Below the pieces are notes generated by a model that worked only from the letters and a program-made list of their open reading frames with translations, did not search any database and was not told the origin of the DNA. Below, piece after piece: positions 1 to 28,134 of a stretch of DNA of 28,134 nucleotides. Every line of letters starts with the position of its first letter. Positions within the stretch are counted from its first letter, which is position 1. Source of the DNA: a virus; IMG/VR virus record IMGVR_UViG_3300036985_001348, positions 1 to 28,134 of that record. One strand, 5' to 3'. Made by a program: the position numbers and the translations under genes.

Positions 1-61
1 AAAAATAACAATGTTGCAAAAATAGTTAAAAATAATTTGGTATAAAATTGTATATTGCATT

Positions 62-1087
62 ATGAAACACATCGGACTATTTGAAGGTATTGGCGGATTC
101 TCACTTGCAGCACGCTGGATGGGATGGGAAACTATCGCATGGTGCGAATGGAACGAGTTCGGACAAAAAGTTTTAAAACATCACTTCCCAAAAGCACAAG
201 CACATGGAGATATTACAAAAACAGACTTCACTATTTACCGAGGACAATGCGATGTTCTCACAGGAGGATTCCCTTGCCAACCTTATAGCCTTGCAGGGAA
301 GCGAAAGGGCAAAGAAGATGACCGCCACCTGTGGCCAGAAATGCTCCGAGCAATTACAGAAATTCAACCAACTTGGGTTGTGGGCGAAAATGTTTTCGGA
401 CTTGTTAATTGGGATGGAGGGTTGGTATTCCACGAAGTGCAAACTGACTTGGAAGCTGCGGGGTACGAAGTATTCCCGTATGTACTGCCAGCTGTATCCG
501 TCAACGCTCCCCACAGACGGGATAGGGTTTGGTTTGTTGCCTACAATAACAAGTGTTCAGCGAGACCATCCGGAACGAGTGGAGGCATTGAAAGCAACGG
601 GAGCAAAAACAATGATGAGCAGAAACTGTGGAGAGAACAGACCGAACTCAATACTGGATCACATGAACTTTTACGGGATGCTACCGACCCCAACTGCAAT
701 GCACAGCACGGGAGCAACGGCCAACATGAAATTAACACAAGTGAAGGAGGGGAGTATGCACAGCGTAACATTGAGCAGATGGGCAGCAACGATGTTGCCG
801 ACACCGACAGCGCAAATAGTGAAGCATGGACACAGCGAGAAATATTGGGACAACAGAATAGGGAAAAGACAAATGGACATAGCAATGTGGAACGCCCAAA
901 CCAATGGCAAAACTTCCCAACTCAATCCCCCATTTGTTCTGGAGATGATGGGGTTTCCGCCAAGCTGGTGTCTATTACCTTTCCTAAGTGGCGAAACGAA
1001 TCAATAAAAGCAGCAGGGAATGCCATCGTTCCACAGGTAGCATATCAAATATTTAAAACTATAAAACTATACAATGAAAGAGTTTAA
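62..1087 (+). CDS. DNA cytosine-5 methyltransferase (Dcm-like)
   Basis: The 341-residue product transfers a methyl group from S-adenosylmethionine to C5 of cytosine in DNA, probably to protect phage DNA from host restriction. Visible motifs in order: SAM-binding motif I FEGIGGFSLAA (about residues 7-17), motif IV GGFPCQPYS with catalytic Cys72, motif VI ENV (109-111), motif VIII HRRDRVWFVA (151-160), and motif X GNAIVPQVA (319-327). Length and motif order are complete, so the enzyme is probably active. The region between motifs VIII and X (about 160-305), where the target-recognition domain should lie, is strikingly polar and rich in N, S, D, E, Q and T, and carries degenerate repeats (VADTDSAN, DATDPNCN, AYNNKCSA). 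It overlaps another long open frame. The ATG at 62 follows an AT-rich 61-base leader. Recognition sequence cannot be read from the sequence. Confidence 0.95.
   Translation: MKHIGLFEGIGGFSLAARWMGWETIAWCEWNEFGQKVLKHHFPKAQAHGDITKTDFTIYRGQCDVLTGGFPCQPYSLAGKRKGKEDDRHLWPEMLRAITEIQPTWVVGENVFGLVNWDGGLVFHEVQTDLEAAGYEVFPYVLPAVSVNAPHRRDRVWFVAYNNKCSARPSGTSGGIESNGSKNNDEQKLWREQTELNTGSHELLRDATDPNCNAQHGSNGQHEINTSEGGEYAQRNIEQMGSNDVADTDSANSEAWTQREILGQQNREKTNGHSNVERPNQWQNFPTQSPICSGDDGVSAKLVSITFPKWRNESIKAAGNAIVPQVAYQIFKTIKLYNERV
204..1007 (+). CDS. Overlapping ORF inside the methyltransferase gene (LPTPTA-type protein)
   Basis: A 267-codon open frame lies wholly inside the methyltransferase gene in another frame of the same strand. 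Its product does not look like random shadow sequence: it has GSERAKKMTATCGQKC (about residues 33-48), WYSTKCKLTWK, GIGFGLLPT, two further MLPTPTA units, and a C-terminal NPPFVLEMMGFPPSW. From memory, phage proteins with GSEKARxMT, LTWK, LLPTPTA and MMGFPxGW motifs are common and sit at or beside phage cytosine methyltransferase genes; their function is unknown to me. GFGLLPT is read from the same bases as RVWFVA of motif VIII, and MLPTPTA from the same bases as VADTDSA. No clear ribosome binding site precedes the ATG at 204; an internal ATG 16 codons on is possible. The alternative is that the frame looks conserved only because the methyltransferase motifs beneath it are conserved. Confidence 0.5.
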   Translation: MEILQKQTSLFTEDNAMFSQEDSLANLIALQGSERAKKMTATCGQKCSEQLQKFNQLGLWAKMFSDLLIGMEGWYSTKCKLTWKLRGTKYSRMYCQLYPSTLPTDGIGFGLLPTITSVQRDHPERVEALKATGAKTMMSRNCGENRPNSILDHMNFYGMLPTPTAMHSTGATANMKLTQVKEGSMHSVTLSRWAATMLPTPTAQIVKHGHSEKYWDNRIGKRQMDIAMWNAQTNGKTSQLNPPFVLEMMGFPPSWCLLPFLSGETNQ

Positions 1088-1235
1088 ATCAATTATGTCA
1101 GCACCAGAACCACTAAAAAAACCAGTTGGCAGACCTAAGGGGCCGGAAAAGGTTTACATCGGTTTCAAGATTGAACCGCGCTTCCACGCTGAAGTGAAGG
1201 CGTTGGTAAAGGAGTTTATAAGGAATTCCAAATAG
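1074..1235 (+). CDS. Small DNA-binding-like protein (GRPKG motif plus ribbon-helix-helix-like tail)
   Basis: A 53-residue ORF starts inside the end of the methyltransferase gene (14-base overlap) and stops at the TAG at 1233. It has a PVGRPKGPEK stretch (residues 17-26), resembling an AT-hook or basic DNA-contacting arm, followed by VYIGFKIEPRFHAEV and a helix-forming KALVKEFIRN, a pattern that fits one strand plus helix of a ribbon-helix-helix fold. An internal ATG at 1095 would give 46 residues. Translational coupling to the methyltransferase suggests co-expression; it could be an autoregulator of this cassette. Function is inferred from composition only. Confidence 0.6.
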   Translation: MKEFKSIMSAPEPLKKPVGRPKGPEKVYIGFKIEPRFHAEVKALVKEFIRNSK

Positions 1236-1248
1236 TTTACTAACTTTG
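1214..1248 (+). promoter_or_regulatory. Possible Bacteroidota-type promoter before the terminase module
   Basis: TAACTTTG at 1241-1248 matches the Bacteroidota -7 consensus TAnnTTTG. It lies 22 bases before the ATG at 1270. The -33 TTTG-type box is poor (TTTA near 1214). The same TTACTAACTTT string precedes the tail tube gene at 13552-13562, which supports a shared late-promoter element. Confidence 0.35.
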
Positions 1249-1269
1249 AATAAACAATAAATTTTCAAT

Positions 1270-1569
1270 ATGGCAGGCAAAGGCGGTGCAAGACCAGGCG
1301 CAGGGCGCAAAACAAAGGCCGAGGAACTACGTTCATCTGAGTTGTGTATGGAAGCATTGGTAGATAAATTTGGCAGCCCTAAAGAGGCTATAATTTGGTT
1401 GCTGGATTCAAAGGATTCTGGTTTGATAAAGTTTGCGTTTGAACACGCATTTGGTAAGCCTACCGATAAAATAAAACATAGCGGCGAATTAAATATGAGT
1501 TATGAACTAATTTTTAAAGCAGCACAAAATTGCCAGCCAATTGCAGATAGTAATTCCAATACTAAATAA
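1270..1569 (+). CDS. Putative terminase small subunit
   Basis: A 99-residue protein starting MAGKGGARPGAGRKTKAEE. The N-terminal GARPGAGRKT arm is typical of small phage DNA-packaging and DNA-binding proteins located at the start of the packaging module. The rest is predicted helical (LRSSELCMEALVDKFGSP, then AIIWLLDSKDSGLIKFAFEHAFGKPTDK), a size and style that fit a reduced small terminase, which binds the packaging site and recruits the large subunit. Unusually, the large subunit is 2.9 kb downstream, after three sugar-modification genes. No helix-turn-helix is certain, so the assignment rests on the N-terminal motif, size and position. Confidence 0.6.
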   Translation: MAGKGGARPGAGRKTKAEELRSSELCMEALVDKFGSPKEAIIWLLDSKDSGLIKFAFEHAFGKPTDKIKHSGELNMSYELIFKAAQNCQPIADSNSNTK

Positions 1570-2164
1570 AGGCCCATACGAGCAACTACGTTACGCCATC
1601 CGTTCGATGGCTACCGTTTACCCAAAATCAGAATTTATTTTGGTAGGTGGCAAACCTAAATGGTACAAAGGGCTACACATTGCGCACGAAGATTACCATC
1701 CAACAAAGAAAGAAGAAAACATCAGAGATAAAGTAATTGCCGGCTCAATAGGGTTAGGCAATTTTCTTTTTGCCAATGATGATCACATATTGCAGTTTCC
1801 TATTATGGAAACTTACAACAAAGGCAAACTATCAGAAACAGTCAAAGGCCGCAACCCTTCCGGAAGTTATACAAGGCTTTTGTTCAACACCATTGCACAA
1901 TATGGGGATGTTGATAATGTAGATACTCACTGCCCTATGTGGATGAATAGTAATATGATTAAAAACACTAACTTTGAATGGCCGCTGTTTGGCATAGGAT
2001 TTAAAACTTGTTACGCCCAAGAAAACAAGATAGAATCTATTTTTATGAATGATTGCAAGGTTTCAAAGATACCACCGCCGCGCAGATGGTGGAGCATGAC
2101 TGATGATTTTGATACAAGGCAATTGAGCAGCATTTACCAGCAGCCTTCTAAATTTGAATTATGA
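1541..2164 (+). CDS. Stealth/glycosyltransferase-like protein
   Basis: The 207-residue product resembles sugar-(phospho)transferases of the GT-A/Stealth kind seen in phages. It opens with MQIVIPILNKGPYEQLRYAI, followed by a strand FILVGG and WYKGLHIAHEDY, then KKEENIRDKV and the motif FLFANDDHILQF (about residues 75-86), whose NDD corresponds to the acidic metal/nucleotide-sugar motif. Helical and aromatic segments follow, with WPLFGIGFKTCYAQ. It starts inside the end of the preceding gene (29-base overlap) and shares an ATGA junction with the following glycosyltransferase, so the two are almost certainly co-translated. The likely role is modification of a phage or host glycan; the exact donor and acceptor are unknown. 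Confidence 0.7.
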   Translation: MQIVIPILNKGPYEQLRYAIRSMATVYPKSEFILVGGKPKWYKGLHIAHEDYHPTKKEENIRDKVIAGSIGLGNFLFANDDHILQFPIMETYNKGKLSETVKGRNPSGSYTRLLFNTIAQYGDVDNVDTHCPMWMNSNMIKNTNFEWPLFGIGFKTCYAQENKIESIFMNDCKVSKIPPPRRWWSMTDDFDTRQLSSIYQQPSKFEL

Positions 2165-3336
2165 ACCTTTTAGTTATCGTTGTTTATAACCGTGTTGAAA
2201 ATATTAACCGATGGTTAAAGGTTTGGCAGCAATGCAAACAATCGGCCCACATGGTTATCATTCACACTGGGCCAGATGCTTTAACGATTCCAGAAGGCAT
2301 TACCTACATAAGAAGGCCAAACATAGGCTTCGACATTGGCAGCCTGCAAGATGTTTGCAATGAGCGTTTAGCTGGATTCCCAAACGATTGGCAAAAGATG
2401 CTGTGGTGTACAGATGATACACTACCGATGCAGCCCGATTTTTTAGATGTGTTCTTTAATAAGCTAACGGGCAAAGTAGGTTGCGTTGCGATGGAAATAA
2501 GCCCGTATGTTAGAAAGCACATCAGAACTACTGGCTTTGCAATTACAAAGGAAGTTAGCAAAAAGCTAACATTCCCAGTAGATCCAATTGTAACCAAAGA
2601 ACATTGCTATCAGTTTGAGCATCGCAGCGGCAATATTATGTACCATCAAATACTACTGATGAAATTGGAAGTACTGATGGCTGCGCCTGCAAAAGATAGC
2701 CCGTTGTTTGACTTTGGCTATCATAGGCGTTTAAAGCATCGCGAAGCAGAACACTACACCACATTCGCAGAACCAAACAAAGGATTGCCCAAGGTGGCCA
2801 TCATCTGCCCTACTTACAACAACTACCCACAGATTGCATCTGCATTACTTTGCCAGACCTACCAAAACTGGGAGTTGCACATTGTACATGATGGGCCTGG
2901 TACTATTGATCTACCAAAAGACAAACGCATAAAGTTTACACAAACATCTGCACGTTCTGCCAATTGGGGCCATTCAATTAGAAGTGATATGCTGCAAGCC
3001 GTTACCGGTGATTACGTTGTAATTACAAACCCAGATAATTATATGGTTCCTACCTTTTTAGAAAAGATGATAGGCGGTTTTAAGCATGGCATTGTAGCAA
3101 CTTATTGCAGCCAGATGGTTCATAACTACATTGGCCATAAAGTTATAAATTGCAGCCTAAAACGTGGTTATTTGGATTGTAGCGGTGTTATGCTTAAATT
3201 AGCAGAGGCAAAAGCAGTTGGTTGGAATGATGTAACTTCGCATTCTGCTGATTGGTTTTTCTTTAATGACATTATAAACAGATATGGGCAGCACTCATTT
3301 GCAAGGGTTGAAGGTTGCCTATTAATACACAATTAA
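2161..3336 (+). CDS. Two-domain glycosyltransferase (GT2-type C-terminal domain)
   Basis: A 391-residue protein made of two GT-A-like halves. The first half (residues 1-200) begins MNLLVIVVYNRVENINRWL and has an acidic WCTDDTLP motif at 82-89. The second half (211-391) begins KVAIICPTYNNYPQIASALL, the classic family 2 opening, with QTYQNWELHIVHDG (232-245) and a PDN metal-site equivalent (VITNPDNYMVP, 287-297). It starts in an ATGA overlap with the previous transferase and is followed after one base by a sugar methyltransferase gene. Together the three genes look like a cassette that builds or decorates a short glycan on the virion, on DNA, or on the host surface. Substrates cannot be told from sequence. 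Confidence 0.85.
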   Translation: MNLLVIVVYNRVENINRWLKVWQQCKQSAHMVIIHTGPDALTIPEGITYIRRPNIGFDIGSLQDVCNERLAGFPNDWQKMLWCTDDTLPMQPDFLDVFFNKLTGKVGCVAMEISPYVRKHIRTTGFAITKEVSKKLTFPVDPIVTKEHCYQFEHRSGNIMYHQILLMKLEVLMAAPAKDSPLFDFGYHRRLKHREAEHYTTFAEPNKGLPKVAIICPTYNNYPQIASALLCQTYQNWELHIVHDGPGTIDLPKDKRIKFTQTSARSANWGHSIRSDMLQAVTGDYVVITNPDNYMVPTFLEKMIGGFKHGIVATYCSQMVHNYIGHKVINCSLKRGYLDCSGVMLKLAEAKAVGWNDVTSHSADWFFFNDIINRYGQHSFARVEGCLLIHN

Positions 3337-3337
3337 A

Positions 3338-4540
3338 ATGAAATGCAAACAACACACAATCTGCCGCTGCTGTGGTGCTGATAAGTTAGCACCTTATCTT
3401 GATTTGGGAATGATGCCACTGGCAAACAATCTTGAACTAACAAAAGAAGATGCTTTAAATGCAGAAAGATTCCCGCTAAAGGTTATGATTTGCGAAGATT
3501 GCTCATTGAGCCAGTTATCTGTAGTTATTGATCCGGAGTTGTTATTTAAAAATTACTTTTATCGCTCAAGTATGAGCCAAGGATATAAAGACCATTGCAA
3601 AGAAATGGCTATTGAGTTACAAAGCAGATACGGTTTTAACAATGATTCTTTTATAATAGACATAGCCGGCAATGATGGGGCTTTGTTGCATGAATTTTAC
3701 AAAGTTATAAAGCCGTGGAAGTCGTTAAATATTGATCCTGCGTATAACTTAATAAAAGCAAATGAAGCGTTAGGAGTTAGGCAATATTGTGTATTTTGGG
3801 GCATGGATGCAGCAAAGCAATTAGAAAACACTTGCTGGCCAAAAGCCGATTTGATTACTGCTACAAATGTATTTGCGCACGTTGATAATATTAAAGAGTT
3901 TTTAGAGGCGGCTAAATATGCACTAAAGCCAGAAGGCGTTATTGTACTTGAATTTCCTTACATTGTTGATTTTATTAATAAGGGCGAATTTGATACAGTT
4001 TACTTTGAGCATTTAAGCTACATGAGCGTATCACCTTTAGAGCTACTGGCATTTGATTTTGGTTTGCAAATTACAAACATTACAAGGCATTCAATACACG
4101 GCGGCACTATTCGGATTGAATTAAAGCACGGCAATACGTTAAAGATTGCAAACGAATCTTTATCGGAATTCTTTATAGATTACAAAACCTACGCATCTAA
4201 AGTTGAAGATTGCGTAAAAGAATTTAAAAAGGGTATTGCCAATTTAGATGGCACAGTTGCTTGTTTTGCTGCATCTGCAAAGGGTAACACATTGTTAAAC
4301 GTGGTGGGTGAAACAAGCCGCATCGAATACATAGTAGATGAAACGCCAGAAAAGATAGGTAAGTATTCGCCAGGTACTGGGCTTGAAGTAGTGCCTTTGA
4401 TTCACCTTGCAGCATTCCCAGTTGATTACCTAATAATACTTAGCTGGAACTTTGCAGAAGAAATAATAAGCAAATGTAAAGCGGCAGGCTACACCGGTAA
4501 ATTCATCATACCTATTCCATCATGGCAAATAGTAGAGTAA
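3338..4540 (+). CDS. TylC3/NovU-type sugar C-methyltransferase
   Basis: A 400-residue SAM-dependent methyltransferase with the three-part layout of NDP-sugar C-methyltransferases: an N-terminal zinc-binding part (ICRCCGA at 8-14 and ICEDCSL at 51-57 supply two CxxC pairs), the linker LDLGMMPLANNLEL, a central Rossmann domain whose SAM loop is IIDIAGNDGALL (about 106-117, usual form DIGSNDGTLL), and a C-terminal Rossmann-like domain (AASAKGNTLLN). Known members add a methyl to deoxysugar C3. Here it follows two glycosyltransferases without a gap, so a methylated sugar transferred by its neighbours is the simplest reading. The last 19 bases overlap the start of the large terminase gene, which ties the cassette to late expression. 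Confidence 0.85.
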   Translation: MKCKQHTICRCCGADKLAPYLDLGMMPLANNLELTKEDALNAERFPLKVMICEDCSLSQLSVVIDPELLFKNYFYRSSMSQGYKDHCKEMAIELQSRYGFNNDSFIIDIAGNDGALLHEFYKVIKPWKSLNIDPAYNLIKANEALGVRQYCVFWGMDAAKQLENTCWPKADLITATNVFAHVDNIKEFLEAAKYALKPEGVIVLEFPYIVDFINKGEFDTVYFEHLSYMSVSPLELLAFDFGLQITNITRHSIHGGTIRIELKHGNTLKIANESLSEFFIDYKTYASKVEDCVKEFKKGIANLDGTVACFAASAKGNTLLNVVGETSRIEYIVDETPEKIGKYSPGTGLEVVPLIHLAAFPVDYLIILSWNFAEEIISKCKAAGYTGKFIIPIPSWQIVE

Positions 4541-5694
4541 TAGAATACACGCCAGTATTCGCCGCAAATAAAGAAGCTTACGATAGCGGGCTGTATAGGT
4601 TTATTGGCAATGAGGGTAGCAGTAGAAGCAGTAAATCTTATTCATTAGCGCAGTTAATTGTAGTGATTGCCATGACTGAAAAGCGCGAGATTACAATTAC
4701 TGGCCCATCGTTACCGCATTTGAAGCGTGGTGCTATGAAGGATGTTTTGGATGTTGTGAAAGGCTGGGATCTGTATAAAGAAGATAACCACAACAAGACA
4801 GATCAGATACTAAAATTCCCATCAACGGGAAGTTACATTGAATTTTTTGGTATTGAAGATGTGGGCAAACTAAGGGGGCCAGGGCGTGATATATTGTGGA
4901 TGAACGAAATGAACCTACAACCAAAAGCAGCTTACACGCAGTTATCTTTAAGAACGAGAAAAACTATATTTGGTGATTGGAACCCAGCAGATGAATTCAG
5001 CTACGTTTACGAATTAGCCGATAGGGAAGGCAATAAAAAGATACATTCAACATATCTAAATAATTTGCAATTCCTTACGCAAGAGCAGATAAATGAGATT
5101 GAGAGCCTACAAGATGCAGATGAAAACTTATGGAAGGTGTTTGGCCTTGGGTTGCGTGGAACATCAACAGAAACGATTTACACGCATTGGAAAACAATAG
5201 ATCATTTCCCAGATTGTGATAGGGTTGTTTATGGTTTGGATTTCGGTTTTAATCATCCAAACGTATTAACAAAGGTGGGGCTTATGGATGATAAGTTGTA
5301 TATTGAAGAAATGATTTACGAAAGTAAACTAACAACAGATGATCTTTGCTATGCCATTAAAGCATTAGGTTTAAACGCAAGCCATAAGATTTATTGTGAT
5401 TCTGCACGGCCAGATACCATCGAAGAAATGAACCGCGCGGGGCTTTGGGCGGTATCTTCTAACAAGTCTGTATGGGATGGAATACAGTTCGTAAAAAGTA
5501 AGCCGCTTTATATTACGAAAAATTCTATAAATTTGTTGAAAGAAATTAAATCGTATAAGTGGATGAAGGATAAAAACGACATTGTACAAGAACAACCCGT
5601 TAAATTTAAAGATGATGGGATGGATTCAATGCGTTATGCTGCGTTCACTGAATTTTCACAACCTTTAATTACATACGCCGGTGCAGATTATTAG
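4522..5694 (+). CDS. terL: Terminase large subunit
   Basis: The ATP-driven DNA packaging motor and headful/site nuclease, 390 residues. ATPase features: Walker A-type GNEGSSRSSKSY (29-40), Walker B ILWMNEMN (124-131) with catalytic glutamate, and a coupling-like FGDWNPADEF (150-159). RNase H-like nuclease: YGLDFGFNHP (Asp240), IYCDSARPDTIEEM (Asp293) and DDGMDSMRYA (Asp365/Asp368), giving the expected acidic cluster. The motif set is closest to the PBSX/Terminase_3-type group. It begins within the preceding methyltransferase gene and its own end overlaps the portal gene by 14 bases. Confidence 0.95.
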   Translation: MANSRVIEYTPVFAANKEAYDSGLYRFIGNEGSSRSSKSYSLAQLIVVIAMTEKREITITGPSLPHLKRGAMKDVLDVVKGWDLYKEDNHNKTDQILKFPSTGSYIEFFGIEDVGKLRGPGRDILWMNEMNLQPKAAYTQLSLRTRKTIFGDWNPADEFSYVYELADREGNKKIHSTYLNNLQFLTQEQINEIESLQDADENLWKVFGLGLRGTSTETIYTHWKTIDHFPDCDRVVYGLDFGFNHPNVLTKVGLMDDKLYIEEMIYESKLTTDDLCYAIKALGLNASHKIYCDSARPDTIEEMNRAGLWAVSSNKSVWDGIQFVKSKPLYITKNSINLLKEIKSYKWMKDKNDIVQEQPVKFKDDGMDSMRYAAFTEFSQPLITYAGADY

Positions 5695-6937
5695 TAATAA
5701 AAAATTAAATGATCTGCAAACGCAGATAAAAGCCCTGCAAACATCAACACTGATGGCACAGGTTTCTACTGTTAGCCAAACCATCTACCCAGTTTGGCAC
5801 GTTTGGCGTGAAATAGAAGCCTATCGGGTTATTGATGATGTTTACAGCGTTGTGAACAGATTGGCCAGAACAGCGGCAATGATTCCGTTTACTTTGTACT
5901 ATCCAGATACAGATGAAGATGTAGAGTTTGATAACCCAGCAGCCAAACTATTTAGAACCTTTACACTTGAAAAGAAGATAGAACTTTATACCCATTTGTT
6001 TTTAACGGGTGAATGTTTCTACTACAAGCAGCTATTTATTGGGGCCAATGCAAGGGTTGAATCTTTAGACCTTCTGCATTCATCATTCATGACATTGAAA
6101 CTTAACAAGCAATTCCCTTTTAGCATTGCTGCTTATGAGTATCAAGATGCAAACGCTGGTGTAGTAATTAACAACATACCAAAAGAAGAAGTAGCATACA
6201 TCAAATATCCGAACCCTTCGCCAGATTGGAACTACAGCAAACGCGGCCTTTCACCAATACTTGTATTGGCGCAAACACTAACAAGACTGCAAGCGGGTAG
6301 AGATGCCAGCGTTGCGCAAATGCAAAACGGTGGTGTGCCAGGAATATTATCAGTTAAGGACTTACGCCATGATACTACCAGCAAACCAGTGATAGGGGCA
6401 ATAAAAGATAACATTGCCCGCTTTATGGGTAATTCAAACAACAAAGGCGCGCCAATGATTATGCCTGGGGATATGAACTACATTCCCTTAGGTTTGAAGT
6501 TGGCGGATATGGAAGTTGCAGAACTTGCTGCCATAGACTTTAAAAAGATATGCAATGCCTACAGCGTTTCAGATGTGTTGTTTAATAACGATTCAAGCAG
6601 CACAGAAAGCAACGTAAAAGAAATGGTGCGATTGATGTACACTAACGCGGTGTTGCCCGTTGTTATGATGGTGCGCGACTGCTTTAATAACGAAGTATTG
6701 CCAAACTTCAGCGGCAGGCCGATTGCAATAAAGTATGATGTTTCAGAGGTAACAGAGTTGCAAGATGATATGAAGGCAAAAGCAGATGTATTTGCCGCAT
6801 TGCCGGTTATGATTCCCAATGATGTTCTTGAAGCATTTGGCTACCAAAGAGATGAACGGCCCGAAATGGATATGCCGTTTATTAAATCGGGTTACAGTGC
6901 TATTGATGATTTTGAACCGCTACCAGATATTGAGTAA
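5681..6937 (+). CDS. Portal protein (HK97/phage_portal family)
   Basis: A 418-residue portal subunit, the ring through which DNA enters and leaves the head. Typical features are DDVYSVVNRLARTAAMIPFT near the N-terminus, LYTHLFLTGECFYYKQL (phage portals often have a similar 'LLLTGNAY' element), a stem and crown segment with LSPILVLAQTLTRLQAGRDA, MQNGGVPGIL, and IDFKKICNAYSVSDVLFNN followed by ESNVKEMVRLMYTNAVLPV near the C-terminal wing. Length is in the usual range. The start overlaps terL, and the 3' end overlaps a small ORF leading to the MuF gene. Confidence 0.92.
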   Translation: MQIISNKKLNDLQTQIKALQTSTLMAQVSTVSQTIYPVWHVWREIEAYRVIDDVYSVVNRLARTAAMIPFTLYYPDTDEDVEFDNPAAKLFRTFTLEKKIELYTHLFLTGECFYYKQLFIGANARVESLDLLHSSFMTLKLNKQFPFSIAAYEYQDANAGVVINNIPKEEVAYIKYPNPSPDWNYSKRGLSPILVLAQTLTRLQAGRDASVAQMQNGGVPGILSVKDLRHDTTSKPVIGAIKDNIARFMGNSNNKGAPMIMPGDMNYIPLGLKLADMEVAELAAIDFKKICNAYSVSDVLFNNDSSSTESNVKEMVRLMYTNAVLPVVMMVRDCFNNEVLPNFSGRPIAIKYDVSEVTELQDDMKAKADVFAALPVMIPNDVLEAFGYQRDERPEMDMPFIKSGYSAIDDFEPLPDIE

Positions 6938-7124
6938 GTCTGTAGAAAATATTGCGGATATGGCTTTACGGCAAGTTTTGAAAGTAATTGAGCAAGAATT
7001 GCCACAGCCAGAATGCCCAAGAAGCAGGCCACAAAACAATTGGAAAAAAGAGCAAGTTAAAAAGATTGTAGGCCAAAGATTATGGCCAGCAGATATGGGC
7101 GTAAACATTGATATTAAAGTATGA
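6906..7124 (+). CDS. Small ORF between portal and MuF genes
   Basis: A short helical, basic protein ending KKIVGQRLWPADMGVNIDIKV, with a QELPQPECPRSRPQ linker. The start is uncertain: ATG 6906 (72 residues, 32-base overlap with the portal gene, similar to other overlaps here), TTG 6930 or ATG 6960 (54 residues, no overlap). It ends in a 4-base ATGA overlap with the MuF gene, which supports it being translated. I do not recognise a family; position suggests a minor head factor. Confidence 0.55.
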   Translation: MILNRYQILSKSVENIADMALRQVLKVIEQELPQPECPRSRPQNNWKKEQVKKIVGQRLWPADMGVNIDIKV

Positions 7125-8641
7125 ATAAAGCTGAATACATACGCCGCTGGGATCGCTTCCAAAAACGCTATGAGCGTATTTATACCACTAAATTTAAGGC
7201 CGCTTTACAAGAACAAGTGCGCCAGCATTTAGAAGTAGGTTACATAAACAGCCAGCCAATTTACGAAGTATTAGTAGAACTTTACAGAACAGTAGGGCCA
7301 CTATGGGCATTTAATACCGGCGTGCATCGGTTTAAGGGGCAAACAAAAGCGCGGATGCCTATGGGCTTTTCTGAACGTATTGTTGAACTGATGCGACAAT
7401 ATTATGGCATTGATTTACTCAATGATGCTGAAGGCATAACAGATACGACAAGAGAATACATACAAGAGATATTAGGCGCAGCAGCAACCAGCGGTATTAG
7501 TTTTGATGAAATAGTAAGGCAATTGGAAACAGATCCAAACCTAAACGCAATGAGGGCAAGGCGTATTGCACGAACAGAAGTAGTAGGGGCAGCAAATGCA
7601 GCATCTTTAATTAATGCACAAGAAACAGATGTACCAATGGTAAAGATATGGCTATCAGTGGATGACAAACGCACAAGGCGAAGCCATAGGTTTGTTGATG
7701 ATCAAACCGTTCCTTTAAATACTCCGTTTAATGTTGGCGGTGTGGAAATGATGCAGCCAGGCGTAAGGCAGCAGCCAAACGGTTTGCCAGTTCCGGCAAA
7801 TGAAGTAGTAAATTGTCGTTGTGTTTTAGGCTATCGCGTTATTGAAGGTGCAAGCAGGGGCGCAAACGTAACAAGAAAACCAGTAATAAAACCAATAGTT
7901 AAGCCTCAACTTTTTACTGGTACAATAGAAAATGCAAAAGAAGATATTAAAGTATTGTTTAAAGAACAATATGGCATGGATATAAAATCTGTTAAGTTCT
8001 TTAAAGATATGCCAGTAGAAAAAGTTAATAAGTACGGTAAAAAGTTAGAAGAATTAACAAATGAGTATAGAATACCAGAATTTGTTAAAAAATCTAATCC
8101 AGAAATTGAATTTCAATCAACAAGTAGCACTTACGGTTCTGTTTCATCATTTAACTTTGGCGCATCAATAATAAAAGCTAACTTCGGACATACTACAGAT
8201 AATAGAAGGGGATTGCCAGAACGTGTAAGTATTGTTGAAAATTATAGAAATGTAAAAAATCTTAGCTTTGCTGGTAAATCAAGAACTGATGCAGATAAAG
8301 AAGAATTAGCTACCTTAGTGCATGAGTTTGCTCATTTTATAAGCGTTGATAGACAAGCTAAATTTGGTTATTTAGATGAATCAATTCCAGCGTTTTGGAA
8401 AGAAGCAAGATCTCTAAAAAATAAATATACAAGAGAATTAAAACCTTTTGTAAGATATCAAAGTGATTTTACTTTAGATGAAAGGGCAAGAGGTTTAAAT
8501 GAAATATATTTAGGAGATTATGCAAGTACTAACTTAAATGAGTTTATGGCAGAATCTTTTACAGAATATAAGCTAAAAACAAACCCTTCTAAGTACGCAA
8601 AACTTATGGGCGAACTTATAGATAAATACTTTAAAAAATAA
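7121..8641 (+). CDS. MuF-type head morphogenesis protein fused to a zincin metallopeptidase-like domain
   Basis: A 506-residue fusion. Residues 1-260 form the phage Mu gpF/SPP1 gp7 domain: AATSGISFDEIVRQL, ARRIARTEVVGAANAA (about 145-160), RSHRFVDDQTVPL and the closing EVVNCRCVLGY. MuF proteins sit inside the head near the portal and can be ejected with DNA. The C-terminal 240 residues are unrelated and contain LVHEFAHFIS (HExxH at 401-405) and, about 70 residues on, NEFMAESFTEY (Glu478 or Glu482 as possible third zinc ligand), the pattern of zincin domains in phage polyvalent and toxin-like proteins. The DNA of this part is clearly more AT-rich (line 8401-8460 has 14 G/C in 60 bases; line 7141-7200 has 28), suggesting separate acquisition. 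Role of the peptidase (effector, maturation or host target) is unknown. Confidence 0.88.
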   Translation: MNKAEYIRRWDRFQKRYERIYTTKFKAALQEQVRQHLEVGYINSQPIYEVLVELYRTVGPLWAFNTGVHRFKGQTKARMPMGFSERIVELMRQYYGIDLLNDAEGITDTTREYIQEILGAAATSGISFDEIVRQLETDPNLNAMRARRIARTEVVGAANAASLINAQETDVPMVKIWLSVDDKRTRRSHRFVDDQTVPLNTPFNVGGVEMMQPGVRQQPNGLPVPANEVVNCRCVLGYRVIEGASRGANVTRKPVIKPIVKPQLFTGTIENAKEDIKVLFKEQYGMDIKSVKFFKDMPVEKVNKYGKKLEELTNEYRIPEFVKKSNPEIEFQSTSSTYGSVSSFNFGASIIKANFGHTTDNRRGLPERVSIVENYRNVKNLSFAGKSRTDADKEELATLVHEFAHFISVDRQAKFGYLDESIPAFWKEARSLKNKYTRELKPFVRYQSDFTLDERARGLNEIYLGDYASTNLNEFMAESFTEYKLKTNPSKYAKLMGELIDKYFKK

Positions 8642-8644
8642 ATA

Positions 8645-8818
8645 ATGGAAGCAGTAAAATTAGCTTGTTCATCATGTAAACACTTTGATCGTGCAGAAGG
8701 TAACTGTATTGCCTTTCCAGATGAAATACCAGAAGAAATTTTAATTGGAATTAATAATCACAGCAAACCGCTGCCAGAGCAAGATAATGATATAGTGTTT
8801 GAACCAATCGAAGAATAA
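8645..8818 (+). CDS. Small Cys-containing phage protein
   Basis: A 57-residue protein, MEAVKLACSSCKHFDRAEG followed by NCIAFPDEIPEEI and HSKPLPEQDNDIVFEP. The C-x2-C, a third Cys and several His residues suggest metal binding. The overall pattern (CxxCxHF, CxAFPxxIPxEI, HxxPxxxD, FEP) is, from memory, that of a small conserved protein found beside head genes in many phages; I know no function. It begins three bases after the MuF stop, so it is translated from the same message. It is followed by a stem-loop. Confidence 0.72.
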   Translation: MEAVKLACSSCKHFDRAEGNCIAFPDEIPEEILIGINNHSKPLPEQDNDIVFEPIEE

Positions 8819-8849
8819 AAAAACCCATTGCGTAGAAACGCAACGGGTT
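8814..8849 (-). terminator. Stem-loop terminator for the reverse-strand gene (possibly bidirectional)
   Basis: AACCC-a-TTGCGT pairs with ACGCAA-c-GGGTT (8822-8826/8828-8833 with 8838-8843/8845-8849, one mismatch, AGAA loop). On the minus strand the stem is followed by a T-run (A-run 8817-8823 on the plus strand), so it is a good intrinsic terminator for the gene at 8875-9069. Read on the plus strand it has no T-run and may only attenuate. Confidence 0.75.
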
Positions 8850-8874
8850 AAACCAAAGCCTGCATGAGAAACAA

Positions 8875-9069
8875 TTAATCTATTTTAGGAAATACGCCCA
8901 TTCTTTTAGCTGCATCTGTATATTGCACTTTCTCTGTTTGCCGTTCGCGTTCTAACTTTTCTTTTACTGCAATATCGTAAAACTTGCCAATCTTCTGTCC
9001 GGTGTTAATAGTGTGCGCAACTACTTGCGAATGTAATTCATTATCAACTTTTATACTTTTTTCTGCCAT
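8875..9069 (-). CDS. Ribbon-helix-helix-like small protein on the opposite strand (moron-like)
   Basis: A 64-residue protein with a ribbon-helix-helix pattern at its N-terminus: MAEKSIKVDNELHSQVVAH (strand plus helix A), a turn at NTGQKIG, and helix B FYDIAVKEKLERERQ, then a short tail ending MGVFPKID. Such proteins are dimeric DNA-binding regulators, often autoregulatory, or antitoxins. It is the only reverse-strand gene inside the head module and has its own promoter-like boxes and terminator, the arrangement of a 'moron' that can be expressed independently of late genes. No toxin partner is adjacent on its strand. Confidence 0.72.
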   Translation of the reverse strand: MAEKSIKVDNELHSQVVAHTINTGQKIGKFYDIAVKEKLERERQTEKVQYTDAAKRMGVFPKID

Positions 9070-9073
9070 GCCA

Positions 9074-9104
9074 TAAAGGTAGTAAAAATTCTACTTATAC
9101 AAAA
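9074..9104 (-). promoter_or_regulatory. Bacteroidota-type promoter for the reverse-strand gene, with operator-like inverted repeat
   Basis: Read on the minus strand: TTTTG (9104-9100), an 18-base spacer, and TACCTTTA (9081-9074), seven of eight matches to the -7 consensus TAnnTTTG. GTAG-N8-CTAC (9079-9094) overlaps the spacer and -7 box and could be an operator for the RHH product itself. The arms are short, so the operator is a weak call. Confidence 0.5.
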
Positions 9105-9130
9105 CAAAATATTGATTTATTTTTACTCTA

Positions 9131-9856
9131 TTGGAAAATCTCTATACATACAAAGATACCACACTGCCAGCATCGTTTAAGGATGCCGACATGAAGAAAG
9201 GTATTGTTACTGGTTATTTTTCCCGTTTTGGGAACGTGGATAGTGACGGTGATATTATAAAGGCTGGCGCATTCGCAAAGACAGTAAAAGAGCAGGGGCC
9301 AAAGAGCGCACAACCACGCATCAAGCATTTAATGAATCACAACCCATCAATGCCGCTTGGTAAAATATTAGACCTCAAAGAAGATGGCAGCGGGTTGTTA
9401 TACGAATCACAAGTAGGCACGCACGCTTTAGGGCAGGACTTTATAAAGATGGTTGAAAGCGGATTGATTACCGAGCATTCAATCGGTTACAGAACAATAA
9501 AGCGCAATCAGATACAAGATTATGCTGGCTATCAAAAGAACCCTACAAAGGGAATGTTTGAGATTACAGAAGCAAAGTTATTTGAGGGAAGCAGTTTAAC
9601 TGCATGGGGTGCGAATCCATTAACGCCATTAACGGGGTTAAAAAACGCTGTAAATATTGATAGCGTTATTTCGCAACAAGTAGCAATCGAAAAGTTTTGT
9701 AAAGATTCTACTGCAACTGATGAAACTATTGAAATGTTATTGTTGCACAGTAAGCAACTTTCACAATACATAATTGATATTAAGGCCAATCAGCCAGCAG
9801 CGTCTACTGATCCGGATAAATGGCAAGGATGGGTAACAAAATTAAAAACAACTTAA
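9131..9856 (+). CDS. HK97-type prohead protease (TTG start)
   Basis: A 241-residue protease that cleaves scaffold/capsid N-termini during head maturation (family U35/S78). Key sites: GIVTGYFSRFGNVDSDGD (24-41), the catalytic His in LMNHNPSMPLG (His70), catalytic Ser in EHSIGY (Ser117), and a downstream acidic residue in ITEAKLFEGS (about 145-154). The frame opens only after a TGA at 9113, so the start is TTG 9131 or the internal ATG 9191; the latter would leave MKKGIVTG as the terminus, so TTG is preferred. It sits just before the capsid gene, with an 11-base gap. Confidence 0.92.
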   Translation: MENLYTYKDTTLPASFKDADMKKGIVTGYFSRFGNVDSDGDIIKAGAFAKTVKEQGPKSAQPRIKHLMNHNPSMPLGKILDLKEDGSGLLYESQVGTHALGQDFIKMVESGLITEHSIGYRTIKRNQIQDYAGYQKNPTKGMFEITEAKLFEGSSLTAWGANPLTPLTGLKNAVNIDSVISQQVAIEKFCKDSTATDETIEMLLLHSKQLSQYIIDIKANQPAASTDPDKWQGWVTKLKTT

Positions 9857-9867
9857 TTATTTATAAA

Positions 9868-11178
9868 ATGGAAAAGAAAACACCGGCACAAATAGAAGCC
9901 GAAAAGAAAGCCAGAAAAAACGCTATTGATGTAGCTGAAAAGGCTTACAACGAATTCGAAGTTAAAGAACCTTCTGATTTGCAAAAGTCATTCGATTTGC
10001 TTAAAGCAGTTATCGAATTGAAAGGCGCAGATGAAGTTAAAAACTTTGACGAAAAGATTGCCGCTATTGAAGCAGCTACCCTTGAAGCAAAAGAGGCTAA
10101 AGAAGCAGAATTGAAAACAATTGGTGAGCGTTTAGAAGCAACCATTACTGCATTAGACATTGTACAAGCAAGAGTAAAAGCAGATCGTAACAACGGAACT
10201 GCAACCGCTTCTACAAAATCATTTGCTGAATTGTTGAGCGAAAACATCAACGAGAAAGCAAGCGAAATTACTACTTTGAAGAAAGGGCAATCAACATCTT
10301 TCGAAATGAAAGACATGAGTTTTGCTACTGCTTTTAGTACTGCTGGAAGTTCAGTTGCATTCTCTCGCCCAGGCATCATTGAATTGCCAAAGCGTAAATT
10401 GCACATTCGCCAGTTATTAACCGGCGGGAACATGGGTGCTAAAAGTACCTTCGATTACGTTAAAGAGGTTACTGGTTCTGGTTCTATCGCTCCTGTTGCA
10501 GAAGCAACTGCAAAGCCACAGATTGAACTTGCTTTACAAGAAGTTTCAGTTAAAGCAGAATGGATTGCTGGCTGGTTGCGTATTTCTCGCAATATGCTTG
10601 ATGATGTTACTGGCATGACTACCTTTTTGCAAAGTCGTTTGCCAGAATTGTTACTTCGCGCTGAAGATAACCAATTGTTGAACGGTACTGGTACTTCACC
10701 ACAGTTAAGCGGTATCACTGATGCTGGTAACTTTACTGCTCCTAACAGTGGTTATACAATTGATGTTGAGCAGTTAGTAGGTGCAGTTGCACAGTTAGAA
10801 GGTTACGACAGAGAAGCAAACGGGATCTTGTTGAACCCTGCTGATTGGTATCGTATCTGGCTTACTAAATCAACTGGTTCTGTAGCTGGTTTGTACAATT
10901 TGCCAACTGAATTGATTAGCCGCGTAGGTGATCAAATGTTCATCGCTGGTGTTCCTGTATTCAGAAGCACTGCAATTGCAGTTGATAAGTTCATTGTTGG
11001 TGATTGGGCAATGGGTGCAAACTTCATCTTGCGTGAAGCACCAAGAGTTGAATTCTTCTACGAAGATGGTATCAATGTTCGCGAAAACATGGTAACTGTT
11101 AGAATCGAAGAAAGAGTAGCATTCCCGATCTACGGTGATAACTACTTCATCTATGGTGATTTCGGTAACGTATCATAA
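9868..11178 (+). CDS. Major capsid protein (HK97 fold)
   Basis: A 436-residue shell protein. Residues 1-110 are strongly charged and coiled-coil-like (QIEAEKKARKNAIDVAEKA, then EAKEAKEAELKTIGERLEAT), the delta/scaffold domain normally removed by the protease encoded just upstream. The shell part begins near the FSRPGIIELPKRKLHIRQLL stretch and contains TFDYVKEVTGSGSIAPVAEA, the WLRISRNMLDDV spine region, LRAEDNQLLNGTG and a C-terminal FPIYGDNYFIYGDFG. ATG 9868 is chosen over a start 48 bases upstream, which would overlap the protease gene and add an unlikely leader. A strong terminator follows, which would allow high capsid expression. Confidence 0.95.
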   Translation: MEKKTPAQIEAEKKARKNAIDVAEKAYNEFEVKEPSDLQKSFDLLKAVIELKGADEVKNFDEKIAAIEAATLEAKEAKEAELKTIGERLEATITALDIVQARVKADRNNGTATASTKSFAELLSENINEKASEITTLKKGQSTSFEMKDMSFATAFSTAGSSVAFSRPGIIELPKRKLHIRQLLTGGNMGAKSTFDYVKEVTGSGSIAPVAEATAKPQIELALQEVSVKAEWIAGWLRISRNMLDDVTGMTTFLQSRLPELLLRAEDNQLLNGTGTSPQLSGITDAGNFTAPNSGYTIDVEQLVGAVAQLEGYDREANGILLNPADWYRIWLTKSTGSVAGLYNLPTELISRVGDQMFIAGVPVFRSTAIAVDKFIVGDWAMGANFILREAPRVEFFYEDGINVRENMVTVRIEERVAFPIYGDNYFIYGDFGNVS

Positions 11179-11201
11179 ATTGTTTGATTAGTTTAGTAAA
11201 T

Positions 11202-11233
11202 AAAAGCCTGCTCTTTATCGGGCAGGCTTTTTT
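11202..11233 (+). terminator. Strong intrinsic terminator after the capsid gene
   Basis: AAAAGCCTGC (11202-11211) pairs perfectly with GCAGGCTTTT (11222-11231) around a 10-base loop, with the T-run extending to 11233. It lies 24 bases after the capsid stop and 12 bases before the next ATG. Confidence 0.9.
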
Positions 11234-11245
11234 AAATTTGTTACA

Positions 11246-11809
11246 ATGGATTATCGCAGAAATGAAGATAGAATTTTACTAAGGGGTTCTGGTTTGTCTT
11301 ACAACCAGCAATTAGATATTAGTTGGATTGAACCAAGTGGGGGTTTTACAGAACCGGTAACTTTAGAAGAAGTAAAGCTATTCTGCAAGATTGATTTTAA
11401 TGATGATGATACATTGATTGAAAGCCTTATTACTGCTGCCCGTGAAATGTGCGAAGATTACTCAAATATTGGGTTTGTTTCACGTGAAATTACCGCTGTA
11501 ATAAATAACGGCAATGGTGGCTTTTATCTTTCATTGGGGCCAGTAACAAGCGAAATAATAACTGGTTATGATCAAGATGATAACGAAGTTGAATTAAAAA
11601 TATCGGGTAGCAAGTTTAGACAAATAATTACGCCTACATTGCACAGAATGACTGTAGAATATACGGCAGGCTATGAAGTGCTGCCAGCGCAGCTAAAAAC
11701 AGCCTTGTTGAACGCTGTATTTTATTTGTACGATAACAGAGCAGAAGCAGTTGAGAATATTGGCCCTATTGCCCAAATGATTTTAAACCCACTTCGCAGA
11801 GTATGGTAA
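11246..11809 (+). CDS. Head-tail connector (gp6-like)
   Basis: A 187-residue protein of the HK97 gp6/SPP1 gp15 adaptor kind, which forms a ring under the portal. Visible family features: TLEEVKLFCKIDFNDDDTLI (about 40-59), LITAAREMCEDYSNIGFVSR, a beta segment with ITGYDQDD, and a C-terminal EYTAGYEVLPAQLKTALLN followed by VFYLYDNRAE. It overlaps the next gene by 7 bases. Confidence 0.85.
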   Translation: MDYRRNEDRILLRGSGLSYNQQLDISWIEPSGGFTEPVTLEEVKLFCKIDFNDDDTLIESLITAAREMCEDYSNIGFVSREITAVINNGNGGFYLSLGPVTSEIITGYDQDDNEVELKISGSKFRQIITPTLHRMTVEYTAGYEVLPAQLKTALLNAVFYLYDNRAEAVENIGPIAQMILNPLRRVW

Positions 11810-12150
11810 ACATGAACCGCCGAATATTAGTGTTAGAATGCAAAGGCGTTAGAAACGACCAGGGCGGGATTGATAATACCATTGTGCAATCATGGGAAAA
11901 GTGGGCAATGATTGAAGATAGGGTAGGTTCAAATAACGTAACGCAGAACCAAACGCAATGGCAATACGATTACAAGATAACAATGCGTTACTATCCATCC
12001 ATTCCAACAAAAAGCAACTACTACATAGTCTATGAGGGCGTTGCAATGAAGATTGAAAATATTAGCATAAACAACGAAGGGTTTAAAAAATTCGAGGTTG
12101 CAAGATGCAGCAAGGTTGATGAAAATATAATAGTTGTACAAACATCATAA
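11803..12150 (+). CDS. Head-tail adaptor / head-closure protein
   Basis: A 115-residue beta-rich protein matching the phage head-tail joining family (SPP1 gp16, HK97 gp7 analogues): a WEKWAMIEDRVGSN strand-turn, NNVTQNQTQWQYDYKITMRY, IPTKSNYYIVYEG and the final strand MKIENISINNEGFKKFEVAR. Order in the cluster (after gp6-like, before gp10-like) supports this. Start may be ATG 11803 or ATG 11812 (MNRRILVLE). Confidence 0.78.
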   Translation: MVNMNRRILVLECKGVRNDQGGIDNTIVQSWEKWAMIEDRVGSNNVTQNQTQWQYDYKITMRYYPSIPTKSNYYIVYEGVAMKIENISINNEGFKKFEVARCSKVDENIIVVQTS

Positions 12151-12153
12151 TAA

Positions 12154-12552
12154 ATGGTAGATTTAAACACATTAGGGCAAGCAGAACCATTAACCGGATT
12201 GGAGCAACTACCATTGCTACAGAACGGCATTTGGGTATTGGGTAGGCTTGCAGATGTGTTGAACCTTACACCGCCAACGATTGCCACAGCACCAACTGCA
12301 TTTGCAGCAGTTGCATTTGATGAATCACAAATAGATTTAACTTGGAGTGGCAGCGCAGATAATTATGTTTTAGAATCAACAAGAGGTGATAGCGGTGATT
12401 CTTATGTTGAGATTTACAGCGGTGCAACGGCATCATACAGTGATACGTTATTATTCCCAGAAGAAACGTATTACTACAGATTAAGAGCGCAAGAAGCAGG
12501 GCAAGCAGATTCAATTTTTGTATTTACTGATGAAACAACGCCAGCAGCATGA
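12154..12552 (+). CDS. Fibronectin type III-like decoration protein
   Basis: A 132-residue protein. After a 40-residue leader (NTLGQAEPLTGLEQLPLLQN) it carries one Fn3/Ig-like domain: ATAPTAFAAVAFDESQIDLT, WSGSADNYVLEST, SYVEIYSGATASYSDT, and the diagnostic ETYYYRLRAQEAGQ followed by DSIFVFTDET. Fn3-like domains on virions usually give weak carbohydrate or surface binding. Its place among connector genes suggests a head or neck decoration. It overlaps the next gene by 4 bases. Confidence 0.72.
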   Translation: MVDLNTLGQAEPLTGLEQLPLLQNGIWVLGRLADVLNLTPPTIATAPTAFAAVAFDESQIDLTWSGSADNYVLESTRGDSGDSYVEIYSGATASYSDTLLFPEETYYYRLRAQEAGQADSIFVFTDETTPAA

Positions 12553-13127
12553 TAACGATTAAACTAAAAGGGTTTGATAAGACTATCAAAGATGTGCAAA
12601 AGCTTGCAACAGATACGAATAAAAACGCAAAGATTGCATTGGTTGATTTTGGTACAAGGGTTGAAACAGAGGCAAAGCGAAATGCACCGGCAGATGAAGG
12701 CAAATTGCGTTCATCTATAAATTCAACTTTTGACAATAAAACATTCACGGTTAAAATAACGGTTGCAACAGATTATGCAGCCTATCAAGAATTCGGAACC
12801 CGTAAATTTGCAGCGGCTTATGTAGGAACATTGCCGCAAGAATGGCGAACCTATGCAGCCACATTTAAGGGCAAAACGGGCGGCAGTATGGATGAATTTA
12901 TCCAATCTATTATGGCTTGGGTAAAACGTAAAGGAATCGGAGCAGACATGACCAAATCGGGCAATGTTAGTAGTTCTGCATCATCATTAGAAAAGCAACA
13001 ACAAGCAGCGTATTGGATAGCAATAAACATATTGCAAAACGGCATCAAACCAAAGAAATTTTTGTATGAAGCCGTAAAAGATAATCTGCCCAAATTACAA
13101 TCAGACTTTAATAAAGTATTTCAGTGA
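12549..13127 (+). CDS. HK97 gp10-like tail-completion / neck protein
   Basis: A 192-residue protein of the HK97 gp10 family, connecting tail tube to head. Features: MITIKLKGFDKTIKDVQKLA, the helix TRVETEAKRNAPADEGKLR, SSINSTFD, the family signature ATDYAAYQEFGTRKFA, and a C-terminal KPKKFLYEAVKDNLPKLQ. It is linked by 4-base overlaps to both neighbours. The insert between YQEFGTRK and KPKKFLYEA (about 80 residues) is longer than in short family members. Confidence 0.85.
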   Translation: MITIKLKGFDKTIKDVQKLATDTNKNAKIALVDFGTRVETEAKRNAPADEGKLRSSINSTFDNKTFTVKITVATDYAAYQEFGTRKFAAAYVGTLPQEWRTYAATFKGKTGGSMDEFIQSIMAWVKRKGIGADMTKSGNVSSSASSLEKQQQAAYWIAINILQNGIKPKKFLYEAVKDNLPKLQSDFNKVFQ

Positions 13128-13558
13128 AAGACATCAACAACCCATTAATCAAAGCCTATTATTTAGCGTTACAATATAACGTAACTAATCAAGCATCTGT
13201 AGTTGTTGAAGTTTACGAAGGCGAAGAACCAGACGATTTGCTCGCTTCTGAATACATTGTTATAACCGATGTTTCAGATACAGATGCAAGTAACAAAGGC
13301 TGCACGGGCCATGATGCACGGGTTCAAATAACCATAAACACTTGGAAAACAAAGTACGTTAATAAAAAGGAATTAAACTACATATCTGGGCAGATATTAG
13401 AACTTATAATGCCAACACCACAAAGCACATTGCAAGCCAATGGAATCCAAATAGTTACAACTACTTTGAACGGTTCAAATGATTTAGACTATGGCGTATT
13501 GGCAAACAGAAAGTTTATCAGTAGAAATTTAATTTTTTCACATTTAATAAATTACTAA
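13124..13558 (+). CDS. Tail terminator / completion protein (DUF3168-like), GTG start
   Basis: A 144-residue protein starting at GTG in a GTGA overlap with the previous stop. The layout (N-terminal helix NPLIKAYYLALQYN, central VVEVYEGEEPDDLLASEYIV, VQITINTWKTKYVNKKELNY, ISGQILELIMP and a final RKFISRNLIFSHLI strand) fits tail-terminator proteins that cap the tube just below the neck, and the gene lies immediately before the tail tube gene as expected. Family match is by pattern, not strict motif. Confidence 0.7.
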   Translation: MKDINNPLIKAYYLALQYNVTNQASVVVEVYEGEEPDDLLASEYIVITDVSDTDASNKGCTGHDARVQITINTWKTKYVNKKELNYISGQILELIMPTPQSTLQANGIQIVTTTLNGSNDLDYGVLANRKFISRNLIFSHLINY

Positions 13559-13562
13559 CTTT
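13533..13562 (+). promoter_or_regulatory. Possible promoter before the tail tube gene
   Basis: TTTTTTC at 13532-13538 and TAACTTTA at 13555-13562 (one base from TAnnTTTG) with about 16 bases between, 18 bases ahead of the ATG at 13580. It shares TTACTAACTTT with the element before 1270. It overlaps the last codons of the preceding gene. Confidence 0.3.
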
Positions 13563-13579
13563 ATAAAAAATAAAATACA

Positions 13580-14020
13580 ATGGCACAAAGAACAGCGGAA
13601 GGTAAAAACTTAGTATTGTTGATTGATACCCTTAATACGGGTGCAAGCTACGATCTTGTTGTATGCCTTACAAGTAACAGTTTTGCTCGTACAGCTAATG
13701 TGATTGACGCATCAAGTAAGTGTGGAACTGAAAAGATTAACGGCGTAAAAGACCGTACAATTGCGCTTGAAGGCACAGTTCAGTTTGATCCTTCAGTTGG
13801 CAAACTTTCAGAAGGTGATTTAAACGACATCTTCGAAAATGATACCCGTGTTGCGTGGTTATTCGGCCCAGAAACTCCGGTGGCTGGTGATTACTACTAC
13901 ACTGGAACTGATGCTTTATTGAGTGATTTAACTTTGGATGCTCCGAACGATGGTGCAGCAACATTCAGCGGTACTTTGCAGTTGAGTGGTGTTCCAGTTC
14001 GTACGGTAGAAGGTTCTTGA
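13580..14020 (+). CDS. Major tail tube protein
   Basis: A 146-residue tube subunit, the main component of the siphophage tail. It has the usual beta-sandwich pattern: MAQRTAEGKNLVLLIDTL, VVCLTSNSFARTANVID, SSKCGTEKINGVKDRTIAL, the core strand EGTVQFDPSVG, LNDIFENDTRVAWLFGP and a final ATFSGTLQLSGVPVRTVEGS. It stops at a UGA (14018-14020). The frame stays open after that UGA for 219 more codons encoding a lectin-like domain, so a minor extended form of about 366 residues is likely. Confidence 0.9.
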   Translation: MAQRTAEGKNLVLLIDTLNTGASYDLVVCLTSNSFARTANVIDASSKCGTEKINGVKDRTIALEGTVQFDPSVGKLSEGDLNDIFENDTRVAWLFGPETPVAGDYYYTGTDALLSDLTLDAPNDGAATFSGTLQLSGVPVRTVEGS

Positions 14021-14023
14021 CTG
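14018..14023 (+). other. Candidate UGA readthrough site
   Basis: UGA CUG separates the tail tube ORF from an in-frame LamG-like ORF. No ATG lies between, no ribosome binding site is seen, and the downstream domain begins about 4-6 codons after the UGA. UGA followed by C (UGA-CUN) is a known leaky context in several systems. Confidence 0.5.
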
Positions 14024-14032
14024 CCTCAGTCC

Positions 14033-14680
14033 TTGCCTGAATTGTGGGCAATCTACGATGCAGCGGAAGGCGTTACGGGTACAACATCCGTAACAGCGTG
14101 GGCAGATCAATCTGGAAACGGAAACAATCTAACATTGGCAAACCCAGTGAACCCGCTTGAACTTGTAGCAGCTGAAATAAATTCGCTGCCAGCAATTCAT
14201 AGCAAATTTACGGGTGCTTACGGTGCTTTTTTATCTGGTACAAACGCATTGCCAGCATTTACAACGGGTGGCGTAGTTTGGGCAGTAGTAAAGCAAACAA
14301 CGGCCGATGTTTCAATAAATTCTGGTGTTACTAACTTTATGCAAGGCGGTTCAGAATTTGAGATTAAAAGGCATAATTTGGCAATCCCAGGCGCAATATG
14401 TGCGACTGCTTTAGGTTCTGGATTGGCTGGCGTTGCTGCTGCTAACAATGTTTATCACATCGTTAGAATGGTTGTTACAACAACTAATATGAAGTTGGCC
14501 ATCAACAACGGTACTGAAGATGTAGAAGCAGTGTTTAACACGCCAGCGGTATCAACTTTAACGATGTTTGGACAAGGTGATAAATACATTGCTTATGTTG
14601 CAATAGCAGCAGATTTGCCAAGTAACAATGATGTTACACAAATGGAGGCTTATTTAAATACAAAGTTCAATGTTTATTAA
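14033..14680 (+). CDS. LamG/concanavalin-like domain, probable C-terminal readthrough extension of the tail tube protein
   Basis: About 215 residues with the opening of phage LamG-like lectin domains: PELWAIYDAAEGVTGTTSVT, then the hallmark AWADQSGNGNNLTL, LPAIHSKFTGAYGAF, a long beta region (VVWAVVKQTTADVSINSG), and IAYVAIAADLPSNNDVTQ followed by a final EAYLNTKFNVY. These domains bind carbohydrate or decorate tails. It is in the same frame as the tail tube gene, separated by a single UGA (14018). The only separate start is TTG 14033 (or CTG 14021), without a visible ribosome binding site; the first in-frame ATG is far inside the domain. A fusion by readthrough is therefore more likely than an independent gene; a recent nonsense mutation is the other possibility. 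Confidence 0.72.
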   Translation: MPELWAIYDAAEGVTGTTSVTAWADQSGNGNNLTLANPVNPLELVAAEINSLPAIHSKFTGAYGAFLSGTNALPAFTTGGVVWAVVKQTTADVSINSGVTNFMQGGSEFEIKRHNLAIPGAICATALGSGLAGVAAANNVYHIVRMVVTTTNMKLAINNGTEDVEAVFNTPAVSTLTMFGQGDKYIAYVAIAADLPSNNDVTQMEAYLNTKFNVY

Positions 14681-15026
14681 AATAAAGGAACAAGGTTTAA
14701 GGTTTGACAACTACTGCTGGAATGAGTATGTAAAGAAAGTTGATTGGGAAAACTTAGCCGGCAGTAGTAATCAAGCGGCTATGTACGGGGCAATGAAAGC
14801 ATCTGCATACTTTGACGGTGTTGAATTACCAACTTGGCGCGAAGCAGGGGTTTTTATTACATCGTTAGAAGTAGAAGAAATGCAAAAGTTTGTAGCATCA
14901 TTTGAGGCTATGAATGAATGGAAGCAGTTTCTTGATTTGGCAAAGCAAACGATTGAAGAACAAACGCCGGCAGAAGCAAAAAAAAAGCCTTTGAAGGTAT
15001 CCGGCAAAACTACGAAACGGCCTTAG
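14670..15026 (+). CDS. Tail assembly chaperone (gpG-like)
   Basis: A 118-residue chaperone that coats the tape measure before tube polymerisation. It begins MFIKIKEQGLRFDNYCWNEY and continues NLAGSSNQAAMYGAMKASAY and EVEEMQKFVASFEAMNEWKQ, ending in a lysine-rich tail that contains the slippery run. Position between tail tube and tape measure is diagnostic. The last codons after the slip site (KPLKVSGKTTKRP) are only present in the unshifted form. Confidence 0.85.
   Translation: MFIKIKEQGLRFDNYCWNEYVKKVDWENLAGSSNQAAMYGAMKASAYFDGVELPTWREAGVFITSLEVEEMQKFVASFEAMNEWKQFLDLAKQTIEEQTPAEAKKKPLKVSGKTTKRP
14978..14987 (+). other. -1 programmed frameshift site (A9G)
   Basis: Nine A followed by G (zero-frame codons GCA AAA AAA AAG CCT) near the end of the gpG-like gene. 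Moving to the -1 frame reads AAA GCC TTT GAA and opens a 104-codon extension, as in lambda G/GT and related phages. Confidence 0.85.
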
Positions 15027-15301
15027 GCTGGTTAGGCTGGACAGAACGTGAATATTATACAAGTAGCCCAGAAGCATTTTACTATGCCAGCAAGGGCTAT
15101 TTTGCTAAAAGGCAAGAGGATATGTTGATAACAAGATTTTCAACATACATCATAGCAGCCAGCAATGTAGGCACAAAGGCTTTGGGTAGTATTGATAAGG
15201 TTTGGCCATTAAGTAGCGATGGCAAAGTGGTTGATAAAATGGATGCCACAAGGATTGAAAATATTAAGAAACGATATAAAATAAGAACAAATGCCAGTTG
15301 A
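14987..15301 (+). CDS. gpT-like extension of the tail chaperone, made by -1 frameshift
   Basis: The frame has no proper start of its own and reads AFEGIRQNYETALGWLGW, TEREYYTSSPEAFYYASKGY and FAKRQEDMLITRFSTYIIAA before a TGA at 15299. The W-xx-E-YYTSSPEAFYYA pattern is typical of the T part of G-T chaperones, which recruit tail tube subunits while the G part binds the tape measure. The fusion would be about 210 residues. The stop overlaps the tape measure start by 11 bases. Not visible as an ATG-started gene, so likely missed by automatic annotation. Confidence 0.82.
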   Translation, partial: AFEGIRQNYETALGWLGWTEREYYTSSPEAFYYASKGYFAKRQEDMLITRFSTYIIAASNVGTKALGSIDKVWPLSSDGKVVDKMDATRIENIKKRYKIRTNAS

Positions 15302-17339
15302 AGCACTATCGGTAACAGTCGGCGCAGATATAAACGATTTGCTTAGACAGATGAAACTGGCTGGTAAATCTTTGCAAGATTTTAAAGATCAAGCAAACAG
15401 ATTTAAAAAGGCATTATCAGAAGCAACTGATCCTGCAAGCGTTCTTAGATTAAACAAAGCAATTGAAGCGGCTAACGCTAAAATAAAAGCAATACAAAGT
15501 GCTGGTATAAATGCTGGCAATGGATTAGGAGGTATAAAAAAAGGTAGTGATACAGCAGGGCAATCCTTAATTAATTTAGGCCGTATTGCCCAAGATGCGC
15601 CATTCGGTTTTATTGGTATTCAAAACAACATTAATCCATTACTTGAATCATTCCAAAGATTAAAGGTTGAAACGGGCAGCACTGGCGGCGCATTAAAGGC
15701 ATTGGCAGGCTCATTAACTGGTGCCGCTGGTATTGGGCTTGCAGTATCAGTAGTAACTGGTTTGCTTACTGTATTAGCATCAAACGGATTCTTCAAAACA
15801 GAAAAGGCAGCCGATAAGGCAGCAGAAAGTTTAAAGACATTTAATGATAGTTTAAAAGATGCAGAATCATCTGCTTTAGCAACTGGTGTAAAGTTGCAAA
15901 GTTTTATTGATATTGCTAAAAATGGCGATTTGCCACAAAAGCAAAGGAATGAGGCGTTACAAGAAGCCAATAAAATATTAGGCAATTACGGCGAAAAATT
16001 AACCCTTGCAAATGTTGCTACCGCTGCAATTACAGAGCAAACAAAGAAATTTACAGAAGCGACTATTCAGCAAGCATTGGCTACTAAGTTTGCAGATAGG
16101 GCAGCCGATTTAATTATACAGCAAAGGGATGCATCCAAAATTTATGCTAAAGAATTACAAAAGCTAAATGAAGAAAGGGATAGGTTTAATAAAACTTTCA
16201 CTACAAATGCCACAGCATCAGAAGCTGCAGCGGCAAGATTACAACAAGGGGCAAGGGCTTTGCAAGATCAAGAAAAGGCTGTAGTTGGTGCTGCAAATAC
16301 TTACAAAACAATTACGGGTGAAGTAAAAGAAATATCTGCACAGCTAACAGCAGCGCAATTAGCATCTACTGGTTTGTTTGGGCAATTAGGCGAAAGATCA
16401 AAAGAAGATGCTACAAAGACAGTTAAGAGTGTAGAAACAATTTCATCTACATTGCAGAATTTACAAAAAGAAATAAACTTTTTAAATTTAACGCAATTAA
16501 CTTTTGGAACTGATGAATCAGCAGCCAAAATAAAAGAAATTGAATCAGCTATCAGAACGCTGATAAAAGATTTTAAAGTTGATCCGCAAGATACCATTAT
16601 TCAAAAGTTGCTTACTGGCGGTAAAGTTTTTAACCTTGTTGAAGGGTTAAACATTCCTGGCATAAAAGGGCTTACAGAAGAAGTTGGTAAATTAATAGAA
16701 ACAGAAGCAGCAACGGGGCCAACGCCTACTGTTACTGTTCCAATAAATGTTCAAGCTGCTATTGATAAAATTGATGTAGGAAAAATAGTAGGCCCAGATA
16801 CAGAATTTACAGCACAATTAGAAGAAGTTACAGAAAGGCTAAGGCAAAGTGTAGCAAATTCTTTTGCAACAATATTTGAGGGTATTGGCGCAGGCGTAAG
16901 CGCACAAGGAATATTTAGCAACTTCTTTAAAACAATATTTACAGAGTTAGGTGCTGGCGTTCAACAATTAGGTATTCAATCAGCAGCAGTACAAAAATTA
17001 CTTGCAGCATTAAGGGCATCATTTAGCAAGCCTCCGGGCATTGCTGCTGCTATTGGTTTAATTGCATTGGGTGGCATTATCAAAGGGCTTGCATCAAGAA
17101 TACAAGTGCCAGGATTTGCAACTGGTGGTACTGCGCCAGGCGGTTCTATATTAGTTGGTGAACGTGGGCCAGAGATTATCACAGCACCAAGAGGCGCAAC
17201 TATTACACCAAACGCACAAACAAACGCAATGCTATCGGGTGCTGGCGGCGGCACGGTAGTATTTAGAATACAAGGCAGGGAATTAGTAGGCGTATTAAAT
17301 AACACAAATGCTACGCTCGGCAGAAATGGGCAGGGGTAA
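15291..17339 (+). CDS. Tail tape measure protein
   Basis: A 682-residue protein that sets tail length and is ejected with the DNA. It has an N-terminal charged coiled-coil (LLRQMKLAGKSLQDFKDQAN to about residue 110), a hydrophobic segment GAAGIGLAVSVVTGLLTVLA near 145-165, a long helical middle, a second hydrophobic segment PPGIAAAIGLIALGGIIKGL near 580, and the usual C-terminal signature GFATGGTAPGGSILVGERGP followed by EIITAPRGATITPN. At about 1.5 angstrom per residue it predicts a tail near 100 nm. The start lies inside the frameshift extension of the chaperone gene. Confidence 0.93.
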   Translation: MPVEALSVTVGADINDLLRQMKLAGKSLQDFKDQANRFKKALSEATDPASVLRLNKAIEAANAKIKAIQSAGINAGNGLGGIKKGSDTAGQSLINLGRIAQDAPFGFIGIQNNINPLLESFQRLKVETGSTGGALKALAGSLTGAAGIGLAVSVVTGLLTVLASNGFFKTEKAADKAAESLKTFNDSLKDAESSALATGVKLQSFIDIAKNGDLPQKQRNEALQEANKILGNYGEKLTLANVATAAITEQTKKFTEATIQQALATKFADRAADLIIQQRDASKIYAKELQKLNEERDRFNKTFTTNATASEAAAARLQQGARALQDQEKAVVGAANTYKTITGEVKEISAQLTAAQLASTGLFGQLGERSKEDATKTVKSVETISSTLQNLQKEINFLNLTQLTFGTDESAAKIKEIESAIRTLIKDFKVDPQDTIIQKLLTGGKVFNLVEGLNIPGIKGLTEEVGKLIETEAATGPTPTVTVPINVQAAIDKIDVGKIVGPDTEFTAQLEEVTERLRQSVANSFATIFEGIGAGVSAQGIFSNFFKTIFTELGAGVQQLGIQSAAVQKLLAALRASFSKPPGIAAAIGLIALGGIIKGLASRIQVPGFATGGTAPGGSILVGERGPEIITAPRGATITPNAQTNAMLSGAGGGTVVFRIQGRELVGVLNNTNATLGRNGQG

Positions 17340-17342
17340 CAC

Positions 17343-19613
17343 ATGGCATACGGTTTAATATACACATCTGAATTTGATTCCTTTAAAGGGGCGGCTTGCC
17401 TTTTAGAAATAGACAAAAAAGACTTTGTCGGTAGTGATACGCCTATTGTTTGCGGTGGCGGTGCAACTGTGTTATCATGGGGGCCAGATGATCCAAAGGC
17501 GGCAATCCGTGGCGCAAGTTTAGATGTAGAACTTTTAAACGTAGAAGGCAGTTTTCCAATAGCAAACTTTTACAGCATCGAAGATGATTCTTTCAAAGTT
17601 AGATTGTACGAAAACGGGCAATTGGTATTTACTGGCTTTTTGGTGCAAGATGATTGCAGCGAGGTTGTAGATGATTTTACACATTCGTTAAATATTTCTG
17701 CTACTGATAATTTAGGATTGCTCAAAGATATTTCTTTAGATCAAGCAGCGTTTATCAATCGGGATATTATAATAAACGGAACTTTTGCAGTAACAAGCGG
17801 CGGCGGTAGTTATCCGGTAGGTTTATTTATAGAAGCCCTATCTACTACAGATTTACTCATTAATGGCGCATCAATTACAATTGATAACGGAATAACACCA
17901 CCTTACACAATTATCGTTGCATCTTACACATTCAGCGCAATCACTGGAGATTATACCATTGTTGTAGGCACAGCACAGCCATCCTACACAGTTTTAGCAG
18001 CCACAGTAGAGATTTACCGCCAAGATGATTTAAGGGGCAGAATACCGTTTACAGAACTGTTTAAACTATTAATGCGTGCTACTGGCTTAGAATTAAATAC
18101 CAAAGTATTTATGACTGTGTTTTGTGTTGGTGGTGCAACCGGTAGAACTTTAGAAGATGTGCAGATTGAACCGCAAACGTGGCTAAATAATCAAAGCTAT
18201 GATGATTGTTGGCAAATTATAGAAGATGTTTTAGGGCGTTTTCGGGCTTGTTTGTTTCAAGCAGATGGATATTGGGTAATATTAAGGCCAGATGAATTAA
18301 GAGAGTGGAACGGGCAGATAGTGGGTTTTGAGTATGATGCAGACTTTGTTTATGTAGATGCGGTAACAATGCCAGCACCAATAACAATTGGAACGGGCAG
18401 CGATATTGAGGCTGGGTTGTTATCATCAATACAAAGGCCGCTAAAGTATGTTCGTGAAGAATTTAATTACGAATTCCCAGAGAATACTTTATGCAATGGG
18501 CCTTTAAATGAATTAGGCAATTATAGAACATCTTACGCATCTGGTGCAAATGTTGTTACCGAATATGATTTGCCAGGATGGGAGCAAGGATTCGATTACA
18601 CAACGGGCGGCAATGGTTATATTGGTTCAAGTGCATTGCGCTTTATAAGAATAACAACAAACGCTGTAGGCAAAGAGATTGGCAGAACATTGGTAATAAA
18701 AGGCAATAGCGGGTTTTCTGATCCGGCTTGCGTTCAATCTTGTCCTATTGATGTTAGAATTGGTGATAATATACAATGGGGTTTTGAGTTTAAAACAAAT
18801 ACAAGCCAGCCAGGCAATAGAAACATTGGCTTTATAGCTGAAATAATAACAACCGCTTCGCCTACACCAAGAAGCAGCAATAACAAGCGTTTACGTTTTG
18901 ATGGCCGCTGGTTTTCTTGGAACGATCCAATACCGCCAAACATATCTATTTATCAAAATATACCAGTAGGGGAAAACACAAACAACTGGCAAAACTTTAG
19001 CATACAAAGTACAGAAATTCCCGTGAATGGAATATTAACGGTAAAGCTATCGCAAGCAGTGGTAGGCAATAATTCAAGTAAAGAAACAGAATACAGAAAC
19101 TTTAGCTTTGAAATTACACGCTCAATTGCAGGCGTTCAAAACATCATTGGCCATACACATACACAAACCCAAGAACCAGAGATTAAAAACAACAACGACA
19201 TCAATATAAAAATTGATGATGCGCCTTCATCAAACATTAGGGGCGCAATGTTTTTACCTACGTTTACCGGCCCATTGCAGAACCTTACTACATTATGGCA
19301 GCGTGGTATTGATGGCAGCGGCAGCGGCGGTGATCAATTTACTTTAGGGCAATTGATAACAAAAGATGAATTATTTAACAGAAGAAAAGATCGTGTTAAA
19401 TTAGATGGGAATATTTTACTTAGTAATCTCACACCATTATCTGTAATTCAATATACAGATATGATAGATAAATACTTTATATTTGGGGCGTTAGAAGTAA
19501 GCCATAAAATTGGCGAAACAAACGGGAATCTGTACGAATATTATACTGATGATGAAACGCTGATAGATTTAATTTCAGATTACGAATTTAACTACTTATA
19601 CAATACGAGATGA
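17343..19613 (+). CDS. Large tail / baseplate-hub protein
   Basis: A 756-residue, beta-rich protein directly after the tape measure. The start MAYGLIYTSEFDSFKGAACL is followed by CLLEIDKKDFVG, IRGASLDVELLNVEGSFPIA and VRLYENGQLVFTGFLVQDDC, the layout of distal-tail/hub proteins in Bacteroidota phages (N-terminal tube-contacting domain, hub domain with GRIPFTELFKLLMRATGLEL, then the WQIIEDVLGRFRACLFQADG region). The C-terminal third includes HTHTQTQEPEIKN and LGQLITKDELFNRRKDRVKL. Exact fold is not certain. It overlaps the next gene by 4 bases (ATGA). Confidence 0.75.
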   Translation: MAYGLIYTSEFDSFKGAACLLEIDKKDFVGSDTPIVCGGGATVLSWGPDDPKAAIRGASLDVELLNVEGSFPIANFYSIEDDSFKVRLYENGQLVFTGFLVQDDCSEVVDDFTHSLNISATDNLGLLKDISLDQAAFINRDIIINGTFAVTSGGGSYPVGLFIEALSTTDLLINGASITIDNGITPPYTIIVASYTFSAITGDYTIVVGTAQPSYTVLAATVEIYRQDDLRGRIPFTELFKLLMRATGLELNTKVFMTVFCVGGATGRTLEDVQIEPQTWLNNQSYDDCWQIIEDVLGRFRACLFQADGYWVILRPDELREWNGQIVGFEYDADFVYVDAVTMPAPITIGTGSDIEAGLLSSIQRPLKYVREEFNYEFPENTLCNGPLNELGNYRTSYASGANVVTEYDLPGWEQGFDYTTGGNGYIGSSALRFIRITTNAVGKEIGRTLVIKGNSGFSDPACVQSCPIDVRIGDNIQWGFEFKTNTSQPGNRNIGFIAEIITTASPTPRSSNNKRLRFDGRWFSWNDPIPPNISIYQNIPVGENTNNWQNFSIQSTEIPVNGILTVKLSQAVVGNNSSKETEYRNFSFEITRSIAGVQNIIGHTHTQTQEPEIKNNNDINIKIDDAPSSNIRGAMFLPTFTGPLQNLTTLWQRGIDGSGSGGDQFTLGQLITKDELFNRRKDRVKLDGNILLSNLTPLSVIQYTDMIDKYFIFGALEVSHKIGETNGNLYEYYTDDETLIDLISDYEFNYLYNTR

Positions 19614-20317
19614 GCGAAATAGTAAAAGGCGAAAATGTAACTGTTTTTAAATATGTGCAATCCATTAATGCATGGGTTCCATACGCTTGCGCTCGTTCAT
19701 GCTCGTTTTCGGTTGAAACAGATACTATTGAAACCTCAATTACTGGCAGCGGTAAATATAGAACATTTATACCTCGCTCGAACGCATCCACCGGATCATT
19801 AGAAGGGCTTACACAATTAGAAAAAGTAAACAACTTTAGCATTGCAGATTTAATTGCTATGCAAATTGCACATGAAATACTTTTAATGCGCTGGGAAGAT
19901 ATTTCAGACAATGGCGATGTGTTCACTAAGGAATTAGAAATGTTTATTACCAACACAACGCAAACAGCATCATTTGATAATGTGGCCACATTTTCTGTAT
20001 CTTTACAAGGTACAGGGCCAATAACATTAGTTTACACACCTACACCATTAATACAAGGGATCATGTACAGAAAAGAATTTATACTACCCGCCAATGATGA
20101 TTCTATTATACTCGCAGAATTAGACGGTGTATGTATTGATAATGTAATTTCCATAATTTTAGACAATAGCGATGCCAGCATAATAATTGGCAGCGGCACG
20201 CCAATCGGCCAAGAAGTAAAATACAATTCATCTGGTGCAACTATTACATTTCCGTTTGCAACAGACATAGATTTAAACGGTTATGTATCATATCAAATTA
20301 TTTATGAAGCAAGTTAA
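19610..20317 (+). CDS. Second tail-tube-like tail protein
   Basis: A 235-residue protein with a pattern typical of tube-fold proteins: SEIVKGENVTVFKYVQSINA, WVPYACARSCSFSVETDTIE, TSITGSGKYRTFIPRSNAST, EKVNNFSIADLIAMQIAHEI, LMRWEDISDNGDVFTKELE and TASFDNVATFSVSLQGTG. The last 90 residues are an extra beta domain. It lies below the tape measure and hub genes, so it is more likely a tail-tip ring or an adaptor for the fibre than the main tube. Function is inferred from pattern and position. Confidence 0.62.
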   Translation: MSEIVKGENVTVFKYVQSINAWVPYACARSCSFSVETDTIETSITGSGKYRTFIPRSNASTGSLEGLTQLEKVNNFSIADLIAMQIAHEILLMRWEDISDNGDVFTKELEMFITNTTQTASFDNVATFSVSLQGTGPITLVYTPTPLIQGIMYRKEFILPANDDSIILAELDGVCIDNVISIILDNSDASIIIGSGTPIGQEVKYNSSGATITFPFATDIDLNGYVSYQIIYEAS

Positions 20318-22520
20318 TTTAGTAGCAGCATTGCTGCTTTTTTCGTTATCTGCATTTGCGCAGACAGTAACGCCAGATCCTGGGCCTTATCAGCCTATGA
20401 ATCAAAAGTATGAGTACCGCTGGATAAAAACCAGCGGCGGTATTTGGAATATCGGCAAATTTGTGCAAGTAGATAGCGCACAATTTAGCGGTGTAACTTA
20501 TGTTCCAACTGCACCAGATAATGATAGTTCATTAAGGGTTGCAAGCACTGCATGGGTAAAAAAGAACATTACAGCGGGCGGCGGTAGCGGTGGTATTGAT
20601 AGCGTAAGAAGAAAAGGCGTTACAGATACAATACAAGAATATTACGGCGGCGCGTTTGGTTATAGAAGATTTGCATTTAAAGCGATAGAAACGGAAGGTG
20701 TTACCGTTTCCTCATACGGAAAAAACGCTACAGCCGATAGCACAATACTTTTGTTATCTAACGGTACACGCTACGCTGCGAAGGATAGTGTAGGGGGAAG
20801 TTCAAGCGGAGGTAGTTCAATATCTTACTACCTTAATGGTGGTACTGCTGCTTCAGTTGGTACTTATTTTCAAATGTCAACTAATGCGGTAGTTGGGGCA
20901 AATGCAGACTTCACAAGAACGGGAAATGGGTTAATATCTCAATTCCTTACCGATGTTGGTGACCCAAATAGGTTGCAAATCCCTGCTGGAAATTGGAACT
21001 TTGAAATGTTTTTCTCAATGTCGTCAAGTGGTGGAACTCCTCAATTCTATGTTGAACTACTGAAATATGATGGCACAACATTTACTTCCATTGCATCATC
21101 ATCTGCAATCCCCGAAACGATAAGTAGTGGGACTGCAATCGACCTTTATTTAACTTCATTGGCAATACCTACAACTACATTACTTGCTACTGACAGACTT
21201 GCATTAAGAGTCTATATCGTTAACAATAGCGGAGGTAGAACGGCTACATTACACACACAAGATTCTCATCTTTGTCAAATTATTACAAACTTTGCAGGAG
21301 GTATTTCTGCATTAAATGGACTTACTGCAAATACTCAATATTTTGCAACGGGAACAAGTGGAACTGATTTTAATATTGCGAGTGCAACAGATACACATAC
21401 CTTAAACTTGCCTACTGCATCAGCAACAAACACAGGTAAATTAAGTTCTACCGATTGGAGTACATTTAATAGTAAATTAAGTGTTACATCCTACGGCAAA
21501 AACGCTGGCGGCGATAGCACAATACTTTTACTTAGCAACGGTACACGATACGCTGCAAAGGATAGTGTAGGGGCTGGCGGTTCAAATATTTATACGGCTG
21601 ATGGTAGCCTAAGTTCTGCAAGAACATTAACCTTAAATTCACAGCCTTTAACTATTGCAGGCACAACCTCAAGCAGGTTTTTTGCAAATGGAAATGTAGG
21701 TATAGGAACAACAACAGATGGAGGTTATAAACTTAATGTTTTAGGAACGGCAAGAGTGCAGGGAACTGATTTTGTATTAACTGGTTCGACTGGAAGCAGT
21801 AATTCTGTTAGAACTTCTGTTACTAATACAGATGCACAAGGGGCAGCAGATTTTTTTTACTTTAATAGTACGGGTAATTTCTTTGGAGGTCAAATGTATG
21901 GAACAGGTTACGCTGGAACTACCGCTAATGTTACAAATAATAATTTAGCAAAATTTATTACAAATGCTTCAAACTTTGTAATAGGTACTCAAGCAGTTTC
22001 GCCTATAATATTTTCAGTAAATACGAGTGCATTTGCTGGAGAAGTTGCAAGATTTAGCACAGGTAACAATTTATTAGTTGGAACTACAACAGACGTAGCA
22101 AGTTCAAAACTTACAATTACAAGCACCACCCAAGGCGTTCTATTCCCACGAATGACAACAACACAACGCAACGCAATATCAAGTCCAGCGGAGGGGTTAA
22201 ACGTGTATAATACAACGCTATCAACTAACGATGTAAAGACATCAGCGGCATGGTATCAGCAGCCTAACGGGTTAAGTGGCTCGGGTACATTAGACTTTGC
22301 AAGTACATCGGCATTCAATAGTAGTGATTTAACTGTAACAATTACAGGTGCAGCCGTTGGAGATATTGTAATGTTAGGCACTCCAGTACAGGATGCTAAC
22401 AGCACTTTTACGGCTTTTGTAAGTGCAACAAATACGGTTACAATTAGGATGAATAATTATTCTGCTTTAGCAATAAATCCAGCAAGTGGAACATTTAAAG
22501 TTTACGTTATTAAAAATTAA
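20304..22520 (+). CDS. Tail fibre-like protein with an N-terminal signal peptide
   Basis: A 738-residue protein. ATG 20304 is chosen because it starts an evident Sec signal peptide (MKQVNLVAALLLFSLSAFAQ, cleavage after AFA); a start 21 bases upstream would mask it. The mature part has a tail-fibre/adhesin layout: repeated SYGKNA-DSTILLLSNGTRYA modules, then the Bacteroidota fibre motif NVGIGTTTDGGYKLNVLGTA, FARFSTGNN-type turns, and a TTQGVLFPRMTTTQRNAISS segment followed by a C-terminal beta domain. Virion proteins normally lack signal peptides, so either the fibre is exported, or it uses the leader for another purpose, or the gene was captured from a host surface protein. It overlaps the previous gene by 14 bases. 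Confidence 0.8.
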   Translation: MKQVNLVAALLLFSLSAFAQTVTPDPGPYQPMNQKYEYRWIKTSGGIWNIGKFVQVDSAQFSGVTYVPTAPDNDSSLRVASTAWVKKNITAGGGSGGIDSVRRKGVTDTIQEYYGGAFGYRRFAFKAIETEGVTVSSYGKNATADSTILLLSNGTRYAAKDSVGGSSSGGSSISYYLNGGTAASVGTYFQMSTNAVVGANADFTRTGNGLISQFLTDVGDPNRLQIPAGNWNFEMFFSMSSSGGTPQFYVELLKYDGTTFTSIASSSAIPETISSGTAIDLYLTSLAIPTTTLLATDRLALRVYIVNNSGGRTATLHTQDSHLCQIITNFAGGISALNGLTANTQYFATGTSGTDFNIASATDTHTLNLPTASATNTGKLSSTDWSTFNSKLSVTSYGKNAGGDSTILLLSNGTRYAAKDSVGAGGSNIYTADGSLSSARTLTLNSQPLTIAGTTSSRFFANGNVGIGTTTDGGYKLNVLGTARVQGTDFVLTGSTGSSNSVRTSVTNTDAQGAADFFYFNSTGNFFGGQMYGTGYAGTTANVTNNNLAKFITNASNFVIGTQAVSPIIFSVNTSAFAGEVARFSTGNNLLVGTTTDVASSKLTITSTTQGVLFPRMTTTQRNAISSPAEGLNVYNTTLSTNDVKTSAAWYQQPNGLSGSGTLDFASTSAFNSSDLTVTITGAAVGDIVMLGTPVQDANSTFTAFVSATNTVTIRMNNYSALAINPASGTFKVYVIKN
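20712..20797 (+). repeat. Internal repeat, copy 1, in the tail fibre gene
   Basis: An 86-base segment encoding SYGKNATADSTILLLSNG and TRYAAKDSVG; the second copy is 777 bases downstream at 21489-21574 in the same frame, with scattered mostly synonymous differences. Confidence 0.85.
21489..21574 (+). repeat. Internal repeat, copy 2, in the tail fibre gene
   Basis: Second copy of the 86-base module, encoding SYGKNAGGDSTILLLSNG and TRYAAKDSVG. The identical core GATAGCACAATACTTTT is followed by substitutions. The two copies bracket a beta-rich segment that could be gained or lost by recombination. Confidence 0.85.
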
Positions 22521-22524
22521 AATT

Positions 22525-22971
22525 ATGGCATACGTTCAATTATCAACACCCGAAATAGAAATCGAAATACCGTCTATTGAAATCGGTTCAACAGTAATCA
22601 GACGCAAAGCAAAGCTGTTCAGCCTTATTTACAACAAGGGCAGCAAAGAAGTATCTATTGCGTGGACAGTACAACATTACGCTGCAACAACCGCAGACGG
22701 TTACGGGGATTACCTTTCTTTTATTCCCGATTGGAGCGTTACAAGTGTGGCAGATAATACCACTATGTGCAATGTTGCAAACGGCTTCCCGATTGAAATG
22801 ATTGAGATAGGACAAGATGAAGACGGCGATCCTATTTTTAATTACGACCCTTCAATCAATTACACAGGGCAATATGATTTTTTCAGTCATTTAGCAGAAA
22901 CACAACCCGTTAAAATTCATGAAATGATTATCCAATTTGGTCAGCAAGTTAAGTCATGGGAAAAACGGTAA
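22525..22971 (+). CDS. Unknown protein after the tail fibre
   Basis: A 148-residue protein, start MAYVQLSTPEIEIEIPSIEI at ATG 22525 (an upstream ATG 22486 would overlap the fibre gene). The N-terminal half is beta-rich (VIRRKAKLFSLIYN, EVSIAWTVQHYA) and the C-terminal half has FNYDPSINYTGQYDFFS, then HLAETQPVKIHEM and a helical end. I recognise no family. Position between fibre and lysis genes suggests a small tail accessory or fibre chaperone, which is a guess. It overlaps the next gene by 16 bases. Confidence 0.65.
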   Translation: MAYVQLSTPEIEIEIPSIEIGSTVIRRKAKLFSLIYNKGSKEVSIAWTVQHYAATTADGYGDYLSFIPDWSVTSVADNTTMCNVANGFPIEMIEIGQDEDGDPIFNYDPSINYTGQYDFFSHLAETQPVKIHEMIIQFGQQVKSWEKR

Positions 22972-23411
22972 ACCTTTATAACCTAACAATGTTGGCAATG
23001 ACAGCAAATGTGTATGTAGATACGCCAAGCTATTATGAGCCACGAATTAGAATATTAAAGGAGGATGTAAAGTTCTTACTATCTACAGGCGAATTGCTGA
23101 CCATTAAAGCGGGGTTTGAATGGGATGAGGTAAGTGTACCATACTTACTGCAATGGGCATTCCCTAAGTCTGGTAAGTATGCTTACAGCGCAATGGTTCA
23201 CGATGCACTGTATTACACTTTGTACAAGTCGCAAAAGTTTGCAGATGATGAATTTAAAAAGTGGATGGATGCAACGGGTAGCATCAATGCAAATCAAAGC
23301 TGGTTGAGGTGGGCGTTTGTAAGAATGTTTGGCGGTATTTATTGGAACAAAAACGTACGCAAACCGAGTGAAAGGTATTTGAAAAACAGAAAATTAATTA
23401 CAATAAATTAA
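22956..23411 (+). CDS. DUF1353 family protein
   Basis: A 151-residue protein with the DUF1353 pattern: a beta N-terminal part with LLSTGELLTIKAGFEWDEVS, then PKSGKYAYSAMVHDALYYTL (conserved His-Asp pair in AMVHDALYY), and KFADDEFKKWMDATG. Family members are common in phages near tail and lysis genes; a biochemical role is not established to my knowledge, although the conserved His/Asp set suggests a hydrolase-like site. The C-terminus has WLRWAFVRMFGGIYW, a common ending in the family. Confidence 0.82.
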   Translation: MGKTVNLYNLTMLAMTANVYVDTPSYYEPRIRILKEDVKFLLSTGELLTIKAGFEWDEVSVPYLLQWAFPKSGKYAYSAMVHDALYYTLYKSQKFADDEFKKWMDATGSINANQSWLRWAFVRMFGGIYWNKNVRKPSERYLKNRKLITIN

Positions 23412-23426
23412 AATAATTAGGTAGTC

Positions 23427-23612
23427 ATGTTGCATTCATATTTAAGCGGGGATAAAGGGCCATTTTTCACACTAACCAGTTTTTTCTTTGGTAGCGTATT
23501 CGTAAACATCCAGGTTAGTTTGTCGATAATATCTTTCAGCATTGCCATCGTTGTAGGAATACTTACCATCATTGAGAAAGTAACAGCATTAAGAAACAAA
23601 AAAAATAAATAA
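23427..23612 (+). CDS. Small membrane protein, holin candidate
   Basis: A 61-residue protein, hydrophobic from about residue 10 to 50 (FFTLTSFFFGSVFVNIQVSL, then SIISFSIAIVVGILTII), ending in a short basic tail EKVTALRNKKNK. This size and layout suit a small holin or an antiholin. It starts 15 bases after DUF1353 and is followed by a second membrane protein and a spanin, i.e. the lysis cassette. Confidence 0.65.
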   Translation: MLHSYLSGDKGPFFTLTSFFFGSVFVNIQVSLSIISFSIAIVVGILTIIEKVTALRNKKNK

Positions 23613-23613
23613 T

Positions 23614-23925
23614 ATGGAACAAACACTACCGTATCTGTGGGATGCTTTTAATGCAAATATTGATTGGGTAATAGTAATACTTGTTATTGCCAGCGGTTAC
23701 TTTCAAAGTGCATACCTTAAAGATTTAAACTTTAATGATGCACTGAAAACGCTTTTGGTATCATTTATTGTGAGTGGTATTTACTTAGCCGTTGGTGGCA
23801 ATATAACAGACAAAGCCTCATTGGCAAAATACTTTTTTAGCTTCTTTTTGGCTACATCATTGTATGAAGTATTGCTCAAAGGATGGACTAAAAAATTAAT
23901 TGGTGATCAAAAAAAGAAACTATGA
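23614..23925 (+). CDS. Membrane protein with about three TM segments, holin candidate
   Basis: A 103-residue protein with three hydrophobic stretches: WVIVILVIASGYFQSAYL (about 17-35), TLLVSFIVSGIYLAVGG (about 45-62) and YFFSFFLATSLYEVLL (about 73-88), followed by a basic C-terminus GDQKKKL. This is class I holin topology; the holin forms membrane holes that release or activate the endolysin. Which of the two adjacent small membrane proteins is the holin cannot be settled from sequence. It overlaps the spanin gene by 4 bases. Confidence 0.7.
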   Translation: MEQTLPYLWDAFNANIDWVIVILVIASGYFQSAYLKDLNFNDALKTLLVSFIVSGIYLAVGGNITDKASLAKYFFSFFLATSLYEVLLKGWTKKLIGDQKKKL

Positions 23926-24455
23926 ACAAAATATTAGCAATAGTAAGCAATGCCATCATTGCGGCGGTATTGATACTCTCATTATTTGGCTGCAAAACAT
24001 CGGAGCAGTTGTACAACAAAGCAAAAGTAAAAGACATTGTAAAGGTTGCAGAATTGGCGCGGATTGACTTTCCTTGTACTACCACAAAGATTGACAGCGT
24101 AACCACTGTGGATACCTTGTATGACTTTATAGAGGTTGATTGCGCACCGGCTACTGTTGATTCGTTTGAAACCGTTGTAGTAAAAACCGTAAAGGTAAAA
24201 GTGCCTCAAAAGGTTGTAACCATTCGCACCGTTGTAAAGGTAGAGGACAGCGCAAAAATAAAGGTTATGTATGCAGAAATTCAAAAGGCAGCAGCCATAA
24301 TAGTTGCAGAAAGAAAGCTATCAGAGAAATACAAAGCAGAATCAGATGAACAACGTAAGGCAAAAAATTGGTGGCGCAAATGGTGCCTCATAACCTGGGG
24401 CGTTATTGCCGTTGGTATTGCATTTAGATTGTTGCGCTCTAAAATTGGTTTGTAA
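23922..24455 (+). CDS. Unimolecular spanin (lipoprotein with C-terminal transmembrane segment)
   Basis: A 177-residue protein. The N-terminus is a lipoprotein signal with a lipobox ending LFGC (Cys24), so it would be anchored in the outer membrane. The C-terminus has a TM helix WCLITWGVIAVGIAFRLL with flanking basic residues, so it would also be held in the inner membrane. Between them are a beta-rich part (TTTKIDSVTTVDTLYDF, PQKVVTIRTVVKVE) and a coiled-coil region (AEIQKAAAIIVAERKLSEKY). This two-membrane topology is that of u-spanins, which fuse the membranes in the last step of Gram-negative lysis. It fits the neighbouring holin-like and endolysin genes. Confidence 0.8.
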   Translation: MNKILAIVSNAIIAAVLILSLFGCKTSEQLYNKAKVKDIVKVAELARIDFPCTTTKIDSVTTVDTLYDFIEVDCAPATVDSFETVVVKTVKVKVPQKVVTIRTVVKVEDSAKIKVMYAEIQKAAAIIVAERKLSEKYKAESDEQRKAKNWWRKWCLITWGVIAVGIAFRLLRSKIGL

Positions 24456-24507
24456 TTGCACTTTCTATTGTGCAATTTAAAAACTTATAGCACTTTCTAT
24501 TGTGCAA
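24456..24507 (+). repeat. Two direct copies of an inverted repeat before the endolysin gene
   Basis: TTGCACTTTCTATTGTGCAA at 24456-24475 and the identical 18-base core again at 24490-24507, 32 bases apart. Each copy is itself an inverted repeat, GCAC-N8-GTGC. They lie in the 87-base gap between spanin and endolysin, the longest plus-strand gap in the lysis module. They could be operators, attenuating stem-loops or RNA-processing sites. Confidence 0.75.
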
Positions 24508-24542
24508 ATATTCAAATAATTATGACACATTAAATAACTATT

Positions 24543-24959
24543 ATGGTTACATCAGCACAGGCATTAAAAAAGTACGGGCCACCAGAGAAAGAATTGCACA
24601 TGACTTTGTGGGAAGTTCCAGCACATTTAAGAGTGCCACCAATACCCGAAAAAATATATTGCAATAAAGACCTTGTAAAACCTTTACTTGCTGCAATCTG
24701 TGAATTACACGCCACCGGCCACATTAAAGAATTAAAAACTTGGGATGGCTGTTTCAACATCCGCAAAAAGCGTGGCCTTGCATCTTCATCATTACATAGC
24801 TGGGGAATTGCCATAGATATAAACGCGGCTACAAACGCACTCGGGGCAAAGCCAACACTGTCAGCAGGGTTTGTAAAATGCTTTACAAATAACGGGTTTG
24901 AATGGGGCGGAACATGGCGGCGTAAAGACGGGATGCACTTTCAATTATCAACTATCTAA
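24543..24959 (+). CDS. Endolysin, M15-family peptidase
   Basis: A 138-residue peptidase that cleaves peptidoglycan cross-bridge or stem peptides at lysis. Zinc ligands fit the M15/VanY pattern: SLHSWGIAIDIN (His85, Asp92) and KDGMHFQL (His132). FEWGGTW at 119-125 matches the region with the general-base acid. Single-domain length is typical of compact phage peptidases. No signal peptide is seen, so it needs the holin. It is followed after two bases by a metallophosphoesterase gene. Confidence 0.9.
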   Translation: MVTSAQALKKYGPPEKELHMTLWEVPAHLRVPPIPEKIYCNKDLVKPLLAAICELHATGHIKELKTWDGCFNIRKKRGLASSSLHSWGIAIDINAATNALGAKPTLSAGFVKCFTNNGFEWGGTWRRKDGMHFQLSTI

Positions 24960-24961
24960 TT

Positions 24962-25951
24962 ATGAACAAATACGACATCGCGCGTAGTTTCAGAGAAAAA
25001 CATCCAAACTATCCAACGCTTAAACTGGCGCGGATAATGTACAAAGAAAACAATTTGCTATTCGCAAACTTAGACGCAGCAAGGTCGGCACTAAGGTATA
25101 TTGAAGGCAAACAAGGAGACCGCCACCGTGCAGCGGTAAAAGGTAGCACATTTGTAATTGAGGAGCCGCGACCATACAACCCGTATAACCTACCCGATTC
25201 AGATGAAACAATATACGAACCCTACCACATTAAAGGTTTTAAACGTGTAGGCATACTATCCGATATTCACGTTCCATACCACAACATACCAGCACTCACA
25301 GCCGCAATACAATACCTTAAAAAAGAAAAAGTAGACGCATTACTACTGAATGGCGATACTATCGACTGCCATACAATAAGTAGCTTTGACAAAGATCCTA
25401 AAAAAAGAAACTTTGCTGGCGAATTGGATGCCTTTGCACAATTATTTGAGGTGTTGCAAAAGCAATTAGATTGCAAAATATTCTTTAAATTAGGCAACCA
25501 TGAAATAAGATACGAAAGGTTTTTATTGCAAAAGGCTCATGAATTAATCGGGGTAAAAGAATTTGAATTCCAAAACATCATTAAGGCACGGGCGAACGGT
25601 ATTGAGATAATCGGCGATAAAACAGTAATGAAGTTGAACAAACTAAACGGCATACACGGACACGAATATAAAGGCGGCATTTCGGCACCTGTAAACATTG
25701 CAAGGGGTTTATACCTACGGGGCAAAGTAAGCGCGTTTCAAGGCCACAATCACGCTACAAGCGAACACACTGAAGCGGATATGAACGGCGAAATTACAAC
25801 TACATGGAGCATCGGCTGCCTTTGCGATTTGCATCCGTCTTATGCACCGCTTAACAAATGGAATCACGGACTGGCAATAGTTGATCTGGATGAAAACGGC
25901 AAAGATTATGAAATGAGAAACAAACGTATTCGCAATGGTAAAGTAATGTAA
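24962..25951 (+). CDS. Calcineurin-like metallophosphoesterase
   Basis: A 329-residue two-part protein. Residues 1-60 are helical and may form a small helix-turn-helix (FREKHPNYPTLKLARIMYKE). The catalytic part has all five metal-site blocks: LSDIHVPY (Asp101, His103), LNGDTID (131-ish), LGNHEIRYERF (178-188), NGIHGHEYKGG and QGHNHATS. The fold hydrolyses phosphomonoesters or diesters; nucleic-acid end processing, cyclic nucleotide cleavage and counter-defence are all possible. Position after the endolysin marks it as an accessory gene, the last large one of the plus-strand block. Confidence 0.88.
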   Translation: MNKYDIARSFREKHPNYPTLKLARIMYKENNLLFANLDAARSALRYIEGKQGDRHRAAVKGSTFVIEEPRPYNPYNLPDSDETIYEPYHIKGFKRVGILSDIHVPYHNIPALTAAIQYLKKEKVDALLLNGDTIDCHTISSFDKDPKKRNFAGELDAFAQLFEVLQKQLDCKIFFKLGNHEIRYERFLLQKAHELIGVKEFEFQNIIKARANGIEIIGDKTVMKLNKLNGIHGHEYKGGISAPVNIARGLYLRGKVSAFQGHNHATSEHTEADMNGEITTTWSIGCLCDLHPSYAPLNKWNHGLAIVDLDENGKDYEMRNKRIRNGKVM

Positions 25952-25953
25952 CA

Positions 25954-26193
25954 ATGGAAAACATAACGCCGCCGGAAGATGAGCCTATTGAGGAAGCTAT
26001 CGAAGAGTTTGAATTTGAAACAACAACCCGCGCCGAATACATCCATTGCGCATCCGAGGCTTACTGCACCGTGGCAGAAAGTAACCCAATGACAAAAGAA
26101 GATACGATAATTGTGGAATCCGTCAAAAGAAAGTGTATCAAAATAATTAGCTACTATGTAGATGAAATGTATGATGAATTGTTTGAGGAATAG
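25954..26193 (+). CDS. Small acidic protein, unknown
   Basis: A 79-residue, very acidic protein (PPEDEPIEEAIEEFEFE near the N-terminus, YVDEMYDELFEE at the end) with two Cys in YIHCASEAYCTVAE. It starts three bases after the phosphoesterase. No family is recognised. Acidic small phage proteins are often inhibitors or DNA mimics; nothing specific supports that here. It is convergent with the next gene, with one base between stops. Confidence 0.6.
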   Translation: MENITPPEDEPIEEAIEEFEFETTTRAEYIHCASEAYCTVAESNPMTKEDTIIVESVKRKCIKIISYYVDEMYDELFEE

Positions 26194-26194
26194 C

Positions 26195-26437
26195 CTACAC
26201 TAATTTTCCAAAATTTTCGGGCGGTTCGGTATTGAAAATTGTTTTCCATAATTCCTTAGCCTCTACCTCATTAATAGATAATGCGTAGTATTTATCAATA
26301 GCAGCGTTAATGGCTTCAGATGCGAATTGTGCCATGTATATTCCTTTGTCTTGTCTTAGCTTTTGCAACCTTGCTAATGTGGTTGTATCTATTCTTAGTG
26401 ATTGGTGCGTGAATGCACCTTTGCTGTAATTGCTCAT
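26195..26437 (-). CDS. Ribbon-helix-helix-like DNA-binding protein
   Basis: An 80-residue protein with an RHH-type N-terminus: THQSLRIDTTTLARLQKLRQ, a turn at DKGIYMAQ, and helix FASEAINAAIDKYYAL, then an acidic tail EVEAKELWKTIFN. It is likely a small transcriptional regulator of the early region. It is the first minus-strand gene and marks the switch of coding strand. Confidence 0.68.
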   Translation of the reverse strand: MSNYSKGAFTHQSLRIDTTTLARLQKLRQDKGIYMAQFASEAINAAIDKYYALSINEVEAKELWKTIFNTEPPENFGKLV

Positions 26438-26514
26438 GTTGTTTTGTTTTGTATGCGTTCGGGTATAATGTTGTTTATTATAGGCATTTCAAACCCTTTC
26501 GGGGGTAATAAGCA

Positions 26515-26886
26515 TCATTCATAAACAAACCTTGTTTGACTTGTGATTATTGATGTTACTTCTTTATAAATTTCGGATCTATTTAAACCCGTTTCTTTGG
26601 CCGCGTGGTTTGCCGATGTGTACACCGTGTTTGTGTATCTGTCCTTTACTGGCCTGCCAACGGGGCCGCCTGGTTTCTTACCCGCATTCTGTGAGTGAAC
26701 CAATATCTTGCTGCCATCCTTACACATTTCAAATATCTGCAATTTCTTTGTTTCGTAATCGAACATTTCCAGCACCGCTTCAATTAGGTCGGCTTGTAGC
26801 CTATTGCTCACAACGCTGTACGATTCGCGCCCTGCAACGAATACTTTATATTTAATCGGTACGTTTTTAAACTTTCTTAGTTCCAT
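26515..26886 (-). CDS. NUMOD1-type DNA-binding protein
   Basis: A 123-residue protein with an N-terminal part of unknown fold (MELRKFKNVPIKYKVFV, QADLIEAVLEMF) and a C-terminal stretch from about residue 70 that reads KKPGGPVGRPVKDR, TNTVYTSANHAAKETGLNRS and EIYKEVTSI, close to the NUMOD1 helix-turn-helix repeat that occurs in homing-endonuclease DNA-recognition tails ('V-D--TGEVY-S-REAA---G---S-I'). No nuclease motif is present, so it may be a nuclease-free derivative or a regulator. Its start is 18 bases from the tRNA-like element, which is read in the same direction. Confidence 0.6.
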   Translation of the reverse strand: MELRKFKNVPIKYKVFVAGRESYSVVSNRLQADLIEAVLEMFDYETKKLQIFEMCKDGSKILVHSQNAGKKPGGPVGRPVKDRYTNTVYTSANHAAKETGLNRSEIYKEVTSIITSQTRFVYE

Positions 26887-26903
26887 ACGGTTAATTACTT
26901 TGG

Positions 26904-26992
26904 GCGGTGGATAGGATTCGAACCTACATTCCGCTGCTACGATGCAGCGTTGTTACCCTTGATGGTTTTTAAGCCATTTACACCACCACCGC
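26904..26992 (-). tRNA. tRNA-like element, non-canonical
   Basis: Read on the minus strand: 5' GCGGTGG pairs perfectly with 3' CCACCGC (an extra G-C pair outside is possible). A canonical T-arm GTAGG-TTCGAAT-CCTAT precedes the 3' acceptor strand. A perfect stem CGCTGC / GCAGCG with loop ATCGTA lies four bases upstream of the T-arm. The total, 89 bases, is long; the D region holds about 17 extra bases, including a hairpin ATGG / CCAT with a CTTAAAAA loop. The loop on the CGCTGC stem is six bases (eight if the inner pair opens), not seven, so no anticodon can be assigned safely. CCA is not encoded. It may be a degenerate tRNA, a long-variable-arm tRNA with odd folding, or a structured leader of the next gene. 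Confidence 0.5.
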
Positions 26993-26997
26993 CGTTT

Positions 26998-27028
26998 AAA
27001 AAAATGGCATACATTAACCGGTATGCCA
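26998..27028 (-). terminator. Intrinsic terminator of the minus-strand recombination operon
   Basis: TGGCATAC (27005-27012) pairs perfectly with GTATGCCA (27021-27028) around an eight-base loop. On the minus strand it is followed by seven T (A-run 26998-27004). It lies 19 bases after the stop of the gene at 27047. Confidence 0.85.
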
Positions 27029-27046
27029 GCGGCATTTAAAACAAAA

Positions 27047-27532
27047 CTACTTAGCGATAGTTACTTTATAAGATGATGTCGATGTCTTTGACGGTGGGTA
27101 AACTTTGTACGTTTCGCCGGTGTTTTCATCGGTTACCAGTAAGCCAGACAAAGGAACGGTTTTTAGAAAGTCTTTGCGATCTGCCAACTCGGAATCAAGA
27201 TAATTAATTTTGTTTTCTAATTCGATTATCTTAGGATCTTCGCATTTACTAAAATCGTACTTTGTACCAACTTCAGCAAGTTCTATCTTAGTTCCAGATC
27301 CGGTGTTTGCTGATTTGCCATGCTTTGCAATTTCATCGCGCACGAAATCAATATATTGTTTATTGCCTTTTACTTCCTTTACAAAGGCTTCCATTGCCGA
27401 TAAGGCTTCGGCGGCTGGCAATGCGTTGCCGTTTTCGATAATGTCGTTTACAACACTATCGGCTGCAATCTTTAACTGTGTTTTGGTGTAGCCTGCACTT
27501 ATTACCGGCAGACTGTAGTTTAAATTTTCCAT
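27047..27532 (-). CDS. Unknown phage protein linked to the ERF gene
   Basis: A 161-residue protein with helical N-terminus (TKTQLKIAADSVVNDIIENG), FVKEVKGNKQYIDFVRDEIA, a conserved-looking AEVGTKYDFSKCEDPKIIEL, a coiled-coil part NKINYLDSELADRKDFLKT, and a C-terminal tail with TYKVYPPSKTSTSSYKVTIA. From its size and place it resembles small proteins that accompany recombination genes in Bacteroidota phages, but I cannot name a family or function. It is followed by a strong terminator. Confidence 0.75.
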   Translation of the reverse strand: MENLNYSLPVISAGYTKTQLKIAADSVVNDIIENGNALPAAEALSAMEAFVKEVKGNKQYIDFVRDEIAKHGKSANTGSGTKIELAEVGTKYDFSKCEDPKIIELENKINYLDSELADRKDFLKTVPLSGLLVTDENTGETYKVYPPSKTSTSSYKVTIAK

Positions 27533-27554
27533 TATGTTTTGTTTTAATTAATGA

Positions 27555-28134
27555 TTATTCGGGTATCGCTTCGGCCATAATAAGATTGTAGCGGAATGTG
27601 GCTGCTTCAACAAAGCTGGCATCTTTGACAATGTAGGCAGGTAGTATCTTCTTAAACTCTTTTAGTTCATCTACGGTTGTGAGCAGCGTTAACTTATCCT
27701 TGGCGTGTTTTATTTCTTCCTTGTTTGTTGCAGATTCTGTAGGTGTAGATTTCTTTTCTTTTACTGCTTGTGGTGCTACCGCTTTATTTGCATCATCATC
27801 TTCAGCACCGATATTAACTATTGACTGCAAAGCGTAACGCCTGGCGTAACTAAGGCCGCTGCCATGCCTTTGAGCATCGTTTACTTTATCAACTACTATT
27901 CTGGTAAGGCTGCTTATAAATTCGCCAGAATTGTGCAGTAATATTGTTTCTACAAAATCGCAGCCATCAATAACAATGGTAGGCTGAATAGCACAAATAC
28001 CGTTCCGGTTAAGCACTGGTAAAACTGCTTCGCGAATTGCGTTTAAATCGGCATAAGTTTTCTTAAAAAATGGGTTAATTGCATCCTTTGTGGCATTGCC
28101 CATTTCGGATTGCGCTTGCACTAATGCAGCGGCA
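27555..28134 (-). CDS. ERF-family single-strand annealing protein, partial at window end
   Basis: The visible 192 or so residues run off the window: in-frame codons upstream of the apparent GTG (28121) read AAALV without a stop, so the true start is outside. The ERF signature is clear: QSEMGNATKDAINPFFKKTY, ADLNAIREAVLPVLNRNGI, LHNSGEFISSLTRI and RHGSGLSYARRYALQSIVNI, GAEDDDANKA. ERF proteins anneal complementary single strands in phage recombination and circularisation. The C-terminal tail (KKILPAYIVKDASF and so on) is likely a partner-binding region. It is in one operon with the 27047 gene (23-base gap). Confidence 0.92.
   Translation of the reverse strand, partial: AAALVQAQSEMGNATKDAINPFFKKTYADLNAIREAVLPVLNRNGICAIQPTIVIDGCDFVETILLHNSGEFISSLTRIVVDKVNDAQRHGSGLSYARRYALQSIVNIGAEDDDANKAVAPQAVKEKKSTPTESATNKEEIKHAKDKLTLLTTVDELKEFKKILPAYIVKDASFVEAATFRYNLIMAEAIPE

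Follow-up and report, generated by a model that had tools for sequence, protein, structure and literature searches.

Phages can place extra domains on part of their tail subunits by recoding. In SPP1 and in the Listeria phages PSA, A118 and A500, a frameshift extends the major tail protein (PMC8718954, PMC5009743), and the ratio of plain gp17.1 to extended gp17.1* in SPP1 is 3:1 (PMC8718954). In the 936 lactococcal phages, TpeX is a carbohydrate-binding module carried by recoding on part of the major tail proteins, and its binding to the host was shown (PMC6669499). Readthrough of a stop codon was first known from the A1 protein of Q-beta, and in alphaviruses readthrough of a UGA is increased up to 10-fold by a conserved stem-loop that lies no more than about 150 nt 3' of it (PMC8310308). 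Our searches of the open-access literature turned up neither a tailed phage with a stop-readthrough tail protein nor any account of such readthrough, coupled to an RNA element, in the tail gene of a dsDNA phage.

Here, we analyzed a stretch of 28,134 nt (hereafter, the window) in which the tail tube gene ends at a UGA and the same frame continues into a lectin-type domain. As in SPP1, PSA, A118 and A500, recoding would yield a plain and a C-terminally extended major tail protein; in contrast to them, the extension lies in the same frame past a stop instead of behind a frameshift, and it is LamG/ConA-like instead of Ig/FN3-type. The likeness to TpeX is that a carbohydrate-binding module would be put on some tail subunits, binding being in our case a prediction, whereas TpeX depends on a programmed frameshift and not on stop readthrough, is of the BppA type and belongs to phages of Gram-positive hosts. 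With Q-beta A1 the locus would share a UGA that ends a virion protein and that some ribosomes read, so that an extended form is made in small amounts, although Q-beta is an RNA phage and the proteins are unrelated. The layout of UGA-C with a stem-loop within 150 nt also resembles the alphavirus case, but the latter involves eukaryotic ribosomes and a polymerase fusion, and the analogy is one of layout only.

The tube gene and its in-frame extension

The window contains terminase, portal, major head protein, connector and tail genes, and is thus the record of a dsDNA tailed phage. The phages with this layout are uncultured and probably infect Bacteroidota. Among cultured phages, a search with the lectin gave no match, and a search with the tube gave one distant match, Flavobacterium phage 11b. 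The coding features discussed below are as follows.

13580..14020, + strand: tail tube (major tail protein) gene, 146 aa, ATG start, TGA at 14018-14020
14018..14029, + strand: stop and stop-anchored motif TGA-CTG-CCT-CAG, from the sequence comparison of relatives
14021..14680, + strand: in-frame LamG/ConA-like domain, 219 codons plus TAA, no ATG or GTG before the core
14033..14035, + strand: TTG, the start codon in a re-initiation model, found in the window clade only (ORF 14033-14680)
14670..15026, + strand: gene at the position of the tail assembly chaperone, from a weak phrog_344 match (E=0.083), position and a slippery site

The tube ORF matched Phage_tail_2 (PF06199, E=2.6e-10, 40.9 bits against a curated cut-off of 23.8) and phrog_1407, major tail protein (E=3.5e-23). 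The extension matched phrog_10356, virion structural protein, alone among PHROGs (E=3e-5) and no Pfam family; some 70 other phage loci encode sequences related to it. We modeled the read-through protein with AlphaFold, taking the TGA as W (mean pLDDT 73), and obtained a structure in which a beta-sandwich follows the tube fold. In Foldseek, the tube part matched the tail tubes of monocin, GTA, SPP1 and lambda, and the lectin half resembled lectin-type domains found in sialidases, among other proteins, with low TM-scores and a moderate model confidence. These comparisons suggest that the extension is a LamG/ConA-like domain, which might bind sugars.

The original prediction held that the tube frame stays open past its UGA, and this was confirmed: it runs over 219 codons (14021-14677) to a TAA at 14678-14680. 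It also held that the frame behind five other UGA stops (2164, 12552, 13127, 19613 and 23925) closes within eight codons, and indeed closure came within 6 codons; at a sixth UGA stop, 7124, the following frame closes after 35 codons. Each of the six overlaps the following gene by 4 bases, which leaves the tube UGA as the only one without such an overlap. Elsewhere in these phages UGA and UAG end genes normally, in agreement with the proposal that there is no general recoding. The claim that the second part has neither ATG nor ribosome binding site needs to be qualified. An ATG is indeed lacking ahead of the domain core, but the TTG at 14033 occurs 12 nt past the stop. Likewise, a GAAGG does lie 7 nt upstream of the CTG that follows the stop, but it belongs to the tube coding sequence and is present in lectin-less relatives as well. 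Two further genes of the window, of which one ends at 17339 and the other starts at 17343, are likewise in frame with each other, and in-frame adjacency by itself is thus weak evidence. For other LamG loci that adjoin an in-frame ORF upstream, the usual picture is a plain ATG at 3-4 codons and no tail tube.

Other observations were made in the window. The region 19610-20317 encodes a 235-aa protein that is a second match to phrog_1407, the family of major tail proteins (E=1.1e-19), and has ~90 additional C-terminal residues. A small protein encoded at 12154-12552 matched the Hoc-like head decoration family phrog_10993 (E=2e-8) and is another possible decoration domain. The ATG of the 14670-15026 gene lies within the final codons of the lectin ORF. 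Near the 3' end of this gene, GCA-AAA-AAA-AAG at 14976-14987 includes an A_AAA_AAG slippery site, and the -1 frame reached from it is open to about 15301, as in the usual frameshift of G/GT-type tail assembly chaperones. Two kinds of recoding would thus adjoin each other.

The stop codon in close and distant relatives

Close relatives in IMG/VR fell into two kinds. L001, L002, L006 and L007, whose tubes are 95-100% identical to that of the window, retain both the in-frame lectin and UGA-CUN-CCN-CAG-UCN-UUG. There is no difference between L006 and L007 in this region, and both have CTA where the window has CTG after the stop. In contrast, L003, L004 and L005 (tubes 97-98% identical) end the tube with UAA, lack the lectin, and have the next gene immediately after. 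It had been asked at the outset whether relatives keep the UGA or have a frameshift or a direct fusion at this point. The relatives found either keep UGA and frame or lack the lectin and then nearly always have UAA; a frameshift or direct fusion at the junction was found in none of them, and every member has the extension in the frame of the upstream gene. Between the window and its close relatives, the lectin dN/dS is 0.07-0.13; the differences between the window and L006 fall 28/13/76 on codon positions 1/2/3, that is, 76 of 117 at the third; and the first four codons after the stop show three changes among close relatives, all synonymous. The low dN/dS and the third-position bias indicate that the extension is coding and under purifying selection, the lectin-less relatives with UAA that it is optional, and the comparison as a whole that the stop is kept.

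Searches with the lectin alignment yielded L133, L134 and L135 (40%, 37% and 36% lectin identity to the window), and a Chitinophagales MAG provided L184. The layout recurs at these four divergent loci, each time in frame with the upstream stop. The protein upstream in L134 is a tube distantly related to that of the window and belongs to its family (phrog_1407, 4e-7). In L133, L135 and L184, it is an unrelated protein of 311-314 aa at the same gene-order position; gene order suggests that it is a tube, and a poor fold model of it matched no tail protein. As side observations, the L135 layout has UAG at 4968-4970, a codon that ends another gene normally in the same contig, and past 5675 in L133 a strong inverted repeat, AAGGAAGGGAGTGAGCTCCCTTCCTT, lies 3' of the lectin stop and is a possible transcription terminator. 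In a DNA-pattern scan with the motif and the WxDxSGG signature, only short frames were found outside the known clade, pointing to chance matches. Among 398 genomes of the order of the L184 host, a comparable locus was present in that host only, and almost all other matches lay within very long open frames.

The motif next to the stop has the form TGACTGCCCCAG in L001, L002, L133 and L134, and TGACTACCCCAG in L006 and L007. The stop contexts of the divergent loci are TGA-CTGCCCCAG in L133 and L134, TAG-ATTGCAAGC in L135, and TGA-CCACTTATG in L184. Thus, UGA-CUG-CCC-CAG is common to three of five lineages, L135 has UAG-AUU, and L184 combines UGA-C and, two codons later, an AUG. We considered that the encoded LPQ is kept as part of the lectin domain and rejected it: L133 has four extra codons before the domain and places LPQ at the stop, which shows that the position of the motif is fixed by the stop and not by the domain. 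Codon usage in the window disfavors CTG and CCC (6.4% of Leu and 6.5% of Pro), that in L133 less so.

A separate lectin gene with its own ATG would speak against the original prediction, and L184, a distant homologue, partly shows this with the ATG two codons past its UGA. Between the stop and the domain core, L133 and L135 lack any ATG, GTG or TTG, and the first such codon in L134 is a TTG at codon 10. Directly 3' of the stop stands CTG in the window, L001, L002, L133 and L134, and ATT in L135.

To compare stop usage with and without the lectin, upstream proteins were clustered at 90% identity, giving 34 groups. None of the five lectin-bearing groups uses UAA (four UGA-C, one UAG-A), whereas 26 of the 29 lectin-less groups do, the other three having a non-UAA stop that is never UGA-C. 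The association was significant (Fisher P=2e-4, and P=0.0017 on clustering at 70%), these values being approximate because clusters are related to each other. UGA-C, a documented inefficient terminator in bacteria (PMC5289835), is thus found in 4/5 lectin lineages and 0/29 lectin-less groups.

An RNA hairpin within the lectin coding sequence

We looked for 3' RNA structure, which is frequent in readthrough systems though not essential, and found a hairpin with covariation. The structural tests of this element were made after the fact. Its features in the window are listed here.

14021..14026, + strand: possible outer stem, 5' arm CTGCCT, from an RNAalifold consensus and suggestive only
14072..14094, + strand: RNA hairpin GTTACGGGT-ACAAC-ATCCGTAAC, 9 bp, 51 nt past the stop, with wobble-position covariation
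14100..14105, + strand: possible outer stem, 3' arm GGGCAG, from the same kind of consensus

A hairpin of 7-10 bp was present in 5/5 lineages, starting 51-69 nt past the stop, inside the lectin coding sequence and within codons for V-T-G-T-T-S-V-T or variants. Six of the pairs are dictated by the protein sequence, and the wobble pairs are free; across lineages, pair 6 varies among G-C, G-U, A-U and C-G and pair 9 between U-A and G-C. Counting pairs, 97% of cells were paired, and the covariation score was matched by 2 of 500 shuffles. Given the peptide and the codon usage of each phage, the chance of an equally stable fold was 0.009 for the window, 0.019 for L133, 0.024 for L134, 0.081 for L135 and 0.0014 for L184. 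The hairpin was absent from ~60 other LamG domains, including that of L217, which encodes the L135 peptide. Around the hairpin, the window and L134 are nearly identical while divergent elsewhere (P=0.0017), and they thus count as fewer than two independent cases.

The first 108 nt past the stop fold more strongly than at least 96% of control windows from the same phage in the window, L133, L134 and L184; in L006 and L135 their folding was not clearly unusual against such controls. A six-pair outer stem was predicted between CUGCCC beside the stop and GGGCAG further downstream; L135 and L184 lack this stem, and that of L006 contains one mismatch. Another pairing, CCAG with CUGG, appeared in some single folds and was rejected, not being common to L133 or L134. 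Taken from sequence comparison, these data suggest that the hairpin may help readthrough.

Probable readthrough and competing explanations

A weak stop followed by an in-frame lectin that mostly lacks a start of its own means that some ribosomes probably read through. We give roughly three chances in four to programmed stop-codon readthrough yielding a minority of lectin-bearing subunits. The comparison of relatives, the recurrence in divergent phages, the lack of a canonical start in L133 and L135 and the weakness of UGA-C support this reading, as the original prediction had proposed. In such a scheme, the majority of ribosomes would terminate at the UGA, followed by C within UGA-CUG-CCC-CAG, and release the plain 146-aa subunit. 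A minority would decode it, probably by tRNA-Trp, and continue for 219 more codons. The 366-aa product would display its C-terminal LamG/ConA-like domain outside the tail, where it might help the phage hold surface sugars. The hairpin 51-69 nt downstream, perhaps within a larger fold beginning beside the stop, probably would increase readthrough. Basal UGA readthrough differs widely among species, from 0.04% to 12% (PMC9481147). Several points go against readthrough: the L184 ATG, the UAG-A that L135 has instead of the motif, and the CTG or ATT after the stops as potential non-canonical starts. In addition, with the stop in the ribosome A site, the hairpin lies ~40 nt past the covered stretch, and the stem adjoining the stop would be open. 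The lineages are also not fully independent because the hairpin segments of the window and L134 are almost identical.

A possibility, unlikely though the strongest of the competitors, was that ribosomes terminate and then re-initiate at a non-canonical start (CUG, AUU or UUG; AUG in L184) 0-12 nt from the UGA or UAG, producing a separate lectin that is perhaps bound non-covalently to the virion. It would suit the codon that follows the stop, CTG in the window, L001, L002, L133 and L134 or ATT in L135, as well as the TTG retained 12 nt past the stop in the window clade and the ATG of L184; moreover, the other UGA stops of the window overlap the next gene, which indicates that coupled initiation is common in this phage. 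Yet a different start codon would be required per lineage, and the CTA of L006 and L007 fails unless UUG is used there. Re-initiation also leaves unexplained why the upstream frame is kept in 5/5 lineages, why UAA gives way to UGA-C or UAG, and why the motif is anchored to the stop.

It is quite improbable that the conserved stop region is a DNA-level or recombination boundary of a mobile lectin module, with the hairpin a by-product of shared ancestry and expression incidental or low. The near-identity of the window and L134 around the hairpin fits module exchange, and so does the motif behind unrelated upstream genes; however, lineages with differing sequences show covariation at wobble positions, and the dN/dS indicates a protein that is made and selected. 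That UGA is sense by design, extending all or most subunits through code reassignment, a suppressor tRNA or selenocysteine, fits its place in frame between two conserved coding parts but is the least credible of all: reassignment was rejected because other UGA and UAG codons stop genes normally, selenocysteine insertion because no Rfam family matched the region, where a SECIS-type element would be expected beside the UGA, and L135 has UAG at the equivalent place, and the window has no tRNA gene.

Beyond readthrough at this tube gene, we tentatively consider, as an idea somewhat short of even odds, that the locus is a portable readthrough cassette. It would combine a leaky stop in a fixed 12-nt context (UGACUGCCCCAG), a hairpin embedded in coding sequence and a lectin-type domain, behind unrelated structural proteins of different phages, so that virions would be decorated in part and in a controlled manner by RNA-stimulated readthrough on bacterial ribosomes.

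Adhesion domains on tail subunits are known via frameshifting, and stop readthrough, if true, would be a new route to them. The conserved stop context and the covarying 3' hairpin would offer a test case for whether RNA structure stimulates readthrough on bacterial ribosomes outside selenocysteine insertion, in the way of the alphavirus stem-loops. The lectin ORF would also represent a class of coding sequence that has no start codon, and gene callers overlook or shorten such ORFs.

Follow-up and report, generated by a model that had tools for sequence, protein, structure and literature searches.

A conserved tRNA-like element without a regular anticodon arm in a phage-like genome

Background

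What is a tRNA-like sequence that keeps the two ends of a tRNA, and whose middle offers no regular anticodon arm? The question is raised by one locus of a 28.1-kb virus record (IMG/VR IMGVR_UViG_3300036985_001348, positions 1 to 28,134, the whole stretch being called the window in what follows), whose open reading frames, on inspection by eye, resemble those of a small tailed phage. What phages gain from their tRNA genes has long been debated. RNAs that keep the signals for processing enzymes, synthetases and nucleases and have no loop for decoding would allow the supply of codons to be told apart from roles as decoys or against defences, and would open the matter to direct test. We take the element for a tRNA-derived RNA under selection, one that probably does not decode, and propose a conjectural role for it.

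Results

The element and its parts

An earlier note had placed an odd tRNA-like element at 26904-26992, with no strand. The element is there, on the minus strand, and a further outermost pair, 26993:26903, extends it to 26993-26903, from G-1 (26993) to the discriminator C73 (26903). The 5' strand of the acceptor stem, GGCGGUGG with G-1 included (26993-26986), pairs along its full length with the 3' strand, CCACCGCC (26910-26903): the stem, announced as perfect, has seven base pairs, eight with G-1:C73. The dinucleotide UG separates it from the D region, GUGUAAAUGGCUUAAAAACCAU (26983-26962), which aligns with the Leu-type D-arm of a more distant counterpart, L107. Alignment with L107 also delimits an unpaired linker, CAAGGGUAACAA (26961-26950). 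Next come a 6-bp stem, CGCUGC/GCAGCG, with loop AUCGUA (26949-26932), in the place of the anticodon arm or of the variable arm; a short linker, GAAU (26931-26928), whose U could form a Levitt pair with A15; and the T-arm, GUAGG-UUCGAAU-CCUAU (26927-26911), with five pairs, one of them G-U. The 6-bp stem is as perfect as first described, its loop having 6 nt, or 8 nt when the C-G pair is opened. C73 is followed by CAAAG, without an encoded CCA.

The D region can be read as a D-loop with a hairpin of four pairs (26977-26962) inside it, or else as a D-arm of Leu type that has been enlarged (GUG/CAU). The extra hairpin of the earlier note, AUGG/CCAU, can form, but its pair probability is just 0.24-0.36 and it lies outside the minimum-energy fold of the element alone; since it is identical in two close copies, covariation is uninformative there.

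Detection and folding

The tRNA model of Rfam (RF00005) gives the element 30.5 bits, for a cut-off of 29 and an E-value of 2.5e-6 for the record; the features of the model that are present are the 7-bp acceptor, the 5-bp T-arm and the UUCRAAU loop. ARAGORN calls neither a tRNA nor a tmRNA in the window, and Rfam finds no match to tmRNA (RF00023) there. The covariance-model check proposed in the earlier note thus ends with no canonical tRNA with a normal anticodon being called. The same combination, RF00005 above its cut-off and ARAGORN silent, holds for the copies in L003 (29.8 bits) and L107 (38.4 bits).

The predicted folding of the window element beats all of 200 dinucleotide shuffles (z = -3.4), and that of L003 is less striking (z = -2.1, 8 of 200 shuffles being as good). 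In both, the 6-bp stem has pair probabilities of 0.91-0.99; those of the T-stem are 0.37-0.45 in the window and 0.65-0.84 in L003. The two possible D-stems have ensemble probabilities of 0.00 (UGU/ACA) and 0.03-0.04 (GUG/CAU). By itself, such modelled thermodynamics is less firm support than conservation.

A close copy with paired changes

The element recurs at the same place in another phage contig (L003/L004), and seven of the 91 bases differ between the window and L003. Four of the seven differences amount to two T-stem pairs swapped on both sides (U-A/C-G and G-C/A-U); the three others are a G-C to G-U change in the 6-bp stem, a C/U difference in its loop, and one in the short linker, which reads GGAU in L003. 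None of the 19 pairs of the acceptor, the 6-bp stem and the T-stem is broken. When seven random transitions are simulated, 23% of the outcomes keep all 19 pairs, and 0.1% also give two doubly changed pairs. The 52 leading bases of the 91 are identical, in an enclosing 535-bp match of 84.9% identity. The genes directly upstream differ between the window and L003/L004, and the element has thus been retained while its surroundings were reshuffled.

Two other accounts of these data were rejected. Chance origin is contradicted by the E-value of the RF00005 match together with a conserved copy with paired changes. The other is protein coding, and four of the seven differences alter a residue in the frame that enters the downstream 123-aa gene; purifying selection on a protein is thus unseen, and coding does not account for the conservation. 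In the window, this frame, which runs through the T-arm into the gene, opens past an in-frame TAA and has no ATG, GTG or TTG before the ATG of the gene; in L004, a GTG within the element opens the same frame (139 aa).

A distant counterpart in the same slot

The comparison with related phages that had been called for thus finds the element kept in L003/L004, and it also yields L107, found by a search with the 54-residue tail of a recombinase gene. L107 has a 95-nt tRNA-like element with a Leu-type D-arm GCGGAAUUGGUAGACGC, acceptor ACGGGGG/CCCUCGU, A73 and T-arm GCAGG-UUCAAAU-CCUGC. It ends 15 nt ahead of the ATG of a different gene, encoding a MIAANELRIGN-type protein; the gap from element to ATG is 15-16 nt in all three copies.

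All 12 acceptor and T pairs are held across the three sequences, four with two-sided changes; the seven acceptor pairs are among them, two being changed on both sides with respect to L107. On this set of three sequences, two of them close copies, and with no covariation in the D region or the middle, the covariation score is equalled by 6 of 500 shuffles, and a slid structure pairs just 44-57% of the cells. The similarity between window and L107 is reached by none of 2000 single-base shuffles for the whole element, by 14 of 5000 for the 5' part and by none of 5000 for the 3' part, the ends having to be read in the knowledge that any two tRNAs share some of them; in the middle region, the similarity is not significant alone (671 of 5000). 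Linker and L107 have UAACAAC in common, a motif that extends one base into the 6-bp stem. A tRNA origin is suggested by the Leu-type D-arm of L107.

On the minus strand, the window has in order a gene for an ERF recombinase, a 161-aa gene, a hairpin, the element, a gene with a NUMOD1 domain and an 80-aa gene. The terminator-like hairpin (27028-27005), recognized by a consensus scan, is followed by a T-run that ends 4 nt ahead of the element (27028-26998 in all). It is present in the window, L004, L107 and L002, with a T-run of just four T in the last two. In L002, the hairpin precedes the L107-type gene, with the NUMOD1 gene after it, and the element is missing: of the four records found with the hairpin site, three carry a tRNA-like element. 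When the window is compared with L002 by BLAST, the match breaks off at 27001 and picks up again at 26902, close to the ends of the element, and modules are exchanged at a point upstream.

Two observations concern this region in its own right. Between 27044-26998 of the window (minus strand) and 4551-4597 of L002, a U-A pair of the hairpin has become G-C in L002. And the 54 C-terminal residues of ERF (window 27558-27719, minus strand) are common with a different recombinase-type protein of L004 and L002, the identity of the tail to the window being 91% in L004, 85% in L002 and 87% in L107, directly before the same hairpin; by its sequence, this shared tail marks an apparent recombination joint inside a gene.

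The neighbouring NUMOD1 gene

The gene downstream (26886-26515, minus strand, 123 aa) has its ATG 16 nt past the element and is probably a neighbour rather than a part of it. The domain that had been read in it is there, barely (Pfam PF07453, 23.0 against a cut-off of 22.8 bits), but no nuclease domain exceeds its cut-off. The pairing of tRNA and mobile gene suggested by the earlier note reduces to position: element and NUMOD1 gene occur together in the window and L004 only, the element of L107 precedes another gene, and L002 has the NUMOD1 gene with no element, so that the element is not tied to this gene. In L002, the NUMOD1 gene is directly followed by a GIY-YIG endonuclease gene (5365-5727; Pfam 27.2 against 22.6 bits), in whose place the window has the 80-aa gene.

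The anticodon question

We scanned the middle regions for an anticodon arm, that is, a stem of 5 bp (or four of the five), a loop of 7 nt, U33 and a purine at 37. There is no match in the window, and one four-of-five match each in L003 and L107; three control tRNAs (two tRNA-Leu, one tRNA-Tyr) have a five-of-five arm directly past the D-arm. None of the window, L003 and L107 has a proper 5-bp/7-nt anticodon arm. The middle of the window element consists of the linker, the 6-bp stem with its six-base loop and four bases; that of L107, of a linker, a 7-bp stem that closes 19 bases, and two further bases, although the Rfam alignment can fit in a 5-bp anticodon stem, AUACG/CGUGU, with a very large loop.

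The window loop being CAUCGUAG or CAUUGUAG, a threonine anticodon NGU would need an extra base. An eight-base loop with CGU/UGU can be read in the window and in L003, not in L107. The frameshift-suppressor-like tRNA proposed in the earlier note is thus possible, but weakly placed: the anticodon needs its extra base, and the shift in the tail chaperones looks like an ordinary -1. A gene resembling those of tail-assembly chaperones, named by eye, lies at 14670-15299, with an A-run near 14980 and then a -1 frame open to about 15299; it carries a probable -1 frameshift. A +1 suppressor for these genes was considered and rejected, since past the A-run the overlap is read on in the -1 frame, where no +1 suppressor is needed.

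Searches for further copies

Three DNA pattern searches recover the known relative. The first adds only L005, a chance match where acceptor and T-arm are absent; the second only L088, a match inside a coding frame; the third nothing. Among genome contigs, no copy is found by DNA pattern or via the phosphoesterase protein, and there is none near the 161-aa gene among the best 80 of 107 relatives. BLAST of the element returns 107 phage and 10 plasmid records, all partial and none covering 80%, several of the phage matches falling on annotated tRNA-Pro genes, at their T-arm end. With the L107 element region as query, BLAST returns 17 phage records, all partial; relatives of the gene that follows it are found in 10 phage records, and in the five regions examined no annotated tRNA adjoins the gene.

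Over 93 distinct records, RF00005 exceeds its cut-off in five: the window, L004, L107 and two tRNAs called by ARAGORN (Met and Gly). A model built from the three copies (window, L003/L004, L107) finds no fourth copy over 94 loci, with two chance-level matches of 14.8 and 14.6 bits; over 24 records it has three added weak matches, of 15-22.9 bits, one being an ordinary tRNA-Tyr and one overlapping an annotated protein gene. Among the matches listed in the open PMC literature, which leaves most subscription journals outside its scope, no description of such phage RNAs appears in the text available.

A second group in phages of Lactobacillales, Enterococcus and Listeria

The 5' part of L107 matches ordinary tRNA-Leu genes, and an unannotated element in Weissella and Pediococcus plasmid records, both with phage terminase genes nearby. 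A search with the plasmid element returns 65 phage records, including phages of Enterococcus, Leuconostoc, Lactobacillus, Listeria and Weissella; the matches listed are mostly short pieces, one of the 65 covering 80% of the query, so that not all 65 need carry the element. Eleven elements, called A9, were aligned: nine from the 65 phage records and two from the plasmids, two of the eleven being read by eye (L120:114-228, L124:1494-1608, L125:145-259, L126:194-314, L127:24-229, L128:195-302, L129:195-321, L130:132-229, L131:195-400, L132:200-307 and L133:130-233). In these elements, an acceptor of 7-8 bp is followed by UG and a D-arm built around GAAUAGGUA.A; the middle spans 42-150 nt, and after it AU or GU leads into a T-stem of 6 bp, whose loop is UGCAAAU, and then into the other strand of the acceptor.

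With the two ends joined, two-sided changes affect 11 of the 17 pairs (37 cells), and none of 500 shuffles reaches any of five measures, in an alignment that includes the near-identical pairs L120/L124 and L127/L131 and whose outermost pair fails in 6 of 11 rows. ARAGORN makes no call on these elements, and every Rfam match to them stays below the cut-off of its family, the highest being rliG for a section of L126 (29 of 55 bits) and, for L120, SpF41_sRNA (25.8 of 52). The scan for anticodon arms, L124 and L131 left out, gives four-of-five matches in four of nine elements (L127, L128, L129, L132). Judged by sequence, A9 looks like an unannotated tRNA-like class in its own right. ARAGORN having missed all the elements described here, more may remain unannotated.

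In L128 and L133, the A9 element sits between tRNA-Arg genes. In L128 (Lactobacillus phage Lenus), a second odd tRNA-like stretch can be read by eye at about 305-388, between two tRNA-Arg genes, and a similar one in L133 at about 235-320: the acceptor and T-arm are plausible, the anticodon region is enlarged, and ARAGORN is silent.

Does the window element belong to A9? A profile of the class gives it 13.7 bits (E-value 0.11), L004 no match, L107 31.2 bits, and two tRNA-Leu controls 31.1 and 19.6 bits; the profile is imperfect, since two members of the class itself, L127 and L129, are recovered only as fragments. A third stem common to the variable domains in A9, L107 and the window is suggestive only, since just two of the 12 (L126 and the window) beat 95% of the shuffles, L107 being equalled by 126 of 2000. 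As the profile does not recruit the window element, A9 is an analogue of it, not a proven family: membership of the window element is not supported, and that of L107 is not distinguishable from plain descent from a tRNA-Leu.

Discussion

What the element could do

Pairing of the ends, conservation via paired changes, and a site with a terminator-like hairpin on one side and a start codon on the other are established. We tentatively favour, at somewhat less than an even chance, a tRNA-derived phage RNA that keeps the acceptor, the T-arm and probably the D/T elbow without a normal anticodon arm, and acts in trans as a mimic. It keeps features that we take to be those recognised by RNase P, CCA addition and EF-Tu. 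It would be excised by RNase P and 3' processing enzymes, as a tRNA is, and would have CCA added; it may then accept an amino acid and yet not decode, since such signals for charging as it has are found outside the anticodon: G-1:C73, which in E. coli signals histidine, in the window and L003, and A73 with A14, signals for leucine, in L107. According to the portions of the source available, leucine identity in E. coli depends crucially on A73 and not on the anticodon, the anticodon arm of tRNA-Leu is dispensable for aminoacylation, and A73 and A14 serve without an anticodon; G-1:C73 is needed for histidine, and on a minihelix it confers histidine acceptance (PMC9976931). The same portions report that the histidine anticodon also matters in vivo (PMC9976931), a point against the reading favoured here, and the C73 of the window speaks against leucine charging there.

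A mimic that does not decode would act as a decoy or competitor at tRNA-handling proteins, candidate targets being the anticodon nucleases of anti-phage defences, synthetases and EF-Tu. Phage-borne tRNAs are described, in the text available, as countering tRNA-cutting defences (PMC10264068; PMC11555353); since this role is established, a decoy is our first choice. Against the mimic stand the terminator-like hairpin directly upstream and the fact that L002 lives without the element.

The main rival, unlikely in our view, is a leader or processing site acting in cis: a fold before the start codon would hold translation back pending the action of RNase P or a synthetase, or would mark the place of a cut by which the downstream mRNA gains a free 5' end. 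The constant short gap to the ATG suits such a role, and tRNA-like leaders exist, such as the thrS operator; the yjdF riboswitch is also described as having a tRNA-like fold. However, the downstream gene differs, a NUMOD1 protein in one case and a MIAANELRIGN-type protein in the other, and L002 has both genes without the element. Of the tRNA-mimicking leader guessed at in the earlier note, we favour the mimic and hold the leader less likely. We consider it improbable that the element is a working odd tRNA, for example a tRNA-Thr with CGU/UGU in an eight-base loop and a hairpin in its D-loop. In its favour, the sole loop change between copies (C to U) affects only the wobble base of NGU, the triplet has a U before it and an A after it, G1:C72 and C2:G71 of the window are the threonine identity pairs of E. 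coli, and the elbow bases U8, A14, A15, GG and U48 can tentatively be placed. Yet the loop has six or eight bases, never seven, the D-stem has at most three pairs, with the very low probabilities given above, and L107 has no such loop in the same slot. Codon use in the phage (ACA 33.9 and ACG 10.2 per thousand) points neither way when read without the host.

There is also the hypothesis of a decaying tRNA gene, acquired from a host and now drifting, raised in the earlier note; we give it the same low standing as the odd tRNA. A score of about 30 bits is low beside the 49-73 of seven full-length canonical tRNAs, yet two tRNAs called by ARAGORN have just 36.9 and 40.1, and the absence of the element from L002 would suit a loss. 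The two-sided changes in the T-stem, with no pair broken in the tested helices, are hard to reconcile with drift, and so is the identity of the leading bases in a more divergent match, which recombination could also account for. As for a site of attachment or recombination, where the phage would keep a tRNA-like sequence in order to integrate or to exchange modules, the breaks of the L002 match near the ends of the element and the exchange point upstream invite the idea. But attachment sites usually contain just the 3' half of a tRNA, here both acceptor strands are kept, and no integrase is seen in the lists of open reading frames read by eye; we hold this very improbable.

Comparison with known systems

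The element in the window is neither an ordinary tRNA nor plain decay, nor is it a proven new system, and its likeness to A9 is one of architecture only. Both have the acceptor, UG, the D-arm and the T-arm, and in both a variable domain stands where an anticodon arm would be; A9 has a T-loop UGCAAAU on a 6-bp stem, against UUCGAAU on 5 bp in the window. We put forward as a doubtful conjecture that phages of unrelated hosts encode unrecognised, non-decoding RNAs in the shape of a tRNA that serve as decoys while infection lasts, the window and L107 forming one branch and A9 another. Members of such a class would have intact acceptor, D and T arms, a fast-changing domain would replace the anticodon arm, and they would be made, and perhaps charged, as tRNAs are.

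A class II tRNA-Leu resembles the counterpart in L107 in length and D-arm, and differs in having a proper 5-bp/7-nt anticodon arm; the window, in addition, has C73. The tRNA-like domain of tmRNA (RF00023) also has an acceptor and a T-arm with an elbow and no anticodon arm, but here neither ARAGORN nor Rfam calls a tmRNA, L107 has a Leu-type D-arm, and there is no room for a message part. The structures of TYMV type in plant RNA viruses are, as far as the accessible descriptions go, viral mimics of tRNA with an elbow and an N-1:N73 pair recognised by HisRS. They belong to RNA genomes and have a pseudoknotted acceptor, whereas the window is that of a DNA phage with a plain acceptor helix. The nearest in proposed function are the phage tRNAs that face anticodon nucleases: as described in the text available, protection comes there from an altered anticodon loop or from extra supply (PMC10264068; PMC11555353), and such tRNAs are annotated by ARAGORN and tRNAscan-SE, a normal loop having been changed, whereas in the window the anticodon arm is unrecognisable and ARAGORN is silent.
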